DNA from: Candidatus Zhuqueibacterota bacterium
GTDB lineage: Bacteria > Zhuqueibacterota > Zhuqueibacteria > Zhuqueibacterales > Geothermadaptataceae
Reading direction: 5' to 3'
Length of the DNA stretch: 64,000 nucleotides
Assembly: GCA_030950365.1 (NCBI GenBank)
Contig: JAUZRQ010000042.1
Span: 1 to 64,000 of the forward strand
Notes under the pieces: model-generated
What the model saw: the letters and a program-made list of their open reading frames with translations, nothing else
What the model was told of the DNA's origin: nothing
The model's database searches: none
In this document: positions 1-64,000 of the stretch, piece by piece
How the letters are laid out: the number at the start of each line of letters is the position of its first letter
Numbering within the stretch: position 1 is the first letter of the stretch
Translations under genes and position numbers: made by a program

Positions 1-222
1 TATCACCCCCGGAACGCCATCAATTTTTTGCACGGAGACAATGGCTGTGAGAGGCACCACAAAGGTTTCTATAGAACTGCGAACATGGTTTTTGGTTTGT
101 GCCAATCGGATATAATCCCTCTCCACCGATTCCAGCACATACGGCTTCTGATCATTGGCATTCAAGAAAATGCGGTCGCCGATGTGCTGTTTAAGGTAAT
201 GAACCAAGTCTGAACTGTTCAT
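1..222 (-). CDS. Hypothetical protein, N-terminal part (runs off window edge)
   Basis: From an ATG at 222 the frame stays open for 74 codons to the window edge, so only the N-terminus is visible. It begins MNSSDLVHYLKQHIGDR, with no signal peptide or membrane segment, and alternates short charged and beta-type stretches. I do not recognise the family. There is no strong ribosome binding site. It lies about 120 nt downstream of a sigma54-like -24/-12 element, with two palindromes further upstream and the NtrC-type regulator gene next to it on the same strand. This suggests, as inference only, that it is a target of that two-component system. Confidence 0.6.
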   Translation of the reverse strand, partial: MNSSDLVHYLKQHIGDRIFLNANDQKPYVLESVERDYIRLAQTKNHVRSSIETFVVPLTAIVSVQKIDGVPGVI

Positions 223-350
223 GCTGATTGGTATCCCGTGTGAGCCATTCGCCCCTTCAGTGAATATTCAATATAAAAAGGCTTTATGAATAAAATTCCG
301 CATTGCAGGGAAAATGTTTCATTTCCGTCTATGATTTTACAAATCGTTAA

Positions 351-367
351 GGCCAATTTCATGCCAA
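351..367 (-). promoter_or_regulatory. Putative sigma54 (-24/-12) promoter
   Basis: On the minus strand the sequence is TTGGCATGAAATTGGCC. It has the invariant GG and GC separated by exactly 10 bases, in the pattern TGGCA...TTGGC (consensus TGGCAC-N5-TTGC). It departs from consensus at the sixth base of the -24 element and at the T before GC. A start site would fall near 340, giving a leader of about 118 nt before the ATG at 222. The next gene upstream encodes a sigma54 activator, which fits the context. Confidence 0.45.
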
Positions 368-442
368 ATTTTCATACCAGCTTCATCATCAATAATATCA
401 ATAGGTTACAATGGGTTAGATAATACCTGAGGAACCGCCTTG

Positions 443-460
443 TGTCGCATCAAAACGACA
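443..460. promoter_or_regulatory. Putative enhancer site 1 (TGTCG-N8-CGACA palindrome)
   Basis: TGTCGCATCAAAACGACA has perfect 5-bp inverted arms around 8 bases. Its centre is about 110 bp upstream of the start site predicted from the sigma54-like element at 351-367, the usual range for an NtrC-family enhancer. A second site of the same form lies 73 bp further away. Confidence 0.4.
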
Positions 461-515
461 GTGACAGGAAGGGATTTTTCGGAATAGTTTCAATAATTAC
501 AAAATGTTAACTCAT

Positions 516-533
516 TGTCGCCTCCATGCGACG
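516..533. promoter_or_regulatory. Putative enhancer site 2 (TGTCG-N8-CGACG palindrome)
   Basis: TGTCGCCTCCATGCGACG repeats the arm and spacing pattern of the site at 443-460, with one mismatch at the last base. The two sites are 73 bp apart, very close to seven helical turns, so both would face the same side of the DNA. It lies just beyond the stop codon of the NtrC-type regulator gene. Confidence 0.4.
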
Positions 534-547
534 CTCAGTATGCTCCA

Positions 548-1900
548 TCATTTCTTTTTTAGTACTCGATAAATCGTACTTCGATGAAGGCCGGTTTCGT
601 TGGCGGTTTTGGTAATGTTGTTTTGATTGCGCTGTAGCGCCGCTTTGACGTAATCATATTGAAATCGGTCCATCAAGGCACGTTTTGCCTGATCATAAGG
701 AAGCTCCAACAGGGCCTGGTATTCCTCTAAGAAACTCATGTTCATTTGTGGACTCCGAACCAGGCTCTGACTAATGGTATCGCCCTCGGTTTCAAGAGCT
801 ACATTCATCATTTTATTTTGCAACTCCCGTACGTTTCCAGGCCAGTGATAACTTTGCCAGTACTCCATGACCACGTCTGGAATTTTAGGCACAGGACGTC
901 GAATCTTTCGACAGGCTAGTTCTAAATAATGACGGATTAATTCGGGGATATCTTCTCTTCGTTCTCGTAAAGGTGGGACAATCACATTCAAAACATTCAA
1001 CCGATAGAACAAATCTTCCCTGAACCGGTCATTTTCCACATCCTCTTGCAAATTCCGGTTGGTCGCGGCAATGATCCGCACATCAGCGTGAAGAATTTCG
1101 GTGCCGCCGACTCGTTGAAAACGGCCATATTCAATCACCTCTAAAATCTTGGGTTGCGATTCCGGAGGCAAATCGCCGATCTCATCCAAAAACAGGGTGC
1201 TATTCTCTGCAACTTCGACTTTGCCTTTTTTGCGCTTGAAAGCCCCAGTAAAGGCGCCGCGTTCATGGCCAAAAAATTCACTTTCAAATAGTGATGGCGA
1301 TAGCGTACTGCAGTTTACCGAAAACATGGGTTGCGCAGCGCGGGCACTTTTGCGGTGAATGGCATTGGCCACAAGCTCTTTGCCGGTTCCACTTTCGCCA
1401 ACAATCAACACTGGTACATCGACGAGGGCGCATTGGTCAATGCGCTTGCGCAGCTTTTGCATCGCAGGGCTGTTACCGAGCAATGCGCCATATTTCTTTT
1501 CCTGATGTTCCCGGTAATAGCGTCGGTACGGCAGGCTGGCAATTTGTTGATCAATGATGGCTTTCAATGTGTTCAGATCCGGTGTTTTTTCAATATAATG
1601 TTGCGCCCCTAATTTGATGGATTTTACTGCGCTATTGTGGGTCGGATACTGTGTAATAACTATTACCGGCAGGTCCGGATCGATTTCTTTAATTCGGCGG
1701 AGCAAATCGAGGCCATCCTCTCCATGATTTAGACACATATCCAGGAGCACCACATCCGGGTCTTGCATGCGAATATGGGTGATGGCCTCTTCACCATTGG
1801 TGGTGCATTGAACGTCGTAATCGTTGCTTGTGAAAAATTGAAAATCGTCTAAGAATTGCTCATCGTCATCAATGAGCAGAATAGAGCGTTTGTAAGCCAT
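548..1900 (-). CDS. Sigma54-dependent response regulator, NtrC family
   Basis: The 450-aa protein has the standard three-domain layout. The receiver (about 1-120) has acidic residues at 11-13, phospho-acceptor D54, T83 and K105. The AAA+ domain (about 140-370) has Walker A GESGTGKE at 168-175, the sigma54-contacting GAFTGA loop and Walker B LFLDEIGDLP. A Fis-type helix-turn-helix at the C-terminus ends in RSTIYRVLKKK. It would activate sigma54 promoters once phosphorylated by the sensor kinase encoded 17 bp upstream on the same strand, almost certainly its partner. The likely target is the sigma54-like promoter just downstream. Length and motifs are normal for the family, but the specific regulon is not known. 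Confidence 0.95.
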   Translation of the reverse strand: MAYKRSILLIDDDEQFLDDFQFFTSNDYDVQCTTNGEEAITHIRMQDPDVVLLDMCLNHGEDGLDLLRRIKEIDPDLPVIVITQYPTHNSAVKSIKLGAQHYIEKTPDLNTLKAIIDQQIASLPYRRYYREHQEKKYGALLGNSPAMQKLRKRIDQCALVDVPVLIVGESGTGKELVANAIHRKSARAAQPMFSVNCSTLSPSLFESEFFGHERGAFTGAFKRKKGKVEVAENSTLFLDEIGDLPPESQPKILEVIEYGRFQRVGGTEILHADVRIIAATNRNLQEDVENDRFREDLFYRLNVLNVIVPPLRERREDIPELIRHYLELACRKIRRPVPKIPDVVMEYWQSYHWPGNVRELQNKMMNVALETEGDTISQSLVRSPQMNMSFLEEYQALLELPYDQAKRALMDRFQYDYVKAALQRNQNNITKTANETGLHRSTIYRVLKKK

Positions 1901-1917
1901 GACAACCCCTTTCGATT

Positions 1918-4900
1918 TTAAAATCCCTCGTATTTCCTTTTGGAAGTGGAATAGATCGGCGTGGCTTTTTGCAAGTGCATTTGAATCGTGGTTCCTCTAT
2001 TTATCTGACTCGTTTTTATCAAAATTTTCCCATCAAATTTTTCTAAAATAAAGCGCGCATGATATAATCCAAATCCGCCGCTTTCACGATCACTAAAATT
2101 GCGTTCAAAAATCGTTTCCCATTTCTTTTTAGGAATCCCACGTCCCTGATCTACCACTTCCAGGATGATTTCCCCATTGCTTTGAATATAAATATCCACA
2201 CGTTTTTTCGCTTTCCCGCGCATGGCGTGACGGGCATTGATAATGAGTTCGTTCAATATACTGCGAAATTCGGTTATGGGAATGCGTGCATACAAATTTT
2301 GTTCGTCGCTATGCAGCACGACTTCGGTATCCGAGTCCACAAAAGCCCGGATCACCACCTGGGTTTCTTTAATGATATCACAAATTTCCTGGCTAAGGAC
2401 CAGGTCGCGGAGCTTTCGAATGCCACCACGTAAAGCCTGCAGCTTTTGAGTGATGTTGTTTAAAGCCGAATCGCGGATCGGTTTGCTGGATTGGAGACGT
2501 CGATGAATTTGGCGCAATCCACGCTGGAAGCTCATCGTGATTCTTAGTAACCGGATTGCCTGGTTTCGAGCAATTTTCAAAGTCATCAAATATTCAATAA
2601 TCAGTAAGATATCGGGGATAACCTGCTCACGGATCGAGTCCACTTTTTGCAATAAACGGTATCGAAACTCCCACGGCATTTCGCCTTTGGGGAAATTGCG
2701 GAGCTGAAATTCGAGGCTCGATAGCAGGTTGGCTGCTGTTTGACTATGGCCAAACGCCGCCAGTTTCATACTGAGTACTTCCATGCTTGCGGCAGGAGAA
2801 TAGTTCAACCGCCATAGTTTATAAACCTGCATGACTGCTGCCCCAGCAAACAATGCCGCTCCTATCGGGGCCACGAAAAATAGCACATCATCACGAATGA
2901 CCAAGCCACTTTTGATGCTGATAAACCCAAGCAGCACTCCTAAAATGAATTGGCCCGTCGCATCGGCCAGCCAGCAATTCTGTCTAATCCAATAGAGGAT
3001 TAGCATTATGACCAACAGCATAAGTAGTAATATTTGCAAGACAGTTAAATGCGAACGGTAGCCAAAAATTTGATTTCGAACGAATTGTTGCAGGCGTGCA
3101 TGGAATTTTGGGAAACCTGAAAGCTCTTCAATCCGATAATAGCGGCCGGGCGAAAGCGAGCGCAGTTCCCGAACGGCACCGCCAGGAAATTTGACAACAA
3201 CATCGTATTTTTTCTTTGCATCCACGCCAAAATGCAAGAGCTTTTGCGCATGCGATGCATATCCGGACGTGCTTTCAATCATCTGAGTGGCCAAAATGGC
3301 CGTCCGATCTCCGGCTTTACCAGCCGGATATAACTCGGCTACGGCACCAATGGCGCTCCGGTTGCTCTTAACCCCGGTCACTTCAAGCACAAGATAATCC
3401 GACTTATTGATGTAATTGTGCAATAAGTACGATTCATGATCAAAACTCAGAATCAGGAGATCAATATCACCATCACGCAGCATATCCATTTTTACGGTGC
3501 CTGTGGTGAATCCCCCATAGAGGGTCTGTGTCACTCGTCGTGGAAGCCATCCATTGTGTCGGAGTCGGTCGAATTCTTCATTTGGAATAAATTGGGAGCC
3601 ATCGTTTTCATAAAAGCGATCCAGGCCCATATTGGCGATAAACACATCGAGATCGCCATCAAGATCGTAATCAAAAAACGTGGCGCCACGGCTATCCGCA
3701 TGTTCATGCAAACCAACTTCCCGGGTTACATCCCGAAAATGACCAGAACCATCGTTTTGCAACAATTGGTTTGGATAATACAACTTACTAATAAATACAT
3801 CAAAATCCCCATCATTGTCATAGTCTACAAACGTCAGAGAAGAACACTTTTCTGGCCGATCGGACCGCAAGGCTGGGTTCTCAGCGCGGATATCATCAAA
3901 CGTACCGTCGCCACGGTTGCGATATAGATATGTTCCTTCTCCGAACGTGGTCACGGCAAGATCGATCCAGCCATCGCCGTCGATATCGGCAAAGGCGCCT
4001 GCCTTGGAGCCCAGGGGGATATCCAGTCCGCGCTGAGCGGCTTCATCGGCAAACCGACCGACGCCATTATTGATCATTAGCAAGGGCTGGCCATATTCGT
4101 TGGGAATCAAAATATCCAGATCGCCGTCATTGTCCACATCGGCTGTCGCCGCAATCCCCAAACGTTGATGTGGATTTTCTTTGAAACCGGCCCAGGATGA
4201 AATGTCTTTGAATTTGCCTTGGCCCAAATTCAAAAAGAAAACAACCTTACCATAAAATCCAGTAACGAAAACGTCTTCTCGGCCATCGTTGTTAAAATCC
4301 GCGGTGAGTACAGAAAAGTCATAATTGGGTCTCCCACTCATGGTTTTCGTTGGTTCCTGCAAACCAAATGCATCCACGGAAACCGACTCCAAATACCACA
4401 AGATGAAATCGCGATGGATCATTAGCAAATCATTTTCAAGCACACCGTCAATGATATAAATCCCCTGCTTTTCCCTGCTAATCGTAAGGAATGCAGCTCC
4501 TAAGGCATATCCCAGGTCAAAATAGGATTGAATTGCCAGCCGCATCCTGGTCACTAAGTTGACTTCCGGCCGACCTCGAATTGGAATGACGCCGTTTATG
4601 CCACCATAGATCCATAGCATGCCGTCTTCACTTGCTGCAATCCGATTGGGAGCAATACCACTAAAGTAACGGATCGTTTGTTTCAAGGTGTCCACAACCA
4701 AATAAACCGCATTATCGGTCAATAAATACAGAGAATCGGGCGGGATCAATGCGAAGTCTCGAATCCCATCGATCGGGATTTGAATGACATCACCCTCTCG
4801 ATACAGATAAAGTTTATGAGTGACCTCCGTCAAAAAATAGAAAAAGTCAGGACTTGATGGCCAGAGGTCAAAGACCGGGAATGCCTCTAATTCTGCGTAG

Positions 4901-5499
4901 TATCGCCACTGACCGTTTTTTTGCAACGCAAAAACTTGATTAAAAATCTGGCAATCCGTCGTAATCATGGGCCGGCCGAACGAATCAAGCACGATTGTGC
5001 GAATATGGCAGCGAGTCGGTGAACGCATTGGGAGCCATTGTCCGTTTTCATATTTCAGCAGCTCTCCCCAGCGGCCAACGGCCCAGCCGTGGTTTTCATC
5101 AGCGAAGGCCATCCCAAGGAGCTGATCCACATGCGGTATCTCGACCTGTTGCCACTTACCTCTATGATACAGCAAAACATCCTCCCGGTAATGCGAAGGC
5201 AACTGGTAGGTTACCCAGATCATTTCCGGTTGGACAAAAAATACATTGGTCAATTCAACATCGTAGGGCAGGTTGATTTTTTGCCAGATGCCGTTTTCAT
5301 ATTTAAAGATGGAATTTGTATTAGTGAATGTATAACCAAGATCTTGACTGAAAAACCGGGCTTTTTTTACGACATGTGATGTTAGAAACTCATCAGGAGT
5401 TTCATTCAATGCTCGAGAGAACGAGATGGCATGGAGCGCTATGCTCCAGAGATTTATCAAGATAAACAGAAGTTTTAACCAACACCTCTTCATGAGCAT
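1918..5499 (-). CDS. Membrane sensor histidine kinase with FG-GAP/ASPIC-UnbV sensor region
   Basis: A protein of about 1193 aa. An N-terminal hydrophobic segment is followed by a YCF48/BNR-like propeller region (about 40-330). FG-GAP/VCBS repeats (about 390-700) carry Ca-binding loops such as DFNNDGRED, DVDNDGDLD, DIDGDGWID and DYDLDGDLD. An ASPIC/UnbV-like module (about 720-820) precedes several membrane helices (about 830-910) and a helical region. The HATPase domain has N-box ELIINARHAM, G1 VDQGRGIP and G2 GGFGLYHAR. It probably senses an extracytoplasmic ligand and phosphorylates the regulator encoded directly downstream. No canonical H-box is visible; the only nearby histidine is in RQIHRRLQ. 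The frame extends to a TTG at 5523; ATGs at 5499 and 5493 are more likely starts. Confidence 0.85.
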   Translation of the reverse strand: MLMKRCWLKLLFILINLWSIALHAISFSRALNETPDEFLTSHVVKKARFFSQDLGYTFTNTNSIFKYENGIWQKINLPYDVELTNVFFVQPEMIWVTYQLPSHYREDVLLYHRGKWQQVEIPHVDQLLGMAFADENHGWAVGRWGELLKYENGQWLPMRSPTRCHIRTIVLDSFGRPMITTDCQIFNQVFALQKNGQWRYYAELEAFPVFDLWPSSPDFFYFLTEVTHKLYLYREGDVIQIPIDGIRDFALIPPDSLYLLTDNAVYLVVDTLKQTIRYFSGIAPNRIAASEDGMLWIYGGINGVIPIRGRPEVNLVTRMRLAIQSYFDLGYALGAAFLTISREKQGIYIIDGVLENDLLMIHRDFILWYLESVSVDAFGLQEPTKTMSGRPNYDFSVLTADFNNDGREDVFVTGFYGKVVFFLNLGQGKFKDISSWAGFKENPHQRLGIAATADVDNDGDLDILIPNEYGQPLLMINNGVGRFADEAAQRGLDIPLGSKAGAFADIDGDGWIDLAVTTFGEGTYLYRNRGDGTFDDIRAENPALRSDRPEKCSSLTFVDYDNDGDFDVFISKLYYPNQLLQNDGSGHFRDVTREVGLHEHADSRGATFFDYDLDGDLDVFIANMGLDRFYENDGSQFIPNEEFDRLRHNGWLPRRVTQTLYGGFTTGTVKMDMLRDGDIDLLILSFDHESYLLHNYINKSDYLVLEVTGVKSNRSAIGAVAELYPAGKAGDRTAILATQMIESTSGYASHAQKLLHFGVDAKKKYDVVVKFPGGAVRELRSLSPGRYYRIEELSGFPKFHARLQQFVRNQIFGYRSHLTVLQILLLMLLVIMLILYWIRQNCWLADATGQFILGVLLGFISIKSGLVIRDDVLFFVAPIGAALFAGAAVMQVYKLWRLNYSPAASMEVLSMKLAAFGHSQTAANLLSSLEFQLRNFPKGEMPWEFRYRLLQKVDSIREQVIPDILLIIEYLMTLKIARNQAIRLLRITMSFQRGLRQIHRRLQSSKPIRDSALNNITQKLQALRGGIRKLRDLVLSQEICDIIKETQVVIRAFVDSDTEVVLHSDEQNLYARIPITEFRSILNELIINARHAMRGKAKKRVDIYIQSNGEIILEVVDQGRGIPKKKWETIFERNFSDRESGGFGLYHARFILEKFDGKILIKTSQINRGTTIQMHLQKATPIYSTSKRKYEGF

Positions 5500-5692
5500 C
5501 CACTTTTTTAATTTTTTTCTCAACTTTTTAACAAAATTCGAGTTTTATATATATTGAAAGCTGGCTATTTTCATATCATTTTTCTTACAGGAAAGCCATT
5601 TTCAACCAACACTGTGCCTACCGTGGATATATCTTCACCGATCTGCAGCAAATTATGGTGGCAATATTCTAAACCACATTGGGGGTGAAATT

Positions 5693-6121
5693 ATGTTTCG
5701 TCTCATCCGTGTTTTACCGACCCTTTTTTTACCTGGACTCATTTATACTGGCATAAAAGCCTATGCCTTTTACAATGGCCCCATGGATTTGCTTTCGAAA
5801 CCCTTATTTCACCTGCCCCTCCCTGATAATAAAACATGTATTCTGAACGTGTCCGATGGCATTATCATTTTAGGTCTTTTTATGCTCTATTTCGAAATCA
5901 TCAAATCCACTGATGTTCGCAATATTCAGATTATCGAGCACATCTTCTCTTTTTTGCTCGTCCTGATTTTTTTTCTGGAATTTCTTCTCGCACCCTTTGC
6001 TGCGGACTCCACACTTGTGATTTTACTAATGATGGCCATCCTGGACTTAATCGCCGGGATAACCGTCACCATCACCGCCACGCGAAAGGATATTTCCATT
6101 AGCGGCTTCGGTCGGATTTAA
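5693..6121 (+). CDS. Small integral membrane protein, unknown function
   Basis: A 142-aa protein with about four hydrophobic helices (near 5-25, 52-70, 82-103 and 106-130) and short polar connections. No known motif is visible. An ATG preceded by GGGGGTGA makes the start convincing. It is transcribed divergently from the sensor kinase and its 3' end overlaps the stop of the converging esterase gene by 4 bp. I do not recognise the family. A role in membrane sensing or transport would be a guess. Confidence 0.7.
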   Translation: MFRLIRVLPTLFLPGLIYTGIKAYAFYNGPMDLLSKPLFHLPLPDNKTCILNVSDGIIILGLFMLYFEIIKSTDVRNIQIIEHIFSFLLVLIFFLEFLLAPFAADSTLVILLMMAILDLIAGITVTITATRKDISISGFGRI

Positions 6122-6996
6122 TCGGCAAACTGTTCTTTCAACCAGCGCACACAATCCTGAAATACCGGCACCGGGGGCATATGATGAGGGGCTTTATACC
6201 AGAGAATCTGTTTCGGCTCCTTAGCGGCATTAAACAGCATCTCGGTCGAAGTTCGAGGAATCACTTCATCATCCGTAGCATTCAAAAACAGGATCGGACG
6301 AGGGGTGATGCGATGAATAAAATTCAGGGGTTCTACCGGCGCCAGCATGTTGGTTATTCGATCGGACAAGCCTTCGGTGCCAAGCGCCATGCGCAATCCG
6401 CCACCAGCCAATGCGATCATGGGATACTCCACACGCGGCTCGACGCCACAAAACACGCTGCCAATAATTCCCCCAAGACTGATCCCCAGAAAGGCCGTGC
6501 GCGTTGAATCGATATCATCCCGCGTATCCAAGTAATCCACAGCTCGGCGTAAATCGAAAACAGTTTGCACCATGGCATTGCGCAGGGTGTAGCTAAATTT
6601 ATTGGCACTTTTTTGAGAAAAATTCTTTAGCCGGCGTTCGCCGTGAAGATCAATATCGAGGCGAAAGACGGCAAAGCCTGCCGCCGAAAAAATTGAATCC
6701 CCGATTTGCATATAATCGGCGTTTTTATGATCGCCGATGCCATGCAACATAAGGATTACAGGATAGAACGCGGCTCTTGCTTTCGGCAGACTCAGAAGCG
6801 CAGGCACACGTTTGCCGTTTACCGAATAGTAAGTGATATGAAACAGCCGGTCCCCCAGGGTATCCACATAGGCCTCCAGCGGGAAATCACGATCGTAATC
6901 GTAATAATAGCGCATGTCCAGGGTTTCCTGTTTCATGCACCCTGCGATGGCCAGAGCCCATAATGCGGATAGCGCAATCCGCCCTGGTATACGCAT
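6118..6996 (-). CDS. Lipoprotein alpha/beta hydrolase (dienelactone hydrolase/esterase type)
   Basis: A 292-aa protein beginning with a lipoprotein signal peptide (lipobox ending at the Cys of AIAGC), so it is probably anchored in the envelope. The alpha/beta-hydrolase core shows the oxyanion-region HGIGDHK, nucleophile elbow GISLGG, acid-loop DDEVIP and a late HH pair that supplies the catalytic His. This resembles prolyl-oligopeptidase-like or acetyl-xylan-esterase-type hydrolases; the substrate is unknown. GGGGAGG directly before the ATG supports the start. The CPBP protease gene lies just upstream on the same strand, about 30 bp away, so the two may be co-transcribed. Confidence 0.8.
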   Translation of the reverse strand: MRIPGRIALSALWALAIAGCMKQETLDMRYYYDYDRDFPLEAYVDTLGDRLFHITYYSVNGKRVPALLSLPKARAAFYPVILMLHGIGDHKNADYMQIGDSIFSAAGFAVFRLDIDLHGERRLKNFSQKSANKFSYTLRNAMVQTVFDLRRAVDYLDTRDDIDSTRTAFLGISLGGIIGSVFCGVEPRVEYPMIALAGGGLRMALGTEGLSDRITNMLAPVEPLNFIHRITPRPILFLNATDDEVIPRTSTEMLFNAAKEPKQILWYKAPHHMPPVPVFQDCVRWLKEQFAD

Positions 6997-7026
6997 AGTC
7001 CTCCCCTCTCAATATGTGAGATCGCT

Positions 7027-8088
7027 TTAACCGGCGAAAAACATCCACCAGACACAATCGACCACGGTATGCACGAGCGCGGCCGCCGCAATGCTGCCGG
7101 TTTTTTGATAAGCTTTTCCATAAAACCAGCCAGCAATCGTGGCGAGCACCACATATACCCATGGCAAAGCGAAGGCGCCTATGGCTCCAAACGAAAGGTG
7201 AAGATAGGGCGGCTTGGGATTATTCGCATGTGCCAATCCGAAAATAATGGAAGCGATTATAAGGGCCGTTCCGGGACGATTCTGCATGCGCTTTTCGATC
7301 AGTTTCTGGATGATGCCCCGGAACAAAATCTCCTCAGGAAATGCGATGAAAAAGGCGGTACCCAAAATACCGATAAACCACTTCCAGAGCGGCCCCGAAT
7401 CAATTTGCCAACGAATAAAACCCGTTGACAGCCCAATAGGGAGAGCAAACACGATGAAAAAAATAGCGGACAATTTTAACGCCAGCAACACCTCCCGCCT
7501 CGACATGTAAATTCGAAGCCCCATATCGGGAATGCGCCGAATGGCCAGGAAAATCAAAATGGCGAGGATGATGCCGTAGAGATGATACATGCTGACCAGC
7601 CCCTGTTTGAAAGGGATGGAAATTTCTGGCAAAAGGCCAAATTCGATGGGAAACCAGATCAGCAGAATCAAAATGGCATCGCCGGGAGACAAGCGGAGCG
7701 GCTTATTGCGAATCATGTAGGCCAGGGCTACCGGCACAGCGAGGTATCCCGCGCCAACCAATAAATCCCGCGGGGTCAATGCGCTAGCTGCATTGGCATA
7801 CACAATAAACGCAACATAAAAAATGATGAGGACAAACAGTATAATTTGCTTGCTGTTCGGATTCTCCACCAGAAAACTCTCATGCAGGCCGGGAATCATT
7901 TGCCCGAGGTAAGCCAACAGCAGGCCAATCCACAACAGCACTGAAAAACTCTTTTGAAACGTCGACAGGTCCTGAATGCTGAGCATTTGCAGGATACCGG
8001 CCAGACTCATGATCAGCCAGACGCCCAGCACCATATAGACATGTTTGCGCCATTCCGGCTGAGCCCAGAGGGATTGCATGGTAGCCAT
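7027..8088 (-). CDS. CPBP family intramembrane glutamic/metallo protease (CAAX protease-like)
   Basis: A 353-aa polytopic membrane protein. The C-terminal third carries the three ABI/CPBP motifs: EEILFR (EExxxR), FGLAHA (FxxxH), and a final helix with HTVVDCVWW. These residues form the active site of the Rce1/CPBP superfamily, which cleaves within membranes or processes prenylated or bacteriocin-type substrates. The bacterial substrate cannot be told from sequence. The frame extends to an ATG at 8103, but the ATG at 8088 is preceded by AGGAAGGTG at good spacing and is the better start. The gene lies between the esterase downstream and divergent argR. Confidence 0.85.
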   Translation of the reverse strand: MATMQSLWAQPEWRKHVYMVLGVWLIMSLAGILQMLSIQDLSTFQKSFSVLLWIGLLLAYLGQMIPGLHESFLVENPNSKQIILFVLIIFYVAFIVYANAASALTPRDLLVGAGYLAVPVALAYMIRNKPLRLSPGDAILILLIWFPIEFGLLPEISIPFKQGLVSMYHLYGIILAILIFLAIRRIPDMGLRIYMSRREVLLALKLSAIFFIVFALPIGLSTGFIRWQIDSGPLWKWFIGILGTAFFIAFPEEILFRGIIQKLIEKRMQNRPGTALIIASIIFGLAHANNPKPPYLHLSFGAIGAFALPWVYVVLATIAGWFYGKAYQKTGSIAAAALVHTVVDCVWWMFFAG

Positions 8089-8160
8089 GATCACCTTCCT
8101 CATCTTTACTTCATGGTGCGCAACAGCAAAGCCCGCTTTCTGCCGATTTATAAAAAATTA

Positions 8161-8189
8161 TTGACTATGTGAACATTTTGCTTTATTTT
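8161..8189 (+). promoter_or_regulatory. Putative argR promoter
   Basis: TTGACT (8161-8166) is followed 17 bases later by TATTTT (8184-8189), a plausible sigma70-type pair. It overlaps the GTG at 8169 that would otherwise be the upstream-most start of the argR frame, which argues that translation starts further downstream. Confidence 0.35.
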
Positions 8190-8261
8190 TATACAAAAAT
8201 TTGCAAATTTAGTATTCCCGCCAAAGCAAATCAACCTGTCAATCTTTCGGGGAGGTTCATC

Positions 8262-8714
8262 ATTAACAAACAAATCCGACAACGGCACATTCGTGAGCTC
8301 ATTTTGAGCAAGGCCATTTCCAGCCAGGAAGAGCTTAGCCAGGAATTAAAACGAATGGGGATCGAAGTCACCCAGGCCACGCTTTCCCGGGATTTACATG
8401 AATTGCGCATCGTTCGCATGCCAGAGGAACACGGATTTCGATATGTCATTCACGAGAATAGCAATGGGCAGCAAATTCGCAAAGTTGTTCAGCAGGAAAT
8501 TTTACAAATCTTGCACAATGAGCATTGCATAATTATTAAAACGCTGCCCGGCCGCGCTGCCGGGGTCGGCGTTTATTTGGATTCGCTCAAACATCCAAAC
8601 ATACTGGGGACCGTTGCGGGGAATGATACGCTATTGGTAATTCCAGCCAGTGTGCACCACACGGAATCGCTGGTGCAATATTTAAGAAAACTGGACCATG
8701 AATCTGTCGAATGA
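8262..8714 (+). CDS. argR: Arginine repressor ArgR, apparent ATT start
   Basis: A transcriptional regulator of arginine metabolism. From 8262 it is 150 aa, the normal ArgR length. The N-terminal winged helix contains SSQEELSQELK and the recognition-helix region QATLSRDLHEL. The C-terminal oligomerisation/arginine-binding domain contains GRAAGVGVYLD and GTVAGNDTLLVIP. No ATG exists near the family N-terminus. The frame opens at a GTG (8169) with no ribosome binding site, while CGGGGAGG (8248-8255) sits 6 bases before ATT at 8262, exactly where homology begins. I therefore infer an ATT (or adjacent ATC) start. No arginine biosynthesis gene is in the window, so its targets lie elsewhere. Confidence 0.88.
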   Translation: MNKQIRQRHIRELILSKAISSQEELSQELKRMGIEVTQATLSRDLHELRIVRMPEEHGFRYVIHENSNGQQIRKVVQQEILQILHNEHCIIIKTLPGRAAGVGVYLDSLKHPNILGTVAGNDTLLVIPASVHHTESLVQYLRKLDHESVE

Positions 8715-8903
8715 ATCGCGCCACCCTTTCGCCCGCCTGGTCGAGGGACTGTATTGAGTCATTTTTATCCCGCTTCGCTGTTGCCTCTTCCCCTTTTTGT
8801 TTGGCTGGCTGGATTTGTCATACTCGCTTCTCTCGTGCGAGAATGTATTTCCCCTAACCGACGACCGTGAGGATTGGAGCACTTAAATACGTGCATTTTG
8901 TGC

Positions 8904-10595
8904 TCAGGGTTTTCTTTCAAAAACAATTTTCCCATCAATAACGGTCATCATCACCTTAATATCAAACAGACGCTCCTCGGGTTCGGTCATCAAGTTGCGA
9001 TCGAGCACAACGAAATCGGCCAGCTTGCCAACCTCGATCGAACCCTTGATGTCTTCCTCAAACACGGCCTTCGAAGCCCAGATGGTCAGGCAACGCAGCG
9101 CTTCTTCGCGAGTCATTCGCAACTCGGGATGCCAGCCCTCTCCGGAATACCCGGAGGTGTCTTTGCGCACACAGGCTGCGTAAAACTCGATCATCGGATT
9201 GCCTTCTTCGACTGGCGCATCGGACCCGCCCGGGATGTAACAGCCAAGATCGATAAACGTACGCCAGGCATATCCCTCAGTCATCCGGTCCAATCCCAGC
9301 CGCCGCACGGCAAAGTGCAAATCCCCGATGGCATGACTGGGCTGCATGCTCGGAATCACGCCCAATTTGGCGAATCGCGGCATATCGTCCAGCGCCACAA
9401 TTTGCGCATGTTCGATGCGGAACCGCGGATCGGCCAGCTTGCGCCGGCTGGCCGGGATATCGGCAAAGGCTTTTTCGTACAAATCCAGTACCTTGCGATT
9501 GGCCGAATCGCCAATGGCATGTATCGCCATTTGAATCCCGGCTTCGGTGGCTTTTTTGATCGTCGGATAAATTTCCTCGTCTTTGTAAATCAAAAAACCG
9601 TGCGTATCTTGATCCGAATACGGCCGCAACAGCGCCGCCCCCCGGGAGCCCAGGGCGCCATCGGCCACAATTTTGATGCCGCGCACGGTCAGGTGATGAT
9701 CGAACAAACCGATCTGTGGCCCCTCGTTCAGCAGGCGATCGGCATCTTCGCCAGGCCCACGGATGTAGGCATGGATGCGCACAGCCAGCTCATTGGACTC
9801 GTACAATTTTTTATACAAATCTACCACGTCCCAGGTCACGCCCATGTCATGCACCTGCGTGATTCCATAGGCCAGAGCGATTTCATTGGCCTTGAGGGCA
9901 TAATTGCGTTGCATTTCAAAGGTGGTGTCCGGAGGCAGGTGTTTGCGCACCAGCGCCATGGCGCGATCCAGCAGCATGCCAGTGGGATGGCCTGTTCGGC
10001 GATCTTTCAGAATCTGCCCGCCCTGCGGATCCGGGGTGGCGGCCGTGATACCGGCGATTTTCAACGCCAGAGAGTTGACGACCGCAGCATGGCCATCCGC
10101 GCGGGTAAGAAACACCGGATGATCGGGTGCCACCCGGTCCAGGTCCTGTCGCGTTGGAAAGCGTTTGGTGGGCCAGTCTTCTTCGATCCAGCCGCGGCCG
10201 GTGATCCACTGCCCCTTCGGCGTCTTTTCTGCTTCTGCTTTGATCCGGCTCAAAAACTCCTGCAACGATCGTGTGCCGTCGAGATTGAGGTGGTATTCGC
10301 GCTTGCCCACGCCGAGATAATGATAATGCGCATCGATGAACCCCGGGACCAGGGTTTTGCCCTGCAAATCGATGACCTGCGTGCCATCATCAATCCAGGC
10401 CTGCACATCGGCATTGGAGCCAACAAAGGCAATTCTAGCCTGAACCACCGCCACGGCTTCGGCGGTGCGGAATTGATCATCGACCGTGTAGATAGTGCCA
10501 TTTTTGAACACAAGATCGGCCACCTTTGGCCCCCGCTGACACGCGAAGGCGGCGATCATGGCCGTCATGATGCCAAACAAAACCATCAATCGCAT
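8904..10595 (-). CDS. YtcJ-like amidohydrolase (amidohydrolase_3 family), probable lipoprotein
   Basis: A 563-aa metal-dependent hydrolase. A short signal peptide ending in AAFAC suggests export and lipid attachment. The N-terminal sandwich domain (VFKNGTIYTVDDQF) and metal-binding FIDAHYHY (HxH) are typical of the YtcJ/N-substituted formamide deformylase group, followed by the TIM barrel with HDMGVTWDV, MAIHAIGDSANR, RIEHAQ and GSDAPVEEGNP, and a C-terminal KLADFVVLDRNL. The substrate is unknown. The ATG at 10595 has GGAG upstream; the frame continues to a TTG at 10607. It stands alone, convergent with argR. A long open frame on the opposite strand over the same region is a shadow. Confidence 0.85.
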   Translation of the reverse strand: MRLMVLFGIMTAMIAAFACQRGPKVADLVFKNGTIYTVDDQFRTAEAVAVVQARIAFVGSNADVQAWIDDGTQVIDLQGKTLVPGFIDAHYHYLGVGKREYHLNLDGTRSLQEFLSRIKAEAEKTPKGQWITGRGWIEEDWPTKRFPTRQDLDRVAPDHPVFLTRADGHAAVVNSLALKIAGITAATPDPQGGQILKDRRTGHPTGMLLDRAMALVRKHLPPDTTFEMQRNYALKANEIALAYGITQVHDMGVTWDVVDLYKKLYESNELAVRIHAYIRGPGEDADRLLNEGPQIGLFDHHLTVRGIKIVADGALGSRGAALLRPYSDQDTHGFLIYKDEEIYPTIKKATEAGIQMAIHAIGDSANRKVLDLYEKAFADIPASRRKLADPRFRIEHAQIVALDDMPRFAKLGVIPSMQPSHAIGDLHFAVRRLGLDRMTEGYAWRTFIDLGCYIPGGSDAPVEEGNPMIEFYAACVRKDTSGYSGEGWHPELRMTREEALRCLTIWASKAVFEEDIKGSIEVGKLADFVVLDRNLMTEPEERLFDIKVMMTVIDGKIVFERKP

Positions 10596-10800
10596 GCAAT
10601 ACTCCAAATTTGATTTGAGTAAATCAACCAGACGGGAATATATTAGGATAATCTGAGCGAACTGTCAATAAAAACATGACGGGGTTGAGAATATATCCAC
10701 CACAAGGGGAAGGGCATTGAGCAGAGTGCGCAAAAATAGAAGCGTGAACTCGAATTTTTGCAAAAAATATCAAAGCGGCTTAGCGAGAGAGATTTTTCCC

Positions 10801-10830
10801 AAAACAAAAAGGGCGGGTTCAACCCGCCCT
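10801..10830 (-). terminator. Rho-independent terminator of the citrate synthase gene
   Basis: A perfect 10-bp inverted repeat (AGGGCGGGTT / AACCCGCCCT, 10810-10830) is followed on the minus strand by TTTTTGTTTT. It begins about 28 bp after the gltA stop codon. Confidence 0.9.
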
Positions 10831-10857
10831 ATTGTGCTCGGAGATGGTATTATTGCG

Positions 10858-12147
10858 TTATTCGCGCTGATCCATCGGCACGAAATCGCGTTTGTCTTCA
10901 CCGACGTACAATTGGCGCGGCCGCGCGATCTTCTGTTCCGGATCGTTGAGCAGCTCTTCCCATTGCGCCAGCCATCCCGGCATGCGGCCAATGGCAAACA
11001 GCACTGGAAACATCTCCACCGGCAGGCCCATGGCTTGATAGATGATGCCGGAATAGAAATCCACGTTCGGATACAGTTTGCGTTTGACGAAATATTCATC
11101 CTCGAGAGCGATCCGTTCCAGTTCAAGGGCGATATCCAGCAACGGATTGCGCCCGGTGACCTCAAACACCTGATCGGCGATGTTTTTGATGATGCGCGCC
11201 CGCGGATCATAATTTTTATACACCCGGTGACCAAATCCCATGAGGCGAATCTCGCCCGCCTTCACTCGTTTGATGTAGGCCGGGATGTTCCGGACCGATC
11301 CGATTTCATTCAGCATGCGCAGCACCATTTCATTGGCCCCGCCGTGCAATGGGCCGTATAAAGCCGCAGCAGCCGCAGCAGCCGCCGAATACGGATCCGC
11401 ATGCGAGCTACCCACCACACGCATGGCTGTAGCACTGCAATTCTGCTCATGATCGGCATGCAAAATAAATAGCACGTCAAGCGCGCGCTCCAGCACCGGA
11501 TTGGGCTCGTATTTTAGCTCGGTCATTTTGAACATCATGTTGAGGAAATTGCCGGTGTAACTCAAATCGTTATCCGGATACACGTAGGGCTGGCCGAGCA
11601 TATGACGATACGCATATGCTGCAATTGTTGGCGTTTTGCCAATGAGTCGTTGAATTTGCAATTTTCGAATATTCGGATCTTGAATTTTTTTAGCTTCAGG
11701 ATAAAATGTGGATAAAGCCGCCAGGGTGCTAATTAAAATTCCCATAGGATGCGCATCATATCGGAAACCCTCTATAAACTTTTTCACATTTTCATGCAGC
11801 ATCGTGTGGTGCGTGATATCATGCACCCATTGGTCCAGTTCTTGCTGATTTGGAAGCTTACCGTAAATGATCAGAAAAGACGTTTCCAGAAACGAAGCCT
11901 CTTCAGCAATTTGCTCAATTGGGTATCCACGGTAACGTAGGATGCCTTTTTGGCCATCAATAAAAGTAATACTGCTCTTAGTCGAGGCCGTGTTGACAAA
12001 TCCGGGGTCGTAACTAAGGAGCCCAAAATCCGACTCATCTACTTTAATATCCCGCAGGGCCATTGCCCGAATAGCACCATTTTCAATGGGCACATTATAT
12101 TCGCGCCCGGTACGGTTATCACGGATGGTCAGGCTGTTTTCATTCAT
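10858..12147 (-). CDS. gltA: Citrate synthase
   Basis: A 429-aa enzyme that condenses acetyl-CoA with oxaloacetate to citrate, the first step of the TCA cycle. Family motifs are all present: HADHEQNCS, the active-site GPLHGGANE, GFGHRVYKNYDPR with catalytic His, and the catalytic Asp in PNVDFYSG. Length, the N-terminal ~50-residue extension and the overall pattern match the type I, hexameric bacterial enzymes. The alanine-rich stretch before GPLHGG is normal for this subfamily. AGGAGTGAGAC precedes the ATG, and a strong terminator follows the stop codon, so it is probably monocistronic. It is preceded by a 750-bp gene-poor gap. Confidence 0.97.
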   Translation of the reverse strand: MNENSLTIRDNRTGREYNVPIENGAIRAMALRDIKVDESDFGLLSYDPGFVNTASTKSSITFIDGQKGILRYRGYPIEQIAEEASFLETSFLIIYGKLPNQQELDQWVHDITHHTMLHENVKKFIEGFRYDAHPMGILISTLAALSTFYPEAKKIQDPNIRKLQIQRLIGKTPTIAAYAYRHMLGQPYVYPDNDLSYTGNFLNMMFKMTELKYEPNPVLERALDVLFILHADHEQNCSATAMRVVGSSHADPYSAAAAAAAALYGPLHGGANEMVLRMLNEIGSVRNIPAYIKRVKAGEIRLMGFGHRVYKNYDPRARIIKNIADQVFEVTGRNPLLDIALELERIALEDEYFVKRKLYPNVDFYSGIIYQAMGLPVEMFPVLFAIGRMPGWLAQWEELLNDPEQKIARPRQLYVGEDKRDFVPMDQRE

Positions 12148-12900
12148 GTCTCACTCCTGTGGTTTTCTGCCCGGCAAGCCCGGACATATTCGAAACCCAT
12201 TGCTTGACCTAATTTACAAATGCACACATTCCCGTCACAACATTGCTCATCCTGCTCTCATGTTTGGATTAAATTTAATAACATTTAAGCGTTTTTCCAA
12301 CCAGTTTATGATAAAATTTTATAATATTTCACATTTTTTGGAAGCCGAATAACACCTTATTATTAAATTAATTACATATCCATACCTATCGTCCCTTCTT
12401 CCAAAAACCTTGATTGTTCAGTAATAGCATTAATTTTTTTAAATTGCGGTCACGTCGCACTCATACACCAGCCTGCCTGGTTTCCTCATGTACAATTTCA
12501 TATAGTCATTCCGGCATTCTGGCCTCCGGTAGTCGCTGGAATATCGGAATGTCGGAATCTCATAATCCGGTTTATTGAGTCGAAACTGTATCCCAACTGA
12601 AGCAAACTACTCCATAGGCGCATTCCTTTCAAATGCAATTAAATCTTTTGAGATGACATTTTTTCATATTATATTTGAAATTATAAGGCCGGGATCCATG
12701 AATGAAGAACTGAATGACGGTGTGCATGTATTGAACCCCATCGTGGCGGTTGCGGTTCATGCAAATTTTTTTTAGAAGTCACGGCGACATTGAGTTCCGC
12801 TATGGATCAGGCCCTGTTCATTCATCATGAAGCAACGGATTTGCCTACGTGGTTTCGCTGCGCGGTTTATTTTGTATTCACATCGGAAAGGAAGCGAATT
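12148..12900. other. Intergenic region, 753 bp
   Basis: An AT-rich gap between divergent citrate synthase and M20 peptidase genes. It should hold both promoters, but I could not pick one with confidence. It contains one copy of a short dispersed repeat (12506-12563). A 25-codon frame at 12698-12775 has only weak start signals and was not called. Confidence 0.5.
12506..12563. repeat. Dispersed palindromic repeat, copy 1
   Basis: ATTCCGGCATTC (12508-12519) is the inverted complement of GAATGTCGGAAT (12547-12558) with one mismatch. The element starts TCATTCCG and ends CGGAATCTCAT, the same ends and nearly the same length as a second copy at 46397-46452. It probably belongs to a genome-wide short palindromic repeat family. 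Confidence 0.5.
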
Positions 12901-14016
12901 ATGGCCATATCGATTGATCGAGACAAATTGGTGCATACCTTTTTGGAGCTGGCCCAAATCAATTCAACATCCCTGCAGGAACGGCCGGTGGTGGATTATT
13001 TGAAACAAAAATTATCTACCTGGAACATTTCTTTTTACGAAGACCACGCTGGCCAAAAAATCGGCGGCAATGCCGGCAACCTGATCATTTCGCTCAATGG
13101 CGACCAAAAGCCGGAGCTGTTCCTGTGCGCGCATACCGATACCGTGCGCCCCACCGAACATCTCAAGCCGCAAATTGTTGACGGTGTCATTCGCAGCGAT
13201 GGCACGACCATTCTAGGGGCCGACAACCGTGCCGGCGTGACCGTTCTGCTGTATGTACTCGAAACCATTGCAAGCCACGGTTTGCGGCACCGGCCGTTCG
13301 AAATTGCTTTTACGGTAGCGGAAGAAATCGGGCTTCTGGGTGCGGCCAATCTGGATTGGGAAAAGCTACAGGCCCCCTCTGGCTACATTTTTGATAGCTC
13401 GCTTTCGCCCGGCCATTACATCAGTATGACGCCCACGGCGGTGGAATTGAAAATCCGTGTGCTGGGCAAACCGGCCCATGCGGGCGTTGCACCGGAGAAA
13501 GGCATCAATGCGGTGAGCATGGCCGCGGAAATGCTAACCAGGTTCCCGGTTGGCCGGGTGGATGACCATACTGTGGCCAACATCGGCGTGATTCATGGCG
13601 GCGAGGCCACCAATGTGGTGCCCGGCATGGTGGAAATGCGCGGCGAAATTCGCTCGTTCAACAAAAGCACCATTGACCAAATGCTGCAGCAACTGGATGC
13701 GGATTTGCGGGCGATCGCCGAGAAGTACGGCGGCGCTTACGAACTGCGGCATCGCATCCATTTCCAGGGCTTCGAAATTCCTGAAGATCATTTTGTGACC
13801 CGGCATTTGAAAACCAAAATGCAGCAAGTGGGCCTGGCGCCCGCCGGACAGATTTATCACGGCGGCAGCGACGCCAATGTGTTCAATGCGCGGGGCAAAA
13901 CCGCCATCAACCTCGGCATCGGAGCGAAAAATCCGCATGGCAATGACGAACACATCGCCATCGACGATCTGGTGAAAGTGACCGAGCTAGCACTCGCTTT
14001 GGTCGAAGTGGCTTAA
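12901..14016 (+). CDS. M20 family metallopeptidase, peptidase T-like
   Basis: A 371-aa cytosolic zinc aminopeptidase/tripeptidase-type enzyme. Metal ligands appear as CAHTDTV (His, with Asp two residues on), GADNRAG (Asp), VAEEIGLLGA (catalytic Glu then ligand Glu), FDSS, and a late HGGSDANVFNARG (His). The dimerisation domain lies around 180-290, with GKPAHAGVAPEKGINA. This order matches the PepT/M20B and M42-like group, so peptide breakdown is the likely role. The frame is open from 12790, but GGAAAGGAAG before the ATG at 12901 and homology at that point fix the start. The S4-domain gene follows 24 bp downstream. Confidence 0.9.
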   Translation: MAISIDRDKLVHTFLELAQINSTSLQERPVVDYLKQKLSTWNISFYEDHAGQKIGGNAGNLIISLNGDQKPELFLCAHTDTVRPTEHLKPQIVDGVIRSDGTTILGADNRAGVTVLLYVLETIASHGLRHRPFEIAFTVAEEIGLLGAANLDWEKLQAPSGYIFDSSLSPGHYISMTPTAVELKIRVLGKPAHAGVAPEKGINAVSMAAEMLTRFPVGRVDDHTVANIGVIHGGEATNVVPGMVEMRGEIRSFNKSTIDQMLQQLDADLRAIAEKYGGAYELRHRIHFQGFEIPEDHFVTRHLKTKMQQVGLAPAGQIYHGGSDANVFNARGKTAINLGIGAKNPHGNDEHIAIDDLVKVTELALALVEVA

Positions 14017-14040
14017 TAGAAAAACAAGCGTTGGATCGGC

Positions 14041-14472
14041 ATGGGCAAAAAAGCCAATAAAGCACAGCAAGACACGGCAGCGCCGGCGGTGGAGGAAATG
14101 CGTATCGACAAGTGGCTAAAGATGGTGCGTATTTTCAAAAAACGCGAAGAGGCCGCCGATGCCTGCGATTCCGGACGGGTGAAGCTGAACGGGCAGGTGG
14201 CCAAGGCCAGCCGCTTGGTCAAAGTCGGTGATGAGATCGTGGTCAAGAAGGGCAAGCGTTACATTGAGCTCGAGGTGCTGCAAATTCCCAAACGCGGCCT
14301 TTCGGCCAAAGATGCCAAACTGGCCTACCGCGACCACTCCCCGAAGCTTTCCGAGGAAACGCTGGAGCTCATGCGGTTGCAGCGCGAAGCGGAAAAGAAA
14401 ATGCGGCGAAAATACAAAGGTCGCCCCACCAAAAAAGAGCGCCGGGACTGGGAGAAATTCCGCGGCTGGTGA
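14041..14472 (+). CDS. S4 domain RNA-binding protein (Hsp15/RqcP family)
   Basis: A 143-aa protein. An S4 RNA-binding domain (about 20-85) reads MRIDKWLKMVRIFKKR...AADACDSGRVKLNGQ...VKVGDEIVV, followed by a very basic, helical C-terminal tail with KKMRRKYKGRPTKKERRDW. Members of this family bind 50S subunits carrying nascent peptidyl-tRNA and help recycle or elongate stalled chains. The assignment rests on the S4 motif and size. It is 24 bp downstream of the M20 peptidase and probably co-transcribed; its stop is 2 bp from that of the converging zinc-ribbon gene. Confidence 0.85.
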   Translation: MGKKANKAQQDTAAPAVEEMRIDKWLKMVRIFKKREEAADACDSGRVKLNGQVAKASRLVKVGDEIVVKKGKRYIELEVLQIPKRGLSAKDAKLAYRDHSPKLSEETLELMRLQREAEKKMRRKYKGRPTKKERRDWEKFRGW

Positions 14473-14474
14473 GG

Positions 14475-15011
14475 CTATTTCACCAGGGTTTCACTGCAAT
14501 AGGGACACACTCGCCAGCCGTTTTCGATGCCCCGACGGCAGTTTGGACAGACTGGTTTCAGCGAAGTGCCACAATGCGGACAGACCACAAAATCCGCTCG
14601 CACACGCTGGCTACAGTAGGGACAAATGAGACTCCCCACGGGCGCGGTTGCCGGCTGTGAGCTGCGCGCCAGCAGATACACAATCAGTCCGATGAAACTG
14701 CCCACAAAGGCCAGCAGCCCCCACAACCAGCCATTCATGCCGCGCTTTTCCGCATCCACAAACACCCAAATGCTGATCAGCAGCGTCAGCCCCAGCATGA
14801 ATAACGGGAACATCACAAAAAGCCGGGGAAAATAGGCACCATGGGGCAAGCTAAAATGCGACATATCGAATCCGGACGGCCAATTGAGGAACAACTGCCG
14901 CAAGGAATAGCCAAAAGGCCCTAACATCCATAAAAAGGGGCCGTAAAACAGCACGAGCAGCCCGATCAGCACCAGCAAAAAGCCCAGCACTTTTTGTCCG
15001 GAAGTCGCCAT
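14475..15011 (-). CDS. Membrane protein with C-terminal double zinc ribbon
   Basis: A 178-aa protein. The first hydrophobic helix is at about 8-30. A second and third pair (about 65-85 and 93-115) surround VFVDAEKRGMNGWLWGLL, a PLDc_N-like arrangement. The C-terminus carries two zinc ribbons: CPYC...CPHC and CPNC...CPYC. Function is unknown; such proteins often act as membrane-bound adaptors. It is the third gene after an ECF sigma factor and its anti-sigma factor, 40 bp downstream and on the same strand, so it may belong to that regulatory unit. GAGGAG before the ATG supports the start. Confidence 0.75.
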   Translation of the reverse strand: MATSGQKVLGFLLVLIGLLVLFYGPFLWMLGPFGYSLRQLFLNWPSGFDMSHFSLPHGAYFPRLFVMFPLFMLGLTLLISIWVFVDAEKRGMNGWLWGLLAFVGSFIGLIVYLLARSSQPATAPVGSLICPYCSQRVRADFVVCPHCGTSLKPVCPNCRRGIENGWRVCPYCSETLVK

Positions 15012-15051
15012 ATCTACTCCTCGAAATTTGATGTTTTCCTGCCGAAACTAC

Positions 15052-15534
15052 TCACCGCTGTTGCAATGGTGATCGTCGCAACAGCAGCGGCGAGAACAGA
15101 GCCATGAGCAAATTTTGAATCATCCATACCATAAAAAATCCGTACAGAAACACGTCCGCGGATTCGGGGCCCGGCGCCATTGCCTCCCCGAGCAGGACCG
15201 CGATCATCATAACGAGCAACAGGACCACCGCCGTGACGGGCAACCAGAGCGAACCGGTCAGACCGGCGCGCCAGCGGCCGGGGGCTGGCGCTTTGCCCTC
15301 GCTCTCCGGCGCCATATGCAACCAGAGATCGCGGCATTGCACACGCACGCTTTCAGCAAGGCTATTCGGGACGGCGGCACGCCGACACGCAGCCATCGAG
15401 CGAAGGGCCTCGATCTGCTGGCGAAACTGCCGGCAATCCGGACAAATGCGGAGATGAGCCTGCACATCCGGCGGCCAATCGGTTACATCCGGATCATCAA
15501 GCAGCCGCTGCTGAGTGAGGTCACAATCTTTCAT
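15052..15534 (-). CDS. Anti-sigma factor, zinc-finger (ZAS) type
   Basis: A 160-aa protein. The N-terminal cytoplasmic part has the zinc-binding anti-sigma motif HLRICPDC (HxxxCxxC), which in this family clamps the cognate ECF sigma factor. Two hydrophobic segments follow (about 97-118 and 128-150), placing it in the inner membrane. Its ATG overlaps the stop codon of the ECF sigma gene (ATGA), the usual translational coupling of a sigma/anti-sigma pair. The inducing signal cannot be told from sequence. Confidence 0.85.
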   Translation of the reverse strand: MKDCDLTQQRLLDDPDVTDWPPDVQAHLRICPDCRQFRQQIEALRSMAACRRAAVPNSLAESVRVQCRDLWLHMAPESEGKAPAPGRWRAGLTGSLWLPVTAVVLLLVMMIAVLLGEAMAPGPESADVFLYGFFMVWMIQNLLMALFSPLLLRRSPLQQR

Positions 15535-16118
15535 GATTCATCCTGCGTTGATGTCGCATCTGACGCGTCAGCCGGTGCGAGCCGCTGACGCAACGCCTGG
15601 ACGGCCTGAAACAGAGTCGCCTTGGACGTTCCAACGGAAATGCCCAGTGCCTCGGCGATTTCGGCATGCGTGAGACCCTCGATTTCTTTCAGCACAAACA
15701 CCTCTCGCTGACGCGGTGACAGGCTGCGGATGGCCTTCTCCAGATCCTGCCGCAACTCGATGCCATCAGCAAAGCTCTTTGGAGCAGACGGCTTGCTCAC
15801 GGGATTATCCGGCGCGGCCGCGAATTGCAAACGCTGCCAGAAGCGCCGGCGTTTGCGCCTCAGGGCATCCCGGCATACATTGACGGCGATGCGGTACAAC
15901 CACGCGCGCACATGCCGGATTTCCGGCCCGTCCTCCCGCAAGACGCGCACCACCCGCAGCCACACTTCCTGATACAGATCCTCGATGCTCGCCAAGGCGG
16001 GTGCCAGATAGCCAATCTGCCGGAACACGAAATCCCGGTAGCGATCATACAGCGCATTGAATGCCTGCCAGTCGCCAGCCCGAATTTGTTTCACCAGGTC
16101 CGAATCTTCTGGCTGCAT
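15531..16118 (-). CDS. RNA polymerase sigma factor, ECF family
   Basis: A 195-aa sigma factor with only regions 2 and 4. Region 2 includes WQAFNALYDRYRDFVFRQI, SIEDLYQEVWLRV and RAWLYRIAVNVCRDALRRKRRR. Region 4 includes LSPRQREVFVLKEIEGLTHAEIAEALGI and GTSKATLFQAVQALR. It directs RNA polymerase to alternative promoters and is probably held inactive by the overlapping downstream membrane anti-sigma factor. The frame extends to a GTG at 16136; the ATG at 16118 with GAGGA upstream is preferred. It is divergent from the YheT-like hydrolase; the 110-bp spacer has a GACGC-TT-GCGTC inverted repeat (16151-16162). Confidence 0.9.
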   Translation of the reverse strand: MQPEDSDLVKQIRAGDWQAFNALYDRYRDFVFRQIGYLAPALASIEDLYQEVWLRVVRVLREDGPEIRHVRAWLYRIAVNVCRDALRRKRRRFWQRLQFAAAPDNPVSKPSAPKSFADGIELRQDLEKAIRSLSPRQREVFVLKEIEGLTHAEIAEALGISVGTSKATLFQAVQALRQRLAPADASDATSTQDES

Positions 16119-16155
16119 CGGCCGTATTTTCCTCACGCTTTTGTTATAAAGACGC

Positions 16156-16184
16156 TTGCGTCAAGCCAAAGGTTTAGTTATTAT
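16156..16184 (+). promoter_or_regulatory. Putative promoter of the YheT-like gene
   Basis: TTGCGT (16156-16161), a 17-base spacer and TATTAT (16179-16184) form a plausible sigma70-type promoter. The -35 box overlaps the GACGC-TT-GCGTC inverted repeat at 16151-16162, which could be an operator shared with the divergent sigma gene. Confidence 0.3.
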
Positions 16185-16227
16185 ATTCTTTCACGATTTC
16201 ACGACCACGACTGCGGAGACGGAATCC

Positions 16228-17229
16228 ATGCAGAATCCGACGAAAACGAAGCCAGCGACGCAACTGCAATCTTTTCGTCCGGCGGCATGGGCGAAAGGCG
16301 GCGATTTGCAAACATTGCTGGGCTATCTCCTCCCGGGGCCGAAAGAGCTGTCGCACACATTGTTGCATCACGTGATCCTGCCCGATGGCGACACCCTGGT
16401 GATCTGCGAAAACCCGCCTGCGAAGACGCCCTTAGGCGTGGTTCTGCTGATGCATGGCCTGGGCGGGCATGCCGATTCCGCGTACATGCTGCGGGTGGCG
16501 GCGAAATTTTTGTCGCGCGGCTGGGTCGTTTTTCGCATGAATCACCGCGGAGCGGGACAGGGCCGCGGCCTGGCTCGCTGGCTGTACCATTCCGGCAAAT
16601 CGGAAGACCTGCCGCCGGTGCTGGACACGCTGCGTCAATTGTGCCACGAGCTGCCGCTGGTGGTCATTGGCTTTTCCCTAAGTGGCAACGTGCTGTTGAA
16701 GTATCTCGGCGAAACCGGCGCGGACAATCTATTTGACATTGCCCGGGCTATTGCCGTTTGTCCGCCCATCGATTTGCAGCGCTGCGCCGATGCCCTTTCC
16801 CGTCCGCGCAACCGGCTGTATGACCTGCGGTTTTCCCGGCTGCTGCGGTCGGTGGTTCGCGACATGCAGACGCATTTTCCGGGTTTTCCCCGAATCCCTT
16901 TGCCGTTTCATTTGACGGTGTACGAGTTCGATCAGCGCGTGACCGCACCGCTCAACGGCTTTGCATCGGCCGAGGATTACTATCGCCGCTGCAGTGCGGC
17001 GCCTCTATTGGCCAACGTTCGCATTCCGGTTGACATTCTGGCCAGTGACGACGATCCGTTTGTGCCGGCCGCGATGTTTCGCTCCGTTCCCGATGACAAC
17101 GGCGCTATCGAACTGCACCTCACGCGCAGCGGCGGACACATGGGATTCTTATCGGCATTCGAGACATCGTTCGGCGATCGCCGGTGGATGGATGAGGCGC
17201 TACTGCATTTCGCAACCAGCGCACTGTGA
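16228..17229 (+). CDS. YheT-like alpha/beta hydrolase (UPF0017/AB hydrolase-1 family)
   Basis: A 333-aa alpha/beta hydrolase. The family N-terminus FRPAAWAKGGDLQTLLGYLLP is present, then the oxyanion region LMHGLGGHADSAYM, FRMNHRGAG, nucleophile elbow GFSLSGNVLLKYLGE, acid-loop ASDDDPFVP and the late His in SGGHMGFL. The group includes E. coli YheT and acts as carboxylesterases of poorly known substrate. The frame opens at 16156, but the ATG at 16228 has GGAGACGG upstream and matches the usual N-terminus. It is transcribed divergently from the ECF sigma gene. Confidence 0.85.
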   Translation: MQNPTKTKPATQLQSFRPAAWAKGGDLQTLLGYLLPGPKELSHTLLHHVILPDGDTLVICENPPAKTPLGVVLLMHGLGGHADSAYMLRVAAKFLSRGWVVFRMNHRGAGQGRGLARWLYHSGKSEDLPPVLDTLRQLCHELPLVVIGFSLSGNVLLKYLGETGADNLFDIARAIAVCPPIDLQRCADALSRPRNRLYDLRFSRLLRSVVRDMQTHFPGFPRIPLPFHLTVYEFDQRVTAPLNGFASAEDYYRRCSAAPLLANVRIPVDILASDDDPFVPAAMFRSVPDDNGAIELHLTRSGGHMGFLSAFETSFGDRRWMDEALLHFATSAL

Positions 17230-17370
17230 GGCCGAGTTCTGGGTCGATATTGATGACGAAAGGTCGGATCGAAGCGATACAGGGGGATGGATTTCAAAAT
17301 GAACGTGAGGGACGAATTGCGCCCATGAAGGCAGAGGGCGCATCCAATCGTACGCCTTCAGCGGTGAATT

Positions 17371-17883
17371 TTATTCATTTCCCAACACCCGGCGGCTCAG
17401 CTCATAAGCGGCCACACCAAAAGCCACACTGACATTGAGCGAGATTTTATGACCGCGCATGGGCAGGTGCGCCACGGCATCCGCTTGCTGCAGCACCTCT
17501 TCGCGGATGCCATGAAATTCATGTCCGACGATAACGGCCAGCGGCGTACGCACGGAAAGCCGGTAGATCAACTGACTCGAGTCGGTTTTCTCCAGCGCCA
17601 GCAGAAAGTAACCCTGCCCGCGCAGCCATTGCAGCGCGTCGAGGGTGGATTGAAAATAGGTCCAGGGGAGCGCGTCTTCGGCGCCGAGAGCGGCCTTGCG
17701 GATTTCCTGGCGTGGCGGCGTGGCGGTAATCCCACACAAAACCACGCCCCCAAATCCGGCGCCATCGGCGGTGCGAAAAATCGCGCCGACGTTGTGCATG
17801 CTGCGGATGTTGTCGGCCACGACCACGAACGGTGGGGGGGCATCAGGCCAGGGAATACGAGACTGCGGACGCGTTTCTTGCAT
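17371..17883 (-). CDS. TrmH/SpoU family RNA 2'-O-methyltransferase
   Basis: A 170-aa SPOUT methyltransferase. The three family motifs are present: motif 1 NIRSMHNVGAIFRTADG (about 26-42), motif 2 VIVGHEFHGI and motif 3 LPMRGHKISLNVSVAFGVAAYE, which form the knotted SAM-binding site. The protein is a short single-domain member, like TrmL/TrmH, so it probably methylates a tRNA ribose; the exact target base is uncertain. It begins 42 bp after the FeoB-associated protein gene and may be read as the last gene of the feo transcript, although its function is unrelated to iron. Confidence 0.88.
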   Translation of the reverse strand: MQETRPQSRIPWPDAPPPFVVVADNIRSMHNVGAIFRTADGAGFGGVVLCGITATPPRQEIRKAALGAEDALPWTYFQSTLDALQWLRGQGYFLLALEKTDSSQLIYRLSVRTPLAVIVGHEFHGIREEVLQQADAVAHLPMRGHKISLNVSVAFGVAAYELSRRVLGNE

Positions 17884-17925
17884 GAGGTTCGACCCCTATC
17901 CTGCAACGCGCTGCGCCGACTTCCG

Positions 17926-18150
17926 CTATTGCTGCGGTGTTTTGGCGGTTCCCGGTTTGATGCTTTTTTTGATGTGAGAGGGGATCACCATGCCCTGCGG
18001 TTTCGGCGGCGCGCCCTGATTTTGCACGCATTTGCTGCACGCCGGTCCGCGATCCTCACGCACGAATTGCAACACGGTTTTGGAAAGCGTGTAAATTGCC
18101 GCCACCACGACGATGGCAATGGTGAGCCATGTCTGCCAATCCCAGTTCAT
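17926..18150 (-). CDS. FeoB-associated Cys-rich membrane protein
   Basis: A 74-aa protein. A single N-terminal membrane helix (about 7-29, TWLTIAIVVVAAIYTLSKTV) is followed by a short tail with CSKC and many prolines and lysines. This is the layout of the small Cys-containing proteins often encoded next to feoB; their role in ferrous iron uptake is not established. The ATG overlaps the end of feoB by 4 bp, so translation is probably coupled. Confidence 0.75.
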   Translation of the reverse strand: MNWDWQTWLTIAIVVVAAIYTLSKTVLQFVREDRGPACSKCVQNQGAPPKPQGMVIPSHIKKSIKPGTAKTPQQ

Positions 18151-20339
18151 GAGCCAAACCCCAGTGCGGTTCCAACCTGAAAAACCGTAAACGAAGCCAG
18201 ATAGGCGAAAAGGAGCATATAGAAAAACATGAAAATTGGCCAGCGCCAGGTGTTGGTCTCACGCCGCACGATTGCCAGCGTGGACATGCACTGGCAGGCC
18301 AGCACGAAAAAGACCATCAAGGAGAGAGCCACCAGCGGGGTGAACACCGGCTTGCCCGTATCCGGATACGTATCGCGCTGCAGCGCGGTGCGCAAATCCA
18401 CCGACGTTTCATCCACATCCTGTAGGTTGTAAATTGTAGCCAGCGTGCTTACGATCACTTCACGCGCGGCGAATGAGGTGATGAGGCCAATGCCTATTTT
18501 CCAGTCAAAGCCAAGCGGCCGGATCGCCGGCTCGATGAGTTGCCCCAGTCGGCCGGCATAGCTCTGCCGGATCTCATGAAAGTTGTCCACCTGCTGCCCC
18601 GCTTTGGCCAGCCCCTGCATTTCCTGTACATGCTGCGCATCCGGCTTCGGATAAGAGGCCAGAAACCACAGTACGATGGACACCGCCAGAATGATTTTGC
18701 CGGCATTGGTGACGAAGGCCTTGCCGGCTTCGTAAACACGGTAGAAAATGAACCGCCACACCGGCACGCGGTACGATGGCAGCTCCATAATAAAATTGGT
18801 GGTCTGGCCTTTAATGACGAATTTTTGCAAAATCGTTGCCGACACCACGGCCGCGACCATGCCCAGCAGGTACATCAGCAGAAGCACCAGGCCGGGCAAG
18901 TAGAAAATGCCGCCGAACCAGATACCTGGAATAAAGGCACCAATCAGTAGTGTGTACACCGGCAACCGTGCGCTACAACTCATGAACGGGGCCACAAGAA
19001 TAGTAATCAGCCGGTCACGCTGATTTTGAATGGTGCGCGTGGCCATGATGCCGGGCACGGCGCAGGCAAACGAGCTTAACAGTGGGATCACCGATTGACC
19101 GGACAGGCCGATCTTCGCCATGAACCGGTCCATGATGAATGCCACGCGCGCCAGATAGCCGGTGTCTTCTAAAATAGCCAGAAAGAAGAACAGGAATACA
19201 ATCTGCGGCAGAAACACCAACACGGCGCCCACGCCAGCTACCACCCCATTGACGAGCATATCCTGCAGCGGGCCAGGTGGCAACACCCGTTCGATCTGCT
19301 GCCCGAGCAGGGACAGCCCATTCTCGATCGCATTCATCGGCACTTCGGCCCAGGTGTAAATCGACTGAAACATGGTGGCCAGAATCAAAAACATGATGAC
19401 CGGGCCAAAGTATTTGTGCGTGAGCACGCGGTCGATTTTCTCGCTCAGTTCGCCGCCGGTCCTTTCAGGCTGGGTGATATTTTGTGCGCAAATCTGATCG
19501 ATGACCGCATAGCGGATACGTACTTCGGCCTGTTTCCAGGGAATGCCGCGTTCGGCAAGTTCTTGCCGGGCTTTTTCAACCAGTGCCGGTAGTTCGCTCT
19601 GACCGTTGCGGTTCTGCCAGCGCTCCAGGACTTCCGGCTGTGAAATCACCCGCAGGGCCTCGGCATACGCCCCCGCTGGACTGGCGATGCCATGCTGCTG
19701 AAACCACTCCACCAGCGGCTCGCACACGCGCGCCAGTTCCACGGACTTGAGAATGGTATGGCCGTTACGGCCATTCGCACCCTTCTGCCCGAACATGAAA
19801 AGGGTTTCTTTCAGCGTGTCGAGGCCTTCCATCTGTTTAGCGGAAATGGGAACAACCGGGATATTCAGACGGCGGGCCAGACCCTCGACATTGACTTTCA
19901 GGTGCATTTTGCGGGCCAGGTCCATCATGTTCAGGGCGAGCACCACCGGCAGGCCAATATCAATGATTTGGGTACAAAGATAGAGATTGCGCGCCAGGTT
20001 AGTGACATCGGCGACGACCACCACCAGATCCGGCGGGGGCTCCATCGGACAGGTGCCGGTAAGGATATCTACGGCAATTTGTTCATCCAGAGATTTGGGG
20101 ACGAGGCTGTAAATCCCGGGCAGGTCAATAATTTCGAACGTTTGTTGGTCGGGACCGGTGAGGATACCGGACTTGCGTTCAATCGTCACTCCAGGATAAT
20201 TGGCGATTTTTTGCCGAAGCCCGGTCAGAGCGTTAAAAACCGTGGTCTTTCCGGAGTTCGGATTGCCGGCTAGCGCGACACGAATGACTCGTTTTCTGAC
20301 ATCGGACCGGTAGGGTGCGATTTTAGTTTCTGCGCTCAT
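18147..20339 (-). CDS. feoB: Ferrous iron transporter FeoB
   Basis: A 730-aa inner-membrane Fe(II) transporter. The N-terminal G domain shows G1 GNPNSGKT (about 26-33), G2 region YPGVTIE, G3 DLPGIYS, G4 NMMD and G5 ISAK. A helical regulatory domain follows (about 185-290), then the polytopic transport region with the paired gate segments (from about 330; GSGVSV-like LSGQSVIPLLSSFACAVPGIMA and the later YRVPVWRFIFYR). It is complete and of normal length. The start overlaps feoA by 17 bp and the end overlaps the FeoB-associated gene by 4 bp. A DtxR-type regulator encoded upstream probably controls it. Confidence 0.97.
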   Translation of the reverse strand: MSAETKIAPYRSDVRKRVIRVALAGNPNSGKTTVFNALTGLRQKIANYPGVTIERKSGILTGPDQQTFEIIDLPGIYSLVPKSLDEQIAVDILTGTCPMEPPPDLVVVVADVTNLARNLYLCTQIIDIGLPVVLALNMMDLARKMHLKVNVEGLARRLNIPVVPISAKQMEGLDTLKETLFMFGQKGANGRNGHTILKSVELARVCEPLVEWFQQHGIASPAGAYAEALRVISQPEVLERWQNRNGQSELPALVEKARQELAERGIPWKQAEVRIRYAVIDQICAQNITQPERTGGELSEKIDRVLTHKYFGPVIMFLILATMFQSIYTWAEVPMNAIENGLSLLGQQIERVLPPGPLQDMLVNGVVAGVGAVLVFLPQIVFLFFFLAILEDTGYLARVAFIMDRFMAKIGLSGQSVIPLLSSFACAVPGIMATRTIQNQRDRLITILVAPFMSCSARLPVYTLLIGAFIPGIWFGGIFYLPGLVLLLMYLLGMVAAVVSATILQKFVIKGQTTNFIMELPSYRVPVWRFIFYRVYEAGKAFVTNAGKIILAVSIVLWFLASYPKPDAQHVQEMQGLAKAGQQVDNFHEIRQSYAGRLGQLIEPAIRPLGFDWKIGIGLITSFAAREVIVSTLATIYNLQDVDETSVDLRTALQRDTYPDTGKPVFTPLVALSLMVFFVLACQCMSTLAIVRRETNTWRWPIFMFFYMLLFAYLASFTVFQVGTALGFGS

Positions 20340-20610
20340 AGCGATTCAAGTGGGTTGGCCTGGTCAAGATGCTTTTTGCCAGCGCGCGTCGTAGCGAAAG
20401 ATCAGTACCGCGCACGCGAATCTGAATCGGATCACCAAACGGAGCAAATTTCACCAGCCGGACGACGCTGCCAATGATCAGGCCCATTTCCAGCAGCCGC
20501 AATTCATCCGCGATATCGTCCCGGTATCCGGCAATAATGGCCTCTTCTCCGGGTTTTAAATCATCCAGAGAGAATACGCGATCTGAGACACTCTTCAACT
20601 GAGTCTTCAT
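20323..20610 (-). CDS. feoA: FeoA-family iron transport accessory protein
   Basis: A 95-aa SH3-like protein with the FeoA fold: SLDDLKPGEEAIIAGYRDD, RLLEMGLIIGSVVRLVKFAPFGDPIQIRVRGTDLSLRRALAKSI. FeoA binds FeoB on the cytoplasmic side and is needed for ferrous iron uptake. The frame opens at an ATG at 20625, but the ATG at 20610 has AGGGACGG upstream and a better fit to the family N-terminus. Its 3' end overlaps feoB. Confidence 0.92.
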   Translation of the reverse strand: MKTQLKSVSDRVFSLDDLKPGEEAIIAGYRDDIADELRLLEMGLIIGSVVRLVKFAPFGDPIQIRVRGTDLSLRRALAKSILTRPTHLNRYERRN

Positions 20611-20665
20611 CACACCGTCCCTCATTGATGGCTCACATGTTTGTCGTCTGAAATGGTTTTAATCA

Positions 20666-20671
20666 ATTATA
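20666..20671 (-). promoter_or_regulatory. Possible -10 element of the feo operon
   Basis: TATAAT on the minus strand, about 55 bp upstream of the feoA start, in a very AT-rich stretch. No good -35 box lies at the right distance, as is common for activated or metal-repressed promoters. A clear DtxR-type palindrome was not found. Confidence 0.3.
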
Positions 20672-20712
20672 GAACAAATAGTATAGGAAAAAACATATTC
20701 CCCAAAAAAAAT

Positions 20713-20934
20713 TTACCCTTCATTGCTATCAATCCGCTCACATCCTTGCTCTATTGCCTCTTTCATCCTCTCCAATTCATCGCTGGGAATTCTGCCACCA
20801 AATTTAAGTAAATGCTTTCCACAAATGCTCTGCAATTGGGCTTATGCGAGTGATTGTGTATACTCCAAAACACGCTTTTGCAGCTCATCCGGCAATTCTT
20901 TTAGCTGTTCAATCACTTTCTTAATGATTGTGGC
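20713..20934 (-). pseudogene. Decayed small antitoxin-like gene (solitary VapB/DUF2281-like)
   Basis: One frame reads ATIIKKVIEQLKELPDEL, then QKRVLEYTQSLA, a TAA stop at 20842-20844, and continues in the same frame as KHLLKFGGRIPSDELERMKEAIEQGCERID to a TAA at 20713-20715. The two halves look like the N- and C-terminal parts of the small antitoxin-type proteins common in cyanobacteria and other bacteria (family from memory). There is no start codon at the expected position and one in-frame stop, so it is probably dead. No toxin gene is adjacent. It lies between the DtxR-type regulator and feoA. Confidence 0.55.
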
Positions 20935-20982
20935 TTCCTTCTTTCCTATCCCATCGATCAGAACGTGCAGGCTGAAAATGCA

Positions 20983-21498
20983 TCACGATTCAGGTCGCAA
21001 TAAGCATGCTTCCATACAATAAGGGCAGCTTTCGGAGCCACCGCAGTCCAGAGACATTTCGTGAAATGCCCGCAAAAATTCACGAGCTTTTTTTTCGTCC
21101 GAAAATAGAAATTTAATAAATGCCAACAGTTTTTCGCCCGTTTCATGGCTGATCAAATGCTCGACCTTACAGGCATCGATCTCGGCAAGCTCCGGATTCA
21201 CGCCTAGGACATCCTGGAAAAATTTGATCAGCACGCGGCGCTTAGACTGAATAGCCTGCACCAGATTTTTGCCTTCCTCGGAGAGCAACAAAAATTTATT
21301 GTCGTCTTCAATCACCAGCCGGCGCTCCTTCAAGGCCTTTAATGTGATGGACGCACTCCCACGCGTGATCCCCAGATGGCGGGCCACGTCGGTCACCCGG
21401 GCATAGCCATACTTATTCAGCAGCTCGGCAATGGCCATGAGGTGATGGGCCGCGCTGTGGGTAATGACGTTGTGCTCAAATTCTTTCCAGACTTCCAT
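20983..21498 (-). CDS. DtxR/MntR-family metal-dependent transcriptional regulator
   Basis: A 171-aa regulator. The N-terminal winged helix (about 14-75, HHLMAIAELLNKYGYARVTDVARHLGITRGSASITLKAL) is followed by a dimerisation/metal-binding helix region (about 85-140) with the ligand-type sequence DACKVEHLISHET. A Cys-rich tail follows, with CGGSESCPYCMEAC near the end. It probably senses Fe(II) or Mn(II) and represses or tunes the feoAB genes downstream on the same strand. The frame opens 49 codons earlier at 21645, but that extension is not family-like; the ATG at 21498 is at the family N-terminus although its ribosome binding site is weak. Confidence 0.88.
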   Translation of the reverse strand: MEVWKEFEHNVITHSAAHHLMAIAELLNKYGYARVTDVARHLGITRGSASITLKALKERRLVIEDDNKFLLLSEEGKNLVQAIQSKRRVLIKFFQDVLGVNPELAEIDACKVEHLISHETGEKLLAFIKFLFSDEKKAREFLRAFHEMSLDCGGSESCPYCMEACLLRPES

Positions 21499-21937
21499 AC
21501 GAAAAACCGGGCCCCTGAATTTTACAATTTCTGCTCTTGTTTTAATAGCCAAACATTTGTTGAAAATATAGCAAATCGATTTTAGCTTGTCAACCAAAAT
21601 ATGGACATTTTTAACATCCAGATTTATTTTTTCAGGAGTTAGCATGGTGCAATAAATGAATGATTGCGCATGCCTTATGTTTTGTCATGTCGGCTGCCCG
21701 AAGTGATCAAAAAGGAGACGGCGAAATGCCAGGATATTATACGCCACTTGTTCCAGAGAAAGGAGGCCGACATCCATCAGCTCGAGATACCGTCGTGACG
21801 ATATCGTTCACAAAATTGTCAATGAGAATCGAGGAGCACGAGGTTGGAGCCTTGTTTTGCATAATAACGGACTTAAATTTAAGGATAATCCCCCTCAAAT
21901 TGGAAACAACCGTGCGGCTTGGAATCCGATTTTTGTG
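21499..21937. other. Intergenic region, 439 bp
   Basis: A gap between the DtxR-type regulator and the 3' end of the transketolase gene. A plus-strand frame (ATG 21726 after AAGGAGACGGCGAA, running to 21962) has a good ribosome binding site but an unfamiliar, uneven product that overlaps the transketolase stop, so it was not called. No RNA gene or repeat was seen. Confidence 0.4.
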
Positions 21938-23947
21938 TTACATGATTAATTTGCGCGCTTGATGGGCAATATTTTCGACGACAAAGCCGTATTGTTCCAT
22001 CATCACCTTCGCAGGCGCTGAGGCTCCGAATCGTTCGTCAATGGTTACGGTGATGCCGTGCTCGCCCAGATACTTATGCCAGCCCTGAGCCACGCCGGCC
22101 TCCACCGCCACGCGCGCCTTCACCGCTGCGGGCAAAACCTGTTCGCGGTATCCCACATCCTGCTGATCGAACAACTCCCAGCTCGGCATGCTGACCACGC
22201 GAGCGGCTATGCCCTCCTGCCAGAGCTGCTCGGCGGCCTGTAGCGTGGGCCAGACTTCACTGCCCGAGGCCATCAGAATCAACTCCGCTGGCCGGTCGAC
22301 ATCGGCCAGCACGTAGGCGCCGCGGGCCAGCCCGGACGCCGGAGCGTATTTTTGCCGGTCGATGATTGGCAGACCCTGGCGTGACAGCGCCAGCGCCACC
22401 GGTCCGTGTTTGTGCTGCAAGGCCACCCGCCAGGCCTCCACCGTCTCATTGGCGTCGCATGGCCGGATGAACACCAGGCGCGGAATCGCCCGCAGCGCAG
22501 CAAAATGTTCAATCGGTTGATGCGTGGGGCCGTCCTCTCCCAGGCCGATGCTATCGTGCGTGAACACATAAATCACAGGCAGTTCCATCAGGGCGGCCAG
22601 CCGGATGGACGGCCGCATGTAATCGGAAAAGACCAGAAACGTGCTGCAAAAAGGGCGCAAGCCGCCATGCAGGGCCATGCCATTGCAAATGGCGCCCATG
22701 CCATGCTCGCGCACGCCGAAATGGATGTTGCGCTGATCATAACGGCCGACCTGGAAATCGCCATCAGTATCAATGGCCGTTTTGGTGCTCGGGGTCAGAT
22801 CGGCAGAGCCGCCGATGAGCTCCGGCATTTTAGCGGCCACCGCATTGATAACCTTGCCACCTGCCACACGGGTGGCGATGCCCTTTGCGTCAGCGGCAAA
22901 TTGCGGCAGGTCGGCATCCCAGCCGCCGGGCAGCTCGCCGGCCAGCATACGGCGGAATTCGGCTGCCAGCTCCGGATGCGCCTTTTCGTATTCGCGGAAT
23001 TTGGCCTCCCAGGCCTGTTGCTGCTGCTGACCGCGCTCCTGCGCTTTGCGAAAATGCGCCAGAGCCTCCTCGGGAATGTAAAAGGTTTTATCTTCCGGCC
23101 AACCGTAATTGCGTTTGGTCAGTCGCACTTCTTCTTCACCCAGCGGTTCGCCGTGCACTTTGGCCGTGTCCTGTCGGTTGGGACTGCCGTAGCCGATGTG
23201 CGTGCGTACAGCGATGATCGAAGGCCGTTCGGTTTCGCGCTGCGCCGCCTCGATAGCCCGGGCAATGGCGTCGAGATCATTACCATCCTCTACCCTCTGC
23301 GTGTGCCAGCCATACGCCTCGAACCGCTTCAGGCGATCTTCGGTAAAAGCCAGATCCGTGGAGCCATCGATGGAAATGTGGTTGTCGTCGTACAGATAAA
23401 TCAATTTACCCAGCTTCAAGTGGCCGGCCAGCGAGGCCGCTTCCGAAGCCACGCCTTCCATCAAATCGCCATCGCTGACCAGCGCATAGGTGTAATGGTT
23501 AACGATATCGAAGCCCGGTCGGTTGAATTTCGCGGCAAGGTATGCTTCGGCCATGGCCATGCCCACACCATTGCCAAAACCCTGCCCCAGCGGCCCGGTC
23601 GTCGTTTCCACTCCGGCCGTCAGCCCATGTTCGGGATGGCCGGGTGTTTTGCTGCCCCACTGCCGAAACTGTTTGATTTCATCCAGACTGAGGTCATATC
23701 CGGTGAGATGCAGCAGGCTGTACAGCAGCATGGAGCCGTGTCCGGCTGATAAAATAAAGCGATCCCGGTCAGGCCATTGTGGATCCCGCGGATTATGCTT
23801 TAAAAAGCGATCCCACAGTACGTAGGCCATGGCAGCCGCTCCCATGGGCAACCCGGGATGGCCGGAATTGGCCTTCTGAATGGCATCAATGGATAAGGTT
23901 CGAATGGTATTGATACACAGCTCATCGAGTGATGCATGGCCTGACAT
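21938..23947 (-). CDS. tkt: Transketolase
   Basis: A 669-aa thiamine-diphosphate enzyme of the non-oxidative pentose phosphate pathway. Expected motifs are visible: [12 protein letters not shown] near the N-terminus, [19 protein letters not shown], the ThDP-binding [14 protein letters not shown]...[10 protein letters not shown], the pyrimidine-domain [20 protein letters not shown], and [23 protein letters not shown]. Full length, with the C-terminal domain intact. GGAGGAAAG precedes the ATG. It appears monocistronic, with about 440-490 bp of gene-free DNA on each side. Confidence 0.97.
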
Positions 23948-24440
23948 GGTTTGGCTTTCCTCCAGTTATCATTTGTATGAAGCTTTGATAAATCACACGC
24001 CTGCCCATCATTGCCGATGCATAATAGCGGACGAAATGCTCTCCTGCATATCATACGGGGAGATCGTCCTCATCGACATCCACAGAAGCTAGCACGGGTC
24101 ATCAGCCAGTTATGGCAGAACCATTACAGAAATGGTCCGCTTTGTGGCGATAAAATAACTGATTAGTTTATGATGCAGCGGTTTAAATTGCAAGTAAAAA
24201 GATTGCAAAAGCGGTTGTAACCAAAAGGCGCACAACTAAATGGAGGGAACGCATGCAACTGCCATGATCAATCTCGGCATCTGATGGCCATTGCGCCTAT
24301 TTTTGCATTGAACATGACGTAACACTTCGTTATATTTAGGCACGCTCTTCCAGACAGGAGGCATCGTTTTCTCAACCCCGCACCGATAGAAGCAGTTGCG
24401 GTGAAAGTATTAACACGCCATTCATTGGATAAGCGAACGC
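23948..24440. other. Intergenic region, 493 bp
   Basis: A gap between the divergent transketolase and lspA genes. Only very short frames are present, none with convincing start signals. No tRNA, terminator or repeat was recognised. Promoters for both flanking genes should lie here. Confidence 0.4.
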
Positions 24441-24989
24441 ATGGACCGAATTATCAAGCATTCACGCATATTGTTGGCCCTACTGATTATTGTCCTGTGC
24501 CTGGGCTGTGATCAAACCACCAAGAAATTGGCCAAAGATAACCTTCCGCGTTGGTATTCCCTGTCTTATCTCGGGGATACGATCCGGTTGCAGTATGTGG
24601 AAAATCCGGGGGTGGCGTTCAGCATCGGGGCGCACTGGCCGGAAGACGTGCGCTGGTGGCTATTTAATGTGGGGCAGGGCGTTTTTCTGCTAATTCTGGC
24701 CGCGCATCTGGTGCGCAATTTGAGCCTGCAAACCAGCCAATTTCTTGGCTTTGTGCTGATTCTCGGTGGTGGCATCGGCAATTTCACCGACCGCGTTTTG
24801 CGCGACGGCCGGGTGATCGATTTTCTCAACATCGGCATCGGCAACCTGCGCACGGCTATTTTCAACGTGGCCGATATCGCCATCACCACCGGACTGATCC
24901 TGCTGATTTACGGCCTATTTGTGGAGCGTTCACAAACGGAAGACGAAAAGGCGACCACACTCACCAACGAACCCTCTCCATCCGATTAA
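24441..24989 (+). CDS. lspA: Lipoprotein signal peptidase (signal peptidase II)
   Basis: A 182-aa inner-membrane aspartic protease that removes the signal peptide from prolipoproteins. Four hydrophobic segments are visible and the conserved blocks are present: CDQTTKKLAKDNL (D near 24), NPGVAFSIG, the first catalytic Asp region GGIGNFTDRVLRDGRVIDFL and the second, FNVADIAIT. The C-terminal tail is slightly longer than usual. Several lipoproteins encoded in the window (esterase, ModA, LptE) would be its substrates. It converges with the NHL-repeat gene. Confidence 0.95.
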   Translation: MDRIIKHSRILLALLIIVLCLGCDQTTKKLAKDNLPRWYSLSYLGDTIRLQYVENPGVAFSIGAHWPEDVRWWLFNVGQGVFLLILAAHLVRNLSLQTSQFLGFVLILGGGIGNFTDRVLRDGRVIDFLNIGIGNLRTAIFNVADIAITTGLILLIYGLFVERSQTEDEKATTLTNEPSPSD

Positions 24990-25149
24990 ATATCCATCGT
25001 AACGGTTTTCATCCTAAACAGGCGGTTCTGGTTAATAGTGACAGCCCGTTATTTCCAAAACCGGAACCGTTGTCCGTTCCTTTGTGAACGCACCAGCTCC
25101 CCTGAGCATCTGTGCTTATCCCATGACTTCAAAAAGCCCCTAACGTGCC

Positions 25150-26496
25150 TCAATGAAGCAGTATTATTTTGCGCGTATAAGTTGAACGTCCAACCTGCAG
25201 ACGTAAAAAATATAATTGCGACGGCAGGGGGGATCCATCCGCTCTCCAGGTGGTTTGATATTCGCCGGGAGTTTTTGCTTCATCCACAAGCCGCTGCACC
25301 ACCTGCCCGCGCATATTCACAATATCAAGAGTGACTCTGCCGGCCTTTTCCACCCAGAACCGAATCCGGGTTTCTGGATGAAACGGGTTCGGATAATTGC
25401 TAACCATGGCAAATTCCACCGGCGGCCGCCCCGGTTCCATGCCAACCGAGGTCGGAATCGGAGTGACTCGCGTTTTCAAATTCATGGCCCGGGCGATTTC
25501 CCGCCAGTCGTACGCATGCACGGCGCGGTCGGAATGCAGCGCATAAAAGGAGCCCTCGGGGAAATTGGGCAAAGCCATCTGCGTCAGCGCAATGCCATCC
25601 GTGCCCGATGTTTTGCCGGAAAAATTGCCCATGTAGTCCATGGTTTTGCGGTCGAAAACCTCGTATTCCGTCGGGCTGGCTTCCTGATCCGCCACGATGT
25701 AATAGCCTTCGCCATTGCCAAGGTCGTACAGCACAATGCCCTCGGGATCGTTGGTGAAAATGCCCGCACCGAAACGGCTTTGATACTCGCCTTTCAAATT
25801 GTAAACGCGGATGTCATACGGGGCGCTTTCGGCACAGATCAGCGCACGGTCATGTTCCTGGTCGATCACCAGCGATTCGAGAGTGGCATCGACCGGGAAA
25901 TCAAACAAAAGCCGGCCTTCGATGCCGTTGCCGCCTGGCCGCACCTCAAAGACTTTCACCCGGTCCGGCGAACTACCAGTGCTGGTGATCCAGGCTTGCA
26001 GATGACCATTCACCCGTGCCAGGGCGATGCCGTATGGTTTATCGAGATGTTTATTGCCAAACGCGCCTAAAAATTGCCGTTCGGGCAATGAAAACGCGCT
26101 GACTCGGTTGTTATCACGCTCCACCACAAATACAACATCGGTCAGGCCGGAGACCGTATTGACGTTATAAGCCACGGCAATGCCATTCGGTCGTTTGAGC
26201 TGCCCGGAAGACGCGCCAGGTTCGCCTAAACGTCCGAGAAATTGATTTCTTATCGGATCAAAAAGATGCACCACATTCCGGGTTTTGTCTGTGATCATCA
26301 ATAAGCTCTGCGCCGGATCGTGCGCCACCCAGATAGCCACCGAATCGAGGGTGCCGCGCCCCTCAGGTGGTTTGGGTGTTTCATAGGCATGCTGTACCAC
26401 AACCATGGCCGACAGGGCCATGAAACTCACACCCATCAACAGGCTGCTATTGCCGAGGGAAAGCCATTTTACCCGTTTCCAGAACGTCGAATGCAT
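25150..26496 (-). CDS. Secreted NHL/phytase-like beta-propeller protein with T9SS-type C-terminal domain
   Basis: A 448-aa protein. An N-terminal hydrophobic segment (about 15-35) acts as signal or anchor. The body (about 50-350) shows NHL-like blades such as LKRPNGIAVAYN, LDKPYGIALARV and NDPEGIVLYD, resembling phytase-type or NHL propellers. The last 85 residues (SNYPNPFHPETRIRFWV to YTRKIILLH) form a FlgD-like/T9SS type A sorting module. The propeller may bind a ligand or hydrolyse phosphate esters; nothing proves activity. GGAGC before the ATG supports the start. It appears to be a single gene. Confidence 0.8.
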   Translation of the reverse strand: MHSTFWKRVKWLSLGNSSLLMGVSFMALSAMVVVQHAYETPKPPEGRGTLDSVAIWVAHDPAQSLLMITDKTRNVVHLFDPIRNQFLGRLGEPGASSGQLKRPNGIAVAYNVNTVSGLTDVVFVVERDNNRVSAFSLPERQFLGAFGNKHLDKPYGIALARVNGHLQAWITSTGSSPDRVKVFEVRPGGNGIEGRLLFDFPVDATLESLVIDQEHDRALICAESAPYDIRVYNLKGEYQSRFGAGIFTNDPEGIVLYDLGNGEGYYIVADQEASPTEYEVFDRKTMDYMGNFSGKTSGTDGIALTQMALPNFPEGSFYALHSDRAVHAYDWREIARAMNLKTRVTPIPTSVGMEPGRPPVEFAMVSNYPNPFHPETRIRFWVEKAGRVTLDIVNMRGQVVQRLVDEAKTPGEYQTTWRADGSPLPSQLYFLRLQVGRSTYTRKIILLH

Positions 26497-26738
26497 GGTT
26501 GCTCCGTTTTTTATTTATGCATGATGTTTTGTTCGAGCATTGAATCCATGTTCAATCAGATAGCAAATGCCTTCCAAAGCGAATAACGTTATTATGCAAC
26601 TAACGTGCCACACGATCCGGACTTCCTGGCTATCCCGTTCGTACTTGAATTTAGCGCAGCAGGCTTGATTTGTTCGAGCCCAACCTGTTTTCGCCGGGAC
26701 CACTATCTCATTTTGAGGCGATGATTACGGATTTGAAA

Positions 26739-27845
26739 TCAATTCAGCAGGCGAAAGGCAGTGGCTTTGATGATTAGATACACGTCGCGACCTTCGGTCA
26801 GTTGCAGTGCCTGCACCGTAGCTTCGACGATTTCAACCGTGAGCAGCAATCCGGCATCCACGCGCACCAGGATGCGGTTGCCGATTTGCATAATTTTGCG
26901 TACGGTGCCGTGCAATATATTGCGGGCGGATATCTGTTCCGGCCGTACGGTAGCGAGAATGATCTCGGTGGCGGGCAGTTCCAATTTCAGCGGCTGTCCC
27001 GGCTGCCGGCGGATGCGCGGCAGCACAAACGTGACACCGTTGCTGCGGATAGTGGTGGTGCCGCGCCGATCATCATGGCGTTCGATGCGCGCTTGGATGA
27101 TGTTGCGCACCGTCTCGGTGGCGATCAAGTCGGTGGATACAAAATCGGCCAGCACGGTTTCGGGGGTGCCCTGGTGGATGATCCGGCCGGCCCGCATGAG
27201 CATCACCTCGTCGGCGATGTTGAGCACCGTGGCCAGGTCGTGCGACACGTACAGCATCGGCAACCGGAAGCGCTCGTGGATGTCGCGCAGCTCGGTGAGC
27301 AGGTGCAGGCGCGTGGGGATATCCAGCGCTGCCATGGGCTCGTCCAGCAGCAGGATTTTCGGATTAGCCAGCAGCATGCGGCCGATGGCCACACGCTGCG
27401 TTTCGCCCCCGGACAGACTGCGCGGCCGGCGCGTTAGCAGCGGTTGCAATTTCAACGCTTCGATCACCTGCTCGAGGCCGAATCGCCGCTCGGCCGGCGG
27501 CACGTATTTCATGGCAAAGCACAGGTTTTCTTCCACGGACAGGTGCGGAAACAGGCGCGCGTCCTGAAAAACCAGCCCGATGCCCCGTCTCTCCGCGGGC
27601 AGGCAACAACCGCGCTCCGCATCGAAAAGGCAGGTGTCGCCCAGGGTGATCCGGCCGCGTTCCGGACGCAGCAAGCCCGCAATCACCTTCAAGGTGGTGG
27701 TCTTGCCACAGCCGGACGGCCCGAACAGGGCCACGAACCGCGGGCCCAGCGTCAACTCGACATCCAGCGAAAAACCGCCCAGCCGCAGGAAAGCGCGAAC
27801 GTCGAGCACCGGTGGCGATGAAGCCAGGGGATCAGTTGTTTGCAA
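26739..27845 (-). CDS. modC: Molybdate ABC transporter ATP-binding protein ModC
   Basis: A 368-aa ATPase. Walker A GPSGCGKTT (about 44-52), the Q-loop region, signature LSGGETQRVAIG, Walker B ILLLDEPMAALD and the switch His in YVSHD are all present. The C-terminal part holds TOBE/Mop-like molybdate-binding repeats (about 300-368, ARNILHGTVRKIMQIGNRILVRVDAG), which identify ModC rather than a generic importer ATPase. The start appears to be TTG at 27845, with GGGAG upstream; no ATG fits the N-terminus. It lies 14 bp after modB. Confidence 0.93.
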   Translation of the reverse strand: MQTTDPLASSPPVLDVRAFLRLGGFSLDVELTLGPRFVALFGPSGCGKTTTLKVIAGLLRPERGRITLGDTCLFDAERGCCLPAERRGIGLVFQDARLFPHLSVEENLCFAMKYVPPAERRFGLEQVIEALKLQPLLTRRPRSLSGGETQRVAIGRMLLANPKILLLDEPMAALDIPTRLHLLTELRDIHERFRLPMLYVSHDLATVLNIADEVMLMRAGRIIHQGTPETVLADFVSTDLIATETVRNIIQARIERHDDRRGTTTIRSNGVTFVLPRIRRQPGQPLKLELPATEIILATVRPEQISARNILHGTVRKIMQIGNRILVRVDAGLLLTVEIVEATVQALQLTEGRDVYLIIKATAFRLLN

Positions 27846-27859
27846 GCGCTAATCTCCCG

Positions 27860-28585
27860 TTATTCTGCCGATTGTCGTTTCCACCGCCGCAACATGTATT
27901 CGGACAGGGCCAGGCCGCCATATGAGAACAGAATCGAAACGATGATCAGGATCATGGCCGCGTGCTCACCCGAGGGCTGGTTGACAAGCGAAAAGATCGC
28001 CAGCGGGATGGTTTGGGTTTCGCCGGGAATGTTCCCGGCTACCATGATGGTCGCGCCGAATTCACCCAGGCTGCGCGCGAAAGCCAGGATCAGCCCGGCG
28101 ATCACGCCATTGACCGACAGCGGCAGAGTCAAGCGCCGAAACACCTCCCAGCGCGTGGCCCGCAGCACGCGCGCGGCTTCTTCCAGCCGGGGATCGACAT
28201 TTTCAATGGCCACGCGTACGGAGCGCACATACAGCGGGAACGACACCACCGCCGCCGCCAGCGCCGCCGCCTGCCAGGTAAAGCTCAGCGCCAGTCCGAA
28301 AGCCTGATACAGCCAGCGGCCGATGGGGCCCTCGCGCCCGAAAATCAGCAGCAAAAAATAACCGGTGACCACCGGCGGCAGCACCAGCGGAAGGTTCACC
28401 AGCGTATCCAGCAGCATTTTGCCGCGAAAGTGCTTGCGCGCCAGCAGCCAGCCGATCCACAGGCCTACCGGCAGGTTTATCAATATGGCGGCGAAAGCCA
28501 CTTTGAGCGACAGTAGTAGCGTTTGTTCCGGAGAATAACTCATCCGTGGCGCGCTATCCATGATTGAGGGTGAATCTGTGTGCAT
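27860..28585 (-). CDS. modB: Molybdate ABC transporter permease ModB
   Basis: A 241-aa inner-membrane permease of the binding-protein-dependent transport family, with about five to six helices. The EAA-loop region that contacts ModC reads EEAARVLRATRWEVFRRLTLPLSVNGVIAGLILAF, and ARSLGEFGATIMVAGNIPGETQT is characteristic of ModB/CysTW-type permeases. It carries molybdate across the inner membrane with ModA and ModC encoded nearby. Several near ATGs are possible; the first (28585) is used. It is separated from modA by a cytochrome c gene. Confidence 0.93.
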   Translation of the reverse strand: MHTDSPSIMDSAPRMSYSPEQTLLLSLKVAFAAILINLPVGLWIGWLLARKHFRGKMLLDTLVNLPLVLPPVVTGYFLLLIFGREGPIGRWLYQAFGLALSFTWQAAALAAAVVSFPLYVRSVRVAIENVDPRLEEAARVLRATRWEVFRRLTLPLSVNGVIAGLILAFARSLGEFGATIMVAGNIPGETQTIPLAIFSLVNQPSGEHAAMILIIVSILFSYGGLALSEYMLRRWKRQSAE

Positions 28586-28730
28586 AGGCCCGACACAATC
28601 CGGCCTTGTTCTCAGCTAAATATAGCCATTAGAGACGGGTTCCGCAACCCGCAGTTCAGAAAATTGGCGCGAGGATGCGGCTATTTTTCTGGCAGGCGAT
28701 CAAAAAGCGGGCAGGCCACGCCGCCGGCGG

Positions 28731-29948
28731 CTATTCCACCAGCGGCACTTCCTGTTTCAGCGAAACGATGCTCAGGGGATAAATTTCCAGAAGCCCGGCC
28801 TGTTCGGCGATTTCTCGAGTCATGCGGTGGGTGCGCACCACAGCCCGGAACCGCAGCGCGGTGGTTTGCGCCGGAATGGCGAACGCCAGCGGAAAGATGC
28901 GCGTCTCCAGCGGTTTCAGCCGGTTGTCTTTGAGCTTTTTCGCTACCGGCCACCACTGCCACTTTTGACCGATCCAGATGGTCGTATCCTGCAGCACAGT
29001 ATTCTGCGCATCCACAAACGCCAGCTCGACGGTGTAAAAATATTCCGGATCCCCGGTGGGCAAATAATGCCCGGCGCGGCGGTTGGTGAGGAAAACCGAA
29101 AGGTACGCTTGCTCGCCTGGCTGGTATCGTTTTTTCGAGGTGATGATGCGCATATCCAGCCCGGGGATATAATCATCCACCGGCGATTTTTCCTGCCTGG
29201 TTTTGGGAATGCCGCTGCCGATCCAGATGTGTTTGCGTGTGACCCGCACTGGCCCTTTGGGATACAGCGCGCGCTCGATAAGCGGCATGTGGCAGGTCAC
29301 GCAGGTTTCGCCGGCCCGGGCCCAGGGACCGTTTTTCCATTCCTCACCGGTTTGAAACGTACATACCAGGGTCGGATTGAGAACATCGGTCACGTTATGG
29401 CAGGTAAGACAGAGCTCGTGGGTCAGTTCCTGGGGCGTGGCTTTCCGAACCGCATGCGGCGCATCTTTCTGGTTACCGTACGGCCCGAGAACCACGCCAT
29501 CACGCACGTGGCATACAGCGCAGGTGATGCCCTCGTCGCGCAGATCGGGATCGAAATCGGGATTTTTCTTTTTCACCGGCCGGAAATAATCGCCGCCCTG
29601 CTTGCCCAGAATGAGATATGGCTGCTGGTTCACCAGCGGCGTGTGGCAGTTGATGCACACCCACAGCGAATCGTCTTTGGCCCACTCCACCTGAAACTGC
29701 GGATCGAACCAGGCCTTGGCGTGGAAGGAGGCCTTCCATTCCTGATAAATCTCCACGTGGCAACTGCCGCATTCTTTCGCGCTGAGGGTTTTCAGCCCCC
29801 GTGGCGGCGTTTGTAGCGGCACTGCTTTTTCCCAGTGTTTGGTCAAAGGCACAATGCGTTCTGATGGTATGCTCTTATCTTCAGAACGGCAACCAAAGCC
29901 ATTTGCTGCAAGAACAAGCAAAACAATCAAAACGGCGTAATCTTTCAT
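28731..29948 (-). CDS. Pentaheme c-type cytochrome, exported
   Basis: A 405-aa protein with an N-terminal signal peptide (MKDYAVLIVLLVLAANGFGC; possibly lipid-attached at that Cys) and five CxxCH heme-binding motifs: CGSCH, CINCH, CAVCH, CLTCH and CVTCH, all in the first 60 percent. The last third is beta-rich, without hemes. The heme spacing resembles cytochrome c554/multiheme cytochrome families used in periplasmic electron transfer; the partner is unknown. GGAAGGAAAC precedes the ATG at 29948. It is inserted between modA and modB on the same strand, an unusual location that may point to a role linked to a molybdoenzyme. Confidence 0.88.
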   Translation of the reverse strand: MKDYAVLIVLLVLAANGFGCRSEDKSIPSERIVPLTKHWEKAVPLQTPPRGLKTLSAKECGSCHVEIYQEWKASFHAKAWFDPQFQVEWAKDDSLWVCINCHTPLVNQQPYLILGKQGGDYFRPVKKKNPDFDPDLRDEGITCAVCHVRDGVVLGPYGNQKDAPHAVRKATPQELTHELCLTCHNVTDVLNPTLVCTFQTGEEWKNGPWARAGETCVTCHMPLIERALYPKGPVRVTRKHIWIGSGIPKTRQEKSPVDDYIPGLDMRIITSKKRYQPGEQAYLSVFLTNRRAGHYLPTGDPEYFYTVELAFVDAQNTVLQDTTIWIGQKWQWWPVAKKLKDNRLKPLETRIFPLAFAIPAQTTALRFRAVVRTHRMTREIAEQAGLLEIYPLSIVSLKQEVPLVE

Positions 29949-30001
29949 AAACGTTTCCTTCCCTTCTCCGCGCAGGATGGTTCCTTTATGTTCGCTTGCC
30001 A

Positions 30002-30811
30002 TCAAGGCGCTGAATGTGTCATTATGAAACCAAACGTTCGGTAGATTTCTTCCGCTTTACTTGAGCGCAGTAGCTCACCCAGCCGCCGGACCGCAGGGTC
30101 CTCCCGCAGCACGGCCAGGGTGTAAACAATCTCCGGCTGCAGGCTGTCGGGGAACAGAAAGGCCAGGCGGATGCGGGAGCTCACCCGGGCATCCGTCGCA
30201 TAGACAATCGCGGCGTCGGCTTCGCCGGCCTCCACAAACCACAGCGCCGCGCGCACATCCTGTCCCGACACGATGCGATCCCGCAGGGCATCCCAGAGTC
30301 CGGCCTTTTGCAGCGCCTGCCGGGCGTAAATGCCCGCCGGCACATGCGCGGGATCCCCGAGCGCAATGAATCGGATGTCCGGACGCCGCAAATCCTCCAG
30401 CCGCTGCGGCACAGACTCATTGTCCGCGCGCACGACCAGCGCCAGCCGGTTCGACAGCAGCGGCGAGGCCTGCTCCAGAGCAATGCGTTTTTTTTTGATC
30501 AGAAATTGCACCCACTGCGGGCTGGCGGAGATGAACACATCCGCCGGACTGCCGGCCAGAATTTGCCGCGCCAGAACCGACGATCCGGCAAAATTGTACC
30601 GCACCTCCGCCTGCGGCAGCGAATCGGCCACGGCCGCGATCACCGCGGGCAGCACGTCGCTGAGGCTGGCGGCGGCAAAAATATACAGGCTCTTTCGACC
30701 GGGCTCCCGGCCGCAGGAAAGCAGAACTAGCCCGGCGAGCAGTATCCAATTAGGGCAGGTGTTTGCGAGACGACGGCGGAAACGAAACAGGATTTTCGGG
30801 CTGGCAGGCAT
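30002..30811 (-). CDS. modA: Molybdate ABC transporter substrate-binding lipoprotein ModA
   Basis: A 269-aa periplasmic binding protein. A signal peptide with lipobox LLSC (about 33) indicates lipid anchoring. The ModA pattern is clear: LYIFAAASLSDVLPAV, YNFAGSSVLARQILAGSPADVFISAS, LVVRADNE, GDPAHVPAGIYARQALQ, SGQDVRAALWFVEAGEADAAIVYATDA. The two SS/AS oxyanion-binding loops fit molybdate or tungstate. GAGGTG precedes the ATG. It starts 12 bp after the class V aminotransferase gene and its stop is about 50 bp before the cytochrome ATG, so these genes are probably one transcript. Confidence 0.94.
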   Translation of the reverse strand: MPASPKILFRFRRRLANTCPNWILLAGLVLLSCGREPGRKSLYIFAAASLSDVLPAVIAAVADSLPQAEVRYNFAGSSVLARQILAGSPADVFISASPQWVQFLIKKKRIALEQASPLLSNRLALVVRADNESVPQRLEDLRRPDIRFIALGDPAHVPAGIYARQALQKAGLWDALRDRIVSGQDVRAALWFVEAGEADAAIVYATDARVSSRIRLAFLFPDSLQPEIVYTLAVLREDPAVRRLGELLRSSKAEEIYRTFGFIMTHSAP

Positions 30812-30823
30812 CAGCAGCGCACC

Positions 30824-32041
30824 TCATCGAGAAAGCTGTTTCCGGATGGCAAATATCAGCCGGTCGATATCGTCATCGTTATTGAAAAAGTGCGTGGACA
30901 CCCGGATGCCGCCGATGTGGGCGGTATAGCGCATAGCCACGAAAATGCGCTCGTTGAGCAGCGCCTGCATGAGAGCCCGGTTCTCATCCACAGTAGGGAA
31001 AACATTGAACACGGTGATGCCCGAACGCGCCGAAGCCGGCTCGGTGGCCGAAACCACGCTGGCGCCGAGTTTTCGCAGTTCCTCGTGCAGCCGCCGCGTC
31101 AGCCGCTGGATGTGCCGGTAGATTTCCTCGATCCCCAGCTCGTTGATCTGCGCCAGCGATGCGCCGAGTCCGGCCGCTCCTGGGTAGTTTGAGGTGCCGG
31201 CAATCTCAAATTTTTTGGCGGTGTTTTGAAAATGCCATTCGCAGAAAGGCGTGATGTCCGGGGTCTGGAAATAGGCGCCCCAGCCGCCCTCTGGCTCCTC
31301 GAGGGCGAGGTAGCCGTACATGGGCGGCTCCAGCGCTTCCACGTTTTTCCTGGCCACATACAGCATGCCGCAGCCGAACGGCGCGTTGAGCCACTTGTGC
31401 CCTCCGGCTGTCAAAAAATCCACCGGCGTGGCTTTGACATCGATGGGACAGGCGCCCATCTCCTGAATGGCGTCCACGACCAGATACACGCCGCGATCGC
31501 GGCACAGCCGGCTGAGTGCCGCCAGATCGATGCGGTAGCCGGTGCACCACTGCACCGATGACACGCACAGTACGCGCGTGCGCTCATCCATGGCCCGCTC
31601 GAAATCCTCGGGCACCAATACGCCGTTGTCCCGCGAACGCACCGGCACGATCTCCACCCCCACGCTGCGCTCCTTCATTTTCCAGGGAATGGCCACCTGC
31701 AAGTACTCGGTGTCAGCGATGAGAATGCGATCGCCGCGCGAGAGCGGAATGCTGTTGGCGGCGATGTTCAGGCCGTGGGTGGTGCTCTCCACCAGCGCAA
31801 TTTCGTCCGGATCGGCATTCAGCAAGCGCGCGGCCTCGCGAACGGCGCGGTTGCGGATGCGATCCATTTCGATGTGCTGGCGCGAAGCGTCCTTGGCATC
31901 GGGATGGCGGCACAGATCGAGGAAATTCTTCACGGCATCGTACACCGGGTTGGAGACCACGGACAGGCAGGCCGCATCCAAAAACACGCGGTCATGCAGG
32001 GCGGGAAAGGTCTGTCTGGCCCGGGCAAAACGGTCGCTCAT
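30824..32041 (-). CDS. Class V aminotransferase (cysteine desulfurase-like), PLP-dependent
   Basis: A 405-aa fold-type I PLP enzyme. Features include LDAACLSVVSNPV at the N-terminus, ESTTHGLNIAAN, the cofactor Asp in YLVVDAIQEMGACPID and the Schiff-base Lys in AGGHKWLNAPFGCG (about residue 235). The C-terminal part ends GGIRVSTHFFNNDDDIDRL. It resembles the IscS/SufS/CsdA-related and isopenicillin-epimerase-like class V group, but lacks an obvious catalytic Cys loop of the IscS type, so the exact reaction is uncertain. It lies between uvrA (29 bp upstream) and modA (12 bp downstream) on the same strand. A link to sulfur supply for molybdopterin is possible but unproven. Confidence 0.85.
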   Translation of the reverse strand: MSDRFARARQTFPALHDRVFLDAACLSVVSNPVYDAVKNFLDLCRHPDAKDASRQHIEMDRIRNRAVREAARLLNADPDEIALVESTTHGLNIAANSIPLSRGDRILIADTEYLQVAIPWKMKERSVGVEIVPVRSRDNGVLVPEDFERAMDERTRVLCVSSVQWCTGYRIDLAALSRLCRDRGVYLVVDAIQEMGACPIDVKATPVDFLTAGGHKWLNAPFGCGMLYVARKNVEALEPPMYGYLALEEPEGGWGAYFQTPDITPFCEWHFQNTAKKFEIAGTSNYPGAAGLGASLAQINELGIEEIYRHIQRLTRRLHEELRKLGASVVSATEPASARSGITVFNVFPTVDENRALMQALLNERIFVAMRYTAHIGGIRVSTHFFNNDDDIDRLIFAIRKQLSR

Positions 32042-32070
32042 TTCAGAAAATCCCTCCGGATTTCACATCA

Positions 32071-34932
32071 TCATGCCGCGCTGGTGGGCACGGATTCGGC
32101 GGATTCTTTTTCCAGCAGCCGGCGGATGAACTGGCCGGTGTACGATTCCTTGACCTCGGCCACCTGTTCCGGCGTGCCGGCCGCCACGATGCGGCCGCCG
32201 GCATCGCCGCCCTCGGGCCCGAGGTCGATAATCCAGTCCGCGGTTTTGATCACGTCCAGATTGTGCTCGATGACAATCACCGTGTTACCTTTATCCACCA
32301 GCCGGTTGAGCACGCCCAGCAGCATTTTGATGTCCTCGAAATGCAGGCCCGTGGTGGGCTCGTCCAGAATGTAAACCGTGCGGCCGGTGGCCACTTTCGA
32401 CAGCTCGGCGGCCAGCTTCACCCGCTGTGCCTCGCCGCCGGACAGGGTCGTGGCCTGCTGGCCGAGGTGAATGTAGCCCAGCCCTACATCGAATAGGGTT
32501 TGCAGTTTGCGCTTGATGACCGGGATGTGGGCGAAAAATTCCAGCGCCTCTTCCACGGTCATGTCGAGCACATCGGCAATCGACTTGCCCTTGTATTTGA
32601 TTTCCAGGGTTTCGCGGTTGTACCGCTTGCCCTTGCACACCTCGCAGGTCACGTACACATCCGGCAAGAAGTGCATTTCGATTTTGATGATGCCGTCGCC
32701 CTGGCAGGCTTCGCAGCGCCCGCCCTTGACGTTGAAGCTGAACCGTCCGGGTTTGTAGCCGCGGATTTTCGCCTCCGCAAGCTGTGAGAACAAATCGCGG
32801 ATCGGCGTAAACAGGCCGGTGTACGTGGCGGGATTCGAGCGCGGCGTGCGCCCAATGGGCGACTGGTCGATATCGATGACCTTGTCGATGTGCTCCAGCC
32901 CGGACAGCCGGTCGTATGGCAGCGGGGTGGTTTTCGCCCGCATAATTTCTCGCGCCAGAGCGGCGTACAGGGTTTCATTGACCAGTGTGCTCTTGCCCGA
33001 CCCGGAGACGCCGGTCACCACCGTGAGCGTCCCCAGCGGGAACTCGACATCGAGATGCTTCAGGTTGTTGCCGCTGGCGCCGTAAATGCGCAGAAAATGG
33101 CCGCTGCCCGGCCGGCGCTTTTTCGGAATCAGGATGCGCTTGCGGCCGGAGAGGTAGGCGCCGGTCAGCGACCTGTCGTTGGCGGCGATCAGGTTCGGCG
33201 GACCGGCCGCCACCACATCGCCGCCGTGAATGCCCGCGCGCGGCCCGAGGTCGATCACCCAGTCCGCCGACTCGATGGTCTCCTGATCGTGCTCGACCAC
33301 CACCACCGTGTTGCCGAGATTGCGCAGATTTTTCAGCGTGTTGATCAGCCGGGCGTTGTCCCGCTGATGCAGCCCGATGGACGGCTCGTCCAGAATGTAC
33401 AGTACGCCCACGAGCTGGCTGCCGATTTGCGTGGCCAGCCGGATGCGTTGCGCCTCACCGCCGGACAGGGTGCCGGCGTTGCGGTCGAGGGTAATGTAGT
33501 CCAGCCCGACATTGAGCAGGAATCCGAGCCGCTGCCGAATCTCCTTGAGAATCTGGTGCACGATCTGCTGTTCGCGCTCGGTCAGTTCCAGATTGTTGAA
33601 AAACTTCGCCGCCTCGCCAATAGACAGCCGGGTGACATCGTAAATGTTTTTGCCCTGGATGTACACCGACAGCACCTCAGGCCGCAACCGCGCGCCCTTG
33701 CACGCCGGACAGGGCCGCACGTTCATGAAGCCTTCGATCCACTGACGGATGTAGTTGGAATCCGTCTGTTTGTAGCGCCGCTCCAGGTTGGGGATCACGC
33801 CTTCGAATTTGCCATAAAACTCTGCCTGGATGCGGCCATTGCCGCGTTCATAGGTGAACTTCAGCTCACGATCGCCGGTGCCATACAGCACGGCGTGCTT
33901 CTGCTCCTCGGTGAGCGTCTTCCAGGGCTGATCCAGCGAAAAGCCGTATTCCTGCGCCACGCTTTTGAGCTGATTGTAATACCAGCCGTCACGGTTTTCG
34001 CCCCATACGGAAATCGCGCCTTCGGAGATCGACAGATTCTCATCTTCGATGACCAGATTGGGGTCCACCTCCATGCGCGTGCCCAGGCCGTTGCAGGTTT
34101 TGCAGGCGCCGTACGGACTGTTGAACGAAAACATGCGTGGCGCCAGCTCCTCCACCGAAATGCCGCAATCCACGCAGGCGTAATGCTCGCTGAACATGAT
34201 CTCTTCCTGGCCGATCACGTCGATGAGCACCAGTCCGCTGGCCAGGTTCAGCGCGGTTTCGATGGAGTCGGTGAGGCGGGTCTTGATGCCCGGCTCGGCA
34301 ATCAGCCGGTCCACCACGATTTCGATATTGTGTTTGTAATTCTTTTCCAGCTTGATGTCGCCGGCCAGATCGCGCACTTCGCCGTCCACGCGCACGCGCA
34401 CGAAGCCATCGCGCCGCGCTTCCTCGAACAGTTGCGCATATTCGCCCTTGCGGCCGCGCACCACCGGCGCCAGCACCTGGAACCTGGTGCCTTGCGGCAA
34501 CGCCATTACCGCATCCACGATCTGCTGCACGGTCTGCCGCTCGATGGGCTTGCCGCATTTGTAGCAGTGCGGCTTGCCGATGCGCGCAAACAGCAAACGC
34601 AGGTAGTCGTAAATTTCCGTCACCGTGCCCACCGTGGAGCGAGGATTGCGGCTGGCGGTCTTCTGCTCAATGGAAATCGCCGGCGACAGCCCTTCGATGA
34701 AGTCCACATCCGGCTTTTCCATCAGGCCGAGGAACTGCCGCGCATACGCCGACAGCGACTCCACATAACGCCGCTGCCCCTCGGCGTACAGCGTATCGAA
34801 CGCCAGACTGGACTTCCCCGAGCCCGAGAGCCCGGTGATCACCACGAGCTGATTGCGAGGAATTTCAACGTTTATATTTTTTAAATTGTGTTCCCGGGCG
34901 CCTTGAATGACGATTTTGTCTCGTTCTGCCAT
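32071..34932 (-). CDS. uvrA: UvrABC excinuclease subunit A
   Basis: A 953-aa DNA damage recognition ATPase for nucleotide excision repair. It has two ABC modules: Walker [10 protein letters not shown] near the N-terminus and GVSGSGKST around residue 640, signatures [12 protein letters not shown] and [12 protein letters not shown], and Walker B motifs LDEPSIGLH and LDEPTTGLH. Zinc-binding CxxC pairs are visible (CVDCG...CKTC, CPAC, and CEACQG...CEVC). Length is typical. It is the first gene of a co-oriented series with short gaps running through modC, though an internal promoter for the mod genes is likely. Confidence 0.98.
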
Positions 34933-35282
34933 CGTTCCGCTTCAATCGGTTTGCATGTCTCTGGTGGACTGACCGCAAAAAGCATTTTTGAAGAAATTTA
35001 ATATACTATTTTTTGTGCGCAAATGAAAGATTCGAAATGGGATTTTCCGTTTTGCATTCCCGGCCGGTTGTCCAGCCAGCAACACAGGGGGAGGTGATGG
35101 ATTCATCGTCCGACCATTGCGGATCCACAGCGTCTTCAAATAGAACACGATTTCGTTTGCCCGATCGTTCAATTGCTATTGCAAATCATGCCGGAAATGA
35201 TTATATACTTTTCGACCTGCTGTTGATTCTGGGCCGTGTCGGTATTTGATGGTCCAATAGCGCGGCAAGATTTCACAGCATG
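34933..35282. other. Intergenic region upstream of uvrA, 350 bp
   Basis: Contains the uvrA promoter region and a possible small plus-strand frame, 35097-35249 (50 codons, preceded by GGGGGAGGTG), whose product matches nothing I know. The spacing between that Shine-Dalgarno and its ATG is short, so it is not called as a gene. Two palindromic repeats follow downstream. Confidence 0.35.
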
Positions 35283-35349
35283 CCGGCGGTCAGGGACGGC
35301 CTATAACCCCATTTATTAGAATCGGATAGAGGCGGTCCCTGACCGCCGG
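35283..35349. repeat. 67-bp palindromic element with 15-bp perfect arms
   Basis: CCGGCGGTCAGGGAC (35283-35297) and GTCCCTGACCGCCGG (35335-35349) are perfect inverted copies around a 37-base AT-rich centre, with a further CCTAT / ATAGAGG near-match inside. No U-tract follows either arm, so it is not a typical terminator. It looks like a REP/MITE-type short palindromic repeat. Confidence 0.65.
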
Positions 35350-35390
35350 AATCATCAACTGAAAAATGGTAACTATTCAGCCTCCAACCC

Positions 35391-35484
35391 GTCCTCGCGA
35401 GGAGCGGAGCGAGGGAGCGAGCTCATTTGCATATTTGCTAAGCGATCGCCGTGGAGCCCCCTCGCGGCGGCTGCTCGCGATGAC
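35391..35484. repeat. 94-bp imperfect palindromic repeat (GCGAGGAGCG type)
   Basis: The left end GTCCTCGCGAGGAGC pairs with the right end GCTGCTCGCGATGAC (13 of 15 complementary), and the inner GGAGCGAGGGAG faces CCCCCTCGCGGCG. From memory, this resembles the widespread TTGCGAGGAGCG...CGCAATGAC intergenic repeats of many bacterial genomes. No coding frame is present. Confidence 0.6.
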
Positions 35485-35591
35485 AGGCAAGATTTCATCA
35501 AACGAAAATCGCTGAATCGTTACGAAAAATGATCTTTTAAAACCCGAACCAATCCAACTTTCAAAATGAATAACCCAAGGAGAACGGTGAG

Positions 35592-36593
35592 ATGTCTGAG
35601 AAGCTGAAAGTGGTGCAATTTGGTCTGGGACCGATTGGTATGGCGAGCGCCCGGCTGGCGCTGCAAAAGCCGGGCATGGACGTGGTCGGCGCGATTGACA
35701 TTGCCGAGCATCTGGTAGGGCGCGATCTGGGCGAGGTGCTGGGACTTTCCAAACCCCTGGGCATCGAAGTCCACCCGGATGCCAGCGCGGTGCTGGAACG
35801 CACCCGGCCGGATGTGGTTCTGCATACAACCAGCTCGTTTTTGCCGCGCGTGGAAGATCAGCTCATGCCCTGCATCCACGCGGGTGCCAATGTGGTATCG
35901 TCCACCGAGGAGCTGTTTTATCCGTACTACCGCGATCCTGAGTTCTGCGACCGCATCGACAAAGCCGCAAAAGAGCACGGCGTGATCGTCGTTGGCACGG
36001 GCGTGAACCCGGGCTTCTCCATGGATGTGCTGCCGCTGACCCTCACCGGCATCTGTGCGGAGGTGAAAAAAGTCCGCGCGCTGCGCGTGGTGGATGCCAG
36101 TCACCGGCGCGGCCCACTGCAGCGCAAAATTGGCGCCGGACTGGAGAAGGCGGAATTCGAGAAGCGGGTATCCGAAAACAAGCTCGGCCACATCGGCCTG
36201 CTGGAATCGCTGCTGGCCATCGCCGACGGACTGAACTGGCACCCGGAGACCATCGACGAAAAGGTGGAACCGGTGCTGGCGCAAAAGGCCATCAGAACGC
36301 CATTCGTGGAAGTGCAGCCCGGACAGGTGGCGGGCATCCGCCATACCTGCGTGGCCAGCATCAACGATACGCCGGTGATTGAACTGGAACTGCAGATGTA
36401 CGTGGGCGCGGATGATCCCAACGACAGCGTGTTCATCGACGGCGATCCGCCCATCAACATGCGCATCGACGGCGGCATCTTCGGCGATACCGCCACCGTG
36501 GCCGCGCTGATCAACACCGCCGGACGGCTGCAGGGCCTGTCCCCGGGACTGAAGACCATGCTGGACCTGCCCGTACCACGCGCATTCCTGTAA
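35592..36593 (+). CDS. NAD(P)-dependent dehydrogenase, dihydrodipicolinate reductase-like (2,4-diaminopentanoate dehydrogenase-type)
   Basis: A 333-aa protein. An N-terminal Rossmann fold reads VVQFGLGPIGMASARLALQ (about 7-25), then VVGAIDI, HTTSSFLPR and the conserved GTGVNPGFSMDVLPLTLTGI around 137-156. This pattern matches the dihydrodipicolinate-reductase-like family that includes 2,4-diaminopentanoate dehydrogenase of ornithine degradation. The substrate cannot be fixed because no companion ornithine-catabolism genes are in the window. AAGGAGAA ahead of the ATG gives a secure start. It follows a repeat-rich gap and appears to be the first gene of its transcript. Confidence 0.8.
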   Translation: MSEKLKVVQFGLGPIGMASARLALQKPGMDVVGAIDIAEHLVGRDLGEVLGLSKPLGIEVHPDASAVLERTRPDVVLHTTSSFLPRVEDQLMPCIHAGANVVSSTEELFYPYYRDPEFCDRIDKAAKEHGVIVVGTGVNPGFSMDVLPLTLTGICAEVKKVRALRVVDASHRRGPLQRKIGAGLEKAEFEKRVSENKLGHIGLLESLLAIADGLNWHPETIDEKVEPVLAQKAIRTPFVEVQPGQVAGIRHTCVASINDTPVIELELQMYVGADDPNDSVFIDGDPPINMRIDGGIFGDTATVAALINTAGRLQGLSPGLKTMLDLPVPRAFL

Positions 36594-36606
36594 CGGCAAC
36601 ACCGTT

Positions 36607-36649
36607 CGCATCCCGGTGGCCCGGCTCCAAAACCGATCGCCGGGATGCG
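36607..36649. repeat. Stem-loop after the dehydrogenase gene
   Basis: CGCATCCCGG (36607-36616) and CCGGGATGCG (36640-36649) form a perfect 10-bp stem. It starts 13 bp after the stop codon at 36593 but has no U-tract, so it may be a weak or Rho-assisted terminator, or a 3'-end stabiliser. Confidence 0.45.
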
Positions 36650-36752
36650 GATCATTGATTGGATTTTATCGAAAGCGTTTTATGACCGACCGCCATCGCG
36701 GAGATTGGCTATGCCGGAAAGCCCATTCACCCCTAAATCATGAGGAAACGCT

Positions 36753-37037
36753 GTGGGAGAGCATTTGATCTCGACCCTGCTCATTGCGCTGGGTCTTTTT
36801 ATAGGCATCGAATTTTTCGTGGACTGGTACCGACAATTTCTGCAGCGGCGCCGGCTGCCGGCGCACTATCAGCAGGCCATCCTGCAAATCATGTGGGTCC
36901 TGCTCAGCCTGATTTTGTGGAATGCCCTGTATCGCAAATTCATGCCGGAGGAATTCGACGGCTCGCATCTGTTGTTCGCGCTGTTCATTTTTTCACTGCG
37001 CGGCATGCTCCTGTCGTTCATCCGCAAGCCTCAGTGA
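36753..37037 (+). CDS. Small membrane protein, unknown function
   Basis: A 94-aa protein starting at GTG, with GAGG 8 bases upstream. Three hydrophobic stretches are visible (about 5-25, 42-60 and 70-90), separated by basic segments (YRQFLQRRRLPAHY, YRKFMPEEFDG). I do not recognise the family. It lies 160 bp after the dehydrogenase-like gene and converges with the glycosyltransferase gene, their stops 32 bp apart. Confidence 0.6.
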   Translation: MGEHLISTLLIALGLFIGIEFFVDWYRQFLQRRRLPAHYQQAILQIMWVLLSLILWNALYRKFMPEEFDGSHLLFALFIFSLRGMLLSFIRKPQ

Positions 37038-37069
37038 GGCCATCACCATTGGGGGAATAGATAAACACT

Positions 37070-38179
37070 TTAACTGGACATGGCGCTCATCGGCGCAAAC
37101 TGGGAAAGGAAGGATTGGATGAACTGACCCACCTGCTCGGCGCCGTTCAGGGGGATTTCGGGTTTGTCCCACGGGTTTTGCACCGCCGCTTCGATGGCCC
37201 CCTGCCATTTGCCCGCGAAAAACGCATCCGGCGGGATAAATTGGGAAACCGCATGCTGTTGCAGCGCATCCACCAGAATCCGGTATTCGGGGAAATCCTT
37301 GCGCTCGGTGTACACCAGCGGCGTGCGATTGGCCATGCACTCCGAGACAATACCATATCCGGGCTTGGATACCACCACATCGGCGGCGTTGACCAGCTCC
37401 GGGAACGGCATCAAATCCTGCGGCAGGTTCAGCGCATGCTCGGCATACTGCTTTTGGCCGAGGACGATGAATTTGAACGGCGATCTTTTCATCACCCGTT
37501 CGAATTGCACGCGTTCCAGATCCGCAGGGCGCAGCGCCACCAGCACCACCGGCCGGCCGTCATCCGGCAGTCGCAGCATGCGGCGGACATCGCGTGCCTT
37601 GCGCCGCGCCTTGCGGGCGATCAGCGCCGTGTCCTCCACCGCACGGAAGGCCGGCATCGGGCCGTGCATGGGCAGCCGCAGCAGCACATCGGCCATGCGA
37701 TAATATTCCTGAATCTCCTTGATCAGCGGCTCGAAATCCGGATGTTCGTCGAGATAGGATCGGTAAATCCAGTCCCAGGAAAAATTGCCGATGGCCACGG
37801 CCGGAATACCGGCTTCGTAGGCCGCGGCAAACGCCAGCGGCGGAATATCGCCAATGACCAGTTGAATGTGGTATTTATTGAAAAACTGGATCTCTCGCTC
37901 GATAAACGACCGCCGGTCGTCAAAAAACTTGCGTAAGGCATCCAGGGTTGCTATTTTATCCACTTCATGAAAATGGTGCTGCACGGTACCGACATCGTTG
38001 TAGTGCCGGTAGTAGGTGTAATTGCAGTCCAGATTGAGCGGGAAAAACCATTCCGGTGCCGTGGTTTTGATGTGGAAGAAATAAAAGGGGGACTTGCGGG
38101 CGAGCGCTTTGATCACCTCGATGGAACGGACGGCGTGTCCGTATCCATGGCCGCTGATGTAATAGGCAATATGAAGCAT
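37070..38179 (-). CDS. MurG-like glycosyltransferase (GT-B fold, arabinokinase N-terminal-like)
   Basis: A 369-aa GT-B protein. The N-terminal glycine-rich loop ISGHGYGHAVRSIEVIKAL resembles that of the MJ1255/VC2487 family and the sugar-binding half of plant arabinokinases. IGDIPPLAFAAAYEAGIPAVAIGNFSWDWIY follows, then the C-terminal nucleotide-sugar region with VNAADVVVSKPGYGIVSECMANRTPLVY. It probably transfers a sugar from a nucleotide donor in envelope or glycan synthesis; donor and acceptor are unknown. AAGGAG before the ATG supports the start. It is divergent from pheA. Confidence 0.75.
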   Translation of the reverse strand: MLHIAYYISGHGYGHAVRSIEVIKALARKSPFYFFHIKTTAPEWFFPLNLDCNYTYYRHYNDVGTVQHHFHEVDKIATLDALRKFFDDRRSFIEREIQFFNKYHIQLVIGDIPPLAFAAAYEAGIPAVAIGNFSWDWIYRSYLDEHPDFEPLIKEIQEYYRMADVLLRLPMHGPMPAFRAVEDTALIARKARRKARDVRRMLRLPDDGRPVVLVALRPADLERVQFERVMKRSPFKFIVLGQKQYAEHALNLPQDLMPFPELVNAADVVVSKPGYGIVSECMANRTPLVYTERKDFPEYRILVDALQQHAVSQFIPPDAFFAGKWQGAIEAAVQNPWDKPEIPLNGAEQVGQFIQSFLSQFAPMSAMSS

Positions 38180-38447
38180 GCGCCACTCCTTTCAAGCCAT
38201 TGCTGCGGAACCACACGGCAGTCCGGTGGGGCTTCGCCGAACACCGGCACCGGCTCGCGTCCAGTGTCTCATAATTGCTACATAGATGATAAACAAACGC
38301 GCCTGGATTTGCAAGCAAATTGTCCACAAATTTGGCAAAATTGACATTTATTTATCGCGTCCTGTCCGGGTTCCACACTCCATTAACGGCAGGCCGCCGT
38401 GTTTCCTTGATCCTCTTTTTGATGAATGGTTAACAGCAAGGGGCCTC

Positions 38448-39269
38448 ATGCGAGTTGCATTTCAGGGAGAAGTCGGCGCCTATAGCGAGCAGGCGGCAGT
38501 GAGCTTTTTCGGCGCCGGCATCGAACTCCTGCCGCTTCCCGACTTCCGATCGATTTTTGAAGCTGTGGCGCAGGACCGCGCTCACGCCGCGGTCGTGCCC
38601 ATCGAAAATTCGCTGGCCGGCAGCGTGCATCAGAATTATGACCTCCTGCTCGAATTTCGGCTGCCCATCACCGGCGAGATTTATCTGCGAATTCGGCACC
38701 ACCTCATGGCGCTGCCCGGCGTCCGCAAGCAGGATATCCGGCGGGTGATTTCGCATCCGCAGGCATTGGAACAGTGCCGGGAGTTTCTGCAGCAGTGGCC
38801 GGATATCGAGATCGTGCCGTATTACGACACCGCCGGCAGCGCCAAACGCCTGCGCGAGGCAAATCTGCGCGACACCGCGGCCATTGCCAGCCACCAGGCC
38901 GCCCTCGAATACGACCTCAACATCCTGGCCTCGGAAATCGAGAGCGACCACCAGAATTTTACCCGTTTTTTGACCATCGAAAAGCAGGAGAACATCCCAG
39001 ATGAGGACGGCAAAACCAGCATCGTGTTTGCCACCAAGGATATCCCCGGCGCACTGTTCAAATCACTGGCGGTGTTTGCCCTGCGCGATATCAACCTGCA
39101 GAAGCTGGAATCACGGCCGTTGTTGGGCCGGCCGTTTCAATATTTGTTTTATCTGGATTTCGAAGGTAGCCTGCGCGATGAAGCCTGCCGCAACGCGCTC
39201 AACCATCTGGGCGAAATCACCCGCTTTTTGCAGGTGTTGGGATCATACCGGAAAGGGCAATTCGTTTGA
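38448..39269 (+). CDS. pheA: Prephenate dehydratase
   Basis: A 273-aa enzyme that converts prephenate to phenylpyruvate, the phenylalanine branch of aromatic amino-acid synthesis. The catalytic domain (about 1-180) starts MRVAFQGEVGAYSEQAA and includes VPIENSLAGSVHQNYDLL, ISHPQALEQC, YDTAGSAK and the TRF motif (NFTRFLTI). A C-terminal ACT domain with GALFKSLAVFALRDINLQKLESRP (ESRP motif) would give feedback control by phenylalanine. There is no chorismate mutase domain. The frame is open from 38286, but the ATG at 38448, after GCAAGGGG, begins the conserved domain. Confidence 0.95.
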   Translation: MRVAFQGEVGAYSEQAAVSFFGAGIELLPLPDFRSIFEAVAQDRAHAAVVPIENSLAGSVHQNYDLLLEFRLPITGEIYLRIRHHLMALPGVRKQDIRRVISHPQALEQCREFLQQWPDIEIVPYYDTAGSAKRLREANLRDTAAIASHQAALEYDLNILASEIESDHQNFTRFLTIEKQENIPDEDGKTSIVFATKDIPGALFKSLAVFALRDINLQKLESRPLLGRPFQYLFYLDFEGSLRDEACRNALNHLGEITRFLQVLGSYRKGQFV

Positions 39270-39469
39270 TGACGTATGGCTGTATCTGAGCAGACGCAGC
39301 CCAGCTAAAGTTAAAGCCACGCCGGCGCCGATCGAAAAAGGCCGACCTTCGCCGGAATGGCTGGTAAGCGAATGGATACCGGCCTGATGTGCAGGCGGGA
39401 CGTTTCGTTTCTGTCTGCGGCAGCAACCACAAACAACGCTCGTTGTTCACGCCAAACAGGATGTGACCG

Positions 39470-40726
39470 ATGTCACGCTTGCGCTCGTTTTTCATTGTCA
39501 TATTTCTGCAGGTTTTCCCTGCTGCGCTGTCTGCCCAGGCCTTTTCACAGGCTCACGCCGATTTCGCCGAGGACGATCCCTGCGGCTACGACTCGACCCG
39601 GGCGATGGTCGCCCTACAAAAGCTGGGACATGGCTGGGGCTATGACTACGACAGCCTGCTGGTGGATTTGAAGCGCTGGGCGCAAAGCCCGTACGTACAG
39701 GTGGATTCCATCGGCGCCAGCGTGCAAAACCATGCGCTGTGGTTGCTCACCATCACCGACACCGACCCTGCCACCGAGCCGGTGCACCGCGTCTGGATCC
39801 ACGCGCGCACCCACCCCAACGAAGTGCAGGGCTGGTGGGTGACCAACGAAATCATCAACATCCTGCTCTCCGAAACGCCGCTTGGCCGCACCCTGCGCCA
39901 GAACCTGATTGTTCACATCATGCCCATGTACAATCCAGACGGCGTCGAGCTGGGCCATCCGCGGGAAAACGCCAATGGCGTGGATATCGAAAGCAACTGG
40001 AACGCCACCACGCCCGAGCCCGAAGTGCAGGCGCTGCGCGGCCTATTCGAAACCTTCATGGCCACCCCGCTACCCATCCGCGTGGCGCTCAACATGCACG
40101 CATCCTACCGGTGCAAACGGTTTTTCGTGTACCACCACGCAAACGGCACGTCCCCGGCCTTTGCCGAGGATCAGAAAGTTTTTATCGGCGACATCCGCGC
40201 CTACTGGCCCGATGGCATTGAAAATTGGGACTATTTTGTGAGCTGGAAAAACGGGACGCCGCGGGTGTATCCCGAAAGCTGGTTTTGGATCAACCACCGG
40301 GAGGCGGTGATGGCGCTCACGTATGAGGACATGAATTGCAGCAGCGCCGGCGATTACGACCGCTCCGCTCAGGCCATTCTGGCTGGCGTGCGGGATTATC
40401 TCAATCTTGGCCAACCCACGGGAATCGCACTTAATGAATCATCGAGCGCACTGCCGCGCCATCTGAGCCTGGATGCGCTATATCCGAATCCGATATCCGA
40501 TCCGGGCAATGGGATTCTGCGCTTTTATCTTCCCGCCGCGGACAATGTTTCGCTGATCATTTATGACATGCTTGGTCGCCGCATGCAAGCAGAGCGGATC
40601 ATTGCGGGCCGCGCCGGCTGGCAGCGCCTTGTACTGCGGTTGCCACGCCTAGCCGCGGGGCGGTATTGGCTGGTGCTTCGGAGCCGGTTCGGCACACGCA
40701 GCCAGGGATTCGCCGTTCTGAATTGA
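39470..40726 (+). CDS. Secreted M14 zinc carboxypeptidase with T9SS-type C-terminal domain
   Basis: A 418-aa exported protein. Signal peptide at 1-22. The M14 domain (about 45-315) has zinc ligands in HARTHPNEVQG (H115, E118) and NMHASY (H210), YNPDGVE, and the catalytic Glu in LTYEDMNCSSAGD (E286). The C-terminal 80 residues, from ALYPNPISDPGNGILRFYLP to the end, form a FlgD-like/T9SS type A sorting module. The protein is probably secreted or anchored on the outer surface and trims C-terminal residues from peptides. The ATG at 39470 has only a weak ribosome binding site. Confidence 0.9.
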   Translation: MSRLRSFFIVIFLQVFPAALSAQAFSQAHADFAEDDPCGYDSTRAMVALQKLGHGWGYDYDSLLVDLKRWAQSPYVQVDSIGASVQNHALWLLTITDTDPATEPVHRVWIHARTHPNEVQGWWVTNEIINILLSETPLGRTLRQNLIVHIMPMYNPDGVELGHPRENANGVDIESNWNATTPEPEVQALRGLFETFMATPLPIRVALNMHASYRCKRFFVYHHANGTSPAFAEDQKVFIGDIRAYWPDGIENWDYFVSWKNGTPRVYPESWFWINHREAVMALTYEDMNCSSAGDYDRSAQAILAGVRDYLNLGQPTGIALNESSSALPRHLSLDALYPNPISDPGNGILRFYLPAADNVSLIIYDMLGRRMQAERIIAGRAGWQRLVLRLPRLAAGRYWLVLRSRFGTRSQGFAVLN

Positions 40727-40905
40727 ACGGCGGGTTTGTGTTGATTTCTGTTCATTCTTTTTCTATCTTGAAATGACTACCGAACAGATGCTTTTTGATT
40801 TGGATGTATTTGCACAGATCATAATCGACCTCGATTCCTGTGCCATGTATGATGGATGAGAATCCTGCCGCTTTGAACCTCCCACCATGAATCGGGTGAT
40901 TGGGC

Positions 40906-42597
40906 ATGCGTCATTGGATCAACATAGTTGCAGCCGTGTGCTTTCGGCTATTTGGCCGGGATTTGACCTTCCGCCATGCGCTGGCACTATCGGCGGCATT
41001 TCATTTCGGCATCATTGTTGTCTGCTCCGCCGTGGTGGCCCTGCTTCACTTTCATAGCGATGCCGACCTGCCCAAACGGCTGGAGTTCAGCTTCATGCCA
41101 GAGGACGAATCGACGGCGGCCATGGTCGGCATGCAGCCGCAGGCCTCGGCCTCATCGCGACCGGCCAATATCCCGGAGCATGTGCCGTTATCGCCCAAAG
41201 AGGAAATCATTCCCGAAGCACCGGTCAAAGATCATCTCAATTTTGAAGGCTCGATGAATGAAGCTCTGTCGGCGGATCGGCCGTTTGAAGCGCCGCTGGC
41301 TTCGAGCGCTCCGGGCGCCAATCTCACTGAGGCCTCACCCAATCCCAATTATCTGGACGTCGGGCCGGAGCCGTCTCCACTCCGCAGCACATTTGATTTT
41401 CGTGAGCGCCTGACGCATTCGCTGCAGCGCATCCCCCTACTCGATGAAGGGCTCCGATTCGTTCCGGCCAGCATTGCCATTCCTTACAAACAGCGCCGCA
41501 ACATTCGTAAAAAAATCGAAAAGCTGGTCAAGAAACTGCCCCTCGAAGTGTATCAGGATACGGTGATCACCTGGCAAGAAAACGGACAGAACTACACGAC
41601 CGAACTCCAGCACGTTCCTGCGCCGGATGAGACGCAGTTCGATGAAATCGTAGTGACGGTGAGCCAGGTTGAAGGCGGCAGGCGGCTATCCACACAAATG
41701 CGCTTCCAGCGACTGGCTTTCTCACAGTTCGCTCAATTCGTGGATTACTGGGATCCGCAGGTCTCCATTCATGATGACGAGTTCGATGGCCGGTTTCACA
41801 CCAACAGCGAATTCACCATCAGCGGACGCGGCGGCATTCATCCCCGATTTCGCGGCAAAGTGACCACCACCGGCTACAGCATCGCGCCGTCGTCGCGCTT
41901 TTTCTTCCTCAACACCGATTCCGTTTTTCTGGATGGCATTGAAGTCGGCGTGGACATCATCCACTTTCCCAAGAATTTGAAGGCGTGGTTTCAGAACTTA
42001 GCCGAAGTGGATTCGCTGGCAAAAATTTTTGATCAGGAGACCTGGATCACGTTTCATCCAAACGGCAGCTTTTCCTGGCGGACCGCCAGATCGCCCCGCA
42101 GCGAGAACGTGCCGCTGCCCGTGGAACACGCCTACAGCATCCTCGGCCGTGAGAATGCGAAGCTGCATGTGAAGGGTGTGGTGCGGGGACGGGTACTGGT
42201 GTACAGCATGAAAAAAATCATCATCGACGGCAACATTACTTATGCGCGCCATCCGGCCATCGTTCACGATTCACCGGATTACCTGGGGCTGGTGAGCGAA
42301 GGCGCCATTGAAATTGCGCCGCACAAAGTGACCGGCCCCGGCGACCTGTACATTCATGCAGCCATTCTGGCCAAAGGCTATTTCCGGGTGCGAAACTTTT
42401 CCAGCGGCGGACCGGCCACGCTACATATTTATGGCAGCCTGAGCGCCGGCTCTCTCACCGCCACCGAACCGCGCTATGCCACCCGCATCCGATTCGATCG
42501 GCGGCTACAAAAACGTAGGCCACCCTATTTTCCCATGACCGACCGCTGGGAAATCATCGACTGGGACGAACGCTGGTGGATGAGTAGCGAGGAATAA
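40906..42597 (+). CDS. Membrane-anchored protein with TonB-like N-terminus and DUF4900-like C-terminal half
   Basis: A 563-aa protein. A TonB-like N-terminal helix (about 20-45, RHALALSAAFHFGIIVVCSAVVALL) is followed by a Pro/Glu-rich linker (to about 150). The large beta-rich C-terminal part (from about 270) includes YSMKKIIIDGNITYAR, DYLGLVSEGAIEI, IHAAILAKGYFRVRNF and a final RFDRRLQKRRPPYFP. The end pattern matches the DUF4900 family as I remember it, found with pilus-like or polymer-forming envelope proteins. Its role is unknown. The ATG at 40906, with GGGTGA 6 bases upstream, is preferred over a TTG at 40900. A bidirectional terminator follows. Confidence 0.65.
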   Translation: MRHWINIVAAVCFRLFGRDLTFRHALALSAAFHFGIIVVCSAVVALLHFHSDADLPKRLEFSFMPEDESTAAMVGMQPQASASSRPANIPEHVPLSPKEEIIPEAPVKDHLNFEGSMNEALSADRPFEAPLASSAPGANLTEASPNPNYLDVGPEPSPLRSTFDFRERLTHSLQRIPLLDEGLRFVPASIAIPYKQRRNIRKKIEKLVKKLPLEVYQDTVITWQENGQNYTTELQHVPAPDETQFDEIVVTVSQVEGGRRLSTQMRFQRLAFSQFAQFVDYWDPQVSIHDDEFDGRFHTNSEFTISGRGGIHPRFRGKVTTTGYSIAPSSRFFFLNTDSVFLDGIEVGVDIIHFPKNLKAWFQNLAEVDSLAKIFDQETWITFHPNGSFSWRTARSPRSENVPLPVEHAYSILGRENAKLHVKGVVRGRVLVYSMKKIIIDGNITYARHPAIVHDSPDYLGLVSEGAIEIAPHKVTGPGDLYIHAAILAKGYFRVRNFSSGGPATLHIYGSLSAGSLTATEPRYATRIRFDRRLQKRRPPYFPMTDRWEIIDWDERWWMSSEE

Positions 42598-42624
42598 AAT
42601 TACCCCCAGATATTCTAAATACTT

Positions 42625-42659
42625 AAAATACCAGGCCCCATGAAGGTGCCTGGTATTTT
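42625..42659. terminator. Bidirectional Rho-independent terminator
   Basis: AAAATACCAGGC (42625-42636) and GCCTGGTATTTT (42648-42659) form a perfect 12-bp stem with A/U-rich ends, between the convergent DUF4900-like and DUF2914 genes. It can end transcripts from both sides. Confidence 0.88.
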
Positions 42660-42668
42660 ATTGCGTTT

Positions 42669-43070
42669 TCACTCGCTTTTCTCAATGGCAAATTTCGTTT
42701 CCCGTAACACGGCGCCATCCGGCCCGACCACTTCGACCCGCCAGTTGCCGCGCCAGCCCTTCCACAGGTTTTTGGAACTCCAAGTCCGCCAGGAAACGCT
42801 GCGAACCGGCAGGGTCACCTCGGCCATGAGCGAATCGCCCCAGTACCACCGGTGTTTGATCTGGATCTCTTGCTTTGCGCCTTTAATGTGCGTAAAGCAA
42901 TACACCCGGCTGAGCGTATCCGGAAAGGCCGTAGCGGCGCCCTCGGGTTCACGGTCCACAATTTGTTTGCAAATTACCATACGTTCCACGGTGAGGCTAT
43001 CCTGAGCCTCAAGAGAGGATTGAGAGAAAAACAACGCGAACAGAGCCAGAAACATCACGACATATCGCAT
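42669..43070 (-). CDS. Exported DUF2914 family protein
   Basis: A 133-aa protein with a clear signal peptide (MRYVVMFLALFALFFSQSSLEA) and a compact DUF2914-like domain: VYCFTHIKGAKQEIQIKHRWYWGDSLMAEVTLPV...WRTWSSKNLW...WRVEVVGPDGAVLRE. Family members are periplasmic or surface proteins of unknown function. AGGAGGTG precedes the ATG at 43070; the frame extends further upstream to 43130, but that part lacks signals. Confidence 0.8.
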   Translation of the reverse strand: MRYVVMFLALFALFFSQSSLEAQDSLTVERMVICKQIVDREPEGAATAFPDTLSRVYCFTHIKGAKQEIQIKHRWYWGDSLMAEVTLPVRSVSWRTWSSKNLWKGWRGNWRVEVVGPDGAVLRETKFAIEKSE

Positions 43071-43254
43071 AATGCACCTCCTGTGTTGAATGAACGTCGT
43101 GAATGGTGAAAAGCAGCAACGCATCCCCAAAATAGCAATTTTTTTGCCATAAGCGCAATGGTTTTATCGCTCATGGATGCAATCGGACGCGATTCTGGCT
43201 CCATCCATGAACAAGCTCATTTTTGGCCACCGGAGCAAACTAGAGTAGATACGC
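43071..43254. other. Intergenic region upstream of the DUF2914 gene
   Basis: Lies between the DUF2914 gene and the terminator of the phosphatase/protease operon; with the terminator, the gap is 352 bp. It should hold the DUF2914 promoter. No confident promoter or gene was found. Confidence 0.3.
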
Positions 43255-43296
43255 CAATAAAAAACCCCCAGGCCACGACCCGATGACCTGAGGGTT
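43255..43296 (-). terminator. Rho-independent terminator of the prc-phosphatase operon
   Basis: On the minus strand, AACCCTCAGGTC pairs with GGCCTGGGGGTT, using G-U wobbles, and is followed immediately by TTTTTTATT. It lies about 130 bp downstream of the phosphatase stop codon. Confidence 0.75.
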
Positions 43297-43422
43297 CTGA
43301 GGAGGAAGGAAAACGACAAAAGGAGCTGTTGAAGATTATGCCCGGTGCGGTTATTGCAGCACCCGTCTTCTGTCGTGTCCATACTTAATAACCCAAAATG
43401 GATCGCAAAAGTTCCCGCGAAT

Positions 43423-44109
43423 TTACGAATTTTGCAAAACCGCCACAATGCGGTCCACATCGGAAAGGTCTTTCACCACAACATCGGCTTCGGCCTGGCG
43501 TAGCTCTTCTTCATCGTAGTGTCCCGTGGCCACGGCCATGGTTTTCGCACCATACGGCTTGGCGCAGGCCACATCCCGCGGCGTATCGCCGATGACCCAC
43601 ACATCGCTTCCGTTGACCGCCTCGCCCATCTGTTCGTGAAAGCGCCGCAAGGCCACCGGCACCAGCCGGTTGCGATCCGAATCGTCATCACCAAAAGCAC
43701 CGAACGGAAAAAAGCGATCGAGATCGAAATGCGATAGTTTGATCCGTGCGCCTTCGTGGTAATTGCCGGTAAGCAGGCCCAGGTGCACCCCGGTCTGCCG
43801 ACTGAGCTGCTGCAGCAGCGGCTTCACGCCGGGGAGGACGCGTTTTTGTGAATTATCTTTGCGGATTTCCTCTCTGAGATAGGTCAAATACAATTGTTTA
43901 AACCGTTCGTGCGCCTCTTCGGTCGGTTCGATACCAGCTTTCTGGCAGGCATGATCAAAGATGATCGGATCGGTCATTCCCGAAAGGGTGATGCCTTTCA
44001 GGCCATCTTCAACGCCAAACAACTCATAAAAAGCCCGCGTCATGGCGCGGGCCCCGGATCCCCCGGTTAGCAATAGCGTACCATCGATGTCGAAAAGCAG
44101 AATCTTCAT
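43423..44109 (-). CDS. HAD-family phosphatase (phosphoglycolate phosphatase-like)
   Basis: A 228-aa haloacid dehalogenase-like hydrolase. HAD motif I reads LFDIDGTLL (nucleophile Asp with DxDGT), the cap domain covers about 15-90, motif II is LLTGN, and motifs III/IV are NRLVPVALRR and VIGDTPRDVACAKPYGAKTMAVATG. The layout matches Gph/phosphoglycolate phosphatase-type enzymes that remove phosphate from small metabolites; the substrate is not certain. It lies 23 bp downstream of the Prc protease gene on the same strand, and a terminator follows. Confidence 0.88.
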   Translation of the reverse strand: MKILLFDIDGTLLLTGGSGARAMTRAFYELFGVEDGLKGITLSGMTDPIIFDHACQKAGIEPTEEAHERFKQLYLTYLREEIRKDNSQKRVLPGVKPLLQQLSRQTGVHLGLLTGNYHEGARIKLSHFDLDRFFPFGAFGDDDSDRNRLVPVALRRFHEQMGEAVNGSDVWVIGDTPRDVACAKPYGAKTMAVATGHYDEEELRQAEADVVVKDLSDVDRIVAVLQNS

Positions 44110-44132
44110 GCTTTGAAGAACCTCTCCTCCGG

Positions 44133-46229
44133 TTAATGGATCGATCCGGTCAGGGAATGCGTGGAAAAGATGATGTAATCGGCCAGGATGTGAGCCGTCT
44201 CTTCCAGTTGATAATCGTTTTTTTCTTCCCGGTCCTTTTTGTCTTTATCCTCGTCCTTTTCGCCTTCTTTCAGCGGGGGCAGGCCTTTGGCCGCGCGCCG
44301 GGCGTTTTGTCGGTTCAGTCGTTTTTGCTTGGCTCTCTCACGCTCCTGCCGGCGCTTGGCTTCATTCAAAGATACCACCTTTTTATTTTTATTGATGCGG
44401 TATTCTTCGATGTCCTGACGCAAAAATTTGAACTCGGGATTTTCATTGGCACGAATGCGGTGCCGCACGCGCAGCTTGGGAATAATGTCGGTCAAATCAG
44501 CGAATTTTTCGTACTTTACCGGCTTGATCTGATCCCATGCCAGCGCATTCGGGCGAGTGCTTTCACCGATGTCCATGTACTGGTAAATCGACGGAAACTG
44601 AATATCGGGCCACACGCCGCGGTGCTGAGTGCTGCCGCCGTTGACGCGGTAAAATTTAGCCACGGTAATTTTGAGCTGCCCTAGTTTTTTGTCCCGCGCT
44701 CGGAAAAACCGGTTCAGGGGTATCAAATTCTGCACCGTGCCTTTGCCAAATGTTTGCGTGCCCACCACGATCCCGCGACCGTAATCTTGAATCGCTGCGG
44801 CAAAAATTTCCGAAGCTGACGCGCTATAACGATCCACCAACACAGCCAGCGGTCCGCCATATACGATTCCCGGGTCCGGATCGCCACCGTAATTGATGCG
44901 ACCATTGGAGTGGCGCACCTGCACCACCGGACCACGCTTAATGAACAGGCCAGTCACTTCGATGGCCTCCTGCAGGGAGCCGCCGCCGTTGCGACGCAGA
45001 TCGATCACCACGCCATCGACCTGTTTGGCTTCCAGCTCTTTCAGCAGCCGGCGCACATCTTTGGCGGTGCTCTTGAAATCGCGATCACCGCGCTCTTGCG
45101 CCGCAATGTCGGAATAAAACGTCGGGATCTTGATCACACCAATCTTGTAGTGCTTGCCTTCGTGATCGATCTCCAGGATTCTACTTTTCGCCGCCTGCTC
45201 TTCCAGCTTTATCTTGTCGCGTTTCAGTACCACCACTTTGGGCGGATCGCCGGGCTCGGCGCCGGCCGGCAGAATCTGCAGTTTAACGATCGTACCGCGC
45301 TTGCCGCGAATCAGTTGCACCACGTCATCCAGCCGCCAGCCGATAACATCCACGAACTCACCATCCTGCCCCTGCGCCACGCCGATGATGCGGTCGTTGG
45401 CATGCAGCTCGCCGCTGAAATACGCCGGACCGCCGGGAATAATCTCCACGATTTTGGTGTAATCGTCCTCGGTTACCAGCCGCGCGCCGATGCCTTCATA
45501 AGATAGGCTCATTTGTATGCGAAAATTGTCCGAGGTGATGGGCGAAAAATAGTTAGTATGCGGATCGTACGTTTCGGTCACGGCATTCATGAAAAGCTGA
45601 AAAACGTCCTCGCTGTTGTATTGCCGGATCCGCTTGCGCAAATTTTTATAGCGTTTGGTCAGGGTTTCCACAATGCCGTCCCAGTCCTTGCCATTGAGCT
45701 TCAGATTCAGGGCCTCGTTTTTCAGCCGCTTACGCCATAATTCGTCGAGCTCCTGCCGCGTGCGGGGCCACGGCGCGTCCTTGCGGTTGTACTGAAAGTA
45801 CTCGTCCTTGGTGAAGTCGAAGGGGGTTTGCAGCCGATTCAGCGCATAATCGACGCGCTCTTCCACCCGCTGGCGGTAGAGATTGAAAATTTCATAGGCC
45901 GGATCCAGGTTCCCCCGACGCACATCGTCATCCAGTTCATAGCGGTATTTTTCAAACTGGCGGATATCCGAAACGAGAAAGTAAAATTTGTTGTAATCCA
46001 GGTCTTCAAGGTAACGGTCCAGAATTTCCGACGAGAGCGAATCATTCAGATGATAATGTTCATAGTGATATTGGTAAAGCAATTTCGCAATGGTCTGGCT
46101 CAATCCCGGATGATGCGCTTCAGGCAAGATTTTCTCCGCTGCCTGCAATGGCAGAATCAGCAAGCTGAGCACTAGCGCATGCAGGACGATCCTTCGATAA
46201 GTATGCCGATTATTCAGGAGTTGTTTCAT
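44133..46229 (-). CDS. prc: Tail-specific C-terminal processing protease Prc (CtpA family, S41)
   Basis: A 698-aa periplasmic Ser/Lys protease that degrades or trims proteins from the C-terminus. A signal peptide (about 10-30) is followed by an N-terminal helical domain, a PDZ domain (SLSYEGIGARLVTEDDYTKIVEIIPGGPAYFSGELHANDRI), and the S41 catalytic region with VIDLRRNGGGSLQEAIEVTGLF, the Ser of YSASASEIFAAAIQDYGRGIVVG and the Lys of TFGKGTVQ. A charged C-terminal DUF3340-like part follows. AAGGAG before the ATG supports the start. It heads a two-gene operon with the HAD phosphatase. Confidence 0.95.
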   Translation of the reverse strand: MKQLLNNRHTYRRIVLHALVLSLLILPLQAAEKILPEAHHPGLSQTIAKLLYQYHYEHYHLNDSLSSEILDRYLEDLDYNKFYFLVSDIRQFEKYRYELDDDVRRGNLDPAYEIFNLYRQRVEERVDYALNRLQTPFDFTKDEYFQYNRKDAPWPRTRQELDELWRKRLKNEALNLKLNGKDWDGIVETLTKRYKNLRKRIRQYNSEDVFQLFMNAVTETYDPHTNYFSPITSDNFRIQMSLSYEGIGARLVTEDDYTKIVEIIPGGPAYFSGELHANDRIIGVAQGQDGEFVDVIGWRLDDVVQLIRGKRGTIVKLQILPAGAEPGDPPKVVVLKRDKIKLEEQAAKSRILEIDHEGKHYKIGVIKIPTFYSDIAAQERGDRDFKSTAKDVRRLLKELEAKQVDGVVIDLRRNGGGSLQEAIEVTGLFIKRGPVVQVRHSNGRINYGGDPDPGIVYGGPLAVLVDRYSASASEIFAAAIQDYGRGIVVGTQTFGKGTVQNLIPLNRFFRARDKKLGQLKITVAKFYRVNGGSTQHRGVWPDIQFPSIYQYMDIGESTRPNALAWDQIKPVKYEKFADLTDIIPKLRVRHRIRANENPEFKFLRQDIEEYRINKNKKVVSLNEAKRRQERERAKQKRLNRQNARRAAKGLPPLKEGEKDEDKDKKDREEKNDYQLEETAHILADYIIFSTHSLTGSIH

Positions 46230-46541
46230 GTGGCCTTCTCCTTATTCAATAGCATCCGGATTGGAAGCGAACCATCCTAACCTATTTATTGGAATCGCTC
46301 TCAAAGTTGAATATAGAATATCTCATGCATAAATACAAATATTTCTATCGTGTTTACAGATTTTTATTCGTAGCAATTCAACATGTAGCCTCTTTGTCAT
46401 TCCGACTTTCAGCAGCGACCGAAAGGGAGCTACTGGATTGCCGGAATCTCATTCCCGCCTTGCTCCCTGGAAAAAGATTTCGGTATCTTTCGCCATTCCC
46501 TTTCGCGGATTGGCGAAAAAAACGGATAAAAGCGGATCGCA
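46230..46541. other. Intergenic region, 312 bp
   Basis: Gap between comEC (3' end) and prc (5' end), both on the minus strand. It contains the second copy of the TCATTCCG...CGGAATCTCAT repeat (46397-46452) and a stem TTTCGCCA / TGGCGAAA near 46489-46519 with its A-tract on the wrong side for a comEC terminator. The prc promoter should be here. Confidence 0.4.
46397..46452. repeat. Dispersed palindromic repeat, copy 2
   Basis: It begins TCATTCCGACTTTC and ends CGGAATCTCAT, sharing both ends and spacing with the element at 12506-12563 (TCATTCCGGCATTC ... CGGAATCTCAT). The centres differ. This supports a short dispersed repeat family with conserved termini. Confidence 0.5.
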
Positions 46542-48923
46542 TTACCGCACCACCCGAATCCGTCTGCCATCCGAAACCACCACAACGGCACCGTGATGCG
46601 CCGTGCTGAGCACCTCGCTTTGCAGCCGGTGCAGTCGCAAAACCACGCCGGCATCTGGAAATCCGTATCGATTGAGGCCGGCGTACGATAGCAGAGAAAT
46701 CCGCGGCCGTACTCTCCGTAAAAATTCCGGATGACTGGACGTTTTGCTGCCGTGATGGCCGACTTTTAAAACATCGGCATGCAGCAGCTTTGCAAAAGGC
46801 AAGGTCTGAAGCTCACCGCGGCGTTCTGTATCACCGGCAAACAGGAATGACGTGCGACCGTACACCACCTTCACCAGCAGCGAAGCATGATTGAGCTGCT
46901 TCTGCCGGCGCGCATCCGCAGGCGATGGGCCCATGATCCACACCTGTGCCGGCGCAAAATCGCGCAGCACCTGGCCGCGCCGCAGAACGCGAATAGCAAT
47001 ATGCCGCCGCCGGGCCTGCCGCAACGACCGGCGAAACAGGTTGTTATGGTAAACTGTATCCGCGACCAGGATGTTTCCGATTTTAACCGTTCTGATTAAA
47101 CTCCGCAAACCGCCAATATGATCCGCATGCGGATGGGTGAGCAGTACGGCGTCGAGCGAAGCGATGGATTTGTGGCGCAAAGCGGGCAACAGGATGCGCT
47201 CGCCGCTGTCGGTGGGCTGCAGCGGCCCGGCATCAATCAGAAGGGTTTGTTTTGTGGGAAACTCAATGAGCGCGGCATCGCCCTGCCCGACATCAAAAAA
47301 CGTCACGCGCAGGTGGCGGCCACCGTTCTGAACGCCCTGCCAGACCATGACATTGACCAACAGCAGCCCCGCCAGCATCAGCCACCGCCGCAGTGGCCGG
47401 TTGCGCCACTCCAGGGCCATCACCAGCAGCACATAGGCCAGCATCAGCAGGGGAACCGGCGGATAAACCTGTTCAATGCTGGCGAAGGGGAGGCCGGCGA
47501 ACCAATCCGTGGCCGATAACACCAGCCGCACCAGGCCGCTTGCCGCCATGGCAGGCGGAACCGCCGCCGTCCATGAAAACGCACTCACGGCCAGCGCGAG
47601 AAACGCGCCGCAAACAACCAAAAAAATGGCTGGCACGATGAGCAAATTACTCAGGAGCGCCACCAGCGACACGCGGCCGAAATACACCGCCGCAAACGGC
47701 AGGGTACCCAGTTGCGCGGCCAGAGAGACCGCCGTCAACTCCAGCAGATAGCGCACCGCCCGAAAGCGGTAGCCGCACTTCAGCAAAGGTACGGTCAGAA
47801 ACATCGATTTGAATTTCGGGAACACATACAGGATGCCAGCCACGGCAGCGAAGGAGAGCTGAAAGCCGGGCAAAAACAGGTCACCAGGGCGAACAATCAG
47901 AATCAGTAAACCGGCCGCCGCCAGCAGATTTTCACCTCGGGTGGGCCGGTCGAGCAGCCGGGCAACGAGAAATAGCGAACCCATGGTGGCCGCGCGGATG
48001 ACCGGCGGCTTCAGGCCCGTGAGCAGGGCATAAAACCAGATGCCGGCCAGCACGAACAGGCTAAACGGCCGCCGCGGCAACCGCAGCAGGGCGGCCAGGC
48101 CCCAGAATATCAGCAGCACAAACCCCACATGCAGCCCGGACACGGCCAGGATGTGTATCACGCCGCTGCGGGAAAAGGCTTCCAGAGTATCGCGCGGAAT
48201 GCTGCTGCGTAGCCCGAGCAACACGCCACGCAACAGCGGCACGCTTTTCTCATAGAACAACCGGTCGATGCGCTCGCCAAGACGCTCCTGCAGCGTCCAC
48301 GTCCATTTTCGCAGCGGCAGCGCCGGCGACCGCTGCCCGAGCTTCACCAGCCAGCCATCCCGGCGAATCAGCACCAGCGCCTGAACGCCGTGCGCCTGCT
48401 CATAGCGCAACCGGTTGAACGCGCCGGGATTGCGCCGCGCCAGCGGCCTGACGATGTAGCCGGCAAACAGGACATCATCGCCGATTTGCACGGAAAACGA
48501 ATCCGGCGCAAAGACGCGCACCCGGCCGCGGGCCGCATGCCAGCCCGTGCTGTCCCGCATGGCGTGCAACTGCACCACGAACGACTGCGAATGCGCGCCC
48601 GGTTTTGCCGGACTTCCCACGGTACCCGCCAGGTGTAGGCGTGTGTAAGGTGGCACTAGCTGCAGCCGCGGATCGCTCGAATGGGCTTTTTGCAGGGCCC
48701 AGCGCGCCACGCCCAGGCCGAACCAGGCGATCAGCAACAGTGCGGTGGGCAGAATTTCCCGCCTGCGAACAAAGTACGCCCCAATCAGGCATGCCGTGGT
48801 AAAGAGCAATCCAATCGGCAGGACCGAGCGTGGCGGCAACCTTTCAGCAAGAACGATGCCGACCGCGAAGGTCAATGCGATCGGCACCAGTGGTTGGTGC
48901 CGGAATCCGTCCCCCTTGGGCAT
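46542..48923 (-). CDS. comEC: ComEC/Rec2 family DNA-uptake channel protein
   Basis: A 793-aa polytopic inner-membrane protein. The N-terminal DUF4131 region (helices within about 15-70, then an OB-like part) is followed by the competence domain with many helices (GVIHILAVSGLHVGFVLLIFWGL to about 510) and a C-terminal metallo-beta-lactamase domain with VTFFDVGQGDAALIEFP, LTHPHADHIGGL and LKVGHHGSKTSS. It forms the channel that takes single-stranded DNA into the cytoplasm during natural transformation, and the nuclease-like domain keeps its metal motifs. Full length. GAGGAGACC precedes the ATG. No other competence gene is in the window. Confidence 0.95.
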   Translation of the reverse strand: MPKGDGFRHQPLVPIALTFAVGIVLAERLPPRSVLPIGLLFTTACLIGAYFVRRREILPTALLLIAWFGLGVARWALQKAHSSDPRLQLVPPYTRLHLAGTVGSPAKPGAHSQSFVVQLHAMRDSTGWHAARGRVRVFAPDSFSVQIGDDVLFAGYIVRPLARRNPGAFNRLRYEQAHGVQALVLIRRDGWLVKLGQRSPALPLRKWTWTLQERLGERIDRLFYEKSVPLLRGVLLGLRSSIPRDTLEAFSRSGVIHILAVSGLHVGFVLLIFWGLAALLRLPRRPFSLFVLAGIWFYALLTGLKPPVIRAATMGSLFLVARLLDRPTRGENLLAAAGLLILIVRPGDLFLPGFQLSFAAVAGILYVFPKFKSMFLTVPLLKCGYRFRAVRYLLELTAVSLAAQLGTLPFAAVYFGRVSLVALLSNLLIVPAIFLVVCGAFLALAVSAFSWTAAVPPAMAASGLVRLVLSATDWFAGLPFASIEQVYPPVPLLMLAYVLLVMALEWRNRPLRRWLMLAGLLLVNVMVWQGVQNGGRHLRVTFFDVGQGDAALIEFPTKQTLLIDAGPLQPTDSGERILLPALRHKSIASLDAVLLTHPHADHIGGLRSLIRTVKIGNILVADTVYHNNLFRRSLRQARRRHIAIRVLRRGQVLRDFAPAQVWIMGPSPADARRQKQLNHASLLVKVVYGRTSFLFAGDTERRGELQTLPFAKLLHADVLKVGHHGSKTSSHPEFLRRVRPRISLLSYAGLNRYGFPDAGVVLRLHRLQSEVLSTAHHGAVVVVSDGRRIRVVR

Positions 48924-49030
48924 GGTCTCCTCATCGAAGTTTCATGATTCACGGCCGGTTGAGGTGCCGGCGCGATGTGAAGGCGTGGTGTGTTGAATTG
49001 CGTGCAGGCCGGGGGGTGCACTGCTTTTGT

Positions 49031-49109
49031 ACAGGCTGACAGCCTGTGGCACAAGCTTCCAGCTTGTGGCAGCAGCCACGTGGCAATATTTCACAAGCCG
49101 GAGGCTTGT
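49031..49109. repeat. Three-unit cluster of 17-bp mini-palindromes
   Basis: Three units share the form of 7-bp arms around 3 bases: ACAGGCTGACAGCCTGT (49031-49047), ACAAGCTTCCAGCTTGT (49051-49067) and ACAAGCCGGAGGCTTGT (49093-49109). They are separated by GGC and by a 25-base spacer. Arms differ between units while pairing stays perfect, which suggests selection for hairpin structure. The last unit ends one base before the coaE stop codon. Confidence 0.75.
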
Positions 49110-49110
49110 G

Positions 49111-49728
49111 TTACAGCTTCTGCCGCTGCGCTTGCAGCCAGCGGTGCAGCCGCTGCACTTCCTCGTGCAAGTGCTTGAGCGAGCCGGTGTTCTGCACCAC
49201 GAAATCGGCGCGTTTGACTTTCTCTTCTAGCGGCATCTGATGCGCCATGCGCGCCAGGATCTGCTCGCGCGTGCTGCCGTCCCGCTGCATGATCCAGCGG
49301 ATGCGGTCTTCCAGCGGCGCGTACACCACAACCATCGCATCCATGTCCCGGTCCCAGCCGGTTTCGTAAAACAACGCCGCTTCGATGATGGCCACGATTT
49401 TGTCCTGCCTGGCCAGTTCGCGCAACTGGCGATCCACGTCCTGCATCACCCGCGGGTGCAAAATGCGGTTCAGCGCGGCCAGGGCTTCCGCATCGCCGAA
49501 CACCTTTTCCGCCAGCAGCCGGCGATTGAGCGAGCCGTCGGCATGGTACACCTCGTCGCCGAACCGGGTTTTGATCTCGCGCACGGCTTCGGGATGGCTG
49601 ACAGCGATCTGCTTGGCCAGCGAATCGGCATCGATGGTGGGGTAGCCCATCCGCTCCAGCGCCCGACGCACTTCGGATTTGCCGCAGCCCATGTTTCCGG
49701 TCAATCCCACCTTCAGTATGCGTTTCAT
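49111..49728 (-). CDS. coaE: Dephospho-CoA kinase
   Basis: A 205-aa P-loop kinase that performs the last step of coenzyme A synthesis. P-loop GLTGNMGCGKSEVRRALERMG (about 8-28), the CoA-binding IDADSLAKQIA, HPEAVREIKTRFG, LLAEKVFGDAEALAALNRILHP and VVYAPLEDRIRWIMQRDGST, then ARMAHQMPLEEKVKRADFVVQNTGSL, are all family features. Its ATG overlaps the stop codon of the S8 protease gene (ATGA, 49725-49728), so it is translationally coupled to a large secreted protein, an odd partner. The mini-palindrome cluster lies at its 3' end. Confidence 0.95.
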   Translation of the reverse strand: MKRILKVGLTGNMGCGKSEVRRALERMGYPTIDADSLAKQIAVSHPEAVREIKTRFGDEVYHADGSLNRRLLAEKVFGDAEALAALNRILHPRVMQDVDRQLRELARQDKIVAIIEAALFYETGWDRDMDAMVVVYAPLEDRIRWIMQRDGSTREQILARMAHQMPLEEKVKRADFVVQNTGSLKHLHEEVQRLHRWLQAQRQKL

Positions 49729-52700
49729 CGCACCACCGCCAGTTTGGTTGTTGCCTGCCCGCCCTGCAGGTCCCGGGCCAGGATGATGTAAATTCCCGCC
49801 GGCACCTGCACGCCGTTGTCATCCCTGCCGTTCCAAGGCACGCCGCCGTTGCCGTCGCTCTCGGTCAACCGGCACACCAACCGGCCCGACTCATCAAAGA
49901 TAAGCACCTCCGCGCGCCGGGTCAATCCCGCAATGACGGCCGACTCGTGCACGGTCATATTAAATGGATTTGGATAGGCGATGATTTTCCCAAGCTTTTC
50001 GGCTGCTAACAGCAGTCCGGCCGTGTCGCCTTCACCGCGGCGAATCATTCTACCATCCCGGCTTTTGACGCCGCGCACCACCACGCGGTAATCCCGGCCC
50101 AGCGCGCCCAGGCGGCTCACCGGCGCCAACATCAGGTCCACCGAATGCGGTTCTTGAACAACCGGCTCCACCCGCTCCAGCACCAGCGGTTCACTGAGCC
50201 GATAGTTCTCGGGCTGGAGCGCGGTCGCCGGATCGACGGGATCGCTGAAACGGAGCCGGATGCGCGATGGGCTGAGCGCGCGGGCGGCCACCAAATAAAA
50301 CGGCGCGTCGGACGGCGGCACCTGAAAGTCCACCCGCACGGCTTCGGCCAGCGGCGCGCCGTCGGCATCGGTGACGCCGTCAAGGCGCAACTGATACGCG
50401 CCCGGTGACAGCGCGGCAAAACTCACGATGAGCTCGCGCCCGCCCTGCGCCAGCGCCACGCTGGCAATCTCGGCGAACGGTTGCAGACGGAAATGCACCG
50501 GGTTGCGCGCCTCTTCGGCAAGCGCCCGGTCAAAAAGCAAACTGATGAACCGTGGCGACACGAATTGCGCCTGCACCAGCCTCGGGCCGCGGTGAGGCAC
50601 CACCGAGACCACCGCCGACTGCCGGCTCTCCACGCCGCCACCAGTCAAGGCGGAAACGGCGTAATAATACCGACGTCCCGCAACGGCGGTGGTGTCCACA
50701 AGCGCCGTCTCTGCCGTTTCGGCCAGAAATTGCAGCGAATCCGGCTGCGAACCGCGATACACGCGGTAGCCGATCGCTGCAGACACTGGCAGCCATTGCA
50801 GCCGCACCCGGGTTTCACCGAGGGCCGCTACGCGCAGCCCGGCCGGCGACGCCAGGGGCTGAACGTCGGGTTGCAGCCGCAGGGCCTCAATCGCCTCACC
50901 ACGATTGAGATACAGCCGCGGCGCGCCGTTGCCCATATCCGCCACCAGCGCGGTGTTGCTGACCGACGGCGCGTCATACCACACCGCCTGCAGGTTCCCG
51001 CTGGCCGGCTCATAGGCAAACACGTATACGTCCGGGAACACCGAGACAATCAGTTCATCGCGGCCATCGCCGTCGAGGTCGCCGCTGCCCAGGCCGGAAT
51101 CGAAATCCCTGGGTGATTGAAAGCCGAAAAAGCGTTGTTGCCAGAGGACGGCGTACTCATCGTTGCCGGTGGCAGTGTACACGCGCACCAGCCAGTGGCG
51201 CGCATCCAGTTCGTGCTCCTGATTCAGCGCTGGATCGGAATGGCTGGCCACGGCAAAATCGGCGCGGCCATCGCCGTCAAAATCGCCGCTGGTTAAAAAA
51301 TCGATGGTATCCATCAGCGGCAGGCTGTCGGACCAGGTGTGGCGGAACCGGTCGTCGCCCTCGGCTTCGTACAGCACGATGTCGCCGTCATAATCGCCGT
51401 ACAGCAGTTCCAGCGAGCCGTCACCGTCATAGTCGGCAATTTCCACATGCGGCACTCCGGTCAAATTTGAGCCGGCGGTGGGATTCGGCAACTCGGCCAC
51501 CTGCTCGAACCGATTGTCGCCAGTGTTTTCCAGCACCTGCCAGACGTCGCCGCGGCGGCCGATGATTTCCATGCGCCCATCCTGATCCAGATCGGCATAG
51601 CGCGCCGCCCAGAAATCGCTGCTGTCGATCCACACGATCCGTTCCGGAAAGCCGCCGAGCCGCGTGGCCTCGTAAATGAAGCTGGTTTGTCCGAGGCCTC
51701 CCAGCAGTTCGAACAGGCCATCGGCGTCGGCGTCGCCCATGTCGCGCGGCACGCCGCGGTGGCCGGTCTGAAAGCGGAGCTGAAAACCGGCCGGCGTCCA
51801 TTCGAACAGCGCGATCGGGCCGATGAGGCCATTGTCCGCATACCGCGCCATTGCGATTTCCCTCCCGCCGTTGTGATTGAAATCGGTGGTGCGCGGCATG
51901 AGAATGCCCGACGGCAATCGAACCGGGGTTTGTTGCAGCGACCAGCGCAGGGCCAAGCCTTTCCCGAACGTGATGCGGTACAGGCCATTGGCAAAATCGC
52001 TGCGGGTGCGCAGCCCGCTGCAGTTTTCGATATCGAAAAACAGCTCCACGTCCCGGCCGGAGGAAAGCAACTCGGAAAAATTGAACCGGTGCTCGCGGGT
52101 TTCAAAACGCAGCGGCACCGACCTGAACGACTCTGCAGTATCGGCCGGACGCCAGTGCAGCGTGGCCCGGCTCAGATCATCCACCTGCACCTGCAGCAAC
52201 ACGCTGCGGTGATCGCCATCCAACATGGGTAGAAATTCAGTGGACAAGATGCGCGGCGGTGTGCGGTCGAGAATCACACGCGTGAAATCGTCGTACCGGG
52301 CGCGGTTTTGCAAAATGGCCTGCAGCCGCAGCGTGTAGGTCGTATCCGGTAGCGTTTCAATGTCCCATACGGCGAGCGTGTCGGACAGCACCTGCCGCTG
52401 GCGCATGAGACGCAGCGTGTTCCAGCTTTCCGGCCGCGTGCCAACCCCGTAGCTCAGAATCACGCTCTCAACAAACGCACCAGCGGCCGTGCCGATGATC
52501 GGCACCGGACCGCGGGCGAATCCCGCATCCATGGCCGGCGAATCGATGCGCACCAGCACGCCATCCTCCACCTGCAACGCGGCGCGGGCATCCAGCAGAC
52601 CGGCGCCGTAATACAGGTCCCAGCCTTCGTTGCCCAGATCCTGCGCCGTCGAAGTCAGCACGGCGCGTACGATCTCCGGCCCCCAATCGGGATGCCGGCT

Positions 52701-53930
52701 GAGCGCCAGCGCCGCCACGCCGGAGACAAACGGCGCTGCCGCCGAAGTGCCGGAAAACCGGCCGTACTGCCCGTTCAGTTGCGTGGTCACGATCGCCTGC
52801 CCCGGCGCCACCAGGTCCAGGGTGGTGCCGTAGTTAGAAAACCCGGCCAGGCCCCGGTTGGGGGTGACCGCGCCCACGGAGATGGTTTCAGTGAATCCGG
52901 ACGGATAGTGCGGTTCGTCGCTGCCGCTGTTGCCGGACGAGGCCACCAGCACCACGCCGCGAGCGTGGGCGAACTGCACCACATCACGCAGCAGCGGCGA
53001 CACCACCACGTCGCCGAAACTCATGTTGATGACGCGGGCGCCATTCTGCACCGCATACAGGATGGCCGCCGCCACGTCGTCTTCTTCCAGAAAGCCCAGG
53101 CTGGTGCCGGCGCGCAGATTCATGATGCGCGTCTGCGGCGCCACGCCGCCCACGCCGATGCCGTTGCCGGCCCGCGCGGCAATGATGCCGGCCACCATGG
53201 TGCCGTGCCCGTTTTCATCCATGGGATCGGCATCGCGTGTTTGATAATCGCCGCCGTCGGCGAAGGTAGGGGCATCGGTGAAATCCCAACCGTGCACGTC
53301 ATCCACGAAGCCGTTGCCGTCGTCATCCACGCCGTTGAAATCGCTGCTATCCGCGCGGCCGTTGCCGTTGATATCCTCGCCGGGATTGATCCACAACTGT
53401 CCGGCCAGGTCCGGATGCCGGTAATCCACGCCGGTATCGATGATGGCCACTGGAATGTCCGGCGAGCCGGTGGTGATGCGCCAGGCTTCGCGCAGGCGAA
53501 TGGCGTCCCGGCCCCAGGCCTCGTCCAGCAACGGATCGCTGCCACTAATTTGATGAATCCGAAACACGTGATTGGGCTGGATGTACTCCACGGCCTCATG
53601 CGCTCGCAGGGCCTGCAGCCCGTCCCGGGAAAGCGTACCGCTGGCCGGTCGAAAAATTAAAATGCGCCGGAACGGCTCCGGAGCGGCCTGCGGAAACAGC
53701 CGAGCGATCCTGGCGGCGTCCGCATCCGGCAGCACCGTGGCCAAAATTCGCCGGAGCGCCGGAACGGCCGCCGTTTTGGCCAGCAAAGCGCCATCGCGCA
53801 GTTTCACGATCCATTCGCCGGCCACGGATGAAGACGCTGTCTCGTGCGTGGGAATCTGACTAAATCCGGGGTGGGCCACCAAAAGCAGGACGAAAAAGAG
53901 GCCTCGAAAAAACACGGCGCCGCCGGCCAT
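49725..53930 (-). CDS. Secreted subtilisin-like (S8) serine protease with FG-GAP repeats and T9SS-type C-terminus
   Basis: A 1401-aa exported protein. Signal peptide at 1-25; an inhibitor-like propeptide ends near 125. The S8 domain (about 130-460) has the catalytic triad D165 (IDTGVD), H242 (NGHGTMVAG) and S396 (FSGTSAAAP), with oxyanion N334. FG-GAP-type repeats with DxDxDG loops (DFDGDGRAD, DLDQDGRME, DYDGDGSLE, DLDGDGRDE) follow, then a fibronectin III-like domain (LRVAALGETRVRLQWLPV) and Ig-like modules. The C-terminal FlgD/T9SS module starts at AYPNPFNMTVHESAV. It is probably a surface or secreted peptidase. The start follows the stop of the HExxH-protein gene by 13 bp, so the pair is co-translated. 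Confidence 0.92.
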   Translation of the reverse strand: MAGGAVFFRGLFFVLLLVAHPGFSQIPTHETASSSVAGEWIVKLRDGALLAKTAAVPALRRILATVLPDADAARIARLFPQAAPEPFRRILIFRPASGTLSRDGLQALRAHEAVEYIQPNHVFRIHQISGSDPLLDEAWGRDAIRLREAWRITTGSPDIPVAIIDTGVDYRHPDLAGQLWINPGEDINGNGRADSSDFNGVDDDGNGFVDDVHGWDFTDAPTFADGGDYQTRDADPMDENGHGTMVAGIIAARAGNGIGVGGVAPQTRIMNLRAGTSLGFLEEDDVAAAILYAVQNGARVINMSFGDVVVSPLLRDVVQFAHARGVVLVASSGNSGSDEPHYPSGFTETISVGAVTPNRGLAGFSNYGTTLDLVAPGQAIVTTQLNGQYGRFSGTSAAAPFVSGVAALALSRHPDWGPEIVRAVLTSTAQDLGNEGWDLYYGAGLLDARAALQVEDGVLVRIDSPAMDAGFARGPVPIIGTAAGAFVESVILSYGVGTRPESWNTLRLMRQRQVLSDTLAVWDIETLPDTTYTLRLQAILQNRARYDDFTRVILDRTPPRILSTEFLPMLDGDHRSVLLQVQVDDLSRATLHWRPADTAESFRSVPLRFETREHRFNFSELLSSGRDVELFFDIENCSGLRTRSDFANGLYRITFGKGLALRWSLQQTPVRLPSGILMPRTTDFNHNGGREIAMARYADNGLIGPIALFEWTPAGFQLRFQTGHRGVPRDMGDADADGLFELLGGLGQTSFIYEATRLGGFPERIVWIDSSDFWAARYADLDQDGRMEIIGRRGDVWQVLENTGDNRFEQVAELPNPTAGSNLTGVPHVEIADYDGDGSLELLYGDYDGDIVLYEAEGDDRFRHTWSDSLPLMDTIDFLTSGDFDGDGRADFAVASHSDPALNQEHELDARHWLVRVYTATGNDEYAVLWQQRFFGFQSPRDFDSGLGSGDLDGDGRDELIVSVFPDVYVFAYEPASGNLQAVWYDAPSVSNTALVADMGNGAPRLYLNRGEAIEALRLQPDVQPLASPAGLRVAALGETRVRLQWLPVSAAIGYRVYRGSQPDSLQFLAETAETALVDTTAVAGRRYYYAVSALTGGGVESRQSAVVSVVPHRGPRLVQAQFVSPRFISLLFDRALAEEARNPVHFRLQPFAEIASVALAQGGRELIVSFAALSPGAYQLRLDGVTDADGAPLAEAVRVDFQVPPSDAPFYLVAARALSPSRIRLRFSDPVDPATALQPENYRLSEPLVLERVEPVVQEPHSVDLMLAPVSRLGALGRDYRVVVRGVKSRDGRMIRRGEGDTAGLLLAAEKLGKIIAYPNPFNMTVHESAVIAGLTRRAEVLIFDESGRLVCRLTESDGNGGVPWNGRDDNGVQVPAGIYIILARDLQGGQATTKLAVVR

Positions 53931-53943
53931 CCGGCCCGGCCGG

Positions 53944-56900
53944 CTATTGCAGCACCATTTTGATGAGTCGATTGGGTTCGAACGCGCTGATGTTTTTTTC
54001 ATGTCCATCCTGATCGAGAATCACAGACACGCCGATTTCGAAGCCGATGCATTCGCCCGGCTCACACAGCAGGCCGACTTCGGGTTGGCGGGCCACGGCC
54101 AATCGGTAGCGGTCGCCGCCCAGCGCCTGCCAGGTAAAGTGGATGATGGGGCCGAGCCGTTCATCCCAGAACGGCCATTTTTTCGGATGCCCGGCATTGA
54201 ACACTCGCGCCCGGGCGCTTTGCGTATCGCCGGTGTGCAAACGAAATTCAAGATTGTCACGGCCCTGAAACCAGCCATTGGCGTTGGCATCGAGCAGCAG
54301 ACGGATGCGGCGCTGGGGCGGCGCCTGCATGATCAGCACCAGGGAGTCGGGACGATAGCGCGCCCACACCGAATACGGCGCGCGCCGGTCCTGCGACCGG
54401 GCCACGAGCGCCGGTTCCGCCGGATGTCGCGGCACGCGCATGGGAAACGGCACCAGCGGCCACGGATCGCGGCCGTCGGGCAGGCCATCGCCATCGGTGT
54501 CGGCCGCGGTAAGATTGGCAAACCGCGCGGGAGCGGCATAGATCTCGCCCTGCCCTTCGACGATCCAGTTGGCGAAGGCGATTTCCTCCAGATCCGGCAC
54601 GCCATCGCCATCACTGTCTTTGCGCCGCGGATCGCTTCCCAGCCGGCGTTCGTCCATGGGCAGCTCCGGCGCGTCATCCGGAATGCCATCGCCGTCGGCG
54701 TCATCGGCAAAACGCAGCCGGCCGTATTTCAGCGCGAACCACTGGTCCCCGGGCCACTGCCGCAAAATGTAGGCATTGCCGTCGAAGTGCTCGCCGAAAT
54801 CCGCCGCCGTTCCAGCCACGGGCGCAAAATGATTGAACCAGTATTCGGGGAACCCACTGCACGCAAACAGCTCATCCAATTGATGATGGAACTCGTGCAC
54901 CAGCAACCAGTTGTTGCCGGACGCGTGATAGGCGTGCGTCGCTTCCCACCAGGAGATACCGTAGCGGCCGTTTGCGCCGATGCCCTCGGTGAACGCGCCG
55001 CCGCGGCCCCGCAGCTCCCAGCGGCCGGTATCCGGACGGTAATCGCGAATGCAGGCAATATAGAATATCGCCTGGATTTTCGCAAGATTCCCGCCGGATT
55101 GTTGCAAAATTTTATCAATCCACGCCTGGCGCGGCGGATAATACGCCGCCTCGCCGAAAATCCGCCGCCGCTCCAGCAAGGAATCGATGATGACATAATG
55201 CAATTTCAAATGCAGCCGCATGCGCGAATTCATCCAGTAAAACCGGCGGCCGGCTTCGAGCTGCGCCCGGATGCGCTGCACCTCGCCTCCCGGCAGCGGC
55301 GGCATGGCCGGCCATTCCGGCGTGACCCGGCCCGAATCAATGACATTGGTAAACAGGATGACGAGGCCTTCCAGTTCCATGAATGGCGTCTTGCCGGGCA
55401 GCGGCGGTGCCATCCAGTACCGCCGGCCCATGAGCGGACGGTCGGCCGGCAAACTGCGCGCCAGCGGGCCGTAGCGAAACCGCAGCAACGTGGCCGGCCG
55501 GGGAATCGGCACCCGGGCCTGCAGCTCGCCGGCTCTGAGCGACATCCGCACCGGGAGTACGGCGCCGGAACGGCGGTCCGCGATCTTCAGCACCGGTTCG
55601 ACGCCGGACGGCGCCCGGAAGCCGACCCGCAGCTCGCCCGCTTGCCATTGCAGGCGCGGCTCCGGCCAGGCGGACATCCCGGCCGGTAGCAGCAACAGCC
55701 GGTTGTTGAGCGCATCGGCGATAATCACCTGTCCGTCATGCAGAGCCATTTGCGCGGGCAGAATGACCGGTGCGTGGGTCTGCAGATCGAGACGGGCCAG
55801 GCGGTGGCCGGCAGAGTCGTAGCGTTCGATGCGCTGGCCGACGAGCAGCCACAGCCGCTCGCCCACCCACAGCAGGTCGCGGATGGGGCCGGGTGGCGCG
55901 GTAAAGGCCGCCGTTTCGCGGTATTCCGGCGCGCGGCCCCCGAACAGGCGAACCTGCAACCGTTTGCCATCGACCACGGCAAGCCGGTCGCGGCGGAAAG
56001 CCATGGCGGTCACCTGCCAGTCCGGCTGGGAAAACCCGCCGGCGGCTTTCCCGTCGGGATCGAAAAAGCGAACCACACGGCCATCGGTGACGGCCAGCAG
56101 CGGCTCCTCGGCCGGCACCGCAGCGATATCGATCGGCCGCTTCACCACCGGCGGCAGGCTGCGTCGCCAGCGACCACGGCGATGGAACAGATGCACGCGG
56201 TGATTGAGGGTATCCAGCACGGCCAGGGTTTCGCCCACGGCAGCCAGTTTCAGCGGCCGCCAGTCGCGCGCGGTGGGGCGCGCTGGCTCTTCTGCATACA
56301 ACCGATCCATTTCGCGGCCTTGCGCATCGATGCGCCGCACCTCGCCGCGGCCCGGTTCGGCCACCCAGATATCGCCGGATGGAGTGACGGCCACGGCGCG
56401 CGGCCAGGCCAGCGCATCACGGGAATGCCCTGCTTCCAGCCGGCGCAGGCGCACATCATCAAAACAGGCATGGCCGCCGGAATTTTGCAGGCCCACATAG
56501 CCAGAGGCCCATGTCAGCGGTTCGGGATCGCCTACAGGTTGGCCATCCACGAAAAAAGCGTAGGTTCGGGTGTTCAGGTCCACCCGCAACCGGAGCTCAT
56601 GCCAGGCCGAATCCAGCACGTTCACAGGGGATTCGGCGACGCGTGTGGCCTGATAGCTGCCGTTCAAAAAATAGCCCATTAGCACCTGCCGGCCATCCAA
56701 CCGCAGCATCTGGGCGTAATCAGTGCCATCGAAACTCTCGCTGAACAAGAAAAACCCCGCACCGGCCTGATCAGCGGGGAAGCGGCAGCGCGCGGTGATT
56801 TCAAACGAAACATCGATCCAGATGGGTAGCATCAGGCCGTTGTCATAATCGCCCGAGGTTTCGCACACATGACCGGAATCCGCCAGCCAGACGCCATTTA

Positions 56901-57042
56901 TGACCCTCCAGGTGGTCGATGACGGCGGCAGTCCGGGAACCGTGTTGGAGAAATCATCCAGAAACAGGGTTTGTGCGAACATGGCAGCCGGCCAGAACAG
57001 GCCGGCAAGCACGTACCAAACGAACCGACGGCTGAGTTTCAT
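53944..57042 (-). CDS. Giant exported protein with LamG-like, NHL-propeller and HExxH metallopeptidase-like regions and thrombospondin-3 repeats
   Basis: A 1032-aa protein. Signal peptide at 1-23. A concanavalin/LamG-like domain (about 25-205, FLDDFSNTVPG...VDGQPVGD...GYVGLQNSGG) precedes an NHL-type propeller (about 205-455). A poorly characterised region (about 460-700) leads to LVHEFHHQLDELF (HExxH at 716-720) and NHFAPVAG. Three DxDxDG calcium-type repeats come next (DADGDGIPD, DSDGDGVPD, DTDGDGLPD). The end is a beta-sandwich resembling CBM9-like sugar-binding domains. HExxH suggests a zinc peptidase, but the family is unknown to me. It heads an operon with the S8 protease and coaE. The start at 57042 is chosen for the signal peptide. 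Confidence 0.75.
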   Translation of the reverse strand: MKLSRRFVWYVLAGLFWPAAMFAQTLFLDDFSNTVPGLPPSSTTWRVINGVWLADSGHVCETSGDYDNGLMLPIWIDVSFEITARCRFPADQAGAGFFLFSESFDGTDYAQMLRLDGRQVLMGYFLNGSYQATRVAESPVNVLDSAWHELRLRVDLNTRTYAFFVDGQPVGDPEPLTWASGYVGLQNSGGHACFDDVRLRRLEAGHSRDALAWPRAVAVTPSGDIWVAEPGRGEVRRIDAQGREMDRLYAEEPARPTARDWRPLKLAAVGETLAVLDTLNHRVHLFHRRGRWRRSLPPVVKRPIDIAAVPAEEPLLAVTDGRVVRFFDPDGKAAGGFSQPDWQVTAMAFRRDRLAVVDGKRLQVRLFGGRAPEYRETAAFTAPPGPIRDLLWVGERLWLLVGQRIERYDSAGHRLARLDLQTHAPVILPAQMALHDGQVIIADALNNRLLLLPAGMSAWPEPRLQWQAGELRVGFRAPSGVEPVLKIADRRSGAVLPVRMSLRAGELQARVPIPRPATLLRFRYGPLARSLPADRPLMGRRYWMAPPLPGKTPFMELEGLVILFTNVIDSGRVTPEWPAMPPLPGGEVQRIRAQLEAGRRFYWMNSRMRLHLKLHYVIIDSLLERRRIFGEAAYYPPRQAWIDKILQQSGGNLAKIQAIFYIACIRDYRPDTGRWELRGRGGAFTEGIGANGRYGISWWEATHAYHASGNNWLLVHEFHHQLDELFACSGFPEYWFNHFAPVAGTAADFGEHFDGNAYILRQWPGDQWFALKYGRLRFADDADGDGIPDDAPELPMDERRLGSDPRRKDSDGDGVPDLEEIAFANWIVEGQGEIYAAPARFANLTAADTDGDGLPDGRDPWPLVPFPMRVPRHPAEPALVARSQDRRAPYSVWARYRPDSLVLIMQAPPQRRIRLLLDANANGWFQGRDNLEFRLHTGDTQSARARVFNAGHPKKWPFWDERLGPIIHFTWQALGGDRYRLAVARQPEVGLLCEPGECIGFEIGVSVILDQDGHEKNISAFEPNRLIKMVLQ

Positions 57043-57315
57043 CACTCTCCGGTAGGCAGTTGATTGGGCTACAATCCGAATGTGTAGTGATCGGGTAAAA
57101 TGAAAAAGCATCCTTCTCGCAGAATTCACCGGGCGCGACTTTTAAATGGAACACGAAGGAGACGGATGACGCGGCTGTCCACGAATTTTCACGTTGAGAG
57201 TAACCGCTTCTTCATTTTGGGCAATCTAAATGCTCCAACACCGCTCCGACAGTGTTTGGGTCTATCATGAATTTCTGGCCAATAATACACGGTTACAAAC
57301 CATGTAAGATTGGGT

Positions 57316-57894
57316 TTAATCCATCACCTTCAAAAACACATCCTCAAACCGCGCTGCGCCGATTTGGCTGATGCCGAGATAGAGCACGAGTTCCACCGTG
57401 TCGTCCGGCAACCGCACCTCCTGCCGCACAAAGTGATACCGGCCATCGGCCGGCACCGGCGGCAATTCCACCGAAAACAGCGTTTGTCCCTTTACCGGCC
57501 GGCGACGCTCGTATTCGATGCCGAACCGCACCTGCGGCTGCCCGCTGACTTTGACCCAGCCACCGAAACGGACGGTTTGCCCGCGCGGCAACGGCCGGAT
57601 TTTCTGCGTCCAGCCGTGCAGCGCCTGCGGCACCCGCGGATGCCGACGAATGGCCACGTACGCGCTTCTCCTGCCGCTACGCGCATCGCGATCGGCGAAG
57701 CGCAAGACCGCGTACTCGGAAAATCCCACCGGCGCCGATCGCGTCCAGCCCGTGTCCTGCTCAAAACTGCCGTTGCGCACGAGGTATGTGTCTGGCGGCG
57801 CTTTGCGCACCAACGGCAACCTCGACGGCGCGCAGCCAGCACCCCAGACCGCAACGATCAAGGCAAACGCTATGATTCGGGCCAGAGCATGCAT
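57316..57894 (-). CDS. Lipoprotein with carbohydrate-binding-like beta-sandwich
   Basis: A 192-aa protein. The signal peptide MHALARIIAFALIVAVWGAGC ends at the lipobox Cys, so it is an anchored lipoprotein. The rest looks like a CBM4/9- or galactose-binding-like beta-sandwich: VRNGSFEQDTGWTRSA, SGRRSAYVAI, WTQKIRPLPRGQTVRFGGWVKVSG and a final ARFEDVFLKV. It may bind glycans or a surface partner; no enzyme motif is seen. AGGAG before the ATG at 57894 supports the start. It lies 2 bp after the glycosyltransferase gene. Confidence 0.7.
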   Translation of the reverse strand: MHALARIIAFALIVAVWGAGCAPSRLPLVRKAPPDTYLVRNGSFEQDTGWTRSAPVGFSEYAVLRFADRDARSGRRSAYVAIRRHPRVPQALHGWTQKIRPLPRGQTVRFGGWVKVSGQPQVRFGIEYERRRPVKGQTLFSVELPPVPADGRYHFVRQEVRLPDDTVELVLYLGISQIGAARFEDVFLKVMD

Positions 57895-57896
57895 TT

Positions 57897-58808
57897 TTAT
57901 CTCCTGCGAAACAGGCGGTGAAAAGCGAACCGAAGCCAACCAGTTTTCCACAACAGCAGACTGGTGGCCACGTTCAATAAAAAATAGCGCGGCTGCGGAT
58001 AATATTTCCAGAAATATCGCACAAATGAGCGGTGCGAAGTAAGAATCATCTGCGGCCGGTTGGCCAGCACGCTGCTCCCCTTGTGGTGAAACACCTGCAC
58101 CGATGGCTCAAACCAGATCCGGTATCCGGCCCGCTTCACCCGCTGGCACCAGTCCACGTCGCTGAAAAACATGGGAAAGCGTTCATCCCACTCGCCCACC
58201 TGTTGCACCACCTCCCGGCAGGCCAGCAGAAACGCTCCCTGGGGTTGGGCCACCTCACGCGGCGAGCGGTGATCGAAATCGCCCATTTTCCAGCCATTGA
58301 ACAGCCGGCTACGCGGAAACAGCAAGGCCAGGCCGGTGAAGTGGAACCACACGTCGCGGTGGCGCACAAACCGCCTGCAGCTCGGCTGCACGCGGCCGTT
58401 GGTATGGCGAAGCTGCGGCGCGATCACGCCGATGTCCGGACGCTGCTGCAGAACTTCGCGCAGCCGCCGCAGGGCGTAGTCGGTCAACTGTGTGTCCGGA
58501 TTCAGGAACAGAATCCACCGCGCATCGGCACGGGCCAGCCCCTGATTGACCGCATGCGTGAAGCCCCAATTGCGGTCGTTTTCGATGAGGTCAATGGACA
58601 TGTTGTCGGGGGACGTTTCGGCCCACTGCCGGATGGCTGGCACGGTGCCGTCGGCGGAATGATTGTCCACGATGATGATCTGAAACCGGGCGCCGGGATC
58701 CGCGTCCGGCAGGGATTGCAGGCAGGTCAGCACCTCGTCGCGGCTATTGTAAGTGACGAGGATGACGGCATAGTCGAATACGGGCTTATTCGATGATGAC
58801 GAGTTCAC
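57897..58808 (-). CDS. Glycosyltransferase family 2 (rhamnosyltransferase-like)
   Basis: A 303-aa GT-A enzyme. N-terminal VILVTYNSRDEVLTCLQSL, IIVDNHSADGTV, ENDRNWGFTHAVNQGL and the metal-binding LFLNPDTQL are classic for the WcaA/RfbN-type GT2 group that builds surface polysaccharide. FSDVDWCQRVKRAGYRIWFEPS (acceptor-side motif) and a C-terminal hydrophobic helix follow. The product glycan cannot be told. The start is a GTG at 58808 with no clear ribosome binding site; it overlaps the end of the Xaa-Pro peptidase gene by 23 bp, so translation is probably coupled. Confidence 0.88.
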   Translation of the reverse strand: MNSSSSNKPVFDYAVILVTYNSRDEVLTCLQSLPDADPGARFQIIIVDNHSADGTVPAIRQWAETSPDNMSIDLIENDRNWGFTHAVNQGLARADARWILFLNPDTQLTDYALRRLREVLQQRPDIGVIAPQLRHTNGRVQPSCRRFVRHRDVWFHFTGLALLFPRSRLFNGWKMGDFDHRSPREVAQPQGAFLLACREVVQQVGEWDERFPMFFSDVDWCQRVKRAGYRIWFEPSVQVFHHKGSSVLANRPQMILTSHRSFVRYFWKYYPQPRYFLLNVATSLLLWKTGWLRFAFHRLFRRR

Positions 58809-59856
58809 GATCGATATCGGTTAACACTTCGGCGCTGTCTTTCTGCACCAGCACATCGTCTTCAATGCGCACGCCGCCCACCTCCGGGAGGTACACTCCG
58901 GGCTCAATGGTGATGACGCTGTTTTCCGGGATGCGGTCTTTGCTGACCGGGCTGATCCGCGGCAGGCTGTGCACATCCAGGCCCAGGCCGTGGCCCAGGC
59001 TATGGCCGAATTCTTTGTCGTAGCCCTGTTTCCTGAGATAATCGCGCGCCACGCGATCCAGATCGGCGCCGGGCATGTTGGCTTTTGCCACTGCAATGGC
59101 GCGCCGGTTGGCCTCCTTCACCGCCTCGTACATCCGCCGCTGCGCCTCACTCGGCTGCCCGATCATGACCGTGCGGGTCACATCGGAACAGAAGCCCTCG
59201 TACACGCAGCCATAGTCGATCACCACCAGCTCGCCCGGTTCGAGGGATTTGCGCGAGGCAATGCCGTGCGGCAGCGCGGATCGCCAGCCGCTGGCCACGA
59301 TCGGCTCGAAGGCATCGCGTTCGCTACCCAGTTTTTTGCCATGGTAGGAAATTTCCGCAGACAAGTCCAGCTCGGTCATCCCCGGCCGGATCATCGGTAG
59401 GATTGCGTCCCACACCTGCCGCGCGATGTCGCAGGCGCGGCGCGTTTTTTCCACCTCATCGGGAAGCCGGGAGATGGTGAGCTTTTCGATGATGTTTTCG
59501 GTGGCCGCCAGTTGCACGTTGGGGAAAGCCTTCTGCAAGCGGGAAAATTCTCGGTAATTCAGGTGCATCGCTTCGAATCCTACCCGCATGCCCCGGGCAA
59601 AAATGTTCTGCTTCTTGATCGGCTCGAACAGGTCTTGCAGAACAATGTGTACCTCGGCATTGTGTACCTCATGTTTCACCTGCTCGCGATACCGCCGGTC
59701 GGTGATTAGCCACTGATATTCTTCCGTGATCAGCCCGAGACCGTTGGAGCCGCTGAATCCGAACAGGTACCGTAGATGGGGCAACGACGAAATCAGAAAC
59801 GCCGAAAGCTTTAACTCCCGCATGCGCCGACGCAGGCGTGAAATCCTATCCACCAT
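58786..59856 (-). CDS. Xaa-Pro aminopeptidase/dipeptidase (M24B)
   Basis: A 356-aa dinuclear metallopeptidase that cleaves peptide bonds before proline. The creatinase-like N-domain covers about 1-125. The pita-bread catalytic domain has the five metal ligands in VVIDYGCVYEGFCSDVTRTV (two Asp), HSLGHGLGLDVHS (His), ITIEPGVYLP (Glu) and GGVRIEDDVLV (Glu), with the substrate His in PHGIAS. Length and pattern match PepP/PepQ-type enzymes of the YpdF group. Its 5' end overlaps the TPR gene stop by 11 bp, and its 3' end overlaps the GT2 gene. Confidence 0.93.
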   Translation of the reverse strand: MVDRISRLRRRMRELKLSAFLISSLPHLRYLFGFSGSNGLGLITEEYQWLITDRRYREQVKHEVHNAEVHIVLQDLFEPIKKQNIFARGMRVGFEAMHLNYREFSRLQKAFPNVQLAATENIIEKLTISRLPDEVEKTRRACDIARQVWDAILPMIRPGMTELDLSAEISYHGKKLGSERDAFEPIVASGWRSALPHGIASRKSLEPGELVVIDYGCVYEGFCSDVTRTVMIGQPSEAQRRMYEAVKEANRRAIAVAKANMPGADLDRVARDYLRKQGYDKEFGHSLGHGLGLDVHSLPRISPVSKDRIPENSVITIEPGVYLPEVGGVRIEDDVLVQKDSAEVLTDIDRELVIIE

Positions 59857-61459
59857 TCTGGTTCTCTTCCAGCCGTTTCTTCAGCATCTCGATCTTTTCT
59901 TTGTAGGCCGCATTGTTCGGGTCTTTTTTCAGCAGCATTTCGAACACGTTGATCGCCTTGGCGAACTGCCCCTGCGCCGCATAGATTTCGCCCAGGGTTG
60001 GCGTCACAATGCGCTCGCGACTGTTGGCGGCACCGGACTCGGGTTCCGTGGCCGGCTGAGATGTCGGCTCAGGTGGCGGCGCCGATTCGCTCACGGCCGT
60101 AGCATCGGCGGTATCCTGCGGCGCCTGCGCATCCGCAGCGGCCGGTTCACCGGCTGAGGGTCTCGGTTCGGGCGCGGCGGGCTCGCTTTCGCTTTCCTGC
60201 AACAACGAGGTTGGGGGTAGCTCATAGTCGCCGGACGGCGGCGAAGTCGTTTCAGCGCTCTCTGGAAGGCCCGCGCTTTCACCAACACCGGTTTCCGGCC
60301 GGCTTAAATGATCGGCAGCCAGGGATTGATCCCAGTCGGTTTCATCAGTTTCCGATGATGCCTGGTTATCTGTTGAAAGGGAATCTAAGGTGGCGAACAG
60401 GTCCTGTGCTTGCTCCTCTGGTTCTTCTTGGGCAGTGGCCGATTCTAAAAATTCCTGCGTTGCCAGGTCCTGCTCGTCCTGATCCGTGGATTCCTGCTGG
60501 GCGGCCATGTCTTCCCGGAATTGATCGAATTGTTCGATTTCCAGGGTCTCTTCTTCGAACTGATCCAGCGCTTTGAGGGGGTCCTCATCGGCAGCCTTTT
60601 CTTCCACAAGCGGCGGAGTCTCCGACTCGTCCACCGGCTGCGGTGTAGGCTGCTCCTCGGTCACAATGGGCGATTCCGACTGCTGCTCCACACTTTTCAA
60701 CGAGAACTCTTCCAGGTGAGGCTCTTGTTCTTTAGGAGGTTCTTCTTCAAAAATATCTTCCAGGATGCCCGACACATCCGTCTCATCAATGGCCGACTCG
60801 TTGGTGGTTTCGCCTTCCGTCTGCGGTGGTGGCGTCTCGATTTCGCTTTTCACCTCGGCGAACAGATCGTCATCCAGATTGATGGGCTCGGCTTCGGATG
60901 ACTGGGCTGCGGCCGCACTTTCCACGGCAGCCAGATCGGTATCAAAAGTACCCGTGGCCGTGTCTGCAGCATCGCTCGGGGCCGCATTGGGCCCAACTTC
61001 CGCATCGGTGTCCTTCTCCGGGGTGACGATTTCCGTCTCCCTCGGCCGTACTTTTTCCAGGGTTTCCAGCATTTCTCTTGCCGTGCGGTCAAGCGGATCG
61101 ATTTGCAGAATCTTGCGATAGCTCATTTCGCAGGTATTTTCCCAACCCACCTCACGCATCAAATCGCCGTAAAATTTGTGCGCCGCGATATATTTGGGGT
61201 CGAAGAGTAGAACGCGTTTGAATTCCTTTTCCGCCAGATCAAACAGTTTTTTCTGCAGATAACACTTACCCAGAACCATATGGCCGGTGATGTAATAAGG
61301 ATGCTTGCGAATGCCTTCCTCACTGATTCGGATTGCTTCTTCCACCTGCCCCCGATTGAGCAGCCCTTCAGCCACGCGCGCGAAAATCAGCGAGTCGGGA
61401 TTTTGCTGCAACCGACTCTTCAGTTGCTCAAATTGAGGATCATTTTCAAAATTGGACAT
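59846..61459 (-). CDS. TPR protein with long acidic disordered linker
   Basis: A 537-aa protein. N-terminal TPR-like helices (about 1-135: AEGLLNRGQVEEAIRISEEGI, LGKCYLQKKLFDLAEKEFK, YGDLMREVGWENTCEMSYR) are joined by about 330 residues rich in Glu, Ser, Thr, Pro, Gln and Asp to a C-terminal TPR pair (GEIYAAQGQFAKAINVFEMLLKKDPNNAAYKEKIEMLKKRL). No signal peptide is visible. Such proteins act as scaffolds; the partner is unknown. GGAGGAACCCCC precedes the ATG. It heads a cluster with the Xaa-Pro peptidase, GT2 and lipoprotein genes, with small overlaps or gaps. Confidence 0.8.
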   Translation of the reverse strand: MSNFENDPQFEQLKSRLQQNPDSLIFARVAEGLLNRGQVEEAIRISEEGIRKHPYYITGHMVLGKCYLQKKLFDLAEKEFKRVLLFDPKYIAAHKFYGDLMREVGWENTCEMSYRKILQIDPLDRTAREMLETLEKVRPRETEIVTPEKDTDAEVGPNAAPSDAADTATGTFDTDLAAVESAAAAQSSEAEPINLDDDLFAEVKSEIETPPPQTEGETTNESAIDETDVSGILEDIFEEEPPKEQEPHLEEFSLKSVEQQSESPIVTEEQPTPQPVDESETPPLVEEKAADEDPLKALDQFEEETLEIEQFDQFREDMAAQQESTDQDEQDLATQEFLESATAQEEPEEQAQDLFATLDSLSTDNQASSETDETDWDQSLAADHLSRPETGVGESAGLPESAETTSPPSGDYELPPTSLLQESESEPAAPEPRPSAGEPAAADAQAPQDTADATAVSESAPPPEPTSQPATEPESGAANSRERIVTPTLGEIYAAQGQFAKAINVFEMLLKKDPNNAAYKEKIEMLKKRLEENQNGG

Positions 61460-61834
61460 GGGGGTTCCTCCTGATGCCTTAAAATCCCGTTTAATGATTC
61501 AAACTCATCCATTGGCCTCAGCCGTTGCATTTTTGCGACAGGGCCGGTGTTCCTTTTTGCAACACCCATTTGCCAGTAAAACCAAAATGCGCCGCTTCCC
61601 CCCTCTACGATAGCCCCAAGCGCAGCCTTACCAGGTTCCCTGATGTATATAACTCTATAATTTTAGCACCGATTGCGGTGTGTTTTGCCTGAAAGAACGG
61701 TCCGTTCCCGCCTGCGATTGGATTCTCTTGTCCACCTCATGTCATCTGGCCGGATATCGAGAAGAATCACCTGGCTCGCCATCTTTGGATCAGCCAGAAC
61801 CTGAAAAATACATACAAATATCAGGCCAGAATCA
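61460..61834. other. Intergenic region, 375 bp
   Basis: Gap between the TPR gene (5' end) and the CslA-like glycosyltransferase (3' end). It is AT-rich around 61630-61670 (TATATAACTCTATAATTTTAG), a likely promoter area for the TPR cluster, but no element could be assigned. A short hairpin, CACCG-attg-CGGTG, followed by TGTTTT lies near 61669. No gene is called. Confidence 0.35.
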
Positions 61835-63379
61835 TCAATTCGATTGCAGCAATTCGTTTTCGCGCAAAAACCTGGCCCGAATCTTCCGGCGCCAGAGTCG
61901 TAACGGCAGCATCCGGGTTTGCGTGAACGACAGTACGGTGATGAACGCAAACCCCATCGCAAACATGGCCAGGAATGGTACGGCTGACCATTCATAGAAA
62001 TACACTGCCAGCATCAGCGTAACGAAGGTGTATAACGTCATGACCATTTCCACAGCGAGGCCGGGCGTCAATCGCAATTGGTATTTTTTGCCCACCCAGG
62101 TATCCTCACGCCGCTCGATGCGGTATTTTGGCGTACGCTGAAATGGCGACTTGATACTGAACAGGCCTTGTAAAATGGCCCAGGTGTTGTTGACCGACAA
62201 CCCCATACTGCCAGCCATGAATACTGGAAAGTAGTAAAGCCGCTGCTTCCAGTCTGGATAAATTTCCTGCTGCGATATTTTGTATAACAGAAACGAGCCG
62301 AAAAACGCCAGCACGAACACGCTGCTGATGGCAAAATACAGCGAATGATCCCGTGGCCCGTTTTTGATCAGCAGCAGAGGCAGATTCAACACCGCCACCA
62401 GCAATATGAACGGAAATACCAGGTTATTGGTTAGGTGAATCGTGCCCTGTGCCTTAATGGACATCGGCAGCCGCGCCTTCCAGAGCCGAGGCAAAATTTT
62501 CTTGGCGGTTTCGATGGCGCCTTTGGTCCAGCGGAACTGTTGCGCCTTCACCGCGGTGATGTTCGCCGGAATTTCCGACAGACACACCAGGTCCTGCAAG
62601 AACAGAAATTTCCAGCCTTTGATCTGCGCGCGGTAGCTCAAATCAAGGTCCTCGGTCAGGGTATCATCGGACCAGTTACCGGCATCCAGGATGCACTCGC
62701 GGCGCCACACGCCGGCAGTGCCGTTGAAATTGATGAACAGGCCGCTGCGGTTGCGCGCTGCCTGTTCCACTACGAAATGACCATCGAGGCCGATGGCCTG
62801 GGCGCGCGTCAATACAGAATAATCCTGATTCAAATAGCCCCAGCGCGCCTGCACCATGCCGATCTTCCGGTTGCGGAAATACGGAATGGTGCGTTTGAGA
62901 AAATCCTGCGGCGGAATGAAATCCGCATCAAAAATAGCGATGTATTCGCCTTGGGCTTTCACCAGCGCTTCACGCAGCGCCCCGGCCTTGTACCCGGTGC
63001 GGTGCTTGCGATGCAGGAGCTGAATATTGAATCCCAGCTTCTGGTACTTTTCCACTAGTTCGCGGCTTTTCTCCACGGTTTCATCAGTGGAGTCGTCCAG
63101 CACCTGGATTTCCAGTTTCTCACGCGGGTAATCCAAAGCACACGCCGCATCGATCAGCCGTTCCACCACGTAATATTCATTGTAAATCGGCAACTGCACG
63201 GTGACCAGCGGCCATGCGTCGAACTCCCCTCGAGCCCGCCGCGGTTTGCGCCGGCGATTTTTCCGGTAAAGATATACCATCACATAGCCGTGAAAACCGA
63301 AAATGCAAAGAATTAACAGACTCAAAAAGTACAGGGCCAGGATGATATTTTCAAAGAACTCGGGTATCACCATGTTCAT
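61835..63379 (-). CDS. Processive glycosyltransferase family 2 (cellulose/mannan synthase-like, CslA type)
   Basis: A 514-aa membrane glycosyltransferase. One N-terminal helix (about 10-35) precedes the GT2 domain with VTVQLPIYNEYYVVERLI, the D of QVLDDSTDET, IFDADFIPP (DxD), TEDLDLSYRAQIKGW and the processivity motif QQFRWTKG. At least four C-terminal helices (about 315-500) form the translocation region. This pattern matches CslA/glucomannan synthase-like enzymes that polymerise a sugar and move it across the membrane; the product is unknown. It lies 25 bp downstream of lptE on the same strand. Confidence 0.9.
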   Translation of the reverse strand: MNMVIPEFFENIILALYFLSLLILCIFGFHGYVMVYLYRKNRRRKPRRARGEFDAWPLVTVQLPIYNEYYVVERLIDAACALDYPREKLEIQVLDDSTDETVEKSRELVEKYQKLGFNIQLLHRKHRTGYKAGALREALVKAQGEYIAIFDADFIPPQDFLKRTIPYFRNRKIGMVQARWGYLNQDYSVLTRAQAIGLDGHFVVEQAARNRSGLFINFNGTAGVWRRECILDAGNWSDDTLTEDLDLSYRAQIKGWKFLFLQDLVCLSEIPANITAVKAQQFRWTKGAIETAKKILPRLWKARLPMSIKAQGTIHLTNNLVFPFILLVAVLNLPLLLIKNGPRDHSLYFAISSVFVLAFFGSFLLYKISQQEIYPDWKQRLYYFPVFMAGSMGLSVNNTWAILQGLFSIKSPFQRTPKYRIERREDTWVGKKYQLRLTPGLAVEMVMTLYTFVTLMLAVYFYEWSAVPFLAMFAMGFAFITVLSFTQTRMLPLRLWRRKIRARFLRENELLQSN

Positions 63380-63404
63380 GGGAACGCTCTCTCGTTTCCT
63401 TTAG

Positions 63405-63938
63405 TTACCAGCCGGATACGGTTCGGTTGAGAACTTCGTCGGCGATTTTGGCAATCGCTTCCGAAATCGCATCCTCGCGCGTACTGTTCTCGCTTCCTCC
63501 CGGGGTGTAGGTGCCAAACTGGCTGATTGTATCCTCCCAGATGATCTTGCGTTTTTTCAAATCGCGATATTTGATCTGCACCGTTAAAAATACCTGAATT
63601 TCCTGCACCTGTTCCTGGCGGTTGTATGCCCCCGGCCGATCCTCGACTCGCATCAACACCCCCTCTAGAATGGCGTCCGCATTTCGGCGATCGCCGATTT
63701 TCAACGTATTATCCCGGGTGAACGCTTCCACCAGCGCATTGGTTAAATTTTCCCGCACCCCGAATTCCGCGGTGCGGTCTTCAAGCAACGGAATGGCAAT
63801 GCTTTTGATGTGCGGATAGGCCGATCCCGAAAATGAATAGACGCCGCATCCCCATTCAGCCAGCACAGCACCGGCTGAAATCAAAATAACAGCAAAACGT
63901 CGCCATTTATTCACGATTTGGTCCATTTTTGAGAACAT
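63405..63938 (-). CDS. lptE: LptE-like LPS assembly lipoprotein
   Basis: A 177-aa protein. A signal peptide (about 13-31) ends in a lipobox-like EWGC. The body fits the LptE/RlpB-type fold: GVYSFSGSAYPHIKSIAIPLLEDRTAEFGVRENLTNALVEAF, DAILEGVLMRVEDRPGAYN, VQEIQVFLTVQIKYRDLKKRKIIWED and a final helix DAISEAIAKIADEVLNRTV. In the outer membrane LptE pairs with LptD to insert LPS. The ATG at 63938 is 2 bp after the stop of the upstream NtrC-type gene, so the genes are coupled; an internal ATG at 63926 is also possible. Confidence 0.85.
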   Translation of the reverse strand: MFSKMDQIVNKWRRFAVILISAGAVLAEWGCGVYSFSGSAYPHIKSIAIPLLEDRTAEFGVRENLTNALVEAFTRDNTLKIGDRRNADAILEGVLMRVEDRPGAYNRQEQVQEIQVFLTVQIKYRDLKKRKIIWEDTISQFGTYTPGGSENSTREDAISEAIAKIADEVLNRTVSGW

Positions 63939-63940
63939 TT

Positions 63941-64000
63941 TTAGAATGGCAGCGAGTACTCCTTGATTTTGCGGTACAGGGTTCTTTCGCTGATTGCCAG
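63941..64000 (-). CDS. C-terminal end of an NtrC-type (Fis HTH) regulator, partial
   Basis: Only the last 19 codons and stop are in the window: ISERTLYRKIKEYSLPF before TAA. This is the standard end of the Fis-type helix-turn-helix of sigma54 activators (compare RSTIYRVLKKK at the end of the regulator at 548-1900). It is read into lptE with a 2-bp gap. Confidence 0.75.
   Translation of the reverse strand: MAISERTLYRKIKEYSLPF

Follow-up and report, generated by a model that had tools for sequence, protein, structure and literature searches.

A CRTAC1-like FG-GAP/ASPIC sensor kinase paired with an NtrC-type regulator and a predicted operator array in candidate division KSB1

ASPIC/FG-GAP proteins are common in the uncultured bacteria considered here and are present in animals, as in the cartilage protein CRTAC1; to our knowledge, what they recognize is mostly unknown. 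The locus described here, in which such a region is joined to a histidine kinase, raises the question of what the kinase might sense and which genes it might control. The window, a stretch of 64,000 nucleotides, is the opening of contig C74 in a 4.98-Mb assembly (G000) of candidate division KSB1; the named genomes with which it was compared are metagenome assemblies. Judged from sequence, the locus belongs to a real and coherent two-component family that recurs across genomes and for which an operator and an output can be predicted.

The features of the locus are collected in Table 1. The kinase frame contains an in-frame ATG at position 5499 (codon 9), which would yield a protein of 1,193 aa. 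An initial, sequence-only reading had taken the gene to be a fusion of FG-GAP and ASPIC-UnbV regions to a HATPase, and all three lie in one unbroken frame with scores above the curated Pfam cutoffs: FG-GAP_3 at 130 bits in four stretches, FG-GAP at 37.5 bits, UnbV_ASPIC at 30.1 bits (cutoff, 23.4), and HATPase_c at 52.6 bits. Only YCF48, the other domain proposed for the search, fell short, at 17.9 bits against a cutoff of 27, so an N-terminal propeller is suggested rather than established; strands are predicted in this region at low confidence in the full-length AF2 model, and relative L062 matches PSII_BNR at 48.8 bits. Reg_prop and Y_Y_Y had no Pfam match in the kinase. The two halves were said to be joined through a membrane segment; a membrane region is indeed present, but hydropathy and the AF2 helices make three helices more likely. 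If the signal peptide is cleaved, the kinase half would be cytoplasmic only with an odd number of them.

Table 1. Features at the start of the window (positions are those of the window; residues are those of the kinase)
Feature	Position	Strand	Basis or remark
Small gene, at least 74 aa, presumed direct target	1..222	-	Cut by contig start
Sigma54-like -24/-12 promoter TGGCATGAAATTGGCC	351..366	-	Predicted from sequence
Putative regulator operator, promoter-proximal dyad TGTCGTTTTGATGCGACA	443..460	read on minus	Conserved dyad
Putative regulator operator, promoter-distal dyad CGTCGCATGGAGGCGACA	516..533	read on minus	Conserved dyad
NtrC-type response regulator	548..1900	-	Receiver (D54), AAA+ with GAFTGA, Fis-type HTH
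Sensor histidine kinase	1918..5523	-	1,201 codons from TTG, frame unbroken
HATPase_c catalytic domain with N, G1, and G2 boxes	1966..2268	-	Residues 1086-1186; Pfam
His926 in AAFGHSQ, presumed phosphoacceptor	2746..2748	-	Sole invariant His of core
Membrane region, about three helices	2824..3063	-	Residues 821-900; hydropathy, AF2 helices
ASPIC/UnbV domain	3136..3354	-	Residues 724-796; Pfam
FG-GAP (integrin-type) propeller	3424..4338	-	Pfam, DxDxDGxxD loops, fold match
N-terminal region, possibly YCF48-like propeller (weak)	4354..5406	-	Residues about 40-390
Signal peptide/N-terminal hydrophobic segment	5416..5484	-	Residues 14-36; hydropathy, predicted helix

The ectodomain (residues 392-815) was modeled with AF2 from five sequences (pLDDT, 80.7; pTM, 0.84). 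The top Foldseek match of the model is CRTAC1 (9etn; E = 5.8e-25; TM score by query, 0.76), which is also the best sequence match of the FG-GAP/ASPIC region (E = 1e-10), and the likeness to CRTAC1 noted at first sight thus extends to the nearest solved fold. The GlcNAc-binding propeller lectins 4tqj and 4up4 are among the next matches. The full-length model is weak (mean pLDDT, 58.6), with an N-terminal half too weak to use; its fold matches are CRTAC1, then the HTCS ectodomain 4a2m, and then HK853-type kinases. Calcium-loop motifs of the DxDxDGxxD type lie at residues 409, 462, 513, 567, and 618, and a sixth, at 680, is degenerate. Together with the lectin folds and the BT4663 ectodomain match of the weak model, these loops make a glycan or another surface ligand plausible. 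The sequence-only reading had suggested a surface glycan, calcium, or cell contact as the stimulus, and our best guess would be a glycan or matrix component bound by calcium-stabilized blades.

Alternatively, the signal could be calcium itself instead of a glycan or protein. The five loops are kept in relatives, and calcium blades of this kind are a recognized propeller motif (PMC3123361); however, the calcium sites that integrin-type propellers carry outside the cell may have a structural role and be permanently occupied (PMC3192720), the number of canonical loops varies from four to seven per member, and the Zixibacteria-type members with the same kinase core have weaker FG-GAP matches. Calcium as the signal is unlikely, although it keeps a real share of the probability.

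The same FG-GAP/ASPIC ectodomain also sits on canonical HisKA kinases of ∼1,050 aa, with or without GAF, and on a 1,286-aa kinase with a clear YCF48 match and HisKA. Its joining to at least two unlike kinase cores argues for a working sensor module. This separate, second fusion was seen at L054 (with GAF), L055, L057, L058, L061, and L062 (with YCF48), several of them beside NtrC-type regulators. The sole other ASPIC protein found in G000 is a 2,357-codon frame with three ASPIC domains (C2:21778-24747).

The kinase core in the window is unusual: by sequence it appears HisKA negative and escapes HisKA models (no match to PF00512 in the kinase at E ≤ 1). Across 18 core sequences, the only invariant histidine is His926, within an F-x-H-[GS] motif; N943, the N-box, and the G boxes are invariant as well. 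About 170 residues separate His926 from the N-box, a stretch longer than that in canonical kinases. A core profile (residues 890-1201) searched against 82 genomes of the phylum returned 20 near-full matches at E ≤ 5.2e-95, all of them FG-GAP/ASPIC kinases, followed by a gap in score to 8e-55 (L123) and then 5e-49 and weaker; the matches weaker than L123 are fragments of split genes or generic ATPase domains. With a twenty-first kinase that is split over two contigs in G011, the kinase is present in 21/82 genomes. The same core is found in L123 and in 9 of 132 genomes of the Zixibacteria phylum; the complete sensors of these carriers are FG-GAP-like or related propellers of ∼500 residues without ASPIC. 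A contig scan yielded 7 loci and, because it used the single motif GGFGLYHA, under-samples the wider taxonomic range of the core.

The regulator (Pfam domains Response_reg, Sigma54_activat, and HTH_8) starts with an ATG at 1900, 17 nt from the kinase stop at 1918. An NtrC-type regulator is present at 16 of the 20 near-complete kinase loci, directly behind the kinase at 14 and after ∼1 to 1.7 kb at two, and four loci have no adjacent regulator. Asp54 is invariant in the 16 regulators. Distances among kinase cores and among regulators are strongly correlated (Mantel r = 0.943; 16 pairs; 0/2,000 permutations), a value to which shared vertical descent contributes. Both the pairing with an NtrC regulator and the recurrence of the fusion beside sigma54 activators, for which the sequence-only reading had proposed a genome survey, are borne out by these counts. 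No other neighbor of the kinase loci is widely shared; small downstream genes appeared only as pairs.

These observations also bear on the possibility that the ectodomain has a structural role as adhesin or scaffold, with a kinase half that is degenerate or acts only as a phosphatase and a regulator driven otherwise. Such a reading would fit the absent HisKA match, the long stretch between His926 and the N-box (a comparison that draws partly on general knowledge), and the regulators encoded apart from the kinase, but it is improbable given that the H, N, G1, and G2 residues are invariant in 18 distant sequences, that kinase and regulator codiverge, and that the same ectodomain is found on canonical HisKA kinases beside NtrC regulators.

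What, then, might a signaling kinase and its regulator control? The regulator gene is followed by a conserved dyad of 18 bp, TGTYGC-N6-GCRACA, most often in two copies 67 to 73 nt apart, with a sigma54-like promoter 72 to 97 nt farther on and then a small gene. Between two congeneric genomes, the sequence that follows the regulator gene has diverged save for two short blocks, the dyad and the -24-like element, and an inverted-repeat search at other loci recovered the same dyad. With at most one mismatch, there are 17 sites in the 5.3 kb behind regulators versus 4 in 187 kb elsewhere; a half-swapped control gave 0 and 1, respectively. Because the pattern was derived from the regions first tested, a circularity of the 17-versus-4 comparison that is partly mended by genome-wide and orphan-regulator tests, three further tests matter. 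Exact tandem pairs occur in only 4 of the 82 genomes (reversed control, 0): in G079 and G081 they follow this regulator, in G075 they follow an ortholog of it, and G000 has one pair at another place. The kinases of G074, G076, and G077 lack an adjacent regulator, and orthologs of the G075 regulator (75 to 94% identical) sit elsewhere in these genomes; as predicted for these held-out cases, the regulators parted from their kinase keep the dyad array, with tandem dyads 69 nt apart and promoters of the TGGCAT-N5-TTTGT type 92 to 93 nt on. Finally, no dyad was found behind any of 13 other NtrC regulators.

The array is not uniform across the family. The spacing between the near dyad and the T of the -24 element is 72 to 76 nt in the window, C72, C88, L035, and L048, 83 to 88 nt at L039, L042, and L050, and 92 to 97 nt at the remaining loci, classes that look like steps of one helical turn. 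In four genomes of order f2, the region behind the regulator keeps mainly the two dyads and the promoter element. Dyads of the TGTYGC-N6-GCRACA kind were found neither at the regulators of four relatives (L044, L046, L052, and L070) nor at the canonical-HisKA FG-GAP/ASPIC kinase loci. The residue before the recognition-helix Arg is Q, S, or P in the dyad-less regulators and mostly N or H in those with dyads.

As inverted repeats just 3' of a gene, the dyads might be taken for transcription terminators or RNA hairpins. This is very improbable: the letters of the dyad, not its pairing alone, are conserved across families, the two copies keep a near-fixed spacing and a regular distance to the -24/-12 element, arrays occur at two places in G000 without this regulator, and the 13 other NtrC regulators have none. 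The reading as regulator operators is the one followed here.

The two further arrays in G000, C72:2842-3022 (L166) and C88:57274-57465 (L167:4775-4966), combine tandem dyads with a sigma54-like promoter in the same geometry as in the window. Their promoters point antisense into the truncated 3' ends of secreted fn3/CARDB-type genes, apparent paralogs; possible explanations are an antisense RNA, gene loss, rearrangement, or an artifact of assembly. A single dyad, TGTCGCATGAATGCGACC (C108:38534 of G000; L168:4535), and a good -24/-12 site, TGGCATAACATTTGCG (L168:4613, minus strand), lie ahead of a TonB-receptor-like gene. The single dyads at C2, C49, L039:11097, and L051:5038 were rejected as arrays, having no partner dyad or fitting promoter.

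The predicted promoter of the window has the -12 element TTGGC, not TTGC, and TTTGT takes this place in one order. Scored with an approximate -24/-12 matrix, the best sites between regulator and next gene exceed those of random segments at 12 KSB1 loci (p = 1.7e-6) and, with the same matrix, in a second set of eight loci made up of Zixibacteria loci and one KSB1 locus (p = 3.8e-8); for other NtrC regulators, this matrix gave p = 0.017. At the extremes, the site of L048, TGGCATTTTGTTTGCA, is perfect and that of L045 poor. G000 carries one copy of rpoN and 35 exact -24/-12 sites, versus 7 for the reversed control, and a plain -24/-12 scan of the whole window gave a total not above chance. An operator search beside the exact sigma54 sites of G000 found no pairs because the array promoters deviate from consensus. 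A perfect sigma54 site, TGGCACGTTAGTTGCA, was also noted at window positions 26595-26610 (minus strand); 98 nt on lies the gene for a secreted, propeller-like protein of 448 aa with a sorting-type C terminus (25150-26496).

The small gene differs between lineages. In the genus of the window, it encodes a short protein (relative at L035:7276-7515), and in order f2, a small membrane protein occupies its position. In the second group (Zixibacteria and one KSB1 locus), it is usually a stand-alone receiver of 124 to 173 aa with the phosphorylation residues present. Some KSB1 loci encode a receiver-like protein without the Asp, which matches the receivers of the regulators in a profile comparison (probability, 94.6) and stays below threshold in single-sequence Pfam searches. 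That the stand-alone receivers feed back on the kinase is a guess. Its wider form, a three-gene module conserved in at least two phyla in which propeller kinase and NtrC regulator induce, through their own sigma54 promoter, a stand-alone receiver with a feedback role on the kinase, for instance that of a phosphate sink, with the KSB1 receiver having lost its phosphorylation site or been replaced, is possible, although the balance is somewhat against it. In G180 of the Zixibacteria phylum (L203, 5632-9000), what follows the regulator and the sigma54 site behind it is, in place of a receiver, the gene for a secreted PQQ/FG-GAP propeller protein of 1,123 aa that weakly matches dockerin.

From domain order, pairing, codivergence, dyad arrays, array geometry, and recurrence, all read from the sequences, we infer a course of ligand binding, phosphotransfer, DNA binding, and promoter activity, and it is likely that the locus encodes a two-component system running from the CRTAC1-like ectodomain kinase through the NtrC regulator, two dyads, and a sigma54 promoter to the small gene. 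An outside ligand would bind the FG-GAP/ASPIC ectodomain beyond the inner membrane and change it; the signal would cross about three membrane helices to the HisKA-negative core, where His926 presumably becomes autophosphorylated and hands the phosphoryl group on to Asp54 of the neighboring regulator. The regulator would then bind the two dyads, ∼70 nt apart and 70 to 100 nt upstream of the sigma54 promoter, and activate the small gene that follows the regulator gene, together with a few other promoters. There is virtually no chance that a frameshift or misassembly made the fusion out of two unrelated genes, one for a secreted ASPIC protein and one for a kinase, as nothing was found in its favor, relatives of 1,189 to 1,234 aa align end to end at 26 to 62% identity, and the fusion occurs in 20 other genomes of the phylum, often at ∼1,200 aa.

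No described system of such a form had come to mind at the first reading, and a literature search among open-license papers found no description of a kinase with an ASPIC/UnbV or FG-GAP sensor. A review of kinase sensors includes BT4663 (Y_Y_Y) and no FG-GAP or ASPIC sensor (PMC8534201), and a Poribacteria paper mentions ASPIC proteins and kinases separately. Three points go beyond that first reading: a conserved output of predicted operator, promoter, and small gene; a kinase core of unusual makeup; and the occurrence of this core in a second phylum. The fusion gives the FG-GAP/ASPIC domain a measurable readout, and the predicted dyad/sigma54 promoter array could serve directly as a reporter in the search for propeller ligands. 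The locus also adds a kinase core missed by HisKA models and, for phyla in which genetics has barely begun, a two-component system together with predictions of its operator and output.

Among known systems, the Bacteroides hybrid two-component systems (HTCS), such as BT4663 (Reg_prop and Y_Y_Y), likewise place a very large propeller ectodomain and a membrane-adjacent domain before the kinase, with two predicted 7-bladed propellers plus YYY (PMC3243724), and the BT4663 ectodomain (4a2m) is the second-best fold match of the weak full-length model. In contrast to HTCS, the ectodomain here is FG-GAP/ASPIC rather than Reg_prop/Y_Y_Y, kinase and receiver/DNA-binding parts are separate genes instead of one polypeptide, the regulator is of the NtrC/sigma54 type, and the kinase core is not HisKA. 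CRTAC1 and other secreted ASPIC-UnbV proteins share the order of FG-GAP propeller and then ASPIC; CRTAC1, however, has no kinase, whereas here the unit is a membrane receptor ectodomain. The other FG-GAP/ASPIC kinases have the same ectodomain and often an NtrC-type neighbor but differ in their canonical HisKA core and the absence of dyads of this type. Finally, LuxO, of the NtrC family, resembles the regulator in its REC-AAA(GAFTGA)-Fis HTH architecture, dyads upstream of a -24/-12 promoter, and small output gene, and its site TTGCAWWWTGCAA (PMC10162802) resembles the TTGCAT-N2-ATGCAA core of several sites here; the present system differs from LuxO in its sensor, its 18-bp site, and its output, a small receiver-like, membrane, or short protein (an RNA output being possible).
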